A stretch of DNA of 64,000 nucleotides from Comamonas odontotermitis (lineage in GTDB: Bacteria; Pseudomonadota; Gammaproteobacteria; Burkholderiales; Burkholderiaceae_C). The stretch covers positions 2,646,001 through 2,710,000 of the forward strand of contig NZ_CP083451.1 in the NCBI RefSeq assembly GCF_020080045.1. Direction: 5' to 3'. The notes below the pieces were generated by a model. The model was not told the DNA's origin. It saw only the letters and a list, made by a program, of their open reading frames with translations, and did no database searches. Of this stretch, positions 1 to 64,000 are shown piece after piece. The position numbers and the translations under genes are program-made. Position 1 is the stretch's first letter. The number at the start of each line of letters is the position of its first letter.

Positions 1-317
1 TTGATGGGGAAAATCGCCCAATTGCCATCCTTGGTCAGTTGCTGCTGGATGAAGGGATCGAGAAAATCGGTAGTGGTGTGGAAATCACCACCAAACGTGG
101 TTTCCGGGTAATCCTTGGCCAGCGGAAAGTAGGTGTGCCCTTCGTAGCGCACGACGAGCGGCTTGTCGTTGCTGATCACCTCTGCAAACAGGCTCACCAC
201 CACCAACACCACAAAGACCACCAGGCTGTAGAACCCCAGCTTGTTGGATTTGAAGCGGCGCCAGGCACGGGCGGCGGGAGAGCGGCCCGGGGCCGCAGTG
301 GAAACACGCTCGGTCAT
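1..317 (-). CDS. yejE: Microcin C/oligopeptide ABC transporter permease YejE, N-terminal part (cut by window edge)
   Basis: The first 105 residues of an inner-membrane permease of the YejABEF peptide (microcin C) importer; the rest lies beyond the left edge. The start ATG is at 317. A basic N-terminus is followed by one hydrophobic segment (about residues 25-47). Then comes a periplasmic stretch with NDKPLVVRYEGHTYFP and FGGDF, which I recognise as the YejE N-terminal signature. In most genomes yejE directly follows yejB on the same strand. Here a DUF2127 gene on the opposite strand lies between them, so yejE needs its own promoter or long read-through. The product call is firm; length and intactness cannot be judged. 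Confidence 0.88.
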   Translation of the reverse strand, partial: MTERVSTAAPGRSPAARAWRRFKSNKLGFYSLVVFVVLVVVSLFAEVISNDKPLVVRYEGHTYFPLAKDYPETTFGGDFHTTTDFLDPFIQQQLTKDGNWAIFPI

Positions 318-466
318 CGGTATGGTCTGCGGAGACTGTGCTGGCACAGCTCCCCTCCTGTCGCTGAATGGTTGGGCCTGTAGCCGACTATATCGTCATT
401 GAAAGCACCATTGACGGCACTATTGATAGCGCCATTGGCCGACAGCAAAACGGCGCGCCTTCGGCC

Positions 467-952
467 ATGCTGTGCGCCATGCCTGCTGCCAATCCCCCCC
501 ATGCCCTGCGCACTGCGCTGCAGGGCATTGCCGTCTTTGAAGCCCTCAAGGGCGTTGCTGCACTGCTGGGCCTTCTGGGTCTCTTGAGCCTGCTGCACCA
601 CGATCTGCACCACCTCGCGCTGGAGCTGATCGGGCACTTCGGCCTGTCGCCCGAAGCCCGCTACCCGGCAGTGCTGATCAACTGGGTGGACAGGATCAAT
701 GCCAGCTCCATCCACACCCTGGTGCTGCTGGGCTCCCTCTACATCGCACTGCGCTGGCTGGAGGCCTGGGGCCTGTGGCACGACAAGGCGTGGGGCGAAT
801 GGCTGGGCGCGCTGTCTGCGGGCCTGTACATCCCATTGGAGATTCGGCACCTTCTGGCGCATCGCCACTGGCAGGGTGCGCTGGTGCTGCTGCTCAACCT
901 CGTGCTGGTGGCCGTGCTGCTGCGCCGCCTGTATCTGCGGCGCAAGGCGTAA
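467..952 (+). CDS. DUF2127 family membrane protein
   Basis: A small integral membrane protein of 161 residues if it starts at ATG 467. ATG 479 and a longer in-frame start at 368 are also possible, and none has a convincing Shine-Dalgarno sequence. The recognisable DUF2127 pattern begins about residue 14 (ALKGVAALLGLLGLL). It continues through NWVDRI, LVEAWGL-like (WLEAWGLWHDKAWGEW) and YIPLEI, ending with a C-terminal hydrophobic helix and a basic RRLYLRRKA tail. Three to four membrane segments are visible. The biochemical role of the family is unknown to me. It lies between yejB and yejE in the opposite orientation, its 3' end only 22 bases from the end of yejB. Confidence 0.75.
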   Translation: MLCAMPAANPPHALRTALQGIAVFEALKGVAALLGLLGLLSLLHHDLHHLALELIGHFGLSPEARYPAVLINWVDRINASSIHTLVLLGSLYIALRWLEAWGLWHDKAWGEWLGALSAGLYIPLEIRHLLAHRHWQGALVLLLNLVLVAVLLRRLYLRRKA

Positions 953-974
953 GGGGTGGCTGGGCATGCGCGCC

Positions 975-2003
975 TCAGTCAAACTTGACACGCGGATCCA
1001 CCCACACGTAACACAGGTCGCTGACAAGCTTGGTGACCAGGCCGATCAGCGTAAAGAGGTACAGGGTGCCCAGCACCACCGGGTAATCGCGGCGGATCAC
1101 GCTCTCGTAGCTGAGCAGGCCCAGCCCATCGAGCGAGAACTGCGTCTCGATCAGGAGCGAGCCGGCAAAGAACGCGCCAATGAATGCCGCAGGAAAGCCG
1201 GTCACAATGGGCAGCAATGCATTGCGGAACACGTGGCGCCATAGCACCTGTCGCTCCGACAGGCCTTTTGCGCGCGCCGTCATCACATACTGCTTGCGGA
1301 TTTCCTCCAGGAAGGAATTCTTGGTGAGCATGGCGGTCACCGCAAAACTGCCCGCCACCATGGCCGTCACCGGCAAGGTGATGTGCCAGAGGTAATCGAT
1401 GATGCGCGCGCCCCAGCTCAGAGCCTCCCAATTGGACGAGGTAAGCCCGCGCAGCGGAAACCATGCCAGTTGCCCGGCAAACACCACCAGAAGCAGCACG
1501 CCCAGCACAAAACCGGGAATGGCATACCCTACCAGCACGAACAGCGAGCTGACCAGATCGAAGCGTGAGCCTGCCCGCACCGCCTTGGCAATGCCCAGCG
1601 GCACGGCCACCAGATAGCTGATCAGAAAGGTCCACAGGCCCAGGCTGATGGAGACCGGCAGCTTCTCCTTGATGAGTTGCCAGACGCTCTTGTTCTGAAA
1701 GAAGCTGCGGCCCAGGTCAAACCGGGCAAACTGGCCCACCATCTGCACAAAGCGCTCGGCAGGCGGTTTGTCAAAGCCATAGAGCGCCTTGATCTCGTCG
1801 AGACGCTTCTGATCAATGCCCTGGCCGCCGCGGTAGCTCATGCCGCCGCCCTCTGCACCACCGCCAGCACCCGCCTTGGCCTCGGCCAGGTACTGCTCCA
1901 CCGGGCCACCGGGTACGAACTGGATCACGACAAAGGTCAGCAGCAGCACGCCCAGCAGGGTCGGGATCATCAGCAGCAGGCGTTTGAGGATGTAGGCGAA
2001 CAT
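975..2003 (-). CDS. yejB: Microcin C/oligopeptide ABC transporter permease YejB
   Basis: A 342-residue inner-membrane permease of the YejABEF importer (binding-protein-dependent transport, OppB type). The N-terminus MFAYILKRLLLMIPTLLGV and FVVIQFVPGGP are typical of the OppB/DppB group. An insertion rich in Gly (about residues 45-60) precedes DEIKALYGFDKP, characteristic of YejB. The EAA-like loop region (TARAKGLSERQVLWRHVFRNA, split as TARAKGLSE and RHVFRNALLP) near residues 240-265 contacts the ATPase. The gene lies 137 bases after yejA on the same strand. Its usual partner yejE is displaced by the intervening DUF2127 gene. Confidence 0.93.
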   Translation of the reverse strand: MFAYILKRLLLMIPTLLGVLLLTFVVIQFVPGGPVEQYLAEAKAGAGGGAEGGGMSYRGGQGIDQKRLDEIKALYGFDKPPAERFVQMVGQFARFDLGRSFFQNKSVWQLIKEKLPVSISLGLWTFLISYLVAVPLGIAKAVRAGSRFDLVSSLFVLVGYAIPGFVLGVLLLVVFAGQLAWFPLRGLTSSNWEALSWGARIIDYLWHITLPVTAMVAGSFAVTAMLTKNSFLEEIRKQYVMTARAKGLSERQVLWRHVFRNALLPIVTGFPAAFIGAFFAGSLLIETQFSLDGLGLLSYESVIRRDYPVVLGTLYLFTLIGLVTKLVSDLCYVWVDPRVKFD

Positions 2004-2062
2004 GCGTGCGGGGCTCCTGCGTCAGGCGTCTGCGTGGCTCACGGAATCGATATCCGTCGAAA

Positions 2063-2100
2063 ATACTATCAAAAACATAGCTCCTTGCGCTTGCACAGTG
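2063..2100. repeat. Degenerate intergenic repeat copy (yejA-yejB spacer)
   Basis: The spacer contains ACTATCAAAAACATAGCT followed by CTTGCGCTTG. It resembles segments near 6098, 9730, 19850, 22740 and 29463, each combining a GCTAT...ATAGC-like arm with an A-rich middle and a GCGCTT-like tail. I infer a degenerate intergenic repeat family; the match was made by eye. Confidence 0.4.
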
Positions 2101-2140
2101 GGCAGAAAAGGCCTTTTTATCATAGTTTTTCGGGATCGCT

Positions 2141-4000
2141 TCAAGGCTTGGCTGTTTCTGCCGTCAACGGTGGCAGCCGCGCCCACCAGTTGTTGATGAC
2201 CCAGGTTTCCCCCGGCGCATAGGCCGGAATCTGCGGCGGCACAACCAGGCGCCAGGCGTCGTACACCATGCGGTGGCTGCCTGCGTAGTACTGCGGAATC
2301 AGGTAGTGGCCTGCAACAATGATGCGCTCAAGCGCATGGCAGGCCGGCAGCAGCTGCTCCTCGGTCTTGGCACTGCTCATCTGGGCGATCATGGCGTCGA
2401 CGGCGGGGCTCTTCAAGCCGATGAAGTTGCCCGAGCCTTCCTGATCGGCAGCGGCACTGCCAAACAGCTCTGCATATTCCTGGCCCGGGTTGTTGGTGCC
2501 GGGAATGTTGAGCGTGATGATGTCAAAATCAAACTTGTCCATGCGCTGCTGGTACAGCGCGAAATCCACCACGCGCAGCTTGAGCGTGATGCCCAACTTT
2601 TCCAGGTTGCGTGTCCAGGCGCTGACCACCTTGGCGCCCCCTTCGCTGCTGTCCAGGTATTCCAGTACCAGCGGCTCACCCTTGGCATTGCGCAGCAGGC
2701 CGTCGCTGCCCACTTTCCAGCCCGCATCTGCCAACAGCTTCTGCGCCTTGCGCAGATTGCCGCGCAGGGTATGTTCGCCCCCCGCTTCGCCTGAGGCACC
2801 GTCCGTGCGGGGCGGCTCCTGGATGGGATCCAAGGTTCCCGCAGGCAAATCCTTTTCAAAAGGCTGGAGCAAGGCCAGTTCGGCTGCGCTGGGCGCGCCA
2901 TGGGTCTCGCAGGCCGTGTTGCCAAACAGGCCATGCACCCGCTGGTAGGCGCCATAGAACATCTGGCGACTCATCCACTCAAAATCGTAGGCCAGTCCCA
3001 AGGCCTGCCTTACGCGCGCATCCTGCAAGAGCGGGCGGCGGGTGTTCAGAAAATAGCTTTGAAAGCCCGACGGCAGCTTGTTGGCAAAATCCCCCTTGCG
3101 CAGCTCTCCGCTGTCAAAACGCTTGCCATAGAGGCGCCGCGCCCAGTCGCCTGCGCTGAAAAAACGCATCAGGTCGAATTCGCCCGCCTTCAAGGCCTCC
3201 AGCCGTGCCGTGCTGTCCCGGTAGATCTTGATGGTGACCTTGTCGAAGTTGTTGCTGCCCACGCGCACCGGCAGATTCTTGCCCCAATAGCCCGGGTCGC
3301 GCACGTAGGTGATGTCCTTGCCGAAGTTGACCGGCCCGATCTTGTACGGGCCGCTGCCGATCGGAATGTCGGTCACGATCTGGTCAAACGGCTTGGCCTT
3401 GCCATCATCGCCCTTGCCCCAGTCGCGGCTGAAGACCGGCAGACCGCCCACCGTCAGCGGCAGATCGCGGTTGGGCTTTTTGAAGCGAAAGCGCACGGTA
3501 CGGTCGTCAACCACATCGCAGCCGTCCACATCCACCAGCAGGGTTTTATACCCGGGTGATACATATTTGCTGATCAGCGTTTCATAGCTGTGTTTCACAT
3601 CCTGCGCGGTGACGGGCTTGCCATTGTGAAAGCGCGCCTCCTTGCGCAGCCGGAAGGTGGCAGACAGGCCGTCTGGCGCCACCACCACATCCTCGGCCAG
3701 CAGGCCGTAGCCGGTGGCCGTTTCGTCCAGGCTGCCGGTCAGCAGGCTCTCGAACAGCATGTCGCTCAGGTAGGCCGGGGGCGAGCCCTTGATCGTGAAC
3801 GGGTTGTATTTGTCGAAGGTGGAGTAACGCAGGCCGCTCACCAGCCGCAGCTCACCGCCCTTGGGGGCGTCTGGGTTGACATAGCCAAAATGCTTGAAAT
3901 CCGCGCCATAGCGCGGCTCGCCCCACAGGGCATAGGCATGGTTGGCCCAGGCAGGAGCGGCAGCGGCCGCACACAATATCAGCGGAAGGCAAAAGCGCAT
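2141..4000 (-). CDS. yejA: Periplasmic extracellular solute-binding protein YejA-like (family 5)
   Basis: A 619-residue periplasmic binding protein that should capture oligopeptides or microcin C-like compounds for YejB/YejE. Residues 1-19 form a Sec signal peptide (short positive start, [15 protein letters not shown], cleavage near AWA-N). The mature part starts with [11 protein letters not shown] and contains [15 protein letters not shown] and FDKYNPF, typical of YejA. The family 5 core ([45 protein letters not shown]) runs to the C-terminus. The ATG at 4000 is followed at once by the signal peptide, which fixes the start. It is the first gene of the minus-strand yejAB unit and is divergent from fabI; 110 bases separate the two starts. 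Confidence 0.92.
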
Positions 4001-4110
4001 GCGACAATTCTGCCTCAGCCGGGGGCCTTGCTGCGCATTTTGTGGCGAATGGGCGTCCGACCATTTTTTGGCCGGTCTGCATTGGATCGGTACTTATCAG
4101 GAGAAGAACA

Positions 4111-4911
4111 ATGGGTTTTCTGACCGGCAAGAAGCTGCTGATCACGGGTGTGCTGTCCAACCGCTCCATCGCCTACGGCATTGCCAAGGCCTGCCACGAA
4201 CAAGGCGCCGAGCTGGCTTTCAGCTATGTGGGTGAGCGTTTCAAGGACCGCATCACCGAATTTGCCGCCGAATTCAACTCCAGCCTGATTTTTGACTGCG
4301 ATGTGGCCGATGACGCACAGATCGAAGCCATGTTCAAGGGCCTGGGCGAGGCCTGGGGCAAGTTCGACGGCTTTGTGCATTCGATCGGCTTTGCACCGCG
4401 CGAGGCGATTGCCGGCAACTTCCTCGACGGCCTCTCGCGCGAAGGCTTCCGCATTGCGCATGACATCAGCGCCTACAGCTTTCCCGCCATGGCCAAGGCT
4501 GCACTGCCTTACCTGAACGACAAGTCATCGCTGCTGACCCTGTCGTACCTGGGAGCCCTGCGCTCCATCCCCAACTACAACACCATGGGCCTGGCCAAGG
4601 CATCGCTGGAAGCATCGGTGCGCTACCTGGCCGAGGCCGTGGGCCGCACCGAAGACGGCCGCGCCATCCGTGCCAACGGCATCTCGGCCGGCCCGATCAA
4701 GACGCTGGCTGCCTCCGGCATCAAGGATTTCGGCAAGCTGCTGGGCCGCGTGGCCGATGCCGCCCCGCTGCGCCGCAACGTGACCATTGAAGACGTGGGC
4801 AACGTCGCCGCCTTCCTGCTGAGCGACCTGGCCTCGGGCGTGACCGCCGAGATCACCTACGTGGACGGCGGCTTCAGCCAGACAGCAGGCCTGTCGGCCG
4901 ACCAGGTGTAA
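4111..4911 (+). CDS. fabI: Enoyl-[acyl-carrier-protein] reductase (NADH) FabI
   Basis: A 266-residue cytoplasmic short-chain dehydrogenase that reduces enoyl-ACP in the last step of each fatty-acid elongation cycle; it is the triclosan target. The start ATG at 4111 has a Shine-Dalgarno CAGGAGAAG 5-13 bases upstream; an upstream in-frame ATG at 4042 lacks one and would add 23 unrelated residues. The N-terminal nucleotide-binding motif [20 protein letters not shown] is the FabI type. The catalytic residues fall at Tyr146, Tyr156 and Lys163 ([20 protein letters not shown]), the same numbering as in E. coli. It is a single-gene unit closed by a strong hairpin. Confidence 0.97.
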
Positions 4912-4943
4912 GAAGCAGCCCCCGCTTTTTCCGGATAAAAAGG

Positions 4944-4976
4944 GCCCCGCAAACGGTTGCGTTTGCGGGGCTTTTC
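4944..4976. terminator. Bidirectional intrinsic terminator between fabI and the RhuM-Fic gene
   Basis: Arms GCCCCGCAAAC (4944-4954) and GTTTGCGGGGC (4961-4971) pair perfectly. They are followed by TTTTC on the plus strand and, on the minus strand, by a T-run complementary to 4936-4941. It can end both fabI and the convergent downstream gene. Confidence 0.9.
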
Positions 4977-5018
4977 TATCGGTTCGAAACCATTACCGGC
5001 GATAAAACAGATCACAAT

Positions 5019-6002
5019 TCATCTATCGCCACGGCCTTTTGCCAGCATGTGCATGATCAGACGAATCAGCACGTCCTTTTGCGAGGGATGAGATTCGGCC
5101 ACCAAAAGCGCCAAGGCCGCCAAACCAACGTCATTGATCACAGGCTGGCCCTCAGAATCCAGCAACCGCCCATTTCGATGCAGGAACTCGACAAATAAAA
5201 ATGCGCCACTGCGCTTATTACCGTCCGCAAATGGATGGTTCTTGATCACAAAATACAGCAAATGGGCGGCTTTGGACTCAATGCTCGGATAAGCGGGTTC
5301 GCCGAACACGCTTTGGTCCAGATTGCCCAGTAGCGCGCCCAGTCCATCTCCCCGCTCTTTTGCAAACAGTTCGGTCGCCTCACCTCGTCGCATCAAATCG
5401 GCCTTAAGACCGGCCAGTGCCATTCGGGCTTGATCAACGGTTGGCAACCGACCGCCCGGTTGGGCAAATGGCTCGGTAAGCAAGCCTTCGTCGTAGCGTT
5501 GCAGCCATAAAAAGGCATGGGTGTAACGCGTCACGATATCCACCAGCCCGCGACCGGTTTCTACCGTCAATTCCGGTATCTGTGCCGCCTTGCGCACCAA
5601 CTCCAATGCCGTGTGCAGTTCTGCAGCGTTTGCTTCCAATCTGTGACGATGGAGGGTGTAGCCTCGCGTGAGGTGTTCGCGAAGCACTCCTGTGGCCCAT
5701 TGGCGAAACTGCACGCCTTGTTGCGATTTGACCCGGTATCCGACAGAGATGATGACATCCAGGTTGTAAAAGCGTACGGGCCTATCGGAATGGGCAACGT
5801 GCAAAATTTGCACATTGCTTTCTTCTGCCAACTCGCCTTCCTTGAACACATTGCGGATATGCTTGGTAATTACCGAGCGCTCGCGGCCAAAAAGCTGGGT
5901 CATCTGCTCCTGGCTGAGCCAAACGGTATCGCCCTGCACTCGCACATCGACCAGGCCTTGCGGCCCGGAGTAAATGGCAATGGGATGAATTGCATCATGC
6001 AT
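5019..6002 (-). CDS. RhuM-Fic/Doc fusion protein (RhuM family N-terminus, death-on-curing C-terminus)
   Basis: A 327-residue two-domain protein. The N-terminal half is RhuM-like: VWLSQEQMTQLFGRERS, ITKHIRNVFKEGEL, FYNLDVIISVGYRVKS and FRQWATGVLREHLTRGY. The C-terminal half (from about residue 170) is Fic/Doc, with the active-site loop HPFADGNKRSG (His256, Asp260, Lys263, Arg264). Fic enzymes that transfer AMP usually have HPFx(D/E)GNGR. The Lys in place of Gly is the Doc-type pattern, and Doc phosphorylates EF-Tu. No antitoxin gene is visible on either side. The start is taken at ATG 6002; an alternative in-frame start 11 codons upstream exists. Cytoplasmic; substrate unknown. Confidence 0.8.
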   Translation of the reverse strand: MHDAIHPIAIYSGPQGLVDVRVQGDTVWLSQEQMTQLFGRERSVITKHIRNVFKEGELAEESNVQILHVAHSDRPVRFYNLDVIISVGYRVKSQQGVQFRQWATGVLREHLTRGYTLHRHRLEANAAELHTALELVRKAAQIPELTVETGRGLVDIVTRYTHAFLWLQRYDEGLLTEPFAQPGGRLPTVDQARMALAGLKADLMRRGEATELFAKERGDGLGALLGNLDQSVFGEPAYPSIESKAAHLLYFVIKNHPFADGNKRSGAFLFVEFLHRNGRLLDSEGQPVINDVGLAALALLVAESHPSQKDVLIRLIMHMLAKGRGDR

Positions 6003-6047
6003 GTCTGGTATTACATCAGAACAAAGGGATTGCACTAACCCTTTTTG

Positions 6048-6075
6048 AGTTGGGCCTCAATATTGGAGGCCAACT
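6048..6075. other. Imperfect hairpin upstream of the RhuM-Fic gene
   Basis: Arms AGTTGG(G)CCTC (6048-6058) and GAGGCCAACT (6066-6075) pair with one bulged G and a 7-base loop. It lies between the end of copA and the RhuM-Fic start, both read on the minus strand. No T-run follows on the minus strand, so it is a poor terminator; an operator or mRNA hairpin is equally possible. A degenerate repeat-like segment (AGCTATTATTTTTATA) lies at 6097-6112. Confidence 0.4.
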
Positions 6076-6115
6076 TATACGCAGCAACCGCTGACAGCTA
6101 TTATTTTTATAAACC

Positions 6116-8590
6116 TCAGTGGTAGCGCTTGAGCCGCAGCGCATTGCCCAGCACGAACACGCTCGACATGGCCATGGCGCCTGCGGCAAACACCGGCGAC
6201 AGCAGCGTGCCGTAGAACGGGTACAGCAGACCTGCAGCGACCGGAATGAGCGCCACGTTGTAGGCAAAGGCCCAGAACAGGTTCTGGTGGATATTGCGCA
6301 TCGTGGCGCGCGACAGGCCGATGGCGGTGACCACACCGCGCATGTCACCGCCCATCAGCACCACATCGGCCGATTCGATGGCGATATCGGTGCCCGTGCC
6401 AATGGCCACGCCCACATCGGCCTCGGCCAGCGCAGGGGCGTCGTTGATGCCGTCGCCCACATAGGCGAGCGCACCATGCTCGGCCCGCAGGCGCTTGACG
6501 GCGTCAACCTTGCCATCAGGCAGCACTTCGGCCACCACCTCGTCAATGCCCAGCTGCCGGGCAATCGCTTCGCCAGTGCGGCGGTTGTCGCCCGTGATCA
6601 TGGCCACCTTCAGCCCCATGGCATGCAGGCCATCAATGGCCGCCCGCGTGGTGGGTTTGATCGGGTCGGCCACCGCAATCATGGCAGCCAGCTGGCCGTT
6701 GATGGCCGTATACAGCGGCGTCTTGCCTTCGGCACCCAGACGTGCGGCATCTTCGGCGAATACCGAGACATCGGCTCCCAGTTGCGCCATCATGCGGTCG
6801 GCGCCCACCTCTACCCGGGCGCCGCCCACCTGGGCCCGCACCCCAAAGCCGGTCACCGATTCAAATCCGGCCAGTTGCGGCATCTGCAGGCCTTCCGCCT
6901 TGGCGGCTTGCACGATGGCCTGCGCAATCGGGTGCTCGGACTGGCTCTCGACGGCTGCCACCGCAGACAGCACCGCAGCGCGCTCAAAGCCGGGCGCCAG
7001 CACCAGGTCGGTCAGGGCAGGCTTGCCTTCGGTCAAGGTACCGGTCTTGTCAACGGCTACGACCTTGGCGTCCTTGAGCAGTTGCAGGGCTTCGCCCTTG
7101 CGCAGCAGCACGCCCAGCTGCGCAGCGCGGCCCGTGGCCACCATGATGGAAGTGGGCGTGGCCAGCCCCATGGCACACGGGCAGGCAATGATCAGCACCG
7201 CCACGGCGTTGACCAGGGCAAAACTGAGCGCAGGCGCGGGCCCTGCCAGCAGCCATACTGCAAATGTGAGCACGGCGGCAATCATCACGGCCGGCACGAA
7301 CCACATGGTCACCTTGTCCACCACCGCCTGAATCGGCAGCTTGCCGCCCTGCGCCTGCTCCACCATGCGGATGATCTGCGCCAGCACCGTCCCTGCCCCC
7401 ACCTTAGTAGCTTCCAGGGTCAGCGCGCCCTTCTGGTTGACAGTGCCGCCCACCACCTCGGCGCCCACCTCCTTGCGCACGGGCACCGGCTCACCGCTGA
7501 TCATGGATTCATCCACAAAGCTGTCGCCTGCGGTCACCACGCCGTCGACGGGAATGCGCTCACCTGGGCGCACCTGCACGGCATCACCCTGGCGCACCTC
7601 GGCAATCGCCACCTCCACCCACTCACCACTGCGCTGCACCAGCGCAGTCTTGGCCTGCAGTTGCACCAGGCGCTTGATGGCCGCAGAGGTATTGCCCTTG
7701 GCCTTGGCCTCCATGAAGCGGCCCAGCAGGATCAGCGCAATGATGACCGCTGCCGCCTCGAAATACACATTGACCGTGCCCGCCGGCAGCCACGACGGCG
7801 CAAATGTGGCCACCACGGAGTAGAGATACGCCGCAGACGTACCCACCGCCACCAGGGAATTCATATCGGGCGCTGCGCGCAACAACGCTGGAATGCCCTT
7901 GGCGAAAAAGCGCCGCCCAGGCCCCGCCAGCGCCAGCGTCGTCAGCACAAACTGCAGCAGCCAACTGGCCTGCTGCGGCAGCCACTGGCTGACCCAATGG
8001 TGAAAGCCGGGGATCAGGTGCCCACCCATCTCCAGCACAAACACCGGCAAGGCCAGAGCCGTGGCAATGAGCAGGTCACGCTTCAAGGCCTGCAATTCAT
8101 GCTGCTGGCGCTCGCTTTGCTGATCGGCGGCCGCCGTAGCGTCCTGTATCGGCCGGGCTTCATAACCTGCCTTGGCCACCGCCGCCAGCAAAGCTGGCAG
8201 CGCCACTTCGCCCGTGGCCTTGATGGATGCCCGCTCGGTGGCCAGATTCACGGTGGCGCCTTGCACGCCTGGCACGGCCTTCAAGGCACGCTCGACCCGG
8301 CCGACGCAGGACGCGCAGGTCATGCCCTCCACGGCCAGCTCAATCTGCTGCACAGGCACGGCATAGCCCGCCTTGGCGATGGCTGCAATGGCATCACCGC
8401 CCACAGCCGATGCCTGCGCGTCGGCAGCCAACTGCAGGCTGGCACGCTCGGTCGCCAGATTCACCGAGGCACTTTGCACGCCCGGCACGGCTTGGAGGGC
8501 ACGCTCCACCCGCCCTACGCAGGATGCGCAAGTCATCCCTTCAATGGGCAGCTCCAGCGTGGCGGGGTTCTTCAGGATTGCTTGGGTCAT
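6116..8590 (-). CDS. copA: Copper-exporting P1B-type ATPase CopA
   Basis: An 824-residue inner-membrane heavy-metal ATPase that pumps Cu(I) out of the cytoplasm. Two N-terminal HMA domains each carry [15 protein letters not shown] (first Cys pair at residues 21 and 24, second near residue 95). The transmembrane metal site is [11 protein letters not shown] (about residue 467). The phosphorylation motif DKTGTLTEG has Asp near 512. TGDN and [10 protein letters not shown] lie in the C-terminal third. ATG 8590 is preceded by a MerR-type promoter with a 19-base spacer. No cueR-like regulator is encoded nearby. Confidence 0.95.
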
Positions 8591-8625
8591 GGCGTTCTCA
8601 TCTTTGTTGGATCACGTTGTCCGCC

Positions 8626-8656
8626 ACTCTAAAGATTGCCATGGTGTGAAGGTCAA
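8626..8656 (-). promoter_or_regulatory. MerR-type (CueR-like) promoter for copA
   Basis: Read on the minus strand: -35 TTGACC (8656-8651), a 19-base spacer (8650-8632) and -10 TAGAGT (8631-8626). The over-long spacer is the hallmark of promoters distorted by MerR-family activators. The spacer starts TTCACACCATGG and has only weak dyad symmetry. The copA start is 36 bases beyond the -10. The regulator is inferred and lies outside this window. Confidence 0.65.
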
Positions 8657-8831
8657 GCGCAGGGTTTGCCGGTTGGCAACAACAGCCATTTTGGCCACCA
8701 ACCCTTATGCAGCATACGCAATGCATTCATTTTTTATAGCAGGCGTTGCCAAACGACGGGCGGCATGGCCTGGATTGGGGGGCGAGCGCTAGCATGCAGC
8801 CATTCTTTTCATGCGGTATTCAAAGGCCCCC

Positions 8832-9704
8832 ATGCTCCCCACGCATATTCCACCCCGATTGCGCTATTGGTTGTTTGGCTTGCTGCTCCTCATCGTCTCC
8901 GCTGCACAGGCCGCCGACAGACCCGCCCTGTGGCTGGCACAGAAGTACCCGGGAGGTCTGGATCTGCAGCAGTACTGGGTGAGCGAAAAGTACGACGGCG
9001 TGCGTGGCTACTGGGACGGAACTGCATTGTGGACGCGCCAGGGCGAGCGTATTGCCCCGCCTGCCTGGTTCACCACAGGCTGGCCCGCAACGCCAGTGGA
9101 AGGCGAGCTGTGGGCGGGGCGCGGCCGCTTTGCCGATGCCCAATCCACCGCACGCAAGGTTGTGCCCGCCGATGCCGAATGGCGCCGTATCCGCTTCATG
9201 CTGTTTGACGCGCCCGCCACGCCCGGCCCCTTTGGTGCGCGCCTCCCAGCACTCGCACAGTTTGAAAAGGCAGCGAACCAGCCCTGGGTGCAAGCCGCAC
9301 CGCAATGGAAGGAAACCAGCGAAGCCAGTTTGCTGAAACGCATGGCGCGCGTCGTCAAGGAAGGCGGCGAAGGCCTGATGCTGCACAAGGCGAGTGCCCC
9401 GTACCGCAGCGGCCGGGGCGACGATGTACTCAAACTCAAACCGCAGGACGATGCCGAGGCGCAGGTGATCGGCCATATCCCCGGCAAAGGCAAATACGCA
9501 GGCCAGACCGGCGCCCTGCTGGTACGCACAACGACAGGCCTGGAATTCAGGCTGGGCAGCGGCCTCAAAGATGCGGACCGCCTGCATCCGCCCGTCACCG
9601 GCACTTGGGTCACCTACCGCTACCGGGGCTTGCACGACAGCGGCTTGCCGCGCTTTGCCAGCTATTGGCGCGTGCGCGAAGACGCAACGCCCGTTGCCCC
9701 GTGA
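8832..9704 (+). CDS. Periplasmic ATP-dependent DNA ligase (LigE type)
   Basis: A 290-residue minimal ATP-dependent DNA ligase with an N-terminal signal peptide (LRYWLFGLLLLIVSAAQAA, cleavage near AQA-A). It would seal nicks in the periplasm, perhaps on incoming or extracellular DNA. The nucleotidyl-transferase motif I is SEKYDGVRG, with the adenylated Lys at residue 53. Motif III-like VEGELWAGRGRF, motif IV GEGLMLHKASAPY and motif V DVLKLKP follow. A short OB-fold domain (residues ~215-290, from AEAQVIGH) ends the protein. ATG 8811 in the same frame is an alternative start. It is a lone gene, divergent from copA. Confidence 0.88.
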   Translation: MLPTHIPPRLRYWLFGLLLLIVSAAQAADRPALWLAQKYPGGLDLQQYWVSEKYDGVRGYWDGTALWTRQGERIAPPAWFTTGWPATPVEGELWAGRGRFADAQSTARKVVPADAEWRRIRFMLFDAPATPGPFGARLPALAQFEKAANQPWVQAAPQWKETSEASLLKRMARVVKEGGEGLMLHKASAPYRSGRGDDVLKLKPQDDAEAQVIGHIPGKGKYAGQTGALLVRTTTGLEFRLGSGLKDADRLHPPVTGTWVTYRYRGLHDSGLPRFASYWRVREDATPVAP

Positions 9705-9831
9705 TTGATACGCTTCAAAAAGCGTCGCTAAAAGCGCTTGACTGGCAGGCGCTCTACTTCATTTTCAAGCTGAAACCCCGCAGGATTCATCTCCCCGGCC
9801 TCACCACGCCGACAAGTACCGGCAACCATAA
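9705..9831. other. Intergenic segment with a repeat-like element
   Basis: Between the ligase stop and the shared terminator. It contains CGCTAAAAGCGCTTGACTGG followed by CAGGCGCT, related by eye to the degenerate intergenic repeats described at 2063-2100. No gene is seen. Confidence 0.35.
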
Positions 9832-9859
9832 AAAAAGCAGCAACGCAGTGCTGCTTTTT
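9832..9859. terminator. Bidirectional terminator between ligE and the basic amino acid decarboxylase
   Basis: Arms AAAAAGCAGCA (9832-9842) and TGCTGCTTTTT (9849-9859) pair perfectly around a 6-base loop. The A-run and T-run flank both sides, so it serves both convergent genes. Confidence 0.88.
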
Positions 9860-9888
9860 GCTTTCGAGCCGAGAGACCCGAGCGCCTG

Positions 9889-12438
9889 TCAGGCCTTGGG
9901 CGTACGCGGCTTGGGTGCCTTGGCAGCCCTGGTGGACTTGGCAGCGGCCTGCGGAGCCTTCTCCACAGGCGAGATCTTGCCGACGCTGGCGTCGCCTACA
10001 GGCTTTTCAGCCTTCAGCGCCTTCTTCATGGCCGCTTCCGTCTTGATCTTGCCGGATTTGGCGGGCGCACGGCCTGCCAGCATGGGGCTGGTTTTCTTGC
10101 CAGCGGCCACGGGCGCCGAGATCACCTGCGTCTGCACGGCCTGATCGCCCGCATCCAGCGCCACGCAGTCCGCGTAGTAGCGCACTTCGCCCTTGTCGTC
10201 CACCAGCTCCACGAGGCCGTGGATATCGGTCTCGAAGCCGGGGCAGAGTTTGGAGAATTCGCGCGCGAAGATGAGGTAATCGACAATCTTGCGGTTGAAG
10301 ACTTCACCTGGAATCAACAGCGGAATGCCCGGTGGGTATGGCGTTACCAGACCCACGGTCACGCGGCCTTCCAGGTGGTCGATCTCGACGCGGTCCGTCT
10401 TGCGGCGGGCAATGTGCGCGTAGGCGTCCGAGGGCTTCATCGCAGGCGTCAGCTCCGACAGGTACATCTCGGTCGTCAGGCGCGCGATGTCGTACTTGGC
10501 GTAGAGCTCATGCACATGCTGGCACAGGTCACGCAAGCCCATGCGCTCGTAGACCTTGTGCTGCTGGCAGAACTCGGGAAGGATGCGCCACATCGGCTGG
10601 TTCTTCTCGTAGTCGTCCTTGAACTGCTGCAGCGCGGTCAGCATGGTGTTCCAGCGGCCCTTGGTGATGCCGATGGTGAACATGATGAAGAACGAGTACA
10701 GGCCCGTCTTCTCGACCACCACGCCGTGCTCGGCCAGGTACTTGGTCACGATCGATGCTGGAATGCCGGTCTTGTCGAACTTGCCGTCCAGGTTGAGGCC
10801 GGGCGTGACGATGGTCGACTTGATCGGATCGAGCATGTTGAAGCCGTCGGCCAGCTCGCCAAAGCCGTGCCAGCTGTTGGAGCTGGCCTTGCCGCTCTTG
10901 CTCTTCTTGCCCTTGATGATCCAGTCGTCGGCGCGGCCCATGCCCTCTTCGGCCAACTCGTGCGGGCCCCAGACCTTGAACCACCAGTCGTTCTTGCCGA
11001 ACTCGTCTTCCACCTTGCGCATCGCGCGGCGGAAATCCAGGGCCTCGACAATCGACTCCTCCACCAGCGCAGTGCCGCCGGGCGGCTCCATCATGGCGGC
11101 AGCCACGTCGCAGCTGGCGATGATGCTGTACTGCGGACTGGTCGAGGTGTGCATCAGGTACGCCTCGTTGAACAGGTTGAAGTCGAGCTTCTGGGTCTGG
11201 CTGTCCTGCACCAGCACGTGCGATGCCTGGCTGATGCCGGCCAGCAGCTTGTGGATCGACTGCGTGGCATACACGACCGAGTGCTTGGGGCGCGCGCGCT
11301 TCTTGCCCATGGCGTGATAGCTGCCATAGAAGGGGTGGAAAGCCGCGTGCGGCAGCCATGCCTCGTCAAAGTGCAGGTTGTCCACATAGCCATCGAGCTT
11401 TTGCTTGATGGTTTCGGTGTTGTAGAGCACGCCGTCATAGGTGGACTGCGTGAGCGTCAGCACGCGCGGCTTGACCTTCTTGGGGTCCACGCCCTTGAGC
11501 AGCGGATTGGCGGCAATCTTGGCTTCGATGGTCTTGGGCGAGAACTCGCTCTCGTGGATCGGGCCGATGATGCCGAAGTGGTTGCGCGTGGGCTTCAGGA
11601 AGACAGGAATCGCCCCCGTCATGATGATGGAGTGCAGGATGGACTTGTGGCAGTTGCGGTCCACCACCACCACATCCCCGGGCGCCACGGTGTGGTGCCA
11701 CACCATCTTGTTGGAGGTGGACGTGCCGTTGGTCACGAAGAAGCAGTGGTCGGCGTTGAAGATGCGTGCGGCATTGCGCTCGCTCTCGCCGATTGCACCG
11801 TTGTGGTCGAGCAGTTGGCCCAGCTCTTCCACCGCGTTGCAGACGTCGGCGCGCAGCATGTTCTCACCGTAGAACTGGTGGTACATCTGGCCGATGGGGC
11901 TCTTGAGGAAAGCCACGCCGCCGCTGTGGCCGGGGCAGTGCCAGCTGTAGGAGCCGTCTTCCGCGTAATCGAGCAGCGCCTTGAAGAACGGCGGCTGGAT
12001 GCTCTCGAGGTAGTTCTTGGCTTCACGGATGATGTGCTTGGCCACGAACTCGGGCGTGTCCTCGAACATGTGGATGAAGCCGTGCAGCTCGCGCAGGATG
12101 TCGTTAGGCAGGTGGCGGCTGGTCTTGGTCTCGCCATAGATGTAGATCGGCACATCGGGGTTCTTGCGGCGCACTTCGGAGATGAAGTCGCGCACATTGC
12201 GCACGATCAGATCTTCGTCGCCGCCCTGCGTGAATTCCTCGTCATCCACCGACAGGATGAACGCACTGGCGCGGCTTTGCTGCTGTGCGAACTGCGAGAG
12301 ATCGCCATAGCTGGTCACGCCCAGTACCTCGAAGCCCTCTTCCTCGATCGCATGGGCGAGGTCGCGGATGCTCAGACCGGAGGTGTTCTCCGAGCGGAAA
12401 TCCTCGTCGATGATGACGATGGGAAAGCGAAATTTCAT
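9889..12438 (-). CDS. Arginine/lysine/ornithine decarboxylase (fold type I, PLP) with basic C-terminal tail
   Basis: An 849-residue cytoplasmic PLP enzyme that decarboxylates a basic amino acid; the motifs visible do not decide between Arg, Lys and Orn. The N-terminal wing domain begins FRFPIVIIDEDF. The core contains HCPGHSGGVAF, VTNGTSTSNK, HFDEAWLPHAAF and the Schiff-base motif SIHKLLAGISQASHV with Lys397. ATG 12438 is chosen because an upstream in-frame start adds 13 residues that do not fit the family. After about residue 780 the protein ends in a Lys/Ala/Pro-rich tail (KKTSPMLAGRAPAKSGK, AKAPKPRTPKA). I know of no such tail in the E. coli enzymes, and it resembles histone H1-like or DNA/polyanion-binding tails. 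Confidence 0.85.
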   Translation of the reverse strand: MKFRFPIVIIDEDFRSENTSGLSIRDLAHAIEEEGFEVLGVTSYGDLSQFAQQQSRASAFILSVDDEEFTQGGDEDLIVRNVRDFISEVRRKNPDVPIYIYGETKTSRHLPNDILRELHGFIHMFEDTPEFVAKHIIREAKNYLESIQPPFFKALLDYAEDGSYSWHCPGHSGGVAFLKSPIGQMYHQFYGENMLRADVCNAVEELGQLLDHNGAIGESERNAARIFNADHCFFVTNGTSTSNKMVWHHTVAPGDVVVVDRNCHKSILHSIIMTGAIPVFLKPTRNHFGIIGPIHESEFSPKTIEAKIAANPLLKGVDPKKVKPRVLTLTQSTYDGVLYNTETIKQKLDGYVDNLHFDEAWLPHAAFHPFYGSYHAMGKKRARPKHSVVYATQSIHKLLAGISQASHVLVQDSQTQKLDFNLFNEAYLMHTSTSPQYSIIASCDVAAAMMEPPGGTALVEESIVEALDFRRAMRKVEDEFGKNDWWFKVWGPHELAEEGMGRADDWIIKGKKSKSGKASSNSWHGFGELADGFNMLDPIKSTIVTPGLNLDGKFDKTGIPASIVTKYLAEHGVVVEKTGLYSFFIMFTIGITKGRWNTMLTALQQFKDDYEKNQPMWRILPEFCQQHKVYERMGLRDLCQHVHELYAKYDIARLTTEMYLSELTPAMKPSDAYAHIARRKTDRVEIDHLEGRVTVGLVTPYPPGIPLLIPGEVFNRKIVDYLIFAREFSKLCPGFETDIHGLVELVDDKGEVRYYADCVALDAGDQAVQTQVISAPVAAGKKTSPMLAGRAPAKSGKIKTEAAMKKALKAEKPVGDASVGKISPVEKAPQAAAKSTRAAKAPKPRTPKA

Positions 12439-12607
12439 GGGCAGTGCCTCACAATGAACAGAGCAAACAACAGACAAGAAAAGAAACAGGCGCGAAGTGT
12501 ACGGAATTTAGAACTCCGTTTTATGTAATGAATGTCAATTGCCGCAAAATTGATCAACATATCGCACAATGCAGCAACAAGTCTGAGCGAACAAGGAGGA
12601 ATCGACA

Positions 12608-13042
12608 ATGGCACTCTCAAGTATCTGGTGGCTGATGGCGGGTATTGCCGTGATTGCCGAGCTGCTGACCGGCACACTGTATCTGCTGATGGTGGCCATT
12701 GGCCTGGCTGCCGCCGCCATTGCCGCGCACCTAGGTGCTGGCGAGACAACGCAGGTAGTGGTGGCTGCGGCTGTGAGCGCGGCAACCGTCCTCGCGTGCT
12801 ACCTGCGGCAAAAGCGCCTGGGCGCCCTGCACAACACCCAGGGGGACCGCAGCATTCACCTCGACATTGGCGAGCAATTGACTGTGGACCACTGGCAGCC
12901 CGACGGCACTGCCCAGGTGCGCTACCGCGGCGCGCAGTGGACTGCCGTTCTGCAGCACGGCACGCAACCCACGGCCAGCGGCCACTACCGCGTTGTGCGG
13001 CTCGATGGCAACCGGCTGATGGTGGAGCCTGCCGCCGCGTAG
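12608..13042 (+). CDS. NfeD family membrane protein
   Basis: A 144-residue inner-membrane protein of the short NfeD (NfeD1b) type. Two hydrophobic segments (about residues 7-35 and 42-65) are followed by a small OB-fold domain with RSIHLDIGEQLTVDHW and YRGAQWTAVL. Such proteins pair with SPFH/stomatin-like proteins in membrane microdomains, and the next plus-strand gene is exactly such a protein. A strong Shine-Dalgarno (AAGGAGGA, 12593-12600) precedes ATG 12608. It is divergent from the decarboxylase gene. Confidence 0.9.
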   Translation: MALSSIWWLMAGIAVIAELLTGTLYLLMVAIGLAAAAIAAHLGAGETTQVVVAAAVSAATVLACYLRQKRLGALHNTQGDRSIHLDIGEQLTVDHWQPDGTAQVRYRGAQWTAVLQHGTQPTASGHYRVVRLDGNRLMVEPAAA

Positions 13043-13321
13043 TGCCATCTAGTGTCACCGGCAGGGATGCCGCCCGGGCATGTCGGCGCCACGGCCAGGC
13101 GTGTCTCGATCAAAAGCAGGAAGATCGGCCGCCATCGCGCACCAGTGGTGCGGCCCTGCCTCCAAAACAATAGCATTCACCCACCCAGGTCATTGCGGCG
13201 CCGCATCAGGGCACGCATGTTTTAATCGGGCTACGGGCTCCTATTGAGGCCCACAGGCCCTCGGGCCACTGCCGCCCGCAGTCACTGCGGTCACCGCCGG
13301 AATCCATCCAGAGGAGAACAC
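13043..13321. other. Spacer between NfeD and SPFH genes
   Basis: 279 bases with no convincing coding frame. It contains GC-rich dyads (for example GCACCAGTGGTGC near 13138) and ends with the Shine-Dalgarno AGAGGAGAA of the SPFH gene. I see no clear promoter. Confidence 0.5.
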
Positions 13322-14239
13322 ATGGAAATTGCAATCATTGCCCTTGTCATCGTGGTGATATTTGTCGCCATGTCCGTCAAGATCGTGCCCCAGCAGCATG
13401 CATGGGTCAAGGAACGCCTGGGCCGCTATGCCGGCACACTGGCGCCAGGCCCGCGCTTCATCATCCCGTTCGTCGACAAGGTCGCCTACAAGCACAGCCT
13501 GAAGGAAATTCCGCTCGACGTGCCCAGCCAGGTCTGCATCACGCGTGACAACACCCAGTTGCAGGTCGATGGCATCCTGTACTTCCAGGTGACCGACCCG
13601 ATGCGCGCCAGCTACGGCTCGTCCAACTACATCATGGCCGTCACCCAGTTGGCTCAGACCTCGCTGCGTAGCGTGATCGGCAAGCTCGAACTCGACAAGA
13701 CCTTTGAAGAGCGCGACATGATCAATGCGCAGGTGGTCTCGGCCATTGACGAGGCCGCGCTGAACTGGGGCGTGAAGGTGCTGCGCTATGAGATCAAGGA
13801 TCTGACGCCACCGGCAGAAATCCTGCGCTCCATGCAGGCGCAGATCACGGCAGAGCGTGAAAAGCGTGCGCTGATTGCCGCCTCCGAAGGTCGCCGCCAG
13901 GAGCAGATCAATATCGCAACCGGCGAGCGCGAGGCCTTCATTGCCCGCTCCGAAGGTGAAAAACAAGCCGCCATCAACAAGGCCCAGGGCGAGGCCGCAT
14001 CGATCACTGCCGTGGCCGACGCGACCGCGCAGGCACTGGAGCGCATTGCCGCCGCCATCCGCCAGCCCGGCGGCGAGCAGGCCGTGCAGTTGAAGGTGGC
14101 CGAGCAGGCTGTCACCGCCTATGGCCAGTTGGCCAGCGATGCGACCACCACCTTGGTCGTGCCCAGCAACATGACGGAAGTCTCCAGCCTGATCACCTCG
14201 GCAATGAAGATGATCCAGACCACGCAGCGCGGCAACTGA
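13322..14239 (+). CDS. SPFH/band 7 domain protein (QmcA/paraslipin-like)
   Basis: A 305-residue stomatin-like protein. A single N-terminal membrane segment (IAIIALVIVVIFVAMSV) is followed by the band 7 core: VPQQHAWVKERLGRY, APGPRFIIPFVDKVAYKHSL and GVKVLRYEIKDLTPP. A long coiled-coil region (residues ~165-245) is rich in Glu/Ala/Arg, with AEREKRALIAASEG and GEREAFIARSEGEKQAAINK. Members of this group scaffold membrane microdomains, often with NfeD and the FtsH protease. ATG 13322 has Shine-Dalgarno GAGGAGAA just upstream. Tandem hairpins follow the gene. Confidence 0.92.
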   Translation: MEIAIIALVIVVIFVAMSVKIVPQQHAWVKERLGRYAGTLAPGPRFIIPFVDKVAYKHSLKEIPLDVPSQVCITRDNTQLQVDGILYFQVTDPMRASYGSSNYIMAVTQLAQTSLRSVIGKLELDKTFEERDMINAQVVSAIDEAALNWGVKVLRYEIKDLTPPAEILRSMQAQITAEREKRALIAASEGRRQEQINIATGEREAFIARSEGEKQAAINKAQGEAASITAVADATAQALERIAAAIRQPGGEQAVQLKVAEQAVTAYGQLASDATTTLVVPSNMTEVSSLITSAMKMIQTTQRGN

Positions 14240-14251
14240 CCGTCCAACCCA

Positions 14252-14315
14252 TATGGACGGGCTTCAATGTCCGTCCATAAAGCGCAAACCGCTACTGAAT
14301 CAGTAGCGGTTTTTT
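14252..14315 (+). terminator. Tandem hairpins ending the SPFH gene
   Basis: The first hairpin has arms TATGGACGG (14252-14260) and CCGTCCATA (14271-14279). The second has arms ACCGCTACTG (14288-14297) and CAGTAGCGGT (14301-14310) and runs into TTTTTT. The second is a canonical intrinsic terminator. Confidence 0.85.
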
Positions 14316-14366
14316 CTTGTCCGTGCGACGAAGGTATGCGTCCGGCGCCAGGCCCCGGTTTACGGC

Positions 14367-15149
14367 TTACTCCACTGGCCGCCAGCCCAGCCGGGCCGAG
14401 ATCGACTGGCTGGCCGCTTTCAGCAGCGCGGTATAGCGCTCTGGCGTATTCGCATCGCAGCGCATGGTGGGAAAGGAGATCGACAGCGCCGCAATCACCT
14501 TGCCAAAGCGGTCGAACACCGGCACGGCGATGCAGCGCAGACCGGGTTCGGCTTCTTCGTTGTCTTCGGCAAGGCCGAGCTTCCACACGCGCGGCAGGAT
14601 CTGCATCACCGCCTCGGCCGTGTCCAGCGTCTGCGGCGTGAAAATCTTCAGTGGCTGCAAATCCAGCAGCGCCCGCGCCTTGCTGGGCGTCATGTGGGCC
14701 AGCAGTACCTTGCCGATGGCCGTGCTGTGCAAGGGCTTGCGCCGCCCGATCCGCGATTGCATGCGCAACCCGAAATCCGATTCGATCTTGTGGATGTAGA
14801 TGATGGCGTCTTCATCCAGGGCGCCCAGGTGGATGGTTTCGCGTGTCAGCTCGCCCAGGCGGCGCATGTCTTCATCAGCCTCACGCACCAGATCCGTATT
14901 CTCCAGCGCCTTGCCGCCCAGCTCAAACAGCTTGAGCGTGGCGCGGTACAGCTCCGATTCGCCGTCCTGCGCCACGTAACCCAGGGCCTTGAGCGTCTGC
15001 AGCAGCCGGTGCACGGACGATTTGGACAGCGCCAGCTGCTGGGCCAGCTCGGTCACACTCACATCACGCCTGTTGCCCAGGCACTCCAGAATGGCAAACG
15101 CCTTCTCAACGGCAGCTACGGTGTCGGATTTGTCCTGGATGGTGGTCAT
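14367..15149 (-). CDS. IclR family transcriptional regulator (KdgR-like by context)
   Basis: A 260-residue IclR-type regulator. An N-terminal winged helix-turn-helix (VSVTELAQQLALSKSSVHRLLQTL, split as VTELAQQLALSKSSVHR) lies at about residues 32-58. The effector-binding domain has RETIHLGALDEDAIIYIHK, LHSTAIGKVLLAHM and a C-terminal region with PGLRCIAVPVFDRFGKVIA. The regulator probably responds to a 2-keto-3-deoxy sugar acid, because it lies directly downstream of kduD on the same strand and beside kdgT. That is inference from position. ATG 15149 is preferred over a TTG three codons upstream. Confidence 0.88.
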   Translation of the reverse strand: MTTIQDKSDTVAAVEKAFAILECLGNRRDVSVTELAQQLALSKSSVHRLLQTLKALGYVAQDGESELYRATLKLFELGGKALENTDLVREADEDMRRLGELTRETIHLGALDEDAIIYIHKIESDFGLRMQSRIGRRKPLHSTAIGKVLLAHMTPSKARALLDLQPLKIFTPQTLDTAEAVMQILPRVWKLGLAEDNEEAEPGLRCIAVPVFDRFGKVIAALSISFPTMRCDANTPERYTALLKAASQSISARLGWRPVE

Positions 15150-15197
15150 GGGCAGCAAAACGGGGCGGTCTATGTCTTTGAGGATGTACAGATCCCA

Positions 15198-15995
15198 TTA
15201 TCGGGCCAGCCAACCGCCATCGACAGCCAGCGTATGGCCATGCACATAGTCTGCCGCAGATGAGGCCAGGAACACGGCCGCGCCGCCCAGGTCTTCCGGC
15301 GCGCCCCAGCGGCCTGCCGGAATGCGCTGCAGTATTTCGCGCGTACGGCCCGCATCCTTGCGCAGCGCCTCGGTGTTGTTGGTTTCGATATAGCCCGGAG
15401 CAATCGCGTTCACATTGATGCCCTTGGCCGCCCACTCATTGGCCAGCAGGCGCGTGAGACCCAGCACCCCACTCTTGGCCGCCGTGTACGAAGGCACCCG
15501 GATGCCGCCCTGAAAGGACAGCAGCGACGCAATATTGATGATCTTGCCGCCGCGCCACGCCCCACCCTGCTCCACCCCACGTGCCAGCATGTGGCGCGCC
15601 ACCGATTGGGACAGGAAAAACAGCGTCTTGAGGTTGGTGTCCATCACGGCATCCCAGTCTTCCTCGGAGAAATCCAGCGCATCGGCACGGCGGATGATGC
15701 CTGCGTTGTTCACCAGCACATCCACATGGCCCATGTCTGCCAGTGCCTGCTCCATCACGCCCGGGATGGCGCTGGTGGATGCCAGATCGGCCCGCACCGC
15801 CACAAACCGGCGGCCCAGCGCACGAACCTGCAGCGCGGTCTCGGTCGGCTCACTGCGATTGACACCCACGATATCGGCCCCCGCGCGCGCCAGCGCCACC
15901 GCAATGCCTGCACCGATACCGGTGTTGCACCCCGTCACCATGGCCACACGGCCACGCAGATCAAAAGGGTTGAAGGGGACAGCCGTTGGAGACAT
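15198..15995 (-). CDS. kduD: 2-dehydro-3-deoxy-D-gluconate 5-dehydrogenase-like SDR (KduD)
   Basis: A 265-residue classical short-chain dehydrogenase. The cofactor motif is TGCNTGIGAGIAVALA (about residues 21-36). NNAGI lies near residue 95. The active-site Tyr-Lys is in YTAAKSGVLGLTRLLANEWA, and the C-terminus has YIETNNTEALR and GRWGAPEDLGGAAVFL, which fit KduD well. KduD interconverts 2-keto-3-deoxygluconate and its 5-keto form. The gene is the first of a minus-strand pair with the IclR gene and is divergent from kdgT. A related substrate such as another 3-deoxy-2-keto acid cannot be excluded. Confidence 0.85.
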   Translation of the reverse strand: MSPTAVPFNPFDLRGRVAMVTGCNTGIGAGIAVALARAGADIVGVNRSEPTETALQVRALGRRFVAVRADLASTSAIPGVMEQALADMGHVDVLVNNAGIIRRADALDFSEEDWDAVMDTNLKTLFFLSQSVARHMLARGVEQGGAWRGGKIINIASLLSFQGGIRVPSYTAAKSGVLGLTRLLANEWAAKGINVNAIAPGYIETNNTEALRKDAGRTREILQRIPAGRWGAPEDLGGAAVFLASSAADYVHGHTLAVDGGWLAR

Positions 15996-16335
15996 GGGGT
16001 TCCTTTTGTTTTTGTGAATGACGCCGGGATGGCGTTGCTTGCAGATCGATGGCGGCCATGGGTCTCACCAGTCATGGCCCAGAGCCGGGCAATCCTTGAG
16101 ACATCTTCGGGCCCACACCATCACAGAGATAAGACAAGTATAGAAATCAAATTTATTTTCCGGAACCATGTTCTATTTTTTTCTAATTTTTTTCATTATT
16201 TTCAAAATTCCTAGGGTTTACATCATGATTTTTTATGGAATTTCTATGAAACACTGCATGCGTCAAGACTTTGTTGTCTGACAACAAACAAACCACACAT
16301 AACAAAAGCGCCTGCCGCGGCGCAAGGAAAGAGAC
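15996..16335. promoter_or_regulatory. Divergent control region kduD/kdgT with a 19-bp palindrome
   Basis: 340 bases without a gene. The middle (about 16130-16260) is strongly AT-rich, unlike the flanks. At 16270-16288 lies a perfect palindrome, TTTGTTGTCTGACAACAAA, 47 bases before the kdgT start. The core TTGTCTGACAA looks like a GntR/FCD-type operator, yet the regulator encoded next door is IclR-type. I could not assign -35/-10 elements confidently. Confidence 0.75.
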
Positions 16336-17358
16336 ATGCACATCAAGAAAGCCATCGAGCGCGTGCCCGGCGGGCTCATGCTGATTCCCCTGCTGCTGGG
16401 CGCCTGCGTCCACACCTTTGCGCCCGATGCGGGCAAGTACTTCGGCTCGTTCACCAATGGGTTGATGACGGGCACGGTGCCGATCCTGGCCGTCTGGTTC
16501 TTCTGCATGGGCGCCACCATCAACCTCAAGGCCACTGGCGTGGTACTGAAGAAATCGGGCACCCTGGTGCTCACCAAGATCCTGGTCGCCTGGGTGGTCG
16601 CCATGATCGCGACCCGGCTGCTGCCTCCCGGCGGCATTCAGACGGGTTTGTTCACCGGCCTCTCGGTGCTTGCCCTGGTGACAGCCATGGACATGACCAA
16701 TGGCGGCCTGTACGCCGCGCTGATGCAGCAGTACGGTACCCAGGAGGAAGCCGGTGCCTTTGTGCTCACCTCCATCGAATCGGGCCCACTCGTCAGCATG
16801 CTGATCCTGGGCGCCACCGGCGTGGCCGTTTTCGAGCCACGCCTTTTTGTCGGCGCAGTGCTGCCGTTTCTGATCGGTTTTGCGCTGGGCAACCTCGATG
16901 CCGAACTGCGCGAGTTCTTCGGCCGCTGTGTGCATCCCTTGATTCCGTTCTTCGGCTTTGCACTGGGCTGCTCGATTGACCTGGGCGTGATTGCCAAGAG
17001 TGGGTTCACCGGTGTGTTCGTCGGCCTGGCAGTCATCGTCATCACCGGCGTGCCGCTGATCCTGGCCGACAAGGTGATCGGCGGCGGCAACGGCACGGCA
17101 GGGCTGGCAGCTTCGTCCACTGCAGGCGCCGCGGTGGCCAATCCGCAGATCATCGGCAACATGATCCCCGAGCTCAAGCCCATGGCCGATTCGGCCACCG
17201 CCATCACCGCCACGGCCTGCCTGCTCACCGCCATCCTGGTGCCGATCCTCACCGCGATGTGGGCGCGCAAGTACGGAATGCTGCGAAATAAGGAGCAAAC
17301 TGCGCAAACTGCACCTGCGCAAAACCCCAATTCACTGGTGCAGGATGGCCATTTCTGA
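16336..17358 (+). CDS. kdgT: 2-keto-3-deoxygluconate permease KdgT
   Basis: A 340-residue inner-membrane proton symporter for 2-keto-3-deoxygluconate. The N-terminus [20 protein letters not shown] and segments [35 protein letters not shown] and [16 protein letters not shown] are characteristic of the KdgT family. About ten hydrophobic segments are visible. ATG 16336 has Shine-Dalgarno AAGGAAAGAG just upstream. It is the first of three plus-strand genes (permease, SDR, FAH hydrolase) under the palindrome-containing divergent region. Confidence 0.93.
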
Positions 17359-17411
17359 CCACCGAACACAGCCAACCCCCAAGGAAAGATCGACAGGAAA
17401 GATGAGAAAGA

Positions 17412-18173
17412 ATGAGTAATTTGACCCTCCCCTCCCAACGCCTTGCAGGCAAGGTGGCCCTGGTGACCGCAGCTGGCCAGGGCATTGGTCGCGCCAGTGC
17501 CGAGCGGCTGGCCGCCGAAGGCGCGCGCGTGATCGCCACCGACATCCACATGCAGTCGCTCTCGGGCTCCGGCCTGGATGCACGGCAGCTTGACGTGCTG
17601 GACAACGCCCAGGTGCAGGCGCTGGCGGCCGAACTGGGGCCCATCGACATCCTGTTCAACTGCGCAGGCTTCGTACATGCGGGCTCCATCCTGGAATGCA
17701 GCGAAACCGACTGGGACTTTGCCTTCGACCTGAATGTGAAGGCCATGTACCGCACCATCCGTGCCTTTCTGCCCGGCATGCTGCAAAAGGGCGCTGGCAG
17801 CATCATCAACATGTCGTCGGCTGCCTCCAGCATCAAGGGCGTGCCCAACCGCTTTGCCTACAGCGCCTCCAAGGCTGCCGTCATCGGCATGACCAAGTCG
17901 ATTGCCGCCGATTACTGCACCAAGGGCGTGCGCTGCAATGCCATCTGCCCTGGCACGGTCGATTCGCCATCGCTCGCCCAGCGCATTGCCACGCAGGCGC
18001 AGCACGAAGGCCGCTCGGTGGACGAAGTGCGCGCCGCCTTCATCGCGCGCCAGCCCATGGGCCGCGTGGGCAAGCCCGAGGAAATCGCGGCGCTGGTGGC
18101 CTACCTGGCTTCCGACGAAGCCGCCTTCACCACGGGCCAGGCGCATGTGATCGACGGCGGCTGGGCCAACTGA
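17412..18173 (+). CDS. SDR oxidoreductase, probable 2-keto-3-deoxy-L-fuconate 4-dehydrogenase type
   Basis: A 253-residue short-chain dehydrogenase. Cofactor site TAAGQGIGRASAERLAAEG and DIHM (NAD-type acidic end of beta-2) are followed by FNCAGFVHAGSILE. The catalytic YSASKAAVIGMTKSIAADY and RCNAICPGTVDSPSL complete the fold. The last pattern and the pairing with an FAH-family hydrolase fit 2-keto-3-deoxy-L-fuconate (or L-rhamnonate) dehydrogenases of the non-phosphorylating deoxy-sugar pathway. The gene lies 53 bases after kdgT on the same strand. The substrate is inferred. Confidence 0.78.
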   Translation: MSNLTLPSQRLAGKVALVTAAGQGIGRASAERLAAEGARVIATDIHMQSLSGSGLDARQLDVLDNAQVQALAAELGPIDILFNCAGFVHAGSILECSETDWDFAFDLNVKAMYRTIRAFLPGMLQKGAGSIINMSSAASSIKGVPNRFAYSASKAAVIGMTKSIAADYCTKGVRCNAICPGTVDSPSLAQRIATQAQHEGRSVDEVRAAFIARQPMGRVGKPEEIAALVAYLASDEAAFTTGQAHVIDGGWAN

Positions 18174-18310
18174 CTACAGCTGCTCGCAACGAATGACAAC
18201 GAGTGGGTAGCGGCTGCGTGACACCCCTCGCACCCCGCCCTGCATAGACTAAAGAACATTCTCAAACGGCCCAAGGGCTATGAGAACATTGTTTTGATAA
18301 TGGAGACTGC

Positions 18311-19156
18311 ATGAAACTGCTGCGCTACGGCCCTGTGGGCCAGGAAAAACCCGGATTGCTGGATGCCAGCAACACCTTGCGCGACCTGTCTGGCGTGGTG
18401 GCCGACATCCACGGCGACACCCTGAGCGATACGGCGCTCGCCAAGCTGCGCGCCATTGACCCGGCCACCCTGCCCGCCGTCGGCGGCCAGCCCCGCATTG
18501 GCCCCTGCGTAGGCCGGGTGGGCAAATTCATCTGCATCGGCCTGAACTATGCCGACCACGCCGCCGAATCAGGCGCGGCGATTCCCACCGAGCCCGTGGT
18601 GTTTGGCAAATGGACCAGCGCCATCTGCGGCCCCAACGACGACGTCGAGATTCCGCGCGGATCGACCAAAACTGACTGGGAGGTGGAACTGGGTGTGGTG
18701 ATCGGCAAGCCCGCCAAATACATCACCGAGGCCGAGGCGCTCGACCATGTAGCTGGTTACTGCGTGATCAATGATGTGTCCGAACGCGAATGGCAGATAG
18801 AGCGCGGCGGCACCTGGGACAAGGGCAAGGGGTTCGACACCTTCGGCCCCATCGGCCCCTGGCTGGTGACGCGTGACGAAGTGCCCAATCCGCAGAACCT
18901 CACCATGTGGCTGGATGTGGATGGCAAGCGCTTCCAGAACGGCAACACCAAAACCATGATCTTCACCGTGGCGCAGATCATCGCCTACCTCAGCCGGTGC
19001 ATGAGCCTGCAACCAGGCGATGTGATCTCGACCGGCACGCCACCCGGCGTCGGCCTGGGCATCAAGCCCACGCCCGTCTACCTGAAGGCGGGCCAGACCA
19101 TGCGCCTGGGGATTGAGGGCCTGGGCGAGCAGCAGCAGACCACGGTCGCCGCCTGA
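18311..19156 (+). CDS. Fumarylacetoacetate hydrolase family enzyme, probable 2,4-diketo-3-deoxy-L-fuconate hydrolase
   Basis: A 281-residue FAH-fold hydrolase. The core starts GKFICIGLNYADHAAESGA and contains EPVVFGKWTSAICGPNDDVE. Metal ligands are expected in DWEVELGVVIGK (Glu-x-Glu) and in the Asp of DVSEREWQIE. The C-terminal PGDVISTGTPPGVGLGIKP is the classical FAH loop. In the non-phosphorylating L-fucose/L-rhamnose route such an enzyme cleaves a 2,4-diketo-3-deoxy acid to pyruvate and lactate. The SDR just upstream would make that diketone. Generic FAH-family annotation is the safe level; the pathway is inference. Confidence 0.8.
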   Translation: MKLLRYGPVGQEKPGLLDASNTLRDLSGVVADIHGDTLSDTALAKLRAIDPATLPAVGGQPRIGPCVGRVGKFICIGLNYADHAAESGAAIPTEPVVFGKWTSAICGPNDDVEIPRGSTKTDWEVELGVVIGKPAKYITEAEALDHVAGYCVINDVSEREWQIERGGTWDKGKGFDTFGPIGPWLVTRDEVPNPQNLTMWLDVDGKRFQNGNTKTMIFTVAQIIAYLSRCMSLQPGDVISTGTPPGVGLGIKPTPVYLKAGQTMRLGIEGLGEQQQTTVAA

Positions 19157-19450
19157 TCCACTGTGGCACCGAACGGCCCGCACGGCGTTGCCCTGCGGGC
19201 TTTTGCTATCTAAGCGCTGGCATCTTCGGGGCACCCGGGCCATGTGGATCATTGCTCAGGTCTTCTCGGCGATCTCGGGTTCGGTGGTTGCCAGCAGCAC
19301 CTTATGCATCAACGAAAGCAATCCAAATTGAGATTCAGATAGAACTTCAACTATCAAATACCTGTTAACGCTGACGTACAAACCAACCATTGCTCATCTT
19401 TTGATACAGGAATATCCGCTAAGCTTCGCAGCTTCATTCGCCCATCATGA
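19157..19450. other. Spacer after the FAH gene, with a terminator
   Basis: The hairpin GCCCGCA (19176-19182) / TGCGGGC (19194-19200) with TTTT following probably ends the kdgT operon. The remaining ~245 bases are lower in GC (for example AACTATCAAATACCTGTTAACG near 19348, in two blocks) and show no coding frame. A promoter for the small secreted protein is likely here but I cannot place it. Confidence 0.7.
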
Positions 19451-19456
19451 ATGCCC

Positions 19457-19786
19457 ATGAGCCGCCTGCTTGCACAACTTCTTGTTCCTTTGGCCCTGGC
19501 CAGCCTGTCTGCTCCCGTCTGGGCGCATGACGACGACCACCATGGACGCCGCCACCATCGCAAGGAGTACAAGGAAGAGTACTGGGACGGCCAGTGCAAG
19601 GTCGAGCGCAAGTGGAAGAAGAATGGCGAGTACAAGGAAAAGCGCAAGTGCCGCGACCGGCCCGTCGTCTACCAGCAGCCGGTGTATGTGGAGCCGCAAC
19701 CGGTTGTGGTGGCCCCCCGCCCCGTGATCGCCGTTCCCAGGCCCGAAGCCATTGTGATCAGCCCGCAGATCGTGATTCGTCCCTGA
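19457..19786 (+). CDS. Small secreted protein of unknown function, His/Lys/Pro-rich
   Basis: A predicted 109-residue exported protein (ATG 19451 would add two residues). A Sec signal peptide MSRLLAQLLVPLALASLSA ends near VWA-H. The mature part is HDDDHHGRRHHRK, potentially metal-binding. It is followed by a charged block with two Cys (GQCKVERKWKKNGEYKEKRK, then CRDRP) and a Pro/Val repeat tail (QPVYVEPQPVVVAPRPVIAV). I recognise no characterised family, although similar small proteins occur widely in Burkholderiales. No clear Shine-Dalgarno is present. Confidence 0.6.
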   Translation: MSRLLAQLLVPLALASLSAPVWAHDDDHHGRRHHRKEYKEEYWDGQCKVERKWKKNGEYKEKRKCRDRPVVYQQPVYVEPQPVVVAPRPVIAVPRPEAIVISPQIVIRP

Positions 19787-19849
19787 CGGCTGTGCGTCAA
19801 GCCACTTGAAGCATTTATGAGCCCTGGCGCCCGATGGGAAAGCGCCTCT

Positions 19850-19918
19850 AGCTATATAAAAAATAGCAAATCAGTTCACTGCAAAGCGCTGTCAGACACT
19901 TGTTTGACAGCGCTTTGG
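19850..19918. repeat. Repeat-like element and 13-bp-stem hairpin upstream of the P1 peptidase
   Basis: AGCTATATAAAAAATAGC (starting near 19852) is followed by a perfect hairpin with arms CAAAGCGCTGTCA (19882-19894) and TGACAGCGCTTTG (19905-19917), loop 11 bases. Only GATTTTG follows, so it is a weak terminator. The AGCTAT...ATAGC arm and AAGCGC element recur in other spacers of this window. Confidence 0.6.
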
Positions 19919-19962
19919 ATTTTGTGGCACCTGCGCGCTCAGCCTTGGCCCACAATCGGCCC

Positions 19963-20985
19963 ATGTCTTTCAACGCAAAACAATTTCCGGCCACGGGCGC
20001 CATCACCCTGGTGCAAGGCATCGAGGTCGGTCACTTCACGGACAGCCGCCGCCCCACGGGTTGCACAGCCATTCTGGCCAGAGATGGCGCGGTGGGCGGC
20101 GTGGACGTACGCGGCGCCGCCCCCGGCACGCGCGAGACTGACCTGCTGCACCCCACCAATCTGGTCGAGCGCGTGCACGCCATCGTGCTGGCCGGTGGCA
20201 GCGCCTGGGGGCTGGATGCTGCCAGCGGAGCCATGCGCTGGCTTGAAGAGCAAGGTGTGGGCCTGGACATCTCGGTGGGCCGCATTCCCCTGGTGCCTGC
20301 GGCCGTACTGTTTGATGTGCTGGTGGGCGATATGCGCGTGCGCCCCGACGCCGCCGCCGGCTATGCCGCATGCAAGGCGGCCAGCCGCGCCATGCCTACG
20401 CAAGGCAATGTGGGCGCCGGTGCGGGCGCTGCCGTAGGCAAGATCTTTGGCATCGACCGCGCCATGAAAGGCGGCATTGGCACGGCTTCTGTCACTGTCG
20501 ACGGCGTGACCGTGGGCGCCATCATTGCCTGCAACGCACTGGGCGATGTGATCCACCCCGACACCGCCCAGGTGGTAGCGGGCGCGCGTACCGCAGATGG
20601 CAGGCAACTCATGGATACGCGCCGCGCCCTGCTGCGTGGCGAGCCGCCCAGGCCGTTGTTGGCGGGCACCAACACCACCATTGGCGCGGTGGCAACAGAC
20701 GCCACCATCACCAAGGCCCAGGCGAGCCGCCTGGCCACCGTCGCACACGATGGCCTGGCGCGCGCCATCAACCCGGTGCACACCATGTCGGACGGCGACA
20801 CGCTTTTCTGCCTGGGCACGGGTGCCACCGGCCGCAGCCCTGGCATGATGGTGCTGGCCACCATGGCCGCCGAAGCCGTGGCCCAGGCCACCTTGCAGGC
20901 TGTGCTGCACGCGCGCAGCTTACATCTGGATGCCGGAGAAAACCACAAAGCGCTGCACTTGCCCAGCGCCGCTGATTTACAGTAA
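19963..20985 (+). CDS. P1 family (S58/DmpA-like) self-processing peptidase
   Basis: A 340-residue N-terminal-nucleophile aminopeptidase/endopeptidase-like protein. [26 protein letters not shown]-like [20 protein letters not shown] and [12 protein letters not shown] are typical family segments. Precursor cleavage is expected in front of the nucleophile in [13 protein letters not shown], with Thr238 or Thr239 taking the place of the Ser of DmpA. The ATG at 19963 gives the normal family start; an upstream in-frame start is unlikely. Substrates are probably N-terminal amino acids or beta-peptides; this is inferred from the family. Confidence 0.86.
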
Positions 20986-21026
20986 GCGGTCTTCCAATAC
21001 CGCTGCATGCGCAGCACCCGAACACC

Positions 21027-22454
21027 ATGGGTGACCGATCCACCACGATGCGCCACAAGGCCTACCAACTGCGCCAGACGTTGATCACGCTGGTGCTCAA
21101 TATCCGCGATGCAGTGGTGTCCGGCGGGCCCTTGGTGATCATTGCGGTGGCGCTGATCGTGGCGGCCTACTGGTGGCTCAAGCCCAATCCGCCGTCGCAA
21201 GTGACGCTCGCCACCGGCCCGGCGCAAAGCGCCTATGCCAGTTTTGGCGACCAATACCGTTCGGCACTTGCCAGCAACAAGATCATGGTGAATCTGGAGG
21301 CCAGCGAAGGCTCGTTCAGCAACCTCCAACTGCTGCGCGAAGGCAAGGCAGACCTCGCCTTTGTGCAAGGCGGAACGGCCAGCCTGACCGATGAAGACCT
21401 GGAAAGCCTCACCTCGCTGGGCGCGCTCTTTCTTGAGCCGGTCTGGCTGTTCTACCGCACCGATGCGGCGCAGCGCCTCAACAAGCGCCCGCAGTTGACC
21501 AGCATGACCCAGCTGGCCGGCTGGAAGGTGAATGTCGGCACGGCTGGCAGCGGCGTGCCCACCCTGTTCAACCAGCTGCTCGAGGCCAACCACCTCAGCC
21601 CCAGGCAGCTGACGCTGTCGCAATTGACGGAAACACCGGCCACGGTCGATTTTCTGGCGGGCAAGCTCGATGCCATGGTCTTCGTCTCCGCGCCCGAATC
21701 CCTGATGGTGCAGATGCTGCTGCAAACGCCCGGGGTGCAGTTGATGGATTTTCCGCAGAACGAGGCCTATGGCCGCAAGTTCAGGTTCTTGACGCCGGTC
21801 ACGCTGCCGCGCGGCATCGTGGATCTGGCAGCGAACGTGCCGCCGCGCAATGTGCACCTCCTGGCATCCACCACCTCGCTTCTGGCGCGCGACGATACCC
21901 ACCCCGCCATCAAGCAGCTGTTTGCCCAGGCGTCGCAGAACATCCACAGCAATGCAGGTTGGTTCAACCGGACGCGTGATTTTCCCAATACCAAGAGCAG
22001 CGAGTTGCCGGTGGCGCAAGAAGGCGTGCGGGCCATCAACGAGCCCTCTCCCTGGCTGCAGCGCTATCTGCCTTTCTGGCTGGCCAACCTGGTGGAGCGC
22101 ATGTGGCTGGTGATGGGTGTTCTGCTGGCCTTCATGCTGCCGCTGTCACGCATCGTTCCGCCGCTCTACCAGTTCCGCGTGCGTTCGCGGGTGTTCAAGT
22201 GGTATGGACGGCTGCGCGCCGTCGAGCATGAAATGGAGCAGCCCGACCCTGACCGCGCCGGTATCCGGGCCGAGCTGGAGGAACTCGGCCGCAAGGTCGA
22301 GAAAATCACCGTTCCGCTCTCCTACGCCGACGAGCTGTACGCGCTGCGCAGCCATATCCATTGGGTGCTGCAGAAGCTGGACATGCAAAGCCGGGAGCCC
22401 GCACAAACCACACAGGGCCCAGCCAATGGGCCAGACCACTCTCCCGCCATCTGA
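21027..22454 (+). CDS. TAXI family TRAP transporter solute-binding protein, membrane-anchored
   Basis: A 475-residue protein with an N-terminal membrane segment ([19 protein letters not shown], residues ~34-52). A TAXI-type periplasmic binding domain follows: [38 protein letters not shown] and [17 protein letters not shown] second membrane segment near residue 350 ([19 protein letters not shown]) and a C-terminal cytoplasmic charged helix region ([20 protein letters not shown]) end the protein. No TRAP permease gene adjoins it. A stand-alone sensor or regulator is therefore as likely as a transporter component. ATG 21048 is an alternative start. Confidence 0.8.
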
Positions 22455-22911
22455 CCCTGCTGCGCCAGGCCCAGGCGCAGAGCAGCCTCCCGGTCCGACA
22501 TTGCTCGCCCATTCGTAACGGTTGACGGATAACGGGCGACAACACCCGCGCCCCGATAGCCTCGGGACAAACCTTGCATTTCTTGACTTACAGCAAGGTC
22601 TCGCCACGCCCAACGCACCAGAATGCGGGTAAACCTTGACGTCAGGCAATGTGTTGCCGCGCGCATGAATGGTAGTGCGGTGCCGCACGAAATCAGCTTT
22701 ATCCGTCTGGAATGTCTTTCTCAAGCCGGCTCAACTGCTAATTTTGATAGCAAAAAACCGCGTGCATTGCGCACGGCTTGGCGCAACAATGCGCCAAGGG
22801 ATTGACTGTCATCAAGATTCGAGCCTAAGCCCTTGGCATAGGTCAAGTGTTATTTGTATTTACAATACTTTCACTAATTCTTGAAAATTAGAAATTCTAT
22901 AAATATTCACA
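22455..22911. promoter_or_regulatory. cydD upstream region: inverted repeats and FNR-like box
   Basis: 457 bases without a credible gene. A repeat-like TTTTGATAGCAAAAAA lies at 22742-22757. A perfect inverted repeat with arms CTTGGCGCA (22777-22785) and TGCGCCAAG (22790-22798) follows. Next is TTGACTGTCATCAA (22802-22815), one base from the FNR/Anr consensus TTGAT-N4-ATCAA. A -10-like TACAAT (22861-22866) would place the box about 64 bases upstream of the start of transcription. CTAATT/AATTAG form a small dyad at 22874-22891. Low-oxygen activation of the bd oxidase genes is a reasonable inference. Confidence 0.7.
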
Positions 22912-24663
22912 ATGGCCTCCGACCCGCCCACCTCTTTCACCGCCCCAGCGACAGGTGCGGTGCAGCGCCCCTCCAGAGGCGGAGCGTGGCTGCAAGTGGT
23001 AGCGGCATTGCTGTGGCTGCCGCAGGCAGCGGTCATTGCCTGGAGCATTGGTGCCCTGCAACAGGGTTCGGCCTGGAATGAGGTTTGGAAGGCGATGGCC
23101 TGCTTCCTGGCCATCGGCCTGGTGCGTGCGCTGGTCGATGCTGCCGGCCTTCGCCTCGCCTTCACAGCAGCACGGCGCTATACGCAGCAGTTGCGCCAGC
23201 AGGCGCTGCAAACGCTGGCATGGCGTGCGCCCACCGACAGCCAACGCCCTTCCCCCGGCCTGGCTGCGAGCGTGCTGAACGAGCAGGCCGACCAGATCAC
23301 GCCTTATTTTGCGCGCTACACCACGGCCCGCAGCAAGGTCGTGGTGGTGCCCTTGGTGATCCTTGCATGCGTGGCCTGGTTTTCATGGGTGTCGGCGCTG
23401 GTGCTTCTGGTGGCCGCACCACTGATTCCCATCTTCATGGCCCTGGTGGGCTGGCGTGCTGAGGCCGCCAGCCAGAAGCACTTGCAGGAAATGGGCAACC
23501 TCAACCAGTTTCTGCTGGACCGCCTGCAGGGCCTCGCCAGCATCCGCGGTCTGGGCGCCGTTCCTTCGGTAGCCAGCCAGCTTGCCGCCACGGCCGAGCG
23601 CCTGCGCAGCAACACCATGGCTGTCCTGAAGATTGCATTCCTGTCATCGGCAGTGCTGGAGTTGTTTTCTGCGCTGGGCGTGGCCCTGGTTGCCGTGTAC
23701 GTGGGGTTCCACCTGCTGGGCCAGTTGCCGTTTGGCAGTTGGGGCGGTCAGCTCAGCCTGGCCCAGGCCATGTTTGTGCTGCTGCTCGCACCAGCCTTCT
23801 TCGAGCCGCTGCGCGAGCTGTCAGCCGTCTGGCATGACAAGGCTGCCGGCCTTGCCGCAGAGCAGGCACTGCAGGCGCTGCAAGAGCCCGGGCCCCGGTT
23901 GGTGGGAGCCAGTCACCACGACGCAGCTGCCCCAGAGGTGGATTCGAACCCAAACACCCCACACGGCCTGCACATTGCACTGCATGGCGTGGGCTTTTGC
24001 TACACCGAAGGGGGTGCGCAGGTGGTGAATGGCTTCAACGCCGACATCCAGCCTGGTGAAAAGGTGGCGCTCTGGGGCGAAAGCGGCAGTGGCAAATCAA
24101 CCGTGATGGCATTGATTGCCGGGCTGGCAGAACCATCGCAAGGCTGCATCCATATCGGAGGCCTGCCCCTAGACAGCGCCAACGCTGCCGCGCTGCGCAG
24201 TCGCATGGCCTGGGTTGCCCAGAAACCGCATTTGTTTGCCACCAGCCTGCTTGGTAATATCAGCCTGGGCCGCAATCTGGATGACACCCTCTTGCGGCAA
24301 GCCGTGCACAGTGCCGCGCTGGGCGATGTGCTGGCCCAGCGCGGCAACGCCATCATCGGAGATGGCGGCCTGGGCCTCTCCGGTGGCGAAGCGTTGCGCC
24401 TGACCCTGGCCCGCGCCGCAGCCAATCCGGGCTGCCAACTGGTGCTGGCCGACGAGCCAACCGCCCATTTGGATGCCGAAACCGCGCAGTTTGTGCGCCA
24501 GGGTCTTTTGCAACTGGCTGCAGGCGGCGCCACCCTGGTGGTGGCCACACACGACCCGCTGCTGGCCGCCTGCATGGACCGGGTACTGCCCATTCAAAAG
24601 GACAGCGGCAGCACCCTCCCCTTCTGCGATGACGAAAAACGCAAGGAAGGAGCCACGGTATGA
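22912..24663 (+). CDS. cydD: Thiol reductant ABC exporter subunit CydD
   Basis: A 583-residue half-transporter with an N-terminal six-helix membrane domain and a C-terminal ATPase. Walker A is GESGSGKSTVMAL, the signature is LSGGEALRLTLARAA and Walker B is LVLADEPTAHLD. CydDC exports cysteine/glutathione and is needed for assembly of cytochrome bd. The gene overlaps cydC by four bases and leads the cydDCABX cluster. ATG 22912 has no visible Shine-Dalgarno sequence, which is unusual for this window. The N-terminus matches no other better start. Confidence 0.92.
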   Translation: MASDPPTSFTAPATGAVQRPSRGGAWLQVVAALLWLPQAAVIAWSIGALQQGSAWNEVWKAMACFLAIGLVRALVDAAGLRLAFTAARRYTQQLRQQALQTLAWRAPTDSQRPSPGLAASVLNEQADQITPYFARYTTARSKVVVVPLVILACVAWFSWVSALVLLVAAPLIPIFMALVGWRAEAASQKHLQEMGNLNQFLLDRLQGLASIRGLGAVPSVASQLAATAERLRSNTMAVLKIAFLSSAVLELFSALGVALVAVYVGFHLLGQLPFGSWGGQLSLAQAMFVLLLAPAFFEPLRELSAVWHDKAAGLAAEQALQALQEPGPRLVGASHHDAAAPEVDSNPNTPHGLHIALHGVGFCYTEGGAQVVNGFNADIQPGEKVALWGESGSGKSTVMALIAGLAEPSQGCIHIGGLPLDSANAAALRSRMAWVAQKPHLFATSLLGNISLGRNLDDTLLRQAVHSAALGDVLAQRGNAIIGDGGLGLSGGEALRLTLARAAANPGCQLVLADEPTAHLDAETAQFVRQGLLQLAAGGATLVVATHDPLLAACMDRVLPIQKDSGSTLPFCDDEKRKEGATV

Positions 24664-26384
24664 CAAGCTGGAACGCCCTGCGCCCCATCGTCCAACTGTT
24701 TGTGCGCTCGGGCTACCGCCGCCAGTTGCTGACCGGCATGCTGCTGGCCGTTGCGACCGTGCTCGTGGGCATGGCGCTGCTGGGTCTGTCCGGCTGGTTT
24801 CTGACGGCCTGCTATGTAGCAGGCCTGTCCGCCGCAACCGCCCTGGTATTTGATGTGTTTGCACCGGGTGCCGGCGTGCGCCTGCTCTCGGTACTGCGCA
24901 CCGCTGCCCGCTATGGCGAGCGCGTGACCACGCATGACGCCACCCTGCGCGTGCTGGCCCAGCTGCGGGTACAGCTCTTTTCGCGCTTTTCTGCCGCGGA
25001 TGTAGCACTGCGCCTGCGCCAACGCCCCGCGCGCCTGCTCTACCGCCTGACCTCCGACATCGACGCGCTGGACGCCGTGTATCTGCGTCTCTTCACCCCC
25101 GCTGCAGCCCTGCTTGCCAGCACCGTTGCCACTGCACTTGCCTTGGGGCTGTTTCTGGATTGGCGCAGTGGCCTGCTGGTGGGTGCCCTGGTGCTGGCGG
25201 GCGGCATCGCCTGTATCGCCTGGTGCATGCGCCGGGGCTTTGCGACGGCCATCAGGCGCAGTTTTGCGGGGGAACATTTGCGTGCCACCGTGATTGATGC
25301 AGTCGGTGGCCAGACCGAGCTGGTGATGGCCGGCCGCCTGCACCACCAGTTGCAGCAGGTACTGGCCGCAGAGCGCCAGCAGATGGCCGCTGACATGCGC
25401 CTCAACCAGATCGAGGCCCAGGTGGGTATTGCCATTGCGATGACCGGGCACGTCGCCACGGCCGCCGCACTGCTGTCTGCGGGCTGGCTGGTGCTGCAAG
25501 GCCAGATCGGTGCACCGATTGCAGCCCTGGCCACCCTGGTGCTGCTGGCGGCCCTGGAGCCGCTCTTGAACATACGGCGCGGCGCCATGGAAGCGGGTCG
25601 CACCCTGCTGGCTGCCCGCCGCCTGGCTCCCCAATTGCAGACCACTCCCTCCCTCGCTGATCCTCTGCCACCCGCCACGGGCCTGGTGGTCGATCTGCAA
25701 GACGCCAGCGTTCAATACTGTGCCAGTGCCCTGGCGACGCTGCAACACATCGATCTGCAGGTGTGTGATGGCGAATGGCTGGTACTCGCCGGCCCGAGCG
25801 GCACGGGAAAATCCAGCCTGCTGGCCTTGATGGCAGGGGAGCTGCAGACCTCCACCGGCAAGGTACTGCGCCTGCCTGCCGCGAGCCTGCCGCAGCGCAC
25901 CGAACTGTTCCATGACAGCATTGCCGGCAATCTGCGCCTTGCCTGCCCCGACGCCAGCAACAAAGCCTTGTGGGAGGCGCTGGAGGCTGCGGGCCTCGCG
26001 GCGGTGGTCGCAGCACTCCCTCAGCAATTGGCCACGCCTTTGGGCAGCCAGGGCGCCGGCCTGTCGGGCGGCGAATCGCGCCGCCTCGCCTTGGCAAGAC
26101 TGCTGCTGCACCCGGCACCGCTTACGCTGCTGGATGAACCCACCGAAGGCCTGGACCGCCACACCGCAGACCAGGTGATGCAGGCCATTGCCGGTTGGCA
26201 CGCTGCACGCCGCACGAGTACCCCAGGCAAACCCGCCGCCATCGTCATGGCCAGCCATCTGCAGCGCGAAGCGCGCCACGCAGACCGCATTGTGTGGGTG
26301 GATCCCGCTTGCACCACATGGCAGGATGCGCGCAAGGGAACACCCGAATTTGATGCGCTGATTGCACGGCTGCGACCGGGTTGA
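24660..26384 (+). CDS. cydC: Thiol reductant ABC exporter subunit CydC
   Basis: A 574-residue partner of CydD. The membrane domain contains LLGLSGWFLTACYVAGLS and FAPGAGVRLLSVLRTAARYGER, typical of CydC. The ATPase has Walker A GPSGTGKSSLLAL, signature LSGGESRRLALARLLL and Walker B LTLLDEPTEGLD. The start ATG at 24660 overlaps the cydD stop (ATGA). The heterodimer acts in the inner membrane. It is followed, 71 bases on, by cydA, and the five genes look like one transcription unit. Confidence 0.93.
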   Translation: MTSWNALRPIVQLFVRSGYRRQLLTGMLLAVATVLVGMALLGLSGWFLTACYVAGLSAATALVFDVFAPGAGVRLLSVLRTAARYGERVTTHDATLRVLAQLRVQLFSRFSAADVALRLRQRPARLLYRLTSDIDALDAVYLRLFTPAAALLASTVATALALGLFLDWRSGLLVGALVLAGGIACIAWCMRRGFATAIRRSFAGEHLRATVIDAVGGQTELVMAGRLHHQLQQVLAAERQQMAADMRLNQIEAQVGIAIAMTGHVATAAALLSAGWLVLQGQIGAPIAALATLVLLAALEPLLNIRRGAMEAGRTLLAARRLAPQLQTTPSLADPLPPATGLVVDLQDASVQYCASALATLQHIDLQVCDGEWLVLAGPSGTGKSSLLALMAGELQTSTGKVLRLPAASLPQRTELFHDSIAGNLRLACPDASNKALWEALEAAGLAAVVAALPQQLATPLGSQGAGLSGGESRRLALARLLLHPAPLTLLDEPTEGLDRHTADQVMQAIAGWHAARRTSTPGKPAAIVMASHLQREARHADRIVWVDPACTTWQDARKGTPEFDALIARLRPG

Positions 26385-26455
26385 ACACTGCCCGTTCACC
26401 ACTCACCCTCATTTCATCTGGATCGATAAATACCAAGAACGGAAAGGACCATTTC

Positions 26456-28057
26456 ATGGATATCGACATTGTCGGGCTATCAAGGTTGCAGTTTGCAATC
26501 ACTGCCCTCTACCACTTCCTCTTTGTCCCATTGACCTTGGGCCTGTCGATGTTGATCGCCATCATGGAGACGGTGTACGTGATGACGCGACGCGTCATCT
26601 GGCGACAAATGACCAAGTTCTGGGGCACGCTGTTTGGCATCAACTTCGTGATGGGCGTTGCCACGGGCGTGGTGATGGAATTCCAGTTCGGCATGAACTG
26701 GAGCTACTACAGCCACTACGTGGGCGACATCTTTGGTGCGCCGCTCGCTATTGAAGGCCTGATGGCCTTCTTCCTGGAAGCCACCTTCGTCGGGCTGTTC
26801 TTCTTTGGCTGGGACAAGCTCTCCCCCGTCAAGCACTTGATCGTGACCTGGCTTACAGCCCTGGGCACCAATTTCTCCGCGCTGTGGATTCTGATCGCCA
26901 ATGGCTGGATGCAGAACCCCGTGGGCGCGGTGTTCAATCCGCAGACCATGCGCATGGAAGTGAACGACTTTGGCGCCGTGCTGACCAATCCGGTAGCGCA
27001 AGCCAAGTTTGTGCACACCGTGTCGGCCGGCTACGTATGTGCTTCCATCTTCGTGCTGGGCATTGCTGCCTGGTACCTGCTCAAAGGCCGCCATGTGCAG
27101 CTTGCCAAGCGTTCGATGACCGTTGCGGCCGCCTTTGGCCTTGCCGGTGCGCTGTCGGTGGTGGTGCTGGGCGATGAGTCGGGCTACCTCTCCGGCGAAC
27201 ACCAGAAAATGAAGCTGGCAGCCATCGAGGCCATGTGGGAGACCGAGCCTGCACCCGCCTCCTTCACCGCCATCGGTTTTCCCGACCAGGAGGCTCGCGA
27301 GACGCACTATGCCGTGCATATCCCATGGGTGATGGGCCTGATTGGTACCCGCTCGCTCGATACCGAACTGCAGGGCATCAACGACCTGGTCAAACACGCC
27401 GAGGTGCTGATCCGCGACGGCATCAAGGCCTACGATGCGCTGGAGAAGATCCGCGAAGCGGGCTCTACCACCACCATCTCGCCAGAGTTGAAGGAGCAGT
27501 TCGAAGCCAATGGCAGCGCGCTGGGCTATGCCCTGCTGCTCAAGCGCTACGTGGATGACCCACGTCAAGCGACCGACGCGCAGATTGCCAAGGCTGCATC
27601 CGACACCATTCCGCAGGTCGCACCGCTGTTCTGGACCTTCCGCATCATGGTTGCACTGGGCATGTTCTTCATCGTGCTGACTGCCGTGTTCTTCTACCTG
27701 GCGTCGCGCCACCAACTCGACAAATACCGCTGGCTGCTGTGGGTGGCGGTGTGGTCCATCCCGCTGCCGTGGGTGGCCATTGAATGCGGCTGGTTTGTCG
27801 CCGAATTCGGCCGCCAGCCCTGGATCATCGAAGGTGTGCTGCCTACGGCCGTGGCCGCATCCAACCTGGGTGTCACCACCCTGCTGATCACAATTCTGGG
27901 CTTCGTGGCGATCTACTCGGTGCTGTTTGTCATCGAGATGAAGCTGATGCTCAAGGCCATCAAAAAAGGCCCCGAGCTGGAGCCCGAGCAACAGGAGCCC
28001 CAGCCGCTGAGCTATGCCTCGGTTGCCACTGCACAACCTACCTATTCAGGAAAGTAA
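26456..28057 (+). CDS. cydA: Cytochrome bd ubiquinol oxidase subunit I CydA
   Basis: A 533-residue membrane subunit carrying hemes b558, b595 and d. SRLQFAITALYHFLFVPLTL contains His20, the conserved N-terminal heme ligand. The quinol-binding Q-loop follows the middle helices, and its C-terminal portion (residues ~315-390) is present. This suggests the long, E. coli-like Q-loop form rather than the short one. GWFVAEFGRQPWII is the signature near the C-terminal helices. ATG 26456 has the Shine-Dalgarno GGAAAGGA upstream; an in-frame start 25 codons earlier would overlap cydC. Confidence 0.96.
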   Translation: MDIDIVGLSRLQFAITALYHFLFVPLTLGLSMLIAIMETVYVMTRRVIWRQMTKFWGTLFGINFVMGVATGVVMEFQFGMNWSYYSHYVGDIFGAPLAIEGLMAFFLEATFVGLFFFGWDKLSPVKHLIVTWLTALGTNFSALWILIANGWMQNPVGAVFNPQTMRMEVNDFGAVLTNPVAQAKFVHTVSAGYVCASIFVLGIAAWYLLKGRHVQLAKRSMTVAAAFGLAGALSVVVLGDESGYLSGEHQKMKLAAIEAMWETEPAPASFTAIGFPDQEARETHYAVHIPWVMGLIGTRSLDTELQGINDLVKHAEVLIRDGIKAYDALEKIREAGSTTTISPELKEQFEANGSALGYALLLKRYVDDPRQATDAQIAKAASDTIPQVAPLFWTFRIMVALGMFFIVLTAVFFYLASRHQLDKYRWLLWVAVWSIPLPWVAIECGWFVAEFGRQPWIIEGVLPTAVAASNLGVTTLLITILGFVAIYSVLFVIEMKLMLKAIKKGPELEPEQQEPQPLSYASVATAQPTYSGK

Positions 28058-28061
28058 CACC

Positions 28062-29216
28062 ATGATCTTGCATACACTTTTGGATTACGACACGCTACGT
28101 GTCATCTGGTGGGTGCTGCTGGGCGTGCTGCTGATCGGCTTTGCCGTGATGGATGGCTTTGACCTGGGTACCGGCATGCTGCTGCCTTTCCTGGGCAAGA
28201 ACGATGTGGAGCGCCGCGTCATCATCAACGCGGTGGGCCCTACCTGGGAAGGCAACCAAGTCTGGTTGATTCTGGGGGGCGGCGCCATCTTTGCCGCATG
28301 GCCCCAACTGTATGCCGTATCGTTCTCGGGCTTCTACTTGGCGATGTTCGTGATTCTGATCGGTTTGATTCTGCGCCCTGTTGCCTTCAAATACCGCAGC
28401 AAGAACGAATCCAAGGCCTGGCGCAATGGCTGGGACTGGGCATTGTTCGCGGGTGGCTTCATCCCCACCCTGATCTGTGGCGTAGCGCTGGGCAACGTGC
28501 TGCAAGGCGTTCCCTTCCGCCTGACACCGGAGCTGTTCATCCACTACGACGGCAGTTTCTTCGGCCTGCTCAACCCGTTTGCCATCCTGACGGGTCTGAT
28601 CTCCGTCGCCATGCTGACCATGCACGGCGCCGCCTGGCTGGGCATCAAGACCGAAGGTGCTGTTGCGCAGCGTGCCCGCACCGTGGGCTCCATTGCCGCC
28701 CTCCTGACCGCCGTGCTGTTTGCGCTAGCCGGCGTCGTGCTGTGGAAATTTGTGGATGGCTATGCCATTACCTCTGCCGTGAACACCACCGGCCCGTCCA
28801 ACCCGCTGTTCAAGACCGCCGCCCACATGCCCGGCGCGTGGATGGCCAACTACAGCAAGTACCCCTGGACCATGGCCGCACCTGTGCTGGGTGTCCTGGG
28901 CTGCCTGATTGCTGCAGTGCTGATGCGCGCGCGCAAGGAAGGCTGGGCCATGATCTTCAGCGGCCTGGGCATCGCCGGAATCATCCTGACTGTGGGTGCA
29001 TCCATGTTTCCGATGATCCTGCCGTCCACAGTCGATCCGCGCTTCAGTCTGACCGTCTGGGATTCTTCGTCCAGCCACATGACCTTGTTCATCATGCTGG
29101 TGTGCACCCTCATCTTCCTGCCGATCATCCTGGCCTACACCACCTGGGTGTACCGCGTACTGTGGGGCAAGGTCGATGAAAAGCAGATTCGTGAAGGCAG
29201 CGGCCACGCCTACTGA
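28062..29216 (+). CDS. cydB: Cytochrome bd ubiquinol oxidase subunit II CydB
   Basis: A 384-residue membrane subunit that supports the heme-bearing CydA. WVLLGVLLIGFAVMDGFDLG and GAGMLLPFL-like GTGMLLPFLGKNDVERR start the protein. NAVGPTWEGNQVWLILGGGA is the family signature. The C-terminal TLWDSSSS-like VWDSSSSHMTLFIMLVC follows. ATG 28062 lies four bases after the cydA stop and has Shine-Dalgarno AGGAAAG. Confidence 0.96.
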   Translation: MILHTLLDYDTLRVIWWVLLGVLLIGFAVMDGFDLGTGMLLPFLGKNDVERRVIINAVGPTWEGNQVWLILGGGAIFAAWPQLYAVSFSGFYLAMFVILIGLILRPVAFKYRSKNESKAWRNGWDWALFAGGFIPTLICGVALGNVLQGVPFRLTPELFIHYDGSFFGLLNPFAILTGLISVAMLTMHGAAWLGIKTEGAVAQRARTVGSIAALLTAVLFALAGVVLWKFVDGYAITSAVNTTGPSNPLFKTAAHMPGAWMANYSKYPWTMAAPVLGVLGCLIAAVLMRARKEGWAMIFSGLGIAGIILTVGASMFPMILPSTVDPRFSLTVWDSSSSHMTLFIMLVCTLIFLPIILAYTTWVYRVLWGKVDEKQIREGSGHAY

Positions 29217-29249
29217 GCCTGGGCTGCGTATCAATAGAAAGGATTATTT

Positions 29250-29381
29250 ATGTGGTATTTCGCCTGGATCCTCGGACTTCCGCTGGCCGCCGCGTTTGCC
29301 GTGCTCAACGCGATGTGGTTTGAAATGACCGAAGACCAAAAGCTGCGTGACCAGTTGATGGACGACCCGAACGCCAACTGA
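29250..29381 (+). CDS. cydX: Cytochrome bd small subunit CydX
   Basis: A 43-residue single-helix membrane peptide that stabilises the hemes of the bd oxidase. It starts MWYFAWILGLPLAAAFAVLN, the conserved CydX/YbgT pattern with Trp-Tyr-Phe-Ala-Trp. It continues with AMWFEMTEDQ and a charged tail ending DDPNAN. It lies 33 bases downstream of cydB with Shine-Dalgarno AAGGA six bases before the ATG, and completes the operon. Confidence 0.93.
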   Translation: MWYFAWILGLPLAAAFAVLNAMWFEMTEDQKLRDQLMDDPNAN

Positions 29382-29427
29382 AGAAATGCAGCCGCCGTCC
29401 CTGCCGTAAAAGGGGCGGGCCTGATAC

Positions 29428-29458
29428 AAAAGGCCCTGGCATCACGCCAGGGCCTTTT
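29428..29458. terminator. Bidirectional terminator after cydX
   Basis: Perfect 13-bp arms AAAAGGCCCTGGC (29428-29440) and GCCAGGGCCTTTT (29446-29458) with a 5-base loop. It ends the cyd operon and, in reverse, can end the convergent GNAT gene. A repeat-like GCTATCAATTTTTAGTATCA follows at 29463. Confidence 0.92.
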
Positions 29459-29537
29459 CATTGCTATCAATTTTTAGTATCAAGCGCAATGCAGATAAGC
29501 GCCCGCACCTGATTTCTCTTGTTTCGGACGATGAGAA

Positions 29538-30251
29538 TCACCGAGCACCACGTAGCTCAGCCAATGAATGCTTCTGACGCCCGGCGGCGTCAAAATTACC
29601 AGGCGAGAGCCATGCTTGGAATGCTGCAGCGACTGTGGGCCAATCGCTGTCGATGATGGCGAACCACGCCGTATCGCGGCTGCGCCCCTTGTACACCACC
29701 GCCTGGCGGAAGATGCCTTCAAAACTGAAGCCCAGGCGCTGTGCCGTCTTGCGCGAAGGCGCGTTGAAGTGATCACATTTCCATTCGTAGCGCCGATAGC
29801 CCAGTTGATCGAACACATAGGCCATCAGCAGATATTGCGCCTCGGTCGAAATCGGGGTTTGCTGCAGCAGCGGCGAGAAGGTGACGCTGCCAACCTCGAT
29901 CACGCCATTTTTCGGGTCGATCCGCATCAGCGCCATGGTGCCCACCGCCTTGCCGCTGGCCAGATCAATCACGGCATAGTGGCGCGGATCGGTACTCGCC
30001 TCCGCGCTTTCCAGGTAGCCGTGGTACGCCTGCGCATCGGCAAAGGGCCCTACGGTCATATAGGTCCACAAGCGCTCATCGGGGGCGCTGCTGAAGGCCG
30101 CATGCAGATCGGCGGCGTGCCGGGCGGCGCTGATCGGCTCCAGCCGGCAAAACCGGCCTTCGAGGGTGACGGGCGCGGGCAACTCGCGCGGTGCCCAGTC
30201 GGGCAGATCACAGCCAATGGTTTGGCCAAATTCGTTGGTACGGTCGGTCAT
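29538..30251 (-). CDS. GNAT family N-acetyltransferase (RimJ/RimL type)
   Basis: A 237-residue cytoplasmic acetyl-CoA-dependent transferase. VTLEGRFCRLEPISAARHA begins the fold. GTMALMRIDPKNGVIEVGSV forms the central beta strands. Acetyl-CoA binding is expected around PISTEAQYLLMAYVFDQLGY. The motif HFNAPSRKTAQRLGFSFEG-like (NAPSRKTAQRLGF, EGIFRQAVVYKGRSRDT) is typical of RimL-like members. The substrate is unknown. ATG 30251 is preferred; a start nine codons upstream is possible. Confidence 0.88.
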   Translation of the reverse strand: MTDRTNEFGQTIGCDLPDWAPRELPAPVTLEGRFCRLEPISAARHAADLHAAFSSAPDERLWTYMTVGPFADAQAYHGYLESAEASTDPRHYAVIDLASGKAVGTMALMRIDPKNGVIEVGSVTFSPLLQQTPISTEAQYLLMAYVFDQLGYRRYEWKCDHFNAPSRKTAQRLGFSFEGIFRQAVVYKGRSRDTAWFAIIDSDWPTVAAAFQAWLSPGNFDAAGRQKHSLAELRGAR

Positions 30252-30369
30252 GCCGGGCAGCTCCAGGGGCAAAAACAAAACCCCAGTGTGACAGCATGGT
30301 GGTTTTCAGAGTTGCTCGCTACCCTCCGGACAAATGCCCCTTTTCATGACAGCGCGCCTCAGGCGCCAG

Positions 30370-31806
30370 TCAATTCTGCGTGTCTTCCGAAAACAGCTTC
30401 CACTCGCTGCCCACCTTGCGCCAGTACTGGCGCAGCGACAGGGGCTCGGCCTGGTTCTTTCCCTTGAGGCGGAAATTGGCAATGCGAATCTCGCCTTGTG
30501 CATCTTTCCAGGCAAAGACTGATATGTCCTGCAGGGCAGCACCGCCTTTGAAGACCGTCGCCATGCGCTCCTGCATGGCCTGTCCGCCCGCCGAGCTTCG
30601 CCAGTCTGGCTGGTAGAGCGGCGACAGCGCCGTCTGCGCATCCGCCTGGCTCCAGCCCTGCTGCCAGCGATCCAGCACGGAGAGAAAAGCGTCGCGCTCG
30701 CGCCCCATGGCGGCGTCGGCAGCCGCGACCCAGTGCAGGCGCTCACGCACCAGCACTGGCGAGAGGCGTCCCACAGTTCGCATCAAATGCGTCAGATCGG
30801 TATTGGCTAGCACCATACAGCCGTCGCTTGCGAGCGGCAGGCGGGCAAACTGGTCTGGCGGCGTACCATGAAGCCAGATGCCGCTGCCCGAGCGCCCGAC
30901 CACCTTGTCCCAGTCATTGGGGTAGTTCACCGTCAGGGCTCCCTTGCCGTAGAACTCCGGCAGCTTGGGGCCGGGAATCTGCCTGCCGATGAAATACACC
31001 CCCTCGGGCGTGCGCTGGTCTCCCTCTTCGAGTTTGCCCATGCCCAGCTTGCCGACAGAGACGTAATAGTCGCCGGTCAAGCGCGGCTTGCCGCCTTCAT
31101 TGGCAAACAGATATAGCCGCGACTTGCTCGCATCAATGGCAATCGCCTGGCGCACCGAGGGCGCCAGCGCCAGAAACTCAGCAGGAATGCTGCCGGTCGC
31201 CGGCAAGGCATTGGCGCCCTGCACGCGGCGCTTGATCTCGTCCTGCAAACCGCGCAACTGCTCCATGCTGTCTGCGCCGGGAGCTGCACTGGGTTGCGGC
31301 GTATGTTTGACCCGCATGGCCCCCGCCTCCGGCAACGGCGCAGGAGACAGCGCGCCCGCATGGCCGGTCTTGTAGCGCAGCAAATCGGCATACACCAGCT
31401 GCGCAGCCTGAAAATGCGGTACATCCGAAGTCAGCCGGGATGCCTCCTGCAAAGCCACATCCAGTTTTTGCTGCTGTACCAGATCAATCACCTTCAACAA
31501 GCGCGCCTCGGCACTGGCGTGAATGGCGGCAGGCACCGATGCTGCCACCGGCACAGCGGCCAGCGCAGCGACGGTTTTGCTGCCTTTGGCGGGCTCCGAG
31601 GTCTTGGTTTTTTTCGCGCGTCGGCTTTCCTTGGCGGATGCAGCAGATTTGGCCGAAGAGCCGGTAGCCGCGCGCTGGCTCTGCGTGGCGCTGCCGGTTT
31701 TGCTTTCCGCTGCCTTTCTGGCATGCGCAACACCGAGCGCGCCGCTTGCGGCGACCGCCAGTGCTCCCATGGCCAATGGCCGCCAAAATTGCTTGCTAAA
31801 AGGCAT
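30370..31806 (-). CDS. L,D-transpeptidase (YkuD) with C-terminal NTF2-like domain
   Basis: A 478-residue exported protein acting on peptidoglycan peptide stems. The signal peptide is KQFWRPLAMGALAVAASGALG...AHA. A low-complexity Lys/Ala/Ser region (to residue ~75) precedes a YkuD domain whose catalytic residues are visible as IWLHGTPP (His313) and ASDGCMVL (Cys330). The last ~110 residues (QPDWRSS, IRIANFRLKGK, QYWRKVGSEWKLFSED) resemble the NTF2/SnoaL-like domain of the Cds6-type L,D-transpeptidases. A similar domain ends the next protein upstream. ATG 31806 sits just before the signal peptide. The exact reaction (crosslinking or hydrolysis) is open. Confidence 0.85.
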   Translation of the reverse strand: MPFSKQFWRPLAMGALAVAASGALGVAHARKAAESKTGSATQSQRAATGSSAKSAASAKESRRAKKTKTSEPAKGSKTVAALAAVPVAASVPAAIHASAEARLLKVIDLVQQQKLDVALQEASRLTSDVPHFQAAQLVYADLLRYKTGHAGALSPAPLPEAGAMRVKHTPQPSAAPGADSMEQLRGLQDEIKRRVQGANALPATGSIPAEFLALAPSVRQAIAIDASKSRLYLFANEGGKPRLTGDYYVSVGKLGMGKLEEGDQRTPEGVYFIGRQIPGPKLPEFYGKGALTVNYPNDWDKVVGRSGSGIWLHGTPPDQFARLPLASDGCMVLANTDLTHLMRTVGRLSPVLVRERLHWVAAADAAMGRERDAFLSVLDRWQQGWSQADAQTALSPLYQPDWRSSAGGQAMQERMATVFKGGAALQDISVFAWKDAQGEIRIANFRLKGKNQAEPLSLRQYWRKVGSEWKLFSEDTQN

Positions 31807-31911
31807 TGCCCAGACATCCTCATCCCGCCGCCCGACCACAGGTGGCGCGCTGCGCATGATACCGCGCCGCTCTATTCCTCAGACGCTATTGGTGCGAGAT
31901 GACACGCAACA

Positions 31912-33195
31912 TCACCCACCGGTTGCTTCGCGGACGATGTGCCACTGCCCCTTCTCGTGACGCAGGCTCAAGGTCTTGCGGGTAGTGGTCTTGAGCGAGC
32001 CCGCTGCATAGTACTGGCGGAACTTGGCTGTTGCCTGATCGCCATCCAGGCTGACCTGCAGGTTCTGCACCTTCACATCGATCGACTGCTTGCCGACAAT
32101 GCGTGCCCGGCGCTCCTCTTTCCAGGCCGCCAGGCTGCCTCCGCCGGCCGGCTGGAACTTGTCGCTGTATGCATCGAGATAGGCCGTCATGTCCTTTTTC
32201 TCCCAGGCTGCCGCCCAGGCATGCACGGCGCGCTCCACCTCTGCCACTGCGCTTTGGCGTGCAGCAGGCTTGGCCTCCGCGACAGCAGCGGGCTTGGCTG
32301 CTGGCTCGTCCTTGGGCTTGGCGCTTGCTGCAGGTTGTGCCGGCGCTGGAGCTGGGGCCACGGGCGCAGGCGCCGCCGGTGCTGTAACGGGAGCTGGTGC
32401 TGGTACTGGTACCGCAGGTTTGGCAACGGGCGCTGACTCTGCCTTGGCGACCACAACGGGCTCGAGCTTGGCCACAGGTTGCGGCTTGGGTGGCTGCAGA
32501 GGCTCCGGCTTTGCTTCGGGCTTGGGCTCGGGCTTTCGTTCAGACGCAATTTCGGCCTTGGGCGGTGCTTTTACCGCCGACGGTGCCGCAGCACTTCCGG
32601 CATCTGCCACCACGGTCTTTCCCCGGCTGGCGGTGCCAGGCACGATCTGGGTGATCAGGGCCAGCTTGGGACGAATGTCCTGGCGCGAACCGTCCAGCTG
32701 CAGAGCCTTGGAATAGGCCTCGCTCGCCATGCGTGCGTACAGGTCTCCCAGGTTTTCGTGGGCGGTGGAATAGCTGGGGTTGGTGCGAATCGCCTGCTCC
32801 AGTGCCTCGGCAGCCTTGCGCTCCTGCCCATCGGCGGCATACAGAACCGCCAGGTTGTTATAAGGCTCGGGCATGTTGGGATATTCGCGCGTCAGGGCCG
32901 AGAAAATCTTGATCGCCTGTGCATTCTGCTTTTGCTCGGTGGCGATCACCCCACGCAAAAAACGCATCTCCACGTCTGTCGGGTTCTGCTGCAGATGGCT
33001 ATCCGCCTGCTTGGCAGCCAGATCCGCCTTCCCTTGCTCCAGCAACTGCGTTACCTCTTCAGCAGCGCGGGCCGCCAATGCAGGCAGCCCATGCAGCGCC
33101 ACGCCACACCCCAGCAATAGCGCTGCCCAGTTGCGATTCCAGTACAAGCGGCGATTGGGTTGCACAGGTGGCAAGACGTGAGGCGCAGTCATCAT
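31912..33195 (-). CDS. TPR protein with Pro/Ala/Lys-rich linker and NTF2-like C-terminus
   Basis: A 427-residue predicted exported or membrane-anchored protein (hydrophobic WAALLLGCGVALHGLPALAA, residues ~20-40). TPR repeats follow at residues ~45-155 (TDVEMRFLRGVIATEQKQNA, PEPYNNLAVLYAADGQERKA). A long linker rich in Pro, Ala, Lys and Val (residues ~195-305, PKPEPKPEAKPEP-like) leads to a C-terminal domain (YLDAYSDKFQPAGG, QNLQVSLDGDQATAKFRQYY, RKTLSLRHEKGQWHIV). This appears to be the same fold as the C-terminus of the adjacent transpeptidase. ATG 33195 and ATG 33192 are both possible. The gene leads the minus-strand pair and is divergent from the repetitive adhesin gene. Confidence 0.8.
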   Translation of the reverse strand: MMTAPHVLPPVQPNRRLYWNRNWAALLLGCGVALHGLPALAARAAEEVTQLLEQGKADLAAKQADSHLQQNPTDVEMRFLRGVIATEQKQNAQAIKIFSALTREYPNMPEPYNNLAVLYAADGQERKAAEALEQAIRTNPSYSTAHENLGDLYARMASEAYSKALQLDGSRQDIRPKLALITQIVPGTASRGKTVVADAGSAAAPSAVKAPPKAEIASERKPEPKPEAKPEPLQPPKPQPVAKLEPVVVAKAESAPVAKPAVPVPAPAPVTAPAAPAPVAPAPAPAQPAASAKPKDEPAAKPAAVAEAKPAARQSAVAEVERAVHAWAAAWEKKDMTAYLDAYSDKFQPAGGGSLAAWKEERRARIVGKQSIDVKVQNLQVSLDGDQATAKFRQYYAAGSLKTTTRKTLSLRHEKGQWHIVREATGG

Positions 33196-33498
33196 AAGCA
33201 ATGGTTCTCTCTGCAATGGCTGGAAAAGGCAGGCAAGGCTGCCGGACATCGAAATGAGCGACATTGTGAGCCACCTGCGTACGCGCGCGACCAAAGGTCG
33301 CTAATTATACATTTAGATACATGTATTTTTATCGATAGCACGGGCGCATAAGCAACGGTAGCCCAATCGTCATCAGCATAAGCCATCAGCGTTTGCGGGC
33401 AATGCGTATTTTCGGCTCCAGATCAGCACGAATGCGCTTTTCGGCGCACCTCAGGGTAAACGCCAGGCATGGCAAAAAGCTACGGCTCCGTGGTGCCG

Positions 33499-33512
33499 AC
33501 GTTACGTAACGT
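33499..33512. promoter_or_regulatory. Palindromic candidate operator upstream of the adhesin gene
   Basis: A perfect 14-base palindrome, ACGTTACGTAACGT, lies about 125 bases upstream of the sigma-54 promoter. This is the usual distance for an enhancer-binding protein site. The core GTTACGTAAC recurs upstream of the type I secretion operon. The binding protein is unknown. Confidence 0.6.
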
Positions 33513-33636
33513 TCCCCGTAACACAGCACGAAACAGCACTGACCAATCCCCATGCCTATCGACGCGGGAGAAAAACACATCAAATGAATCAATAAGTTAG
33601 AAACATCTCATTTTTCACCCCACTGTTTCCACATGT

Positions 33637-33652
33637 TGGCACGCCTATTGCG
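33637..33652 (+). promoter_or_regulatory. Sigma-54 (RpoN) promoter of the adhesin gene
   Basis: TGGCACGCCTATTGCG matches the consensus TGGCACG-N4-TTGC(A/T) at all positions but the last. The invariant GG (33638-33639) and GC (33650-33651) are correctly spaced. Transcription should start near 33663, giving a leader of about 64 bases. A sigma-54 enhancer-binding regulator gene lies at 57328-58746 in this window. Confidence 0.85.
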
Positions 33653-33726
33653 CTAACCCCGGACATCTGCCGTTCGGCTTTGTTTCCGGACTGGCCGCAA
33701 AACCAATTTTTAAAGGGAAACAGTAC

Positions 33727-36700
33727 ATGACCGCCGCCAACACATCGACCCTCTGCGTGACCAACGATGCCGCCAAATCCGGCGACGGTGCAAAAATGGC
33801 TTCCGCCTCGCTCACCCAAGCGTCTGCCGGTGTGCAGATCGTGCGCGGTGGCCAGTCAACGGCTGCTCAGGCAGGAGGCAAGCTGCAAATCGGCGACACC
33901 ATTGTGGTTCCGGCTGGCGGCAACGCCCAGGCCGTCATCACCAACCATGACGGACAATCGCAGATCGCCACATTGGCGGCCAATACCGAAGCCACGCTGG
34001 ATAGCTGCGATAGCGGCGGCGCTGCAGGCGTGGCGGCATTCACGGCGGCTTCGGGCAGCGTGGAAACCGTTCCTGCAGCTGCAGATGCGGCCTCTCCTGC
34101 TGCCAAAACAGAAGCAACCGACAGCAACGACGATGCAGGTGGCGCCGTTCTGGGCGACTTCTTGCTTGCCAGCCTGGTCGGCATTGGTGGCGGCGTGCTT
34201 GCAGGCGCACTGCTGAACAGCGGTGACGATGACGATGATTCCAAGCCCACCAACCCAGGGACCGAAGAGCCCGGCATGACTGATCCGACGGACTCGACGG
34301 ATCCAACGGATACAACCAATCCTACGGATACGACCAATCCCACGGATACGACCAACCCGACGGATACGACCAACCCAACGGATACGACCAACCCAACGGA
34401 TACGACCAATCCCACGGATACAACCAATCCCACGGATACGACCAACCCTACGGATACGACCAACCCTACGGATACGACCAACCCTACGGATACGACCAAC
34501 CCTACGGATCCAACCCATCCTACGGATCCAACCCATCCTACCGATCCGACCCATCCTACCGATCCGACCCATCCTACCGATCCGACCCATCCTACCGATC
34601 CGACCCATCCTACCGATCCGACCCATCCTACGGACCCGACCCATCCTACCGATCCGACCCATCCTACCGATCCGACCCATCCTACCGATCCGACCCATCC
34701 TACGGACCCGACCAACCCGACGGATTCCACTGACCATGGTCTGATCACCTCGGTACAGGATTTGGTGGACAACCTGCTGGGCGGCACGGTAGCTGGCCCC
34801 GTTGGCAATCTGATCGACACCCTGGTCAACCCCAATACCGGTACGCTGGCAGCGGTAACCGGACTGCTGGAGAGCCTGACCTCCGTCAGTGGTGGCCCCC
34901 TGGGTGTACTGACCGAGTTGGTGGATGGCTTGACGCTGATCGATGGCCAGGCGCTGGAGCCACTGATCGATACGCTCAACGGCTTGCTGCAAGGTCTGAA
35001 TGAACTGGGCACCGGTGGCTCCATCGGCAACGTAGTGAACAATGTGCTCGGCGGCTTGCTAGATGAAGGCGGTCTACTGGGTGGCCTCCTGGCTGGCGTA
35101 GGCTCTTTGCTGGGCGGGCTGCTGGGCGACGGCTCCGGCAATCACCCGGGCAATCCTGACTCTGGACTGGTGACTGCGATCCAGGATGTCGTGAACGACC
35201 TGTTGGGTGGCACCGTGGCAGAGCCGGTCGGTCAGTTGCTCGATGCATTGACCAACCCCACCGACGGCCTGCTGTCTGCAGTCACCGGCGCGCTTGAGAG
35301 CCTGACCACTGTGGAAGGCGGTCCTCTGGGCGTGCTCACCGAACTCGTCAACGGCCTGGCACAGATTGATGGCGAGGCCCTCCAACCTGTGATCGGTACT
35401 CTCAATCAACTGATTACAGGCCTTGGCAATGGCCTGGGTGAAGGTGGATTGGGCGGACTGGTCGGAGGCCTGCTGGGCGGACTGATCCCTGGCGGCGGCA
35501 CCGGTGGCGGCAATGGCGATGGCATCGTGACCTCGGTGCAGGATGTAGTAGACGGCCTGCTGGGCGGCACCGTGGCAGAGCCGGTCAGCCAGTTGCTCGA
35601 TGCACTGACCAACCCCACCGATGGCACGCTGGCCGTTGTGACTGGCGTGCTGGAAGGTCTGACCAACGTGGACGGCGGCCCCCTGGGCGTGCTGACCGAA
35701 CTGGTCAATGGCTTGACGCAAGTGGACGGCCAGGCGCTGGAGCCCGTGATCGGCACCCTCAACCAATTGATCGCCGGCCTGGGCAATGGCCTGGGTGAAG
35801 GTGGTGGCGGCCTGGGCGGATTGGGTGAACTGCTGGAAGGCTTGCTGGGCGGCTTGATCCCTGGCGGCGGTACTGGTGGCGGCAATGGCGATGGCATCGT
35901 GACCTCGGTGCAAGACGTGGTGGACGGCCTGCTGGGCGGCACGGTGGCAGAGCCGGTCAGCCAGTTGCTCGATGCACTGACCAACCCCACCGATGGCACG
36001 CTGGCCGTTGTGACTGGCGTGCTGGAAGGTCTGACCAACGTGGACGGCGGCCCCCTGGGCGTACTGACCGAACTGGTCAATGGCTTGACGCAAGTGGACG
36101 GCCAGGCGCTGGAGCCCGTGATCGGCACCCTCAACCAACTGATCGCTGGCCTGGGTAGCGGCGTCGGGGGCGATGGCATCAGTGGTCTCGTCCATGGCCT
36201 GTTGGGCGGCGTCCTCGGCGGTGAAGGCGGCTTGTTGGGCGGTGTCCTCGGCGAAGGCGGGCTGCTCGGTGGCGTGATTGGCGGTGACGGTGGCCTACTG
36301 GGTGGTGTGCTCGGCGGTGACGGTGGCCTCCTCGGTGGCGTCCTTGGCGAAGGCGGCCTGGTTGGTGGCTTGCTCGGCGGTGAGGGCGGCCTGTTGGGCA
36401 GCGTCCTCGGCGGCGACGGTGGCTTGCTCGGTGGCGTGATCGGTCAAGACGGCCTGGTCGGCGGGTTGCTGGGCGGCGAAGGTGGCCTGTTGGGTGGCGT
36501 GATCGGAGGTAACGGCGGTCTGCTTGGCGGCGTCATTGGCGAAGGTGGTCTCGTGGGCGGTCTGCTCGGCGGCCTGACAGGCAATGGCGGCGGCGCTGGA
36601 TCGCACGGTCTGGTTTTGTCGGTTCAGAACACTGCCGGAGACCTGCTGGACGGCACCGGTCTGGCTCCGGTTGCCAATGTGCTGGATGCCTTGGTGGAGC

Positions 36701-37266
36701 CAGTGATCGGCCTGGTACACGACACGGTGGCAGGTATTTCCACCGGAGGCGCAGCGGGCGATGCTGCTGGCAACCTCTCTGGTCTGCTCGATACCGTTCT
36801 GAACCCGGTTGCCGGCATTCTGCCCGGTATCACGGATGCTGCAGGTGGCACGGACGATCTCAATGTCGCCGCGCTGGCAGAGGGCTTGCTGGGTGGCGTT
36901 GGCACCACGCTCAACAACGTGCTCGGCGAGGATGGATTGGCTGGCACCCTGACAGGTGATCTGACAGGTAGCTTGACTGGTGGCCTCACGGATGGTCTGA
37001 CCAGCGCCGATGGCGCAGTCAACCAGCTGCTGCAAGGGCTGCTGGGCAACAACGGTCTGACCAATGGCCCGCTGGGAGGTGTATTGGGCGGCGGCGGACT
37101 GCTGGGCTTGGGAGGCTCGGTCTCCGTTACCTCCACGGCAGCGCAGGCCTCGGCCGATCTGCATCCGGTTTCGCTGGCCATCAGCAGCCACGTCAGCGGA
37201 GCAGACGCCGTAGGCTCCAGCGGCGTGCTCAGCCAGGATCTGCAGCACCATAGCCTGGCACTGTAA
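33727..37266 (+). CDS. Large repetitive Gly/Leu-rich secreted protein, LapA-like adhesin candidate
   Basis: A 1179-residue surface protein of a type I secretion locus. (1) Residues ~30-100: a FecR/LapA-like beta domain ([43 protein letters not shown]), ending at Gly98-Ala-Ala-Gly101, similar in position and sequence to the LapG cleavage site of LapA adhesins. (2) Residues ~138-163 hydrophobic, then a DDDDD patch. (3) 25 six-residue PTDxTx units. (4) Four repeats of ~90-125 residues starting G(L/I)(I/V)T(S/A)(V/I)QD, with a fifth degenerate one near residue 960. (5) A block of [13 protein letters not shown] units (residues ~820-955). (6) A Ser/Ala-rich C-terminus. No Cys-rich or RTX nonapeptide calcium repeats are seen. 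It is followed by an orphan gene and a complete type I exporter. Function as adhesin or matrix protein is inferred. Confidence 0.78.
34285..34734 (+). repeat. In-frame 18-bp tandem array, 25 units
   Basis: Exactly 450 bases, 25 units of 18 bp inside the adhesin gene. The order is one PTDSTD unit, eleven PTDTTN units, eleven PTDPTH units, then PTDPTN and PTDSTD. The two homogeneous blocks suggest separate expansion by slippage or unequal crossing-over. Changes in unit number keep the frame. Confidence 0.95.
35521..36160 (+). repeat. Two nearly identical ~270-bp segments in the adhesin gene
   Basis: 35521-35795 and 35890-36164 encode the same protein repeat (from [20 protein letters not shown] to [12 protein letters not shown]). 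They differ at only a handful of bases, far less than from the other copies at 34738 and 35164. This points to a recent tandem duplication or gene conversion. Confidence 0.88.
36187..36590 (+). repeat. Gly/Leu-rich short repeats (GGLLGGVLG type)
   Basis: About 400 bases coding for units close to [12 protein letters not shown] with Asp, Glu, Asn or Gln alternating at one position. The unit is roughly 10-13 residues and the periodicity is imperfect. Confidence 0.85.
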
Positions 37267-37277
37267 GAGGCGTAGGC

Positions 37278-37307
37278 CCCCACCGCCACAGACCTGTGGC
37301 GGTGGGG
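37278..37307 (+). other. Strong GC hairpin without T-run between adhesin and orphan gene
   Basis: Perfect arms CCCCACCGCCAC (37278-37289) and GTGGCGGTGGGG (37296-37307) with a 6-base loop, 11 bases after the adhesin stop. AACAGAAC follows instead of T residues. It is more likely an mRNA 3'-end stabiliser or partial terminator than a full intrinsic terminator. Confidence 0.75.
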
Positions 37308-37353
37308 AACAGAACTTGAGGACTAGAGGGCTTGTCACCCCTGCGAGAACATC

Positions 37354-38829
37354 ATGATGAACGTATCGCTCTTCAGCCGCCCCGCTCCGACTGCAGCCGC
37401 CGCCATGGCTGCAGACGACCACCGCGCGCTGCGAGCGGAGCCCGTTGATCTGGCGCAACAACTGGATCTGGCTTTCCGGTTTGTTGCACAGCATGTGGTG
37501 TCGCTCCCCGACCCCTATGCCTGCTGCGTGCTGTTCTTTACCGTTGCCGCAGAAGAGTTGCCAGTCAGCAGTTTCAGCATCCGCCGCGTGACCCTGCACG
37601 CCGCCTGGCGTGAAGGCGCCACACGCGTGCGCCAATGGGCATGGGCCCACAACGCGAGCGGCGTGGAGCTGCGTATCGACTGGGCCTGCGGCATCCAGCC
37701 CGTAACGCCTCAGCAGAGCCAGTTGCGCACGGCAGACCCCACGCGCACCTGGGCGCTGGCCGACGACGAGCTGGAATACACAGAGCTGCTGACGGCCCTG
37801 GGCAAGAACACGTCGCGCAATCTGGCCGAAGTGCAAAGCCTCTGCGACCCTGTTCCCGTGACCACACATGCGCGCTGGCAGTTGCTGCTGGAAGGCGTAT
37901 ACATTGACCAGCAAGGCGAGCTGACAGCACTTCCCCGCCCTCGCCTGTCTCCCAGCCATCTGCGCCATGGCCCAGCAGGCCCCATGCTGTACCGTGCCAC
38001 GCAGCAGTTGCTGGCCCAGCACCAAAGCGATGACGGCAGCTGGCCGGAAGCAGGAACCCTGCTGGACCATCTGGGCATCACCTACGCCTTGCTGCTGGCA
38101 CACAAGAACACCCAGATGGAGTCTCTCAGGGACGACGCAGGCACCCGGGCCTGCCACCGTGCCATCGCCTATCTGATCGAGCAGATGCGTCGCTGGAGCC
38201 TGCATGACTATGCCAGCGAAATGCTGCATGCCATGAGCCTCATCGTGCTGGTGCGTTACACGGAGCAGTTCCCTGGCGCCATCGCGTCTTCGACCGTGAG
38301 CAACCTGATCACTTTGCTGTCCCAACAGTTGGGCGGCGTATCACCTGCCCTCCCAGGTGATACGCCGCCATGGGGCGGGCTGAGCCTGGAAGCCCTGCGC
38401 CGGCGCCAGCAGCAGTCAGCACCCGATGAACTGCTGCCCTTCCAGGGCTCCAGCCGCAGCTACGACGGCAAATGGCTGCACGCAAGCTGGCCCCAATTGC
38501 GCCTGATCGCCGACGACGGTGGTCGCCCCTCGCCCGCTGCCCAGCCCTGGACAGCCATCGCGGTCATGGAATGCGCGCTGCGCCAAGGGCAACCGCAATT
38601 CATGAGCGACGGCATGCAGACGCAGTTCAAAGCCAATATGCAGACCCTGTTTCGCGCCTGCTACCAACGCATCGTGTGGCCGGAAGTCGCGCTGTTTCAA
38701 GCCAGCAACCACCGCAAGCAGGCAGCCTTTTTCTCGCCTCGCTCAAGCAATGCACTGGTCAGCGACTGCCGAGTTGCCAGCCAGTTGCTCATCACCATCA
38801 ACGCAGCCATGCACTTTGCAGGCGCCTGA
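37354..38829 (+). CDS. Unrecognised protein with alpha-toroid-like C-terminal half
   Basis: A 491-residue protein I cannot assign to a family. No signal peptide or membrane segment is seen, so it is probably cytoplasmic. The N-terminal ~140 residues look beta-rich (CCVLFFTVAAEELPVSSF, IRRVTLHAAWREGATRVRQW). The C-terminal half is helical and contains LLAQHQSDDGSWPEAG, a QW-like motif (Q-x3-G-x-W) of terpene-cyclase/prenyltransferase alpha-alpha barrels. Further helices follow (ACHRAIAYLIEQMRRW, ASEMLHAMSLIVLVRYTEQF). It sits between the adhesin and its presumed exporter. A substrate-specific chaperone, modifying enzyme or processing factor is plausible, but this is speculation. ATG 37354 or 37357. 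Confidence 0.6.
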   Translation: MMNVSLFSRPAPTAAAAMAADDHRALRAEPVDLAQQLDLAFRFVAQHVVSLPDPYACCVLFFTVAAEELPVSSFSIRRVTLHAAWREGATRVRQWAWAHNASGVELRIDWACGIQPVTPQQSQLRTADPTRTWALADDELEYTELLTALGKNTSRNLAEVQSLCDPVPVTTHARWQLLLEGVYIDQQGELTALPRPRLSPSHLRHGPAGPMLYRATQQLLAQHQSDDGSWPEAGTLLDHLGITYALLLAHKNTQMESLRDDAGTRACHRAIAYLIEQMRRWSLHDYASEMLHAMSLIVLVRYTEQFPGAIASSTVSNLITLLSQQLGGVSPALPGDTPPWGGLSLEALRRRQQQSAPDELLPFQGSSRSYDGKWLHASWPQLRLIADDGGRPSPAAQPWTAIAVMECALRQGQPQFMSDGMQTQFKANMQTLFRACYQRIVWPEVALFQASNHRKQAAFFSPRSSNALVSDCRVASQLLITINAAMHFAGA

Positions 38830-39192
38830 ACGCGGCGCCCCCCAAAGACAAGCTCTCCACGACTGGCAGCTGGGTACCACCCGGCACTCACGTTTATTTA
38901 TTATTTATTTGTATCAATTAATAAAAAAGAATAACAAAATCCATCACCAATTTTCCAAATTCCCTCAAAGTTACGTAACTTACGCACAACTTGCTATCAC
39001 TACAGAACGCAGTTGTCATTTACTAACATTCATAAAAGTGCAGATTGTCACTTTTTAATACCTATATGGCACTATTTATGGAAATTATTGGTTACATAAC
39101 CTTCCGATGGTTACTCAATGTCTGCACAATACTTTGGAAACGGTTCCTGATCATTGGTTTCTCGTTGTTATCAACCCGACAGTTTTCCAGCC
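38830..39192. promoter_or_regulatory. AT-rich control region of the type I secretion operon
   Basis: 363 bases without a gene, markedly AT-richer than its surroundings (TTTATTTATTATTTATTTG near 38890). It holds AAGTTACGTAACTT (38968-38981), a perfect palindrome, and GTTACATAAC (39091-39100), a one-base variant. A hairpin AAAAGTG (39034-39040)/CACTTTT (39049-39055) lies between them. A weak sigma-54-like TTGGTTTCTCGTTGTT occurs at about 39153; I do not rely on it. Confidence 0.75.
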
Positions 39193-41058
39193 ATGATTGA
39201 ATTCCTGCTTCCTTACAAACTGGTCTCTGCAGCATCTGCTGCAGCGCCAGCGGGTGTGGCAGGGCCGTTTTCCAGGGCCATTGCCAACAGCTTTGAACGC
39301 TCTTCCAGCCACCTGCGTCAGGCAGCCTGGCTGTCGCTGCCCATCAGCCTGCTGGGCTTGCTGCCTTCAATCTTTTTGTTACAGGTGTACAACCGCGTCA
39401 TCTCGCGCGGTGGCAACGCCACCTTGATCGCCATGGTGGCAGGTGTGCTGTGCTTCTTGATTCTGGAGTTGTGGTTGCGGCGCAAACGCGCTCGTGCCTT
39501 GCGCGAAGCAGGCGCCACGATTGACCGCGACCTTTCTCAATCCTTGATGCAATCCATGCTGCGCCACCCCATGCTGGCACTGGAGCAGCGCTCATCCAGC
39601 CAGTGGCTGCAGCTGTTCCGCGATATTAGCGCCTTGCGAACATGTGTGGCTGGCGGCGTCGCCTCCTCCATGCTCGACCTGCCGATGGCGCTGGTGGCCT
39701 TGATTGTGGTGGGCATCATTGCCTGGCCCGTGCTGCCGGTCATTGTGGTGGCCATGCTGATCCTGGGCGTGCTTGCCTGGTGGTGGGCCGATGAAGTGCG
39801 CAGCGGCAAGGTTGAAGAAGTGGAACAAGCCCGCCAGCTGGACCGCAGCACCGCCGAAATCTGCAACGCACGCGCCTCGCTCAAGGTACTCGGATATGAC
39901 GCAGCTGCGCTGCAGGCCTGGCAGGTCGGCTACGACCGCTGGTTGGCCGAAAGCTTTCGCAAGAACGGCGAGATGGAAAACGCCAAGGAATTCACCCATG
40001 TGCTGCTTACCCTGTTCTCGGTGGCGGTCATCACCATGGGAGCCATTGCCATCAATGCGCAATGGATGACGATTGGCAGCTTGATGGCAGTCAATCTGCT
40101 GTCGAGCAAGGCACTGGGCCCCATCGCCCAATTGGCCAGCAACTGGCGCTCCCTCGCCCGTGCCAACGAATCCGCTGCACGCGTACAGGCCGTGCTGCAG
40201 GAGCCCCTGGAGAACCCATCCCAGAACATCGAATTGCCTCGCCCACGCGGTCAGTTCAGGCTCGACCAGGTCAGCTTTCAGTATCCTTCGGGCCACCAGG
40301 CGCTGAACAAGGTCTCGCTCAGCATGGGCCCTGGCGGCATCCATGCCATTGTGGGACGCAATGGTGCCGGCAAATCCACACTGGCCAAGCTGATGGCCGG
40401 GCTGTATCAGCCCACCGCCGGAGCCATCTCCATTGACGAATACGACATGGCGCAGTTCTCACGCGCCGACCTGGGCCGCTGGGTGGGATGCCTTGCCCAA
40501 CAGAACTACTGGTTCAGCGGCCCGATCGTCGATGGCTTGCGCATGGTCAGCCCCGACGCAGACGACGCCAAGATCATCCGTGCCTGCCAGCTCTCGGGCG
40601 CGCACGGCTTCATCAGCCGACTGCCGCACGGCTATCAGACCGAACTGGGCGAAGGTGGCGCGGGCCTCTCTGCCGGTGAGTTGCGCAAGCTGGCCGTGGC
40701 ACAGCTTTTCCTGCGCAATCCTTCGGTACTGATCCTGGACGAGCCCAGCAACGATCTGGATTTCGAAAGCGAGACTGCATTGCTGCAGGCATTGCGCCAG
40801 ATCGCAGCCAAGCACACGGTTGTGGTCGTGACGCACTCGCTGCGCGTGGCCTCGCAGGCCCAACAGATCTACCATGTTCAAGGGAATGGCCAGGTCGAAC
40901 ACGGTACTCCGGAGCGCATGTTGCCCAAGCTGTTTGGGGTAGTAGCCCGTACCAGCGGACCCGAGCAGCACCAGCCACAGGCGGCACCAGCAGCCAATCA
41001 ACCAACCGTGAGCAACGATGATGAGCGGGGCGCGATCGCACAGGAGGCCACACCATGA
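39193..41058 (+). CDS. Type I secretion ABC permease/ATPase (PrtD-like)
   Basis: A 621-residue inner-membrane exporter. The membrane domain has WLSLPISLLGLLPSIFLLQV, LQVYNRVISRGG and further helices to residue ~300. The ATPase has Walker A GRNGAGKST (residues 388-396) and Walker B VLILDEPSNDLD. The signature is LSAGELRKLAVAQL, so the usual LSGGQ reads LSAGE, an uncommon variant. There is no N-terminal C39 peptidase-like domain, unlike LapB. The C-terminus ends in a Gln/Ala/Pro-rich tail. ATG 39193 is chosen; a start 13 codons earlier is possible. It is the first gene of a three-gene operon with ATGA overlaps. Confidence 0.9.
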   Translation: MIEFLLPYKLVSAASAAAPAGVAGPFSRAIANSFERSSSHLRQAAWLSLPISLLGLLPSIFLLQVYNRVISRGGNATLIAMVAGVLCFLILELWLRRKRARALREAGATIDRDLSQSLMQSMLRHPMLALEQRSSSQWLQLFRDISALRTCVAGGVASSMLDLPMALVALIVVGIIAWPVLPVIVVAMLILGVLAWWWADEVRSGKVEEVEQARQLDRSTAEICNARASLKVLGYDAAALQAWQVGYDRWLAESFRKNGEMENAKEFTHVLLTLFSVAVITMGAIAINAQWMTIGSLMAVNLLSSKALGPIAQLASNWRSLARANESAARVQAVLQEPLENPSQNIELPRPRGQFRLDQVSFQYPSGHQALNKVSLSMGPGGIHAIVGRNGAGKSTLAKLMAGLYQPTAGAISIDEYDMAQFSRADLGRWVGCLAQQNYWFSGPIVDGLRMVSPDADDAKIIRACQLSGAHGFISRLPHGYQTELGEGGAGLSAGELRKLAVAQLFLRNPSVLILDEPSNDLDFESETALLQALRQIAAKHTVVVVTHSLRVASQAQQIYHVQGNGQVEHGTPERMLPKLFGVVARTSGPEQHQPQAAPAANQPTVSNDDERGAIAQEATP

Positions 41059-42533
41059 CCCGTTCTGGCCGCCACCACGATTTGCCCGAAGTGCTGCAAA
41101 ATGCCGCACCTGCCGCACCTGCCGCACCTGCCGCACCTGCCGCACCTGCTGCAACGCACGACCGCCATACGCATGCAGCAGCCCCCGATGCCGCCAACGA
41201 CCACGCCCCACCAAAGCTGGCGCCGTCAATTGGCTCCCCCCTCGTCTCGCCATCTGTACCCACCCGCCCGCCACTGTTGCAGCGCCTGGCAGGTAGCCGC
41301 AAGGTGATTGCCTCTGCCGTGGGTGTGCTGGTACTGATGGGACTGTTCTACCCGGTTGAGAACGTCGTGGTCGCCAGCGGTCAGGTCATCCCGTCTGATC
41401 GCGTTCAAGCCGTTCAGCATCTGGAAGGCGGCATCGTCACCGCCGTTCATGTCAAGGAAGGCCAGACTGTTGTCCAAGGTCAGCCGCTGCTCGATATCGA
41501 CCTGGGTGGTGCCAGCCTCAATCTGGAGCAACTCACCGCCCGTCGATCCACTGCACAGGCCATCAAGACCCGGCTGACAGCAGAAAGCCAGGGCCGCCGC
41601 CTCATAGCCGCAGACTTTTCCGCCGATCTGGAATCGCGCATCGTGCAAGCGGAACTGGGTGCATTTGCCGCACGCGGACTGGAATACCAGGGCAGCATGG
41701 CTGCTGCTCAGGCCATGCTGCAGCAGGCGCAAGGCGATGTAGCGCAGATCCAGGCACGCATCACGGGCCTGCAGACCGGCCTGAAGCTGTATGAACAGGA
41801 AGCCAGCATTGCCAACCAGCTTGCAGCCGAGCAACTGATTGGCCAATTGGAAGTGATCGACAAGCAGCGCGCGCTCGAACAGGCCCGCACCGACCTGGCC
41901 GCAGCCAGGCAGAATCTGGTCAGCACACGCGCCAAGGTAGAACAAGGCCAGGCCAAGCTGGTGGAAACACAGGGCGCCTTCCGTCGCAGGGCATCCGAAG
42001 AGCTGGCGCAGACCGAGCGTGAACTGCACAGCCTGTCCGAAGACCTGTCGCGGGCCCAGAACCAGCGCACCCGCACGGTAGTGCTCGCCCCTATCGATGG
42101 CGTCGTCAAGGGCCTGCGCAGCTCGGGCACCGGCTGGGTTGTCAAACCCGGTGAGCCTATTCTTGAAATCGTGCCGGACAAGGACGAAGTCATTGTGGAG
42201 GCGCGCCTCAACCCCGCAGACCGTGGCTATGTGCACGTCGGCCAGTCCACCAAGGCCAAGGTCACTGCCTACGACTACCTGCGCTATGGCTTTGTGCCTG
42301 GCAAGGTCACACTGGTGTCGGCCGATGCCGACCAGGACCCCAAGCAGCCGGACACCGCCGCGTATTTCCGCATCCAGGCCAGCCTGCAGCAGCCCTGGGT
42401 GGGGCGTGCCGACAACCGCATCACCACAGGCATGCAAGCCGAGCTGGATCTGCTGCTGGGTCGCGAGCCATTCATCTGGTATCTGCTGCGCCCCGTTCTG
42501 CACATCCAGAGCGAAGCCTTCCGGGAGCCATGA
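41055..42533 (+). CDS. HlyD-family type I secretion adaptor
   Basis: A 492-residue membrane-fusion protein linking the ABC exporter to the outer-membrane channel. The cytoplasmic N-terminus (~70 residues) contains five AAP units coded by a 9-bp tandem repeat (41103-41147). One membrane segment follows (VIASAVGVLVLMGLFYPVE, residues ~85-103). The barrel-sandwich half-motifs ASGQVIPSDRVQAVQHLEGG and VLAPIDGVVKGLRSSGTGWV flank long coiled coils (residues ~150-330). The C-terminus has LDLLLGREPFIWYLLRPV, typical of HlyD/PrtE. Start ATG 41055 overlaps the previous stop. Confidence 0.92.
   Translation: MTRSGRHHDLPEVLQNAAPAAPAAPAAPAAPAATHDRHTHAAAPDAANDHAPPKLAPSIGSPLVSPSVPTRPPLLQRLAGSRKVIASAVGVLVLMGLFYPVENVVVASGQVIPSDRVQAVQHLEGGIVTAVHVKEGQTVVQGQPLLDIDLGGASLNLEQLTARRSTAQAIKTRLTAESQGRRLIAADFSADLESRIVQAELGAFAARGLEYQGSMAAAQAMLQQAQGDVAQIQARITGLQTGLKLYEQEASIANQLAAEQLIGQLEVIDKQRALEQARTDLAAARQNLVSTRAKVEQGQAKLVETQGAFRRRASEELAQTERELHSLSEDLSRAQNQRTRTVVLAPIDGVVKGLRSSGTGWVVKPGEPILEIVPDKDEVIVEARLNPADRGYVHVGQSTKAKVTAYDYLRYGFVPGKVTLVSADADQDPKQPDTAAYFRIQASLQQPWVGRADNRITTGMQAELDLLLGREPFIWYLLRPVLHIQSEAFREP
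41103..41147 (+). repeat. 9-bp tandem repeat, five units, in the HlyD gene
   Basis: Five identical GCCGCACCT units coding for Ala-Ala-Pro in the N-terminal cytoplasmic part of the adaptor. Slippage would change linker length in steps of three residues. Confidence 0.95.
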
Positions 42534-44245
42534 CCATGACAGGTACATTGCTCCATTTCCAAAAATCCTGGCGCCGCCAGTGGTGGACAGCTGCCTGTGC
42601 TTTCGGCCTGGCTGCGGCCTCTGCGGTATCTGCCCAGACCGACGGTGTTGCAACAGCGGTAACTGCCACTGCGGTAGAAAGCACGGAGCTTGCAGCGGAG
42701 GCTTCTGCGCCACCGGTCGACGCCATACAGGGTAGCCGTGAGCTTGAACTGCTGCTTGCGCCGCAACTCAGCCCCCGGTCATTGGCAGGTGAAGCTGCGC
42801 AAAAGCAACTCTTGACCGCGCTCTACGCCATGCTGAGCGAGTACCCGGATGTGCGCAAGGCGCGCTCTGCGGTCGATGCAGCAGGCAACGACGTGAGCAC
42901 CGCCAAGAATGCCCGGTGGCCGTCTCTCAAAATTGGTACTTCGTCGGGCAATGCCTCGCTCGCGCAAAGTCAGAAACGCGAATCCTACACCGCAGTCAAC
43001 GCCGAAGTGCGCCTGAGCCTGCTCGATGGCGGCGCCATCGATGCGGGCATCCGGTCTGCAGAGTCCACCGAGGCTGCGCAAGGCAGCGCACTCTACAGCA
43101 CCCGGCAGAATGTGCTTCTGGAAGGACTCACGGCGCTCTTGGAGCTGCACCGCTTTGACACCAAGGCTCGCATCGCAGCCGAGTCGGCAGACATTATCGG
43201 CCAGCTCGCCCGCGTGGAAGAGCGCCGCGCCGAATTGGGTGCGGTCGGCCGCAATGACCTGCGCCAGGCCGCATCACGCCGAGCCAGTGCCCTGGCCCAG
43301 CAGCATGCCTTGCAATCTCAGCGCATGGATGCACAGGCCCGCTTTGTGCGCTACTTCAACTACACGCCCAGCGTCACGGCATTGCCCCAGTTGCAGATCC
43401 CCAGCAATTGGATGCCTGTGGACGAAGCCGCTGCCCTGCAGGCATCAGAGCTGCAAAGCTCCGAACTGAAGGAAATCGCGCATGTAATCGAGCGCGCGCA
43501 GGCAGAGGTGGATCGCAGCAAGGCGCAGCGCTGGCCCACCTTGTCTGCTGTGGTGGCCCACACGCGCGACCCCAAGAGCGTGCTCTACAACGACGGCACC
43601 CGCTATGGGCTGGAGCTGAACTGGAACTTCGGCAACGGCTTCGAGCTGCGCGACCGCATTCTCAAGGCCTTGAACGAATTACAGGCCCAGCAGGCACAGC
43701 AGGAAGCCGTGCGCCGCCAGGTGCATGAAGCGGCCGCCGCCGCCTGGGGCCGCTGGCAGGCCGGGCGTGACCGCGAAATGCAACTCTCCGATGCCGTGCG
43801 CGAAGCGCGCGGCGCCTTTGAAGGCTATCGGCGCCTCTTGCAGGTCGGCCGCGGCAGCCTGTCCCAGGTGCTCGACGCCCAGCTCGACATGCAGCGCCTG
43901 ATGCTGGACGAAGCCGATGCCATTTACGACCAGCGCATCAACGCATTGCGCCTGGTACGCACCACGGGCCAGCTCTTGCCGACGGAGTTGCCTCCGCACT
44001 GGCTCGACCAGCTGTTTGCACAGGGTGCCCGCCCTCTACCTCCATCCAGTTCGGGCACACCAGCTGTGCCCCCAGTACCCGGCAGCGTTGAACCCGGTAC
44101 GGCACCCACCAATCCATCTCCCCCTGTTTCCACGATTTCCGTAGCAACCGCACAGCGCTTGCCGTTGCAGCTCGCACCCCGGCTCAACCCCGTGATGCTG
44201 GCTGCGCCCCTCTATCAGGACATGCGCTATGCCGTGCGCTGGTAG
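42530..44245 (+). CDS. TolC-family outer-membrane channel of the type I system
   Basis: A 571-residue exported protein. The signal peptide (WWTAACAFGLAAASAVSAQ) is followed by two OEP repeats with long helices: VRKARSAVDAAGNDVSTAKN, NVLLEGLTALLELHRFDTKA, LRQAASRRASALAQQHALQS, YRRLLQVGRGSLSQVLDAQL. The normal fold ends near residue 500. The final ~70 residues form a Pro/Ser/Thr-rich extension (PPSSSGTPAVPPVPGSVEPG) not usual for TolC. ATG 42530 overlaps the adaptor stop; ATG 42536 is an alternative. Confidence 0.9.
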   Translation: MTMTGTLLHFQKSWRRQWWTAACAFGLAAASAVSAQTDGVATAVTATAVESTELAAEASAPPVDAIQGSRELELLLAPQLSPRSLAGEAAQKQLLTALYAMLSEYPDVRKARSAVDAAGNDVSTAKNARWPSLKIGTSSGNASLAQSQKRESYTAVNAEVRLSLLDGGAIDAGIRSAESTEAAQGSALYSTRQNVLLEGLTALLELHRFDTKARIAAESADIIGQLARVEERRAELGAVGRNDLRQAASRRASALAQQHALQSQRMDAQARFVRYFNYTPSVTALPQLQIPSNWMPVDEAAALQASELQSSELKEIAHVIERAQAEVDRSKAQRWPTLSAVVAHTRDPKSVLYNDGTRYGLELNWNFGNGFELRDRILKALNELQAQQAQQEAVRRQVHEAAAAAWGRWQAGRDREMQLSDAVREARGAFEGYRRLLQVGRGSLSQVLDAQLDMQRLMLDEADAIYDQRINALRLVRTTGQLLPTELPPHWLDQLFAQGARPLPPSSSGTPAVPPVPGSVEPGTAPTNPSPPVSTISVATAQRLPLQLAPRLNPVMLAAPLYQDMRYAVRW

Positions 44246-44332
44246 CCACGCCTTTTCCAATACAGCGGCCGGTGTTCGCCCATCGCCAGCCACTGTTTTC
44301 CTCCATGGGCCTTGTGAAAACTGGAGACCACT
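44246..44332 (+). other. Short spacer between the type I system and the Tad operon
   Basis: 87 bases ending in CTGGAGACC before the flp ATG. I searched it for a sigma-54 or sigma-70 promoter by eye and found none convincing. The Tad genes may be read from the secretion operon or from a promoter inside the tolC-like gene. Confidence 0.4.
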
Positions 44333-44542
44333 ATGACGAACTTCATCAAGAACTTCTGGATGGACGAAGAAGGCGCTACTGCGATTGAGTATGGGCTGAT
44401 TGCAGGATTGATTGCCGTAGCGATTATTGCGGCTGCTACCGCAGTTGGTGGCAACCTGAACAATCTCTTCTGCTCCGTCGTTACCGCGCTCAGTGGTATT
44501 CCTGGCGTCACTGCCGCTGCGGCAACTTGCACTCCCGTATGA
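44333..44542 (+). CDS. flp: Flp/Fap-type major pilin
   Basis: A 69-residue type IVb prepilin, the structural subunit of the Tad pilus. The leader MTNFIKNFWMDEEG ends at Gly14. The mature protein starts ATAIEYGLIAGLIAVAIIAA, with Glu19 at position +5 and the Tyr next to it that defines Flp pilins. The C-terminus holds two Cys (LFCSVV and AATCTPV) that could form a disulfide. The stop overlaps the prepilin peptidase start (ATGA). Confidence 0.95.
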   Translation: MTNFIKNFWMDEEGATAIEYGLIAGLIAVAIIAAATAVGGNLNNLFCSVVTALSGIPGVTAAAATCTPV

Positions 44543-45105
44543 CCACCACCGGGCTCCTTTCCAGCATCCTGCTGCTATGGCTGATCGCCATAGCAGCCAT
44601 GGATCTGCGCAGCCGCAAGGTACGCAACTGGATGGTACTGCTGGGCCTAGCGACAGGCGCAGTGGCACTGTTCAGCGGCGTTCAACCGTTCTGGGTAGAA
44701 CCCTGGGGTGGCCTGATTGGCTCGGTCGCGGCATTTGCCGTACTGCTGCCGTTCTATGCGCTGCGCTGGATGGGGGCCGGAGATGTCAAATTCGCCGCTG
44801 TGATAGGCCTGTGGTTTGGTCTTTCGCCATACCTGCTGGTCATCTGGCTTGGCGGCAGCCTGCTCGCCGGCCTGCACGGCATGGCGGTGCTGGCATGGCG
44901 TCGCCTACAGACCAGCGGCTACGGCAACTGGCTGCAGGCCCATCTGCCTGCACCACTGGCCGCCAGCATGGTGCCTGCAACCACAGTCCCCATCACAGCT
45001 GCAGACGGAAAGCACGCCATTCAGCGCAGCATTCCCTATGCGGGCTATATGGCGATTGCCGCCATCTGGGTGGTGCTGCGCACCGGCCCCAGCCTGGCGA
45101 ACTGA
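44539..45105 (+). CDS. tadV: Prepilin peptidase TadV/CpaA (A24 family)
   Basis: A 188-residue inner-membrane aspartic peptidase that cleaves the Flp leader. The two catalytic Asp are visible: Asp22 in AAMDLRSRKVRNW and Asp82 in the GxGD motif MGAGDVKFAAVIG. Six hydrophobic segments are present. The protein is longer than minimal TadV enzymes because of a loop at residues ~125-160. ATG 44539 overlaps the flp stop codon. Confidence 0.92.
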   Translation: MTTTGLLSSILLLWLIAIAAMDLRSRKVRNWMVLLGLATGAVALFSGVQPFWVEPWGGLIGSVAAFAVLLPFYALRWMGAGDVKFAAVIGLWFGLSPYLLVIWLGGSLLAGLHGMAVLAWRRLQTSGYGNWLQAHLPAPLAASMVPATTVPITAADGKHAIQRSIPYAGYMAIAAIWVVLRTGPSLAN

Positions 45106-45279
45106 GGACTTCGCAATGCCCACTGCTCTCCCACACCCTCCTCCCAACCCAGGCACCCCGGGTGCTTGGCCCTGGAATCTGCGAGGCGCGCAGCCAGCGC
45201 CGCAGTTCCCAAAGCCAAGCATCTGCTGCACCACAGCAATGCAGAGCCCACCACAAGCAAATCATCAGGAGCACACACG

Positions 45280-46290
45280 ATGAACCTCACCAAGATACTT
45301 GCTGGCTTGCTGCTGGTGCTTGCCATTGGCCTGGGGGTGGCTGCCTGGATGCTGGGCCGCCAGCCAGCCCGCCCGGTACAGACACCCAACGCATCAACCG
45401 TGCAGGCACCGGCGGCGCCATCTGCAACCTACGACGTAGTCGTGGCGGCCAAGGCAGTGCCTGCGGGCCAACGCCTGACCGCAGATGATGTGAAACTGGC
45501 CCAACTGCCTGCCGCTGTCGCCAACAGCTTTGCCAGCACGGCACCCGTGGTAGGCCGCACCACGGTCGTGGCACTGCCTGCCGATGCCCCCCTGTTCGAA
45601 CAGCACCTGCTCAGCGGCCTGGCCCTGCAGATCGAAGCCGGCCAGCGCGCCGTATCGATTGCCGTCAAAGAACCCATGGCTGCAGGCAACCATGTACGCC
45701 CCGGTGATTTTGTCGACGTGTTCTTTACCCTTGACGGCAAGAACGACCAGGCAGACGTGGACACCCAGACCCGCCTGCTGATGGCCCGCAGCCGCGTGTT
45801 GGCGTATGGCGCCGCCAGCGTGGAAAACCCACCGCCCACCGCCGCACAACGCCAGGCCCAGCAAGACAGTGACAGCAGCACCCGCCGCAGCAACACAAAC
45901 GCAGCACCGCCTGCCCCCGCAAATACCGCCGTGCTGGCAGTACCGCTGGAAGATGTCGAGCGCCTGACCCTGGCCGAGAAATACGGCCACCTCACCCTCG
46001 CCCTGCGCCACCCGGATGACACCACGGTGCCCAACCCAGCCTTGTTCGCCACATTGCCTACGGTACTGCAGCCGGTGGCCGGTAAATTGAAAAAGGACGA
46101 GACCCTGCAAGCTGCAGACCGATCCTTTGCGGGCCTGCGCTTCAAGGATCTGGCAGTTGGAGCGCCAGCCAGAAACGAGCGCCGCGCCTCGCAGCCCGCT
46201 ACCACCAGAACGGCGTCCACCTCAGCAGTTCCTCGCACCCAGGCGGTCGAGGTGTACCAGGGCGCTGCGGTACAGACAGTGAACTATTGA
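45280..46290 (+). CDS. cpaB: Flp pilus assembly protein RcpC/CpaB (SAF domain)
   Basis: A 336-residue membrane-anchored periplasmic protein. The N-terminal helix is ILAGLLLVLAIGLGVAAWML. A SAF domain (VVVAAKAVPAGQRLTADDVKL) follows, then the RcpC core (AVSIAVKEPMAAGNHVRPGDFVDVFFTL). A Gln/Ser/Asn-rich loop (residues ~190-220) and a Thr/Arg/Ala-rich tail lie outside the core. RcpC is thought to help the secretin. ATG 45280 lies after a 174-base spacer that I find gene-free. Confidence 0.9.
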   Translation: MNLTKILAGLLLVLAIGLGVAAWMLGRQPARPVQTPNASTVQAPAAPSATYDVVVAAKAVPAGQRLTADDVKLAQLPAAVANSFASTAPVVGRTTVVALPADAPLFEQHLLSGLALQIEAGQRAVSIAVKEPMAAGNHVRPGDFVDVFFTLDGKNDQADVDTQTRLLMARSRVLAYGAASVENPPPTAAQRQAQQDSDSSTRRSNTNAAPPAPANTAVLAVPLEDVERLTLAEKYGHLTLALRHPDDTTVPNPALFATLPTVLQPVAGKLKKDETLQAADRSFAGLRFKDLAVGAPARNERRASQPATTRTASTSAVPRTQAVEVYQGAAVQTVNY

Positions 46291-46409
46291 TTGAAAAGGA
46301 ATATGCCGTGAACGCCCATCACGCCCATGCATGAAACGCAAACAGCTATTCATTGAAGAGTGATCGAGAACAACAAAGCCTGCATTGCTCCAGGCAGGAG
46401 GCCAGCAAT

Positions 46410-47882
46410 ATGACCCCTACTACGCACCCGCACGCCGCTAAGCTCCACCTGATCACCAGTTTGATCGGAGTGGGCCTGGGCACATTCGCACAACCCGCAG
46501 CGGCACAAACGCCCGCTGTTGAAGCCATGCGAGCCGATCCAGGCAGACCTGACACGCAGGGCGATCGTGGCACGCCGCTGGAATTGACTGTGGGCAAGCA
46601 ACATCTGCTGCCCCATGGTGCAGCGGTGGCGCGTATTGCCGTCGGTGATCCCAATGTGCTGGACGTCAAGGTGCTGCGCGATCTGAACAGCGCCTCGCCC
46701 GGTGCAAAAGGCACTCCCGAACTCTTGCTCACGCCCAAGGCACCGGGCCAGACCACACTCGTCGTCTGGCCTGCCAAGGGCGAAGCGCAGCACTGGCTGG
46801 TGCGCGTGAACAACCCGCGACTGTTATTGGAGAGGCGCCTATCCAGCCTTCCCGAGCATGCCCAGGCAGTCGCCGTTGCCAGCGCTGGCGCCCCCAAGGG
46901 AGCGTTCCTTGAGGACCGCTCGCAGATTGAGGTGACCAGCAACACCGTACAAGTCGATGTACAGGTGGTGGAATTCAAGAAGAACGCGCTGCGCCGTGCC
47001 GGTGTGAACCTGCAAAGCGGCGGGCCCAACAACCACGGGTTCCAGTTTGGTGTGTTCACGCCGGGCAGTGGCAGCGGCGGTAGCAGCAATGGCGGCAGCA
47101 ATGGCAGTGGAGGCAGCACAGGTGGATCGGGATCCGATTCCGGCACAGGCACAGGCTCGGGGTCAGGCGGAACATCAGCCATTGCCAGTGCGATGAATCT
47201 GGTGCTGGGTTTTGGCAAGGCGTTCAGCGGCGCCGGAATTACTGCGCAACTGGGTTTTCTCGAAGGCAATGGCCTGGCCCGCGTATTGGCCAAACCAACG
47301 CTGGTGGCACATACAGGCCAGAGCGCAAGTTTTCTGGCGGGTGGTGAAATCCCGATCCCGGTACCCAGCAGCGCCAGCAACAACATCTCCATTCAGTACA
47401 AGGAATTTGGCGTCAAGCTGCAACTGACGCCCACCATCCTGTCAGATGAACGCATTGCACTCAAGGTTGCGCCCGAAGCCAGCGATCTGGACTACTCCAA
47501 TGGAGTCACGATCAGTGGCATCACGGTGCCTGCACTGCGCACACGCCGTGCAGACACGATGGTCGAACTGGCAGACGGCGAGAGCTTTGTCATTGGCGGA
47601 CTCGTCAGCCGCAACACCATGTCCAGCGTCAGCAAGGTGCCGCTGCTGGGCGATCTGCCGATTCTGGGCGCATTCTTCAAGAACCTGAACTACACGCAGG
47701 ATGAAACGGAACTGGTGATCATCGTCACCCCGCGGCTCGTTCAACCCCTGCCGGCCAATACCAATCTGGAGGCGATGCTGCCAGGCGTCAGCTCCGAACA
47801 ACGCAATGCCCGCAACGTGTGGGCCCCCTACATGCTGGGCACGCCGCCGGGCAGCGCCGCATTGCCGGGCTTTTCGTACTGA
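46410..47882 (+). CDS. cpaC: Tad pilus secretin RcpA/CpaC
   Basis: A 490-residue outer-membrane secretin. The signal peptide (ITSLIGVGLGTFAQPAAAQ) is followed by a pilus-secretin N-domain (PLELTVGKQHLLPHGAAVAR, VGDPNVLDVKVL). The secretin core has VDVQVVEFKKNALRRAGV, NGLARVLAKPTLVAHTGQ, FLAGGEIPIPVP and VGGLV-like FVIGGLVSRNTMS. A Gly/Ser-rich stretch of ~38 residues (47059-47179) is inserted before the core. ATG 46410 is used; the frame is open further upstream. Confidence 0.92.
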   Translation: MTPTTHPHAAKLHLITSLIGVGLGTFAQPAAAQTPAVEAMRADPGRPDTQGDRGTPLELTVGKQHLLPHGAAVARIAVGDPNVLDVKVLRDLNSASPGAKGTPELLLTPKAPGQTTLVVWPAKGEAQHWLVRVNNPRLLLERRLSSLPEHAQAVAVASAGAPKGAFLEDRSQIEVTSNTVQVDVQVVEFKKNALRRAGVNLQSGGPNNHGFQFGVFTPGSGSGGSSNGGSNGSGGSTGGSGSDSGTGTGSGSGGTSAIASAMNLVLGFGKAFSGAGITAQLGFLEGNGLARVLAKPTLVAHTGQSASFLAGGEIPIPVPSSASNNISIQYKEFGVKLQLTPTILSDERIALKVAPEASDLDYSNGVTISGITVPALRTRRADTMVELADGESFVIGGLVSRNTMSSVSKVPLLGDLPILGAFFKNLNYTQDETELVIIVTPRLVQPLPANTNLEAMLPGVSSEQRNARNVWAPYMLGTPPGSAALPGFSY

Positions 47883-47886
47883 TGCC

Positions 47887-49371
47887 ATGAACAGCGAATC
47901 CCTTGCCCCCACTCCGGTTGCGGCACCCGCCGCAACACCGTCACTGGCCGACTTGTTGTCAGTGCGGCCACCTGCGCAGCAGGACACAGGTGCGGATGTC
48001 GTATCCATGCCATTTCTGCGCAGCAACCCGGAGCATTTCTCCTCAATAGGCACAACATCCCCTGGCGGATCGGTGGACACACGCCAGGACGGCAGCCTGA
48101 CAGCACCTGCGCCGCCCGCGGGAACATCACAACGCGTGCCATTGGTACTGGTGCATGGCAATGGCAGCGATGGTGCGTTGGTACAGACGTGGATGCACCG
48201 CGTGCTCAACGGCAGCGAGCTGTATGGAATGCGTTTCCAGGACAACCTCTTTGACGCCGTGCACCGCCAGCAACCCCAGGCGATACTGATCCAGTTCATT
48301 CCCGGCGCCATGGAACCGGCCGTGGCTATGGCATCGCAGCTGCAGACAGTCTTTCCACATATTCCGCGCGTTGCCGTGGGACGCGCCAATGATTCGCAAT
48401 GCATGCTGGCGGCGCTGCGGTGCGGCGTGCAGGATTTTCTTGATATGGATGGCCCGCTGGATACCGCCCAGCAGACCATTGCGCACCTGCTCAGCCAGCC
48501 GCCGGTGATGGAGCCCAACCGCCATCAGGCGCCGGTGACGGCCCTGCTGTCGGCGCGCGCTGGCCTGGGCTGCAGCCTGGCAGCCAGCCATCTGGCCTGG
48601 TACCTCCAGCAGCATCTGGCAGCCCACATGCCGCACACGGGCCTTGCCAGCGACGACGCAGAGAGCCTGGCCTGTCTACTGATCGAAATGGGGTCTCCAG
48701 GCGGCGACTGTGCCATTTATCTGAACACCCCGGGTGAGTTCAGCTTTGGCGATGCAGTCAGCCAGCATCGGCGCATGGACAGGCGTATGGCACAAAGCGC
48801 GCTGGCTCGCCACGACAGCGGCCTGCGCCTGTTGACGCAGCCTCGCCCGATACATGCGGTAGCGGCAGCCGACGTGGATGCCCTGTTGTCACGCCTGGGC
48901 CAGTATTTTGAACATATCGTGCTCGACCTCGGCGCTGTGGCATCGCCCCAGCTTGCGATGGAAATACTGCCCAAGGCCAGTGACATCTGGCTGTTGTGCG
49001 ACCAGAGCGTAGCCAGCATGGTGTGGACGACCGAACTGCTCAAGCAACTCGAAAATCACCAGATCGACCGCGATCGCCTGCAACTGATCGTGAGCAGGCA
49101 TGACCCGCGCCTGGAGATGAGCGCGCAGCAGATGTCAAAGCAACTGCAATTGCCATTGCTGGGAGTCATTCCAGAGCGGCGCCGTGAGCTGGCCCAGGTC
49201 GTCAATCTGGGCGCCCTGCTGCCGCTGCAGCCCAGACGTGAGCCTTATGTACAAGCCCTTGATGGTTTGCTGCGCCGGTTGCTGGCTGCAAACCATCCAG
49301 CAACGGCTCCGCACGCATCCGCCCCATCCAGCCCCTGGGCTGCGTGGTTGCAACGTTTGAAGAAACACTGA
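47887..49371 (+). CDS. cpaE: Pilus assembly protein TadZ/CpaE (ParA/MinD-like)
   Basis: A 494-residue cytoplasmic protein that localises the Tad machine. After a ~110-residue low-complexity N-terminus comes an atypical receiver-like domain (VPLVLVHGNGSDGALVQTWM, AILIQFIPGAMEPAVAMASQ, AALRCGVQDFLDMDG). The ATPase-like domain (VTALLSARAGLGCSLAASHL) lacks the canonical Walker A Lys-Gly-Gly-Val-Gly-Lys pattern. It continues with FEHIVLDLGAVASPQLAMEI and LQLIVSRHDPRLEMSAQQM. ATG 47887 lies four bases after the secretin stop. Confidence 0.87.
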   Translation: MNSESLAPTPVAAPAATPSLADLLSVRPPAQQDTGADVVSMPFLRSNPEHFSSIGTTSPGGSVDTRQDGSLTAPAPPAGTSQRVPLVLVHGNGSDGALVQTWMHRVLNGSELYGMRFQDNLFDAVHRQQPQAILIQFIPGAMEPAVAMASQLQTVFPHIPRVAVGRANDSQCMLAALRCGVQDFLDMDGPLDTAQQTIAHLLSQPPVMEPNRHQAPVTALLSARAGLGCSLAASHLAWYLQQHLAAHMPHTGLASDDAESLACLLIEMGSPGGDCAIYLNTPGEFSFGDAVSQHRRMDRRMAQSALARHDSGLRLLTQPRPIHAVAAADVDALLSRLGQYFEHIVLDLGAVASPQLAMEILPKASDIWLLCDQSVASMVWTTELLKQLENHQIDRDRLQLIVSRHDPRLEMSAQQMSKQLQLPLLGVIPERRRELAQVVNLGALLPLQPRREPYVQALDGLLRRLLAANHPATAPHASAPSSPWAAWLQRLKKH

Positions 49372-49378
49372 GCAGCCC

Positions 49379-50698
49379 ATGACACCCACTGCATTCCCTT
49401 CTACAGCAGCACCCGCGGCCGTCAGCGAGTTTGAGGGCAGCGCCCTGTTTGCCGATCTGAAGAACAGTGCCTATGAACATCTGCTCAGCCGGATCGAGGA
49501 ACTGGGCGCTGAATTTGGCCGTTGGTCGCCAGCTGCGATTGCGCAGTTTGTCTCTCTGGAACTCGACAGCTACATACGCCTGCACGCCGTGCCTGTGAAC
49601 GAGGTCGAAGCGCAACTGGTTGCCCACGCGCTGACCCGCGAGCTGACCGGCCTTGGCCCCTTGCAGCCGCTGCTGGAGGACCCGCGCGTGGAAGACATCC
49701 TGATCAATGGATCGGAGGTGATCTACGTATCGCGCGGCGGCATTCTGCAACGGGAGCCTTCGCACTTCAAGGACGATGAGCATGTACTGCGCATCGTGCG
49801 GCGCATTCTGGCGCCTTTGGGGCGCCGTCTGGACGAGTCCAGCCCCATGGTGGACGCACGCCTGCCCGAGGGCGGCCGTATCAATGTCATCATTGCACCC
49901 CTGGCCATCGACGGACCGTCGGTGTCCATTCGCAAGTTCCGCAAGGACCCTCTCACCCCCAAGGAGCTGGTGCGTCTGGGCACCTTCAACGAAGACATCT
50001 GTCGCATCCTGGAGATGGCAGTACAGGCGCGCTGCAATATTCTGGTGAGTGGCGGCACCAGCTCCGGCAAGACATCGCTGCTCAACGCGCTGGCGCATTT
50101 CATCCCGAGCAGCGAACGGATCGTGACCATCGAGGACACGGCCGAGCTCTCTTTGAACCACACCCATGTGGTCCGGCTGGAAAGCCGCCCGGGCAGCTTT
50201 GACGGCAGCGGCCATGTCAGCATCCGCGATCTGCTCATCAACAGCCTGCGCATGCGCCCGGACCGCATCATCGTGGGTGAAGTGCGCAGTGGTGAAGTGC
50301 TGGAATTGCTGCAAGCCATGAATACAGGGCATGACGGCTCCATGGGAACGATCCATGCCAGCTCGCCCCGCGAATGCCTGTACCGCGCAGAAATGCTGGC
50401 CGGATTCGCCGGATTTCAGGGCAGCGAGGTGAGCCTGCGCCGGCAGATCGCCAACGCCGTGGATTTCATCGTGCAGATCGGTCGCCTGTCCAACGGCAGG
50501 CGACGCCTGCTGTCATTGACCGAAGTAACGGGCATGACAGACAACGTCATCTCCATGCAGGAGCTGTACCGCTATGAGCCGCAGATGGGTGCCGATGGCC
50601 AGGAAATCGACAACTGGACATCCATGGGCATCTCTCCCCATTCGCCCAAGCTGCTGACCTGGTGGCGCTCACAGCAGCACACAGGGAGCGCGCGATGA
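49379..50698 (+). CDS. tadA: Tad secretion ATPase TadA/CpaF
   Basis: A 439-residue hexameric ATPase of the VirB11/PilT superfamily that drives Flp assembly. LGPLQPLLEDPRVEDILING and GGRINVIIAPLAIDGPSVSI are family segments. Walker A is GGTSSGKT with Lys231; the Asp/His boxes are TIEDTAELSLNHTHVVRLES and MNTGHDGSMGTIHASSPREC. Walker B is PDRIIVGEVRSGE. The stop overlaps the tadB start (ATGA). Confidence 0.96.
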   Translation: MTPTAFPSTAAPAAVSEFEGSALFADLKNSAYEHLLSRIEELGAEFGRWSPAAIAQFVSLELDSYIRLHAVPVNEVEAQLVAHALTRELTGLGPLQPLLEDPRVEDILINGSEVIYVSRGGILQREPSHFKDDEHVLRIVRRILAPLGRRLDESSPMVDARLPEGGRINVIIAPLAIDGPSVSIRKFRKDPLTPKELVRLGTFNEDICRILEMAVQARCNILVSGGTSSGKTSLLNALAHFIPSSERIVTIEDTAELSLNHTHVVRLESRPGSFDGSGHVSIRDLLINSLRMRPDRIIVGEVRSGEVLELLQAMNTGHDGSMGTIHASSPRECLYRAEMLAGFAGFQGSEVSLRRQIANAVDFIVQIGRLSNGRRRLLSLTEVTGMTDNVISMQELYRYEPQMGADGQEIDNWTSMGISPHSPKLLTWWRSQQHTGSAR

Positions 50699-51663
50699 CA
50701 TCCCTGGCCCCTGCCATCCTGGTGCTGGCTGCTCTGGCCTGCATTCTGCTGGCCCTGGCCTTGTGGCTGTTTGCACGCGCACGCAGTGGTGAAAATCGCA
50801 AGGCCCTGCACGAAAATCTGCAGCGCAACCTGGATATTCAGCGAGAGATGCAGGTGACTCCGCTGGCAATGCCCCTGCCCGGCAATGCGCCCGGCATGAC
50901 AGCGAGCGCCAGACCCAAGGAATCTTCTGTCAGGCAGAAACTGGAAGACTTTCTGGGCTATGAGGCCTGGGGGATTGCACCACGCACCCTCATGCTGATG
51001 GCCTGCATCGGAGTCGCCCTCTCGGTGCTGACGGCATTGCATGGCGGTTTGGCCATGGGCACCTTGGTCCTGGTGGTACTGGTGCTGCTTGCCTGCTTTG
51101 GCATCGCCATGCGCCTAAGCCGCCGGCGCGCCAAGATGCTGTCACAGTTGCCCGCCTTTCTGGACAATGTGGTGCGGCTCATCTCCATCGGCAACTCTCC
51201 GCATGCCGCTTTCCAGTTTGGCTGCAACAACGTACCCGAGCCATTGGGTGGTGCGCTGCAGCATGTCAGTGCCTCACTCAACATTTCGCCAGATCTCGGG
51301 CAGGCCATGACCCAGCTGGAACGCACCTGGGGCCTGCCGGAGTTTGGTCTGCTTGCCGCAGTCTTTCGCATGAGCACTCGCTATGGCGGCCGCGCCGATG
51401 TGGTGCTGGAGCGCGTGTCGGCCTACATCCGCGACCGCCAATCCGCCGAGCGGGAACTGCGCGCCATGTCCACCGAGGTGCGGCTATCAGCCTGGATTCT
51501 GGCCCTGCTGCCCATCGTGGTGGGCACCATGATCATCGTGCTCAACGAAGGCTACTTCATGCGCATGTGGAACGATCCTACCGGGAGCAAGCTGATATTT
51601 GTCGCCGGCGGTCTGCAAGTGTGTGGTTCTTTCCTACTGTACAGGCTGGCACGTCTGAAGTGA
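50695..51663 (+). CDS. tadB: Tad pilus inner-membrane protein TadB
   Basis: A 322-residue GspF-like platform protein. An N-terminal helix (APAILVLAALACILLALALW) and two more near residues 105-140 precede the cytoplasmic GspF domain (FLDNVVRLISIGNSPHAAFQ, ERVSAYIRDRQSAERELRAM). C-terminal helices are AWILALLPIVVGTMIIVL and FVAGGLQVCGSFLLYRL. ATG 50695 overlaps tadA. Confidence 0.92.
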   Translation: MTSLAPAILVLAALACILLALALWLFARARSGENRKALHENLQRNLDIQREMQVTPLAMPLPGNAPGMTASARPKESSVRQKLEDFLGYEAWGIAPRTLMLMACIGVALSVLTALHGGLAMGTLVLVVLVLLACFGIAMRLSRRRAKMLSQLPAFLDNVVRLISIGNSPHAAFQFGCNNVPEPLGGALQHVSASLNISPDLGQAMTQLERTWGLPEFGLLAAVFRMSTRYGGRADVVLERVSAYIRDRQSAERELRAMSTEVRLSAWILALLPIVVGTMIIVLNEGYFMRMWNDPTGSKLIFVAGGLQVCGSFLLYRLARLK

Positions 51664-51751
51664 TGACCATCATGCCCCAAGCCCATCATCATTTCTGTTG
51701 CTCTGCTGTCATTGCATCTGCGATGTGTACCGGTTCGGCCAAGGAGCTCCC

Positions 51752-52741
51752 ATGAACTCGCAACAGCTTTGGATCATGAGTCTGGCCCTCGCCTCGCTTG
51801 CCGTCGGCCTGATGGCGGCAGGACTGTTGTGGCGAATGCGGCGTTCGTCGCAAGCCCAGGCCCAGGTTGAACGGATTTTGCAGACGCGCCAGGCAGGCAC
51901 AGCTGGCACACTGCCGTTCCCCATGCCCGGATTGGGCGCGGCACCGGCCTCGGCCAACAGCCGACAAGACAACGAGACCGCCTCCGTCGCTGACAGCATT
52001 CGCCCTCCCGCCTGGCTGGAGACAGGCATTGCCAAAGCCCTGTTGGCGGAAGAGGACCGAAAGCTGCTTGACCAGGCAGGCTTTGATCTGGCGCGTGGCG
52101 GCTTTTTCTACGTGGCAAGCCGGGCGATTCTCTCCATCTGTTTGCCTGCGCTGGTTTTGCTGATCTTGCAGCCTGCCGGCCTCAGGGCCCTGATATATGG
52201 ATTTGTTGCATTTGCGCTCGGGTTGATGCTGCCCAAATGGATCATGCGCTCCAAAGCAGCCAAACGCCGGGAGCAAGTGGTGGAAGAGCTGCCCTTGTTC
52301 GTGGATCTTCTGAGGCTGCTGCAAGGCGTGGGCCTCAGCATCGACCAGAGCCTGCAGATTCTCGCGTCCGAATTCGGCAGCGTGCTGCGCGTCATCAGCG
52401 TCGAGCTGACGCTGGCAAACCGCCTGCACAGCTCTGGCAGGACGCGCGAGCAATCGTTACAGCGACTGTCTTACCTTGGAGCCGATGACGATATGAGTGC
52501 CGTGGTCAATTTGCTGGTGCAAGTGGATCGCCATGGCGGCGCAGTACAGGAGCCCCTCAAGGAGTTCAGCGTTCGACTGCGTGAAAAACGCCAGGCCAGC
52601 TTCAAGGAAAAGATTGGAACCATCACCGTCAAGATGACGGGAGTGATGGTACTCACCCTGCTGCCGGCCCTGCTCGTGATCACCGCAGGCCCTGGTTTTA
52701 CGGCAGTCATCCGCTCACTTTCAGCCATGGGAGGCCGATAA
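51752..52741 (+). CDS. tadC: Tad pilus inner-membrane protein TadC
   Basis: A 329-residue GspF-like partner of TadB. Segments LWIMSLALASLAVGLMAAGL, AILSICLPALVLLILQPAGL and LIYGFVAFALGLMLPKWI are hydrophobic. The GspF domain has EELPLFVDLLRLLQGVGLSI and NLLVQVDRHGGAVQEPLKEF, and the last helix is VMVLTLLPALLVITAGPGF. ATG 51752 has Shine-Dalgarno AAGGAG; 88 bases separate it from tadB. Confidence 0.92.
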   Translation: MNSQQLWIMSLALASLAVGLMAAGLLWRMRRSSQAQAQVERILQTRQAGTAGTLPFPMPGLGAAPASANSRQDNETASVADSIRPPAWLETGIAKALLAEEDRKLLDQAGFDLARGGFFYVASRAILSICLPALVLLILQPAGLRALIYGFVAFALGLMLPKWIMRSKAAKRREQVVEELPLFVDLLRLLQGVGLSIDQSLQILASEFGSVLRVISVELTLANRLHSSGRTREQSLQRLSYLGADDDMSAVVNLLVQVDRHGGAVQEPLKEFSVRLREKRQASFKEKIGTITVKMTGVMVLTLLPALLVITAGPGFTAVIRSLSAMGGR

Positions 52742-53614
52742 ATGCCATACAACTGCCAACCATCCCCAGCCCGCTCACGGCATCGTTACATTGTGATGGC
52801 CTGTGGCCTTCTGCTGCTGGCCGGCTGTGCCTCCAAACCGCCCCAAGGCTATGGCGTGTCGGAAGCGGGTACCGCCGCACAAGCACAACAGCAGATGGAC
52901 AAAGCCGAGCAATCGACCCAGGTCGATTCGCAGCAGACCTATCTGAACCTGATCACGCAGATGCAACAGGCCAACCAGTGGTACGCATCTCTGGCGCATA
53001 CCGATGCCTTTGAGCGCCAGTATGGCGCCAAGCCACAGTTGCGTTTGCTCAAGGCAGACGCCTTGCGCAACACTGGCCAGCTACCGCAGGCCCAGGGCAC
53101 TTACCAAAGTTTGCTCACCCACAACGATGCCACCGTGGTTGCCCGAGCACGCCGCGGCCTGGGCCTGCTGTTTGCAAGCCAGGGGCAGCTTCCGGAGGCC
53201 ATCACCCAACTTGAGCAGGCCCGCGTTCTGAACCCGATTGATGCCGACGTGCTGAGCGATCTGGCCTACGCACAAATGCTGGCAGGGCAGCTGGAGCAGG
53301 CACAGCTCCCCATCTTGCAAGCTGCGCAGCTGGCTCCCGCCAATGCCCGTGTTCAGTTGAACCTTGCCTTGTACTGGCTGGCCACCGGTGCGCATGACCA
53401 GGCGGCGCAATTACTGCAGCGGCTGCAGCAGCCGCAGGCCAAGAATGTCCCTCCCCTCATCAATGCAACGTCCATACAGACCCTGCAGCAGCAGTTGGCG
53501 AACGTGCAACAGGCAATGGCCAGGCCTTCGCCTGCTGCGTCGCAACAACAAGGTCTGGCCGCGCCCCTCGCTTCCCAGGCAACGGCAAGCGCGACCATAG
53601 AAAAACAACCATAA
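52742..53614 (+). CDS. tadD: Tad pilus lipoprotein TadD (TPR)
   Basis: A 290-residue outer-membrane-type lipoprotein. The lipobox LLLAGC places the lipidated Cys at residue 29. TPR-like helices (LLKADALRNTGQLPQAQGTY, GLGLLFASQGQLPEAITQLE, VLSDLAYAQMLAGQLEQAQL) fill residues ~95-235. The C-terminus is Gln/Ala-rich. TadD is thought to act as a pilotin-like factor for the secretin. The ATG follows the tadC stop directly. Confidence 0.9.
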   Translation: MPYNCQPSPARSRHRYIVMACGLLLLAGCASKPPQGYGVSEAGTAAQAQQQMDKAEQSTQVDSQQTYLNLITQMQQANQWYASLAHTDAFERQYGAKPQLRLLKADALRNTGQLPQAQGTYQSLLTHNDATVVARARRGLGLLFASQGQLPEAITQLEQARVLNPIDADVLSDLAYAQMLAGQLEQAQLPILQAAQLAPANARVQLNLALYWLATGAHDQAAQLLQRLQQPQAKNVPPLINATSIQTLQQQLANVQQAMARPSPAASQQQGLAAPLASQATASATIEKQP

Positions 53615-53626
53615 GGAATACAAGCC

Positions 53627-54040
53627 ATGCCCGCTCAATATCGCCCCTCACAACGCCGTCTTCTCTCCAACGTCTGCCTGTCGGCTGCCACTGCAATGTG
53701 GCTGTCGCTCACAACAATCGGCGTACAGGCCCAGACCGGCACACTGCCCCCGTCCTCTCCCTCCCTGGAGTCAATCGAACTGACGGAGCAGGCAGCAAGC
53801 GCACGCAATACTTCCAGAACGCGCGAATCCTCCGTCGCCCTCTCTTCTGGCTACCAATACCGCAGCGATGTGGGCTATGCCACAGATAGCTTGCTGGACA
53901 TGCAGCGCAATGCCCTTGGAGAGCGGGCCCGCAATATTGATGCGGAACAGGCACGCCGCAGCTACGAGCGCTACCTCAAGAGCTTTGAGACCGAAATTCC
54001 CGAGCAGTTCGATACCGGGCTGGGTGTCAAGAAGCGCTGA
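53627..54040 (+). CDS. DUF3613 family exported protein in the Tad locus
   Basis: A 137-residue protein with a signal peptide (LLSNVCLSAATAMWLSLTTI...VQAQ). The C-terminal segment DSLLDMQRNALGERARNIDA plus SYERYLKSFETEIPEQFD matches the DUF3613 pattern of a short motif ending in an IPE-RF-like tail. DUF3613 genes commonly sit between tadD and tadE in Burkholderiales Tad loci. The molecular role is unknown. It lies 12 bases after tadD and 42 before tadE. Confidence 0.8.
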   Translation: MPAQYRPSQRRLLSNVCLSAATAMWLSLTTIGVQAQTGTLPPSSPSLESIELTEQAASARNTSRTRESSVALSSGYQYRSDVGYATDSLLDMQRNALGERARNIDAEQARRSYERYLKSFETEIPEQFDTGLGVKKR

Positions 54041-54082
54041 GGCCTCCAAGGCGTGCAGCCCCATTGCGCAGAAGAAGACGCT

Positions 54083-54607
54083 ATGCAGCAACCCACACAG
54101 ACTTCCGGCTGGCCTGACTGCCGTACCACCGTACACCGCCAAAGCGGTGTATATGCGCTGGAGTGGGCGATCATCTTTCCGGTCTTCTTCATGCTGCTGT
54201 ATGCCATCATCAGCTATGGACTGGCATTTCTGGTGCGCGAGTCCATGCAGTTCGCCGCCGAGGATGGCGCCCGAGCTGCCCTGCGCTACCAGTCCACCCT
54301 GTCCACACGCCTGGCCACTGCCCAAGGCGTGGTCGTCGAAAGGCTCGGCTGGCTACCAAGTACCCTTATCCCCCCCGCAAACAGCATCAACGTCCGTGTC
54401 TGCAGAGTTGGCAATCTCGACTACTGCCCCCAGGATCTGACCTGCGGTGTTGCAGTGACCGAGCGTTGCATGGTTCGCCTCGACTTCTCGATTCCCTACG
54501 GAACCTCGCCATTGGCCCCGGGCTTGCGCATGTTCGGCATGGACGTTCTCAATCCGTCAACCCTGTCGGCCAGTGCCAGCATCCTCGTCGATCATGGAGG
54601 GATGTGA
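54083..54607 (+). CDS. tadE: Tad minor pseudopilin TadE
   Basis: A 174-residue prepilin-like protein. GVYALEWAIIFPVFFMLLYA is the TadE-type hydrophobic start with the conserved Glu (G-x4-E). AAEDGARAALRYQST follows, and the C-terminal half is beta-rich with Cys pairs (VCRVGNLDYCPQDLTCG). ATG 54083 is preceded by AGAAGAAG; an upstream GTG is less likely. Confidence 0.88.
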   Translation: MQQPTQTSGWPDCRTTVHRQSGVYALEWAIIFPVFFMLLYAIISYGLAFLVRESMQFAAEDGARAALRYQSTLSTRLATAQGVVVERLGWLPSTLIPPANSINVRVCRVGNLDYCPQDLTCGVAVTERCMVRLDFSIPYGTSPLAPGLRMFGMDVLNPSTLSASASILVDHGGM

Positions 54608-54608
54608 C

Positions 54609-55121
54609 ATGGCCCGCTTCACACCTCGACCATTGCGTTCACCGTTGCACCAGGCAGGAGTGGCTGCGATCGAGTTTGCCCTCATTGCCATGCTGATGCT
54701 GCTGATGCTGCTGGGCTCTCTGGTGTACTGGCGTGTACTCCAGGCGCAGCAATCGGTCTCCAGGGCTACCGGTGACGGCGCTCGCATGGTACAGAACCTG
54801 ATCTATGGCTCCTTGACTGCCTACGACATTACCCATGAAGCGCAAACGCATGCGATCCAGGCTGCAGCCGCCGATGTGATCAAGCGCAGCCTGCAAAACA
54901 GTGGCATTCCGGGCAATCCTCAACAAGCAACCTCCGTTACCTTGAGTGTCAACACAACGGAAGCACGCCTCAACGTCTCTTACCAGCTACCGCCCATGTT
55001 TGGCAGCACAGGCGAACAGCCCCAACCAATCAGGCTGGGCGGATGGGCCGTGGTGGAGCCTGCGCGCCTCCAAGCCTCCTCCCTGGTCTCTTTCCAGCTG
55101 GATAGCAGGAGTACGCCATGA
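54609..55121 (+). CDS. tadF: Tad minor pseudopilin TadF/TadE-like
   Basis: A 170-residue pseudopilin. QAGVAAIEFALIAMLMLLML is the TadE/G-type helix with the conserved Glu. RATGDGARMVQNLIYGSLTA and YDITHEAQTHAIQAAAADVI continue the helical stalk, followed by a beta-rich end. It starts two bases after the tadE stop and overlaps tadG by four bases. Assignment as TadF rests on order. Confidence 0.82.
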   Translation: MARFTPRPLRSPLHQAGVAAIEFALIAMLMLLMLLGSLVYWRVLQAQQSVSRATGDGARMVQNLIYGSLTAYDITHEAQTHAIQAAAADVIKRSLQNSGIPGNPQQATSVTLSVNTTEARLNVSYQLPPMFGSTGEQPQPIRLGGWAVVEPARLQASSLVSFQLDSRSTP

Positions 55122-57277
55122 CCGGCCATCAAAGAAAATCCCTGTCCCGCACCTCCAGAGGCCAGGGCGGCAGCATTCTCGTTCAGTTCGCGCTGATCCT
55201 GGGCGTCCTCATTGCCATTCTTGGCATCGTGGACGTGGGCTACATGTACTATGCAAAACGAGACCTGCAGCGCATCGCCGACTTGGCAGCCCTTGAAGCC
55301 GTACGCGGCCTGGACTATGGCGTGGGCGGAGCGGCAAATTGCCAGCAAAAGGGCCGCAGCAGCATTCAGGACAACTGGCCTGCGGCGCTCGCCCCTGATG
55401 AAACCAATACAAGTATCACCTGCGGCAACTGGGCCCCCCAAAAGCATGCGGCACCTCTCCATTTTGGTGCCAACGGGCCACTCAATGCCGCACATGCATT
55501 CGTGCAAGGAACTTCCCCAATCTTGCTGCCTGGCCCCTGGAACCGCACCATCAGTGCAGAGGCAGTGGCCAAGTTCAATGAACCATTGGTCAACTTTTCG
55601 GTGGGCACAACGCTTCTCAATGTGGGTTGCAACCAGCAGCTGGCGCCGTTGGTACAGCTACTGAAAATCGTTGGTGTCGGAAACCCGTGCGTCTCCGCGG
55701 GAGGTTATGAAGGCCTGGTGGGGGCAAAAATTTCTGCCAGCGGCCTGCTCAAGGCCCTTGGCCTGCCGCTGGACACCAATCTGTCCGTGGTCGATCTCAA
55801 CGACCTGCTCGCCGCGAAAAAAATTGCGCTGGGCGAACTGCTCAATACTGCACTGACCCTGGGAGGCCATACCGAGTTGCTGGCCCTGAATGCCGAAATA
55901 CTGCGCCTGCTGGGCTTGCAGATGGGCATTGATGCCCTGAACCTCGAGATCCCACTGGGAAGTGGCCCAAATGGGCCGGGCATTTTTGCGGGAATTCATG
56001 CGCCTGACGGCACCACAGCATCCGCTCTGGATGTGCAATTGGACGTTCTGGATGTCGTCACGGCCGCTATCGGCGTGGGCACCTCGGGCCGAGGGGTTTC
56101 CATCCCAGGCCTTGGCATACAAATACCCGGCATCCTGCCGAATCTGCTGCAGGTCAAAGCCGGTGTCATCGAACCCCCGTCTATCGGTCTAGGCGGGGTG
56201 GGTGCAACCGCCTACAACGCCCAGGTTCGGCTGTATGCAGATGTAGACACCAGCGGTGGAGTGTTGGGCGGTCTTTTGCAGCTTCTGGGTACAAGAATCA
56301 AGCTGCCCATATTCATCGACGTGACGCGCGCCAAAGCCACCGTGCAGGACATCAGTTGCAAAGTTCCGGGCAAGGACAGTACCGCAAGAATTCGGGTGGA
56401 TGCGTCCATCGCCAATGCCTGTATCGGCAAAGTCGCCGGAAACCCATTTTCCACACGCACACCGATCTGCGAAACCATCCAGAACGAAGACCTGGTCAGC
56501 GTTCTAGGGCTCATCAAGATCAACAATCACGTCAATGTTGATGCCCTCCAGAACACCTACACATCGCCAGATATGAAGGCTGGCGATTCATGGCGCACGA
56601 ATGGCAACACCCTGAACCTGGGAACGACATTGTCCAACCTGGTCGGTGAGCTGCTGCGGCTGGTAGGCAATTTGCTGGGCTCCCCCAATGAATCACAGTG
56701 GACACCCGCAGAAAATCTGCAAGCGGCCCAGACCATGGCGGACTACTACCTGGGCACGGGCCCTAACGCCTTGTCCGCCCTGCCCAAGGTGAACCTGGGA
56801 ATCCATATTCCTGCGATTCCTGGTGCCTATGACACCGGTGCACTGGTCAATCGCCTCAGTGCAGACATCGACCGTTCGGGACAGGGATGCCTTCTTGGTA
56901 TTCCTTTCCTCTGCTGGCAAACCAATGAATGGAAAACCTGGGGTGACAGCGTTGGACGCGTCGATGGCGGATTGCTGATCCCCAAATACATCGGCGGAGG
57001 CTCTTGCCTCACCAGCGCTGGCAACTCTTCCAGTGCTTTCAATCAATGTCTGAGAGACAAGCTGAGCGAGGAGCTCCTGAAGAAGCCCAGCAACAAACCC
57101 AAAAACTTCCTCCAGGTACTGCTTGCTCCTCTGCTGGATGTTCTCAAGGCAATTCTCGATCCTTTGGGGAACTTACTGGCAGGTCCTGTCCTGCGCGATC
57201 TGTTGGGAATCGAGTTGGGCCTCAATGATGTCAACGTGAAATCCGTGGGTTGCGGCAATGCGCAACTTGTCTACTGA
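55118..57277 (+). CDS. tadG: Tad pilus-associated protein TadG
   Basis: A 719-residue membrane-anchored protein, longer than many TadG proteins. The N-terminal helix [20 protein letters not shown] and [20 protein letters not shown] are the TadG start. The large extracytoplasmic part is rich in Leu/Gly segments ([40 protein letters not shown]) and has several Cys. I see no von Willebrand A domain with a MIDAS motif. It is the last structural gene of the Tad operon. Confidence 0.85.
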
Positions 57278-57327
57278 GTAAAGAATCCTCTGGATACAAG
57301 CATGATAGAAATAGGAGAACCGAAATA

Positions 57328-58746
57328 GTGAATTCAAGCGATTTGGTCATCTACGTCTGGGAAGGCCAAGCCGATATTGCCGAACGCGTGGAACGCTGCA
57401 TGCTCAATATGGATGTGCAGGTGGTTCGCGCCGACGGCTTGTCCACGTTCTCCAGCGTGCACGACGGCGGCAATGCAATAGCAGTCGTGAGCGTGTCGGT
57501 GCTCGAGGGTGCGCGCTTCACGCGCCAAGGCGTAGAAGGCAGCTATGGCGGCATGCCTGTGCTATGGGTCAGCTCCAGCCTGCGCGATACAAGCGCCGGC
57601 AGCTACGCCACCGAGTACTCGCATGTGCTTCCATTTGACTTCACCGGTGCAGAACTGCGCGCCATGCTGATGCGCATTCTGCGCCGCCTGCAAAGCACGC
57701 AGCGGCAAGTCCAGCGTTCGGATGACATCATCGCCGTTGCGGACTGCATGCAACGCCTGCTGCATGATGCCGACACCTTTGCCGACTGTGAGCACAGCGT
57801 GCTGATCTTTGGCGAAACCGGTACAGGCAAGGAACGCATTGCCGAGCGGTTGCATGAACGCAATGCACACTACGGCCAGGGACCATTCATTGTCGTCAAC
57901 TGCGGGGCGATTCCTGACGGCCTGTTCGAGTCACTTTTCTTTGGCCACGCAAAAGGCTCGTTCACCGGCGCTGTAACCGCACACAAAGGCTTCTTTGAAC
58001 AGGCCAATGGCGGCACCTTGTTTCTCGATGAAATTGCCGATCTACCGCTTTACCAGCAAGTCAAATTGCTGCGGGTGCTGGAAGAGCGCACGGTCACCCG
58101 TCTGGGCTCCGCATCACCAGTCCGGCTTGACTTCCGTCTGGTAGCGGCCACCAACAAGTCTTTGCGCAATCTGGTGCATGAAGGAAAGTTCAGGGCCGAT
58201 CTGTTCTTTCGTCTGGCCGTGATCGAACTGCAAATCCCCAGTCTCGAAGAGCGTGGAGAGGCTGACAAGCTGGCTATTTTTCACTCCATATTGCGCAATG
58301 TGGTGGGTAAGGAACGAATGGAACAGCTGGGTGAGCCACCATTTTTCATCATGGACATGATTGCCCAGATGTACTTTCCCGGTAACGTACGCGAACTGCG
58401 CAATCTGACAGAGCGCATTGGCGTCGCCGCAAGGCAGACCCAGAACTGGCTGGCCAATGGTGCAACCGAGCGAATCCTGCGGCAGGCCCAGAGCCTGGCC
58501 GCAACCACCTTTCCGGCCGAGATCGAAGAGGCCGAGCCACTGATCGCGGATCGCAGCAACTGGGACCAGGAAGAGCGCAACCGTGTTATTGCAGCCTTGA
58601 ATGCCAATGACTGGAAACGGCTCCAGACCGCCCAGCAGCTGGGTATCAGCCGCAAGGTGCTTTGGGAAAAAATGCGCAAATACCAGATCAGCGACGGCGA
58701 ACCCGAAGTGCCGGTATCCGCGCCGGCACCACTTGGCCACTTCTAA
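57328..58746 (+). CDS. Sigma-54 enhancer-binding regulator with phosphoacceptor-less receiver-like N-terminus
   Basis: A 472-residue activator of RpoN promoters. The start is taken as GTG 57328, with AGGAG 11 bases upstream; an in-frame ATG at 57250 lies inside tadG. Residues ~1-125 look like a receiver fold: the phosphoacceptor strand reads [10 protein letters not shown], without the Asp, and the C-terminal part [18 protein letters not shown] mimics the KPF-xx-EL region. The AAA+ domain has Walker A GETGTGKE (from residue 162), the sigma-54 contact loop GSFTGA (210-215, usually GAFTGA) and [16 protein letters not shown] Fis-type helix-turn-helix ([19 protein letters not shown]) ends the protein. 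It probably controls Tad and/or adhesin genes. Confidence 0.88.
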
Positions 58747-58812
58747 CTATCCGGCTCATGGCGCGCGCTCGTCGGTGCGCCTGCAGCCTACAAGAAAGCA
58801 TACCTCCCTCGC

Positions 58813-60060
58813 ATGCCTAGCCAACCTTTGATCGTCTTTGTGGGCGCTGTCTACCCAAGCCAATATAGCCTGCTGTGCAGTTACCTGCGCAGCCAGAAAA
58901 TGGCTGACGCATGGTTCATGACAACGCCAGGCCACAAAGCCAAGCATGAAGCACAATGTGATCATCTATTGTCCTTCCAACCCGATGGCAAGATTGTTGG
59001 ACCACAAAGCTACTACTACTCCAGCAAAGTGGAGCGTTCAGCCCGCATTTGCCGCGGTGTTCTTGCAGCGCTGAAGGATTTTGAAAAAAAGCAGGGACGC
59101 AAAATCGATCTGGTCGTTGCCCACTCATTGTGGGGCGCTCCCAATTGGCTCTACGGTGAAATCGACGCCGCGGTCATCAGCTATATCGAATTTCCAAGCT
59201 ATCTGGCGCATGGTTGGGATGCCGCCTATCCCCCCGATGCAGCCCAACGCCAGAGTGATCGCAATACGGAAATGCTACATTTTCACCAAGTGCTGTGCAG
59301 TGATCTAACCATTGTTCCAAGTGCACATGCGCGCTCCATGTTTCCCGCTCTGTTGCAGGACCGCATTGCAGTGCAATTTGAAGGCTTTGATATTGAAGCC
59401 CCACCGCATGCGAGCACGGCGCCATCTTCCAACAAGCAGGTATTCACCATTGCCTTCTCGGCGCGCGATCTGTCCAGCGCCAAAGGACTGGAAACCTATG
59501 TAAGGCTGGTGGATCGGATGGTTCGCGAAGGGAACGTAAGCAATACGCGCTTTCTGGCCATTGGCGATCCAACGGCTGCCACCTACGGGTATGAACAGCA
59601 ATGGGTGGAGCGCAAATACCAGGGAAAGGTAACGAGCTTCCGGGACCACTTGTTGAAAGTCTATCCGGCAGCCGAGGTGATCGAGTTCCCCGGGCGCCTG
59701 CCCTATGCTGAGTTTGCACAGATGCTCAGCAGTGTTGATCTGTTCCTGTATCCATTGCGGTATGGTGTAGCCAACTGGGGACTGATGGAAATCCTGGCGC
59801 GTGGCGGTTGCGTGATTGGTTCCAACTGGGGCTTCATTCCCGAGTTGATACAGAACGATGTCAACGGCCTCCTCCTGCCAGACAACGACGACAGTTGGAT
59901 CACTGCCATACAACAGTTACGAGCAGATCCTGCAAGGCGCGCGCGTTACGCCCAAGCCGCCATAGAAACCGGCAAACGCTACCACATCTCTGCAGTGGCT
60001 CCTCGCTATCTCTCCTTGTTCGAGCGAGCCATGGCGCAGAAGCGAGCCCCCTTGCTCTGA
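58813..60060 (+). CDS. Glycosyltransferase family 4
   Basis: A 415-residue GT-B fold glycosyltransferase. The N-terminal acceptor domain starts LIVFVGAVYPSQYSLLCSYL. The C-terminal nucleotide-sugar domain contains IAFSARDLSSAKGLETYVRL, VIEFPGRLPYAEFAQMLSSV and the donor-binding LFLYPLRYGVANWGLMEILA with RGGCVIGSNWGFIPELIQND. Its acceptor and sugar are unknown. It follows the Tad regulator by 66 bases on the same strand, so modification of a surface component is possible; that is only inferred from position. Confidence 0.85.
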   Translation: MPSQPLIVFVGAVYPSQYSLLCSYLRSQKMADAWFMTTPGHKAKHEAQCDHLLSFQPDGKIVGPQSYYYSSKVERSARICRGVLAALKDFEKKQGRKIDLVVAHSLWGAPNWLYGEIDAAVISYIEFPSYLAHGWDAAYPPDAAQRQSDRNTEMLHFHQVLCSDLTIVPSAHARSMFPALLQDRIAVQFEGFDIEAPPHASTAPSSNKQVFTIAFSARDLSSAKGLETYVRLVDRMVREGNVSNTRFLAIGDPTAATYGYEQQWVERKYQGKVTSFRDHLLKVYPAAEVIEFPGRLPYAEFAQMLSSVDLFLYPLRYGVANWGLMEILARGGCVIGSNWGFIPELIQNDVNGLLLPDNDDSWITAIQQLRADPARRARYAQAAIETGKRYHISAVAPRYLSLFERAMAQKRAPLL

Positions 60061-60084
60061 GCTAAAAGCATGCCTTATGGCTCT

Positions 60085-60825
60085 TTATGGCTTCAGCAAG
60101 GCCAACTCTTGCGCTGTCAACCAGCGCCATTGGCCTGGCTGCAGGTCTTCCGGCAAATGCAAACCGCCAATCTGGGAACGATGCAATCCTTCCACACGAT
60201 TTCCAACCGCAGCCAGCATGCGTTTGACCTGGTGGTACTTCCCCTCCGTCAAGGTCAGGCTCAAGGCATTGTCTCCCATGCTGACACAAGCCGCCGCCTT
60301 GACTGGCTTGGGATCATCATCCAGTACTACCCCTTCCAGCAATCTATCAATCTGCTGCTGTGTTACCGCATGCTTGGCAACTACCTGGTACACCTTGGGC
60401 ACGTGCTTCTTCGGAGAACTCATGCGATGAATGAACTGACCATCATCACTCAGAAGCAGCATGCCCGTCGTGTCTTGATCGAGACGCCCCACCGCCTGCA
60501 CACCTTGAATGGCATTCTTATTGGGGCGATTACGCAGCGGCGCTGGCAACAAGGTATAGATACTTGGATAGGACGATGGCTTTTGCGAGCATTCCGTTCC
60601 AACAGGCTTGTTCAGCAGAACGTAGCCTAACGCGTGGTACTCCCACTCAACGCCTTGAACCTTGAAGCGCAGGCCCTCCGGCTCTACTTCTGCAGTCGAA
60701 TCCGTCACCTGCAACCACTCTCCGGTATCGCGACTCCATAACTGCACCCAACCTTGCTGTACCAGACCCGAACACACACGGCGAATTCCAAAGCCTTGCG
60801 AGTACAACATATCTTGCAACTGCAT
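60085..60825 (-). CDS. rsuA: 16S rRNA pseudouridine synthase RsuA-like
   Basis: A 246-residue enzyme of the RsuA/RluB/E/F family that isomerises one uridine in rRNA (U516 of 16S for RsuA). An S4-like N-terminus (LQDMLYSQGFGIRRVCSGLV) is followed by YVLLNKPVGTECSQ and the catalytic motif GRLDQDTTGMLLLSDDG, with the active Asp in RLD. EGKYHQVKRMLAAVGNRVEG follows. The N-terminus is somewhat divergent, so RsuA rather than a sister enzyme is probable but not certain. The gene lies about 45 bases beyond the rRNA operon terminator, on the same strand. Confidence 0.85.
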   Translation of the reverse strand: MQLQDMLYSQGFGIRRVCSGLVQQGWVQLWSRDTGEWLQVTDSTAEVEPEGLRFKVQGVEWEYHALGYVLLNKPVGTECSQKPSSYPSIYTLLPAPLRNRPNKNAIQGVQAVGRLDQDTTGMLLLSDDGQFIHRMSSPKKHVPKVYQVVAKHAVTQQQIDRLLEGVVLDDDPKPVKAAACVSMGDNALSLTLTEGKYHQVKRMLAAVGNRVEGLHRSQIGGLHLPEDLQPGQWRWLTAQELALLKP

Positions 60826-60861
60826 ATCAAACCCTTTTGAACCATGCATCGAGCATAGCAA

Positions 60862-60904
60862 GCAATAAAAGCAAAACCCCCGCAGTCGAAGACTGAGGGG
60901 GTTT
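60862..60904 (-). terminator. rRNA operon terminator
   Basis: Read on the minus strand: arms AAACCCCCTCAGTC and GACTGCGGGGGTTT (60904-60891 and 60887-60874) with one internal mismatch and a TTC loop, followed by TTTTGCTTTTATTG. It sits 10 bases after the 5S gene. Confidence 0.88.
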
Positions 60905-60913
60905 GGGAATAAA

Positions 60914-61029
60914 AGCCTGACGATGACCTACTTTCACACGGGAATCCGCACTATCATCGGCGCGAAGTCGTTTCACTGTCCTGTTCGGGATGGGAAGGAG
61001 TGGTACCAACTTGCTATGGTCATCAGGCA
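60914..61029 (-). rRNA. rrf: 5S ribosomal RNA
   Basis: About 116 bases. On the minus strand it starts TGCCTGATGACCATAGC and ends AAAGTAGGTCATCGTCAGGC, so the two ends pair as expected for 5S. The internal CCCGAACAGGACAGTGAAAC and CGCCGATGATAGTG are the conserved loops. Ends may be off by one or two bases. Confidence 0.95.
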
Positions 61030-61171
61030 TAACTTTTTGCTTTGCTGCCAGGTTTGTTAGGCAGCGCAGCGAATTCATAGAGTCTTATCAGCTAAATTTG
61101 ATTGCGCTTTGGGCATAACTGCAGTTGCAGTGTCTTTGCATGCATCCCATCTAAGGGAGGGATCATCAAAG
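61030..61171 (-). other. 23S-5S spacer
   Basis: About 140 bases between the 3' end of 23S and 5S. No tRNA is seen. Processing stems are expected around both rRNA ends. Confidence 0.7.

Positions 61172-64000
<2,829 letters not shown>

Follow-up and report, generated by a model that had tools for sequence, protein, structure and literature searches.

The 491-residue protein encoded on the forward strand at positions 37354..38829 of the window (the whole analyzed stretch of 64,000 nucleotides from Comamonas odontotermitis), here called TOR, is a reduced offshoot of a large protein family whose members are usually fused to a Mur ligase and whose genes mostly lie beside repeat adhesins or type I secretion systems (T1SSs). 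The original prediction had taken it for an orphan, which it is not. We lean toward the view that the window TOR is a degenerate adaptor that binds the neighboring adhesin and would no longer carry out catalysis, a reduced descendant of the adhesin-associated family to which the staphylococcal protein GtfC also belongs.

The TOR gene runs from ATG to TGA as a single unbroken frame with zero internal stops and lies, as originally described, between a secreted repeat protein and its exporter. No signal peptide had been seen, and the N-terminus is indeed without a hydrophobic segment (best 19-residue Kyte-Doolittle mean 0.73, windows starting at residues 1-22). The N-terminal half had been called beta-rich; what stands of this is a confident alpha/beta part at about residues 30-118 of the structure model, since residues 1-198 hold 67 helix residues against 48 strand residues. 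The C-terminal half is helical, as had been seen, with 189 of 293 residues in helix and none in strand, and pLDDT falls below 50 at residues 125-170, 328-369, 388-395 and 412-469. The model, the canonical-profile match and hhalign together delimit an N-terminal alpha/beta domain (N-domain) at residues 31-118 (37444..37707, +), the best-conserved section, and this is followed by an eroded (alpha/alpha)6 toroid region at residues 199-491 (37948..38826, +), modeled with low confidence in its C-terminal part. The QW-like QSDDGSW noticed earlier is present within QHQSDDGSW, residues 222-230 (38017..38043, +), in the first toroid hairpin, and is the single occurrence of the core pattern Q-x2-5-G-x-W in TOR. 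Pfam and NCBIfam returned no family at E<=1, and thus no epimerase or cyclase family; a Pfam glycosyltransferase domain is likewise absent. The only phmmer match in the PDB, the glucagon-like peptide 2 receptor (E 0.089), was taken as chance. A likeness of the N-domain to 1wsc, presumably an AMMECR1-like entry, is not claimed, as it came from one weak Foldseek row (E 0.42).

Upstream, REP, a Gly/Leu-rich repeat protein of 1179 residues and presumed T1SS adhesin (33727..37266, +), ends 87 bp before TOR begins. It carries a Thr-Asp/Asn-Pro stalk at about residues 179-335 (34261..34731, +; extent read off the translation), a candidate target of TOR. In 11 of 12 hand-picked REPs the stalk holds 22-27 [ST][DNE] pairs per 80 residues, some of them mostly TN; the exception, with 6 pairs, belongs to genome G315, from which the exporter and the greater part of REP are gone as well. 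Most of the 19 genus REPs that were read share a C-terminal tail, P-x-A-x-x-I-x-S ... L-x-H-x, possibly a T1SS signal unlike that of RTX proteins. Downstream of TOR, an AT-rich gap (38830..39192, +; GC 0.39 vs 0.61 for the window) occupies the site of the Mur ligase in relatives; no trace of Mur was found in it, and a promoter and terminator scan of it was negative. Relatives also have an AT-rich gap ahead of the ABC gene (GC 0.32 in L012, 0.25 in L045). Then follow a T1SS-type ABC transporter (39154..41058, +), whose start, judged by likeness to the starts of relatives, is probably 39193 (MIEFLLPYKL) rather than 39154, an HlyD-type adaptor (41055..42533, +; TIGR01843 above cut-off) and a TolC-type outer membrane channel (OEP; 42530..44245, +). 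The same genome has a second T1SS-type HlyD gene elsewhere (G000:C1:3112261-3113460).

Alignment by hhalign connects the window TOR with the canonical family over residues 31-308, that is, the N-domain and the first toroid half (98.7%, E 1.9e-16), and in its own genome the canonical profile matches this locus alone (E 9.3e-8, 37450-37734). The original label of alpha-toroid-like holds as a fold class for the canonical relatives: their fold matches are sugar-epimerase and GH76 barrels, among others including cyclases, and no housekeeping enzyme. One of the known systems compared is the AGE superfamily of sugar 2-epimerases (cellobiose 2-epimerase), from which the TOR family differs by its extra N-terminal domain; an AGE epimerase-type fold is also common to GH76, cyclases and others, and the EpiA rows for TOR relatives were weak and below the cut-off. 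Three architectures occur in the family, namely TOR alone, TOR-MurF and TOR-PGA_cap(CapA)-MurF (~1600 aa). The last is found, for example, as two proteins of 1606 and 1610 aa in one genome (G122; L067, L068), and neither these two copies nor L070 had a T1SS within the fetched stretch.

Matches to TOR were present in 20 of 53 genus genomes, its own genome counted, and in 10 of 299 genomes sampled from the family, while profile searches matched 7/399 order and 4/369 class genomes. Two of the seven order matches were discarded, L072 being argininosuccinate lyase and L071 matching no family. Stretches of up to 20 kb were examined around 27 loci, 20 of the genus and seven of other genera. The genus genomes repeat the arrangement of the window: ABC and HlyD genes lie downstream of TOR in 19 of 20, with TolC in all 16 of these whose stretch extends far enough, and 19 of 20 have a repeat protein upstream, the one of L042 being recognized solely by composition. 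The remaining contig (L044) begins too near TOR to show a repeat protein, and its ORF start is probably upstream sequence in the wrong frame. Repeat-protein labels are partly composition-based, and names such as DUF4214, LapA-like and Bap-like are putative for some of the ORFs. Two breaks are present in these loci, the TOR of L015 being split over two frames and the ABC of L014 over two ORFs. G315 (L037) breaks the exporter pattern, its ABC being reduced to ~87 residues, and no close ABC copy was found elsewhere in the genome. G315 has thus naturally lost most of its T1SS operon, with REP shortened and TOR intact. Six genomes (L038-L043) have a second TOR copy between two TPR genes with no REP directly before it; these copies share 44-47% identity with the window TOR (five of six aligned).

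The association with T1SS extends well beyond the genus. When GTDB genomes were scanned with canonical members, 433 relatives emerged, and the neighborhoods of the best 80 of these, including Variovorax (26), Pseudomonas, Microbulbifer, Rhizobiales, Halomonas and Magnetococcales, were surveyed. ABC and HlyD were both within the fetched stretch in 55 of these 80. Among the 47 well-flanked loci of this set (upstream flank ≥8 kb, downstream flank ≥6 kb), 41 had ABC and HlyD and 44 had HlyD; without Variovorax the counts were 23/29 and 26/29. The HlyD density (29 HlyD loci in 84.6 Mb, 21 genomes) would predict ~0.7%, an expectation taken from 21 window relatives at E<=1e-30, so that its genomes and probes differ from those of the survey. 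The well-flanked loci without the pair, again among the best 80 of 433, are L073 (Gulbenkiania mobilis, a toroid-MurF fusion whose motifs are intact), L104, L108, L113, L114 and L123. Mur-less TORs beside T1SS also occur outside the genus (e.g., L138 of Halopseudomonas formosensis, L133, L087, L093). The class 'TOR only' covers 15 of the best 80 and includes cases with Mur or CapA in neighboring or broken ORFs (e.g., L076, L077, L136, L146).

In the fusions, TOR runs on into a C-terminal ligase resembling MurF (UDP-MurNAc-tripeptide D-Ala-D-Ala ligase). This was seen in 7/20 genus genomes and in six of the seven other-genus loci (in L015 over two frames), as proteins of ~960-1100 aa. We had at one point regarded these long open frames as GC-rich noise, an idea that was dropped when they turned out to be Mur fusions. 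All five fusions scanned contain Pfam Mur_ligase_M and Mur_ligase_C, partly below curated cut-offs; the best PDB match of the C-terminal part is MurF 1gg4 (E 3.3e-7), and NCBIfam murF stays below its cut-off in every case. The Mur module of the fusions has itself changed, as judged by eye against the general definitions of Mur motifs: genus copies mostly retain the GxxGKTS-type P-loop and not NANPxSM, three of four other-genus rows have G-x-GSST-type letters and retain YDANPSSM, and the modules of Gulbenkiania (L065) and L069 retain both P-loop and NANPxSM-type motifs. Toroid-MurF fusions annotated as 'Mur ligase family protein' in Agrobacterium, Variovorax, Pseudomonas and Klebsiella aerogenes have a homologous N-terminal part and occupy the same kind of locus, whereas the window TOR is without the Mur part. 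Six Mur probes (tblastn, E 1e-3) had no match in the stretches of the 13 other genus genomes, the window included. A tree of 30 TOR rows, although with open forks and long branches, places all 19 Mur-less rows in a single group (97/98; one change; 0/500 shuffles as low), and therefore a single loss of the Mur part fits within this set.

The link to a relative with a studied function came through plasmids. The window TOR itself had zero tblastn matches among plasmid records, whereas a canonical TOR matched 54 of 72,556, among them 15 from Staphylococcus, 6 from Enterococcus and 2 from Listeria. Among the names annotated under the matches are 'Mur ligase family protein' as well as 'poly(glycerol-phosphate) alpha-glucosyltransferase'. 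In all nine plasmid regions viewed, which were hand-picked and not random, a surface or repeat protein lies near TOR. Adhesin ORFs with SdrD-B or SD repeats are directly upstream in S. epidermidis (two regions) and S. aureus pWBG759, and a 2031-aa T1SS-target protein is directly upstream in A. baumannii. The K. aerogenes plasmid has 'clumping factor' ORFs, a T1SS and the fusion gene, that of A. tumefaciens a T1SS and an Ig-like protein, and that of Sulfitobacter a BapA-prefix protein. In S. haemolyticus, TOR is accompanied by a separate Mur ligase, a transposase and a giant ORF with a YSIRK-type start ~4 kb after TOR. A Listeria plasmid has an LPXTG protein near TOR; lmo1798, which we take to be the Listeria relative, is mentioned once in a GWAS paper, in a passage that gives no function. 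The staphylococcal plasmid TORs share 35% identity with a canonical TOR over the full length.

These staphylococcal genes correspond to gtfC. The primers printed for gtfC (PMC5230774) match TOR genes, the forward one exactly in two plasmids and the reverse one with one mismatch in the one plasmid tested (0/200 shuffles for each), which makes GtfC a member of the TOR proteins. In S. epidermidis NZ_CP134836 an adhesin gene is followed by TOR and then a convergent glycosyltransferase, the same order as given for pls, gtfC and gtfD (PMC5230774). GtfC (SACOL0051; relatives named 'poly(glycerol-phosphate) alpha-glucosyltransferase') is of the TOR type that lies just downstream of SD-repeat/SdrD-B adhesins in three of the plasmids viewed. 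According to that study, full glycosylation of Pls requires GtfC and GtfD, GtfD by itself giving weak glycosylation with the genes of strain COL and none with those of strain 1061; HexNAc is placed on the SD-repeat serines; GtfC was not placed among the glycosyltransferases by CAZy; and preliminary tests saw no difference in stability or secretion (PMC5230774). Two glycosyltransferase genes are also reported beside sesJ (PMC7029136). In GtfA/GtfB-type glycosylation of serine-rich repeat proteins the glycosylation genes likewise adjoin the target adhesin; GtfA and GtfB, as described there, resemble TagE-type glycosyltransferases (PMC5230774), whereas Pfam does not identify TOR as a glycosyltransferase. 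No Pfam glycosyltransferase family was matched by four TORs from Gram-positives and Acinetobacter, while the glycosyltransferase beside L160 scores PF00534 at E 3.8e-34. Several differences separate the GtfC system from the window. Its adhesin follows the Sec/LPXTG route, not T1SS; the likeness of the REP stalk to the Pls SD repeats is no more than an analogy; and the staphylococcal TORs keep the canonical toroid residues, most of which the window TOR has lost. In addition, a search run with no positive control found no GtfD-like match in the window's own genome, and two glycosyltransferase probes matched, among the collected ORFs, only at L066, where a glycosyltransferase follows TOR. The staphylococcal pathway is therefore not readily carried over to the window.

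The mechanism that we propose begins with the canonical relatives, in which an N-terminal alpha/beta domain and an (alpha/alpha)6 barrel of the sugar-epimerase type, often with a MurF-like fusion, are found beside large repeat adhesins. Their presumed action on the adhesin takes place in the cytoplasm, ahead of export, and has been shown only for staphylococcal GtfC, with GtfD, on Pls. In the genus of the window, one branch of the gene tree is without the Mur part, and the barrel is stripped of most of its conserved residues. Most likely, the remaining N-domain and first helical hairpins would bind REP, for example at its Thr-Asp/Asn-Pro stalk, and TOR could then serve as an adaptor or chaperone for adhesin modification or for hand-over to the adjacent T1SS. 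A dedicated adhesin partner had been part of the original prediction, and gene neighborhood together with GtfC speaks for that part. Neither of the two outcomes named there as refuting it came about, as homologues lie mainly beside T1SS or adhesin genes and the fold comparison points away from housekeeping enzymes.

The loss of catalysis is suggested by the residues. Measured against 29 canonical rows, the window TOR keeps 27 of 125 near-invariant toroid columns and 11 of the 53 polar ones, with the alignment uncertain past residue 308 and the conservation control in-sample, and it is hence a derived relative and not a canonical member. In the N-domain, 8 of 27 near-invariant columns are kept. 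The family-conserved His residues are mostly lost: canonical H247 persists as H239, and the positions aligned with H351, H405, D410, H411 and H524 are changed or deleted, under the same caveat on the alignment. An enzyme that is still active on adhesin glycans through an altered active site, as a sugar epimerase, hydrolase or glycosylation accessory, would have to work with these few polar positions and is in our estimation unlikely. The same holds for the 'new enzyme' of the original prediction as applied to the window copy, because most conserved toroid residues and the ligase are gone.

Erosion of this kind also raises the question of whether TOR is only a dispensable remnant left by a toroid-MurF protein, in decay within the genus and now functionless. 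The lost Mur part fits such decay, as do the retention of TOR in G315 after exporter loss and the state of four sister genomes, in which TOR ends at 324-358 aa with dN/dS of 0.25-0.47. In the latter a gap without trace of the C-terminal half follows, and the part persisting there is therefore the N-domain with the first hairpins, or first toroid half. Against decay, the window frame is intact and its dN/dS relative to G315, the closest relative, is 0.109-0.136, near that of three neighboring genes (0.055-0.128), although pairwise values cannot date events on the G315 branch; three segments of TOR give 0.106-0.184. TOR is also present in all 19 exporter-keeping genomes among the 20 genus genomes with a match. 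These dN/dS values, together with homologues in 20 of 53 genus genomes, indicate that TOR is more than a chance frame, and we regard a functionless relic as rather improbable.

Service to another adjacent system was considered as well. In the window, L,D-transpeptidase (YkuD) and TPR genes lie at 30370-33294, divergent from REP. The same divergent pair is upstream in 17 of the 27 loci (five stretches are too short, and five other-genus loci are without it), and a gene for an A24 peptidase of tad/Flp type is downstream in 16 of 27; TOR could in principle serve such a pilus or the transpeptidase/TPR pair. None of these genes was found at L015-L019, which retain TOR, the repeat ORF and the T1SS, and it is adhesins, not pili, that recur beside relatives, so this reading appears very improbable. 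A terpene/squalene cyclase-type toroid, as the QW motif might hint, is barely credible: such cyclases need several QW motifs and TOR has one core, Q-x2-5-G-x-[WF] is missing in 8 of 30 aligned rows, sugar epimerases outrank cyclases in the fold matches, and no cyclase family was matched.

The adhesin-binding adaptor proposed for the window would fit into a wider and more tentative picture, which we rate below even chances. The toroid(-CapA)-MurF proteins may constitute an unrecognized cross-phylum machine that modifies Ser/Thr-Asp/Asn-rich repeat adhesins before their export by T1SS or Sec, the barrel acting on an attached sugar and the MurF-like part making an amide bond on the sugar or the acidic stalk. 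GtfC, named a glycosyltransferase, would be the only studied member found, and the lineage of the window would have been stripped to the adhesin-binding core. Full-text literature searches found no paper joining a Mur ligase with type I secretion, and none of the adhesin-operon matches was evidently relevant. The family is already known piecemeal under differing names, with one relative tested. As far as the literature searched shows, what is new is the connection made between GtfC and the toroid-MurF proteins at T1SS loci, along with the fold of epimerase type and the step-by-step reduction within the genus.

One family thus unites an anonymous gene of T1SS loci, many 'Mur ligase family proteins' and GtfC, mostly beside repeat adhesins or T1SSs. 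With this, modification of T1SS adhesins before export becomes testable, and a misleading database name is called into question. The natural series from toroid-MurF through toroid only to half toroid lets one ask which part of the protein matters.
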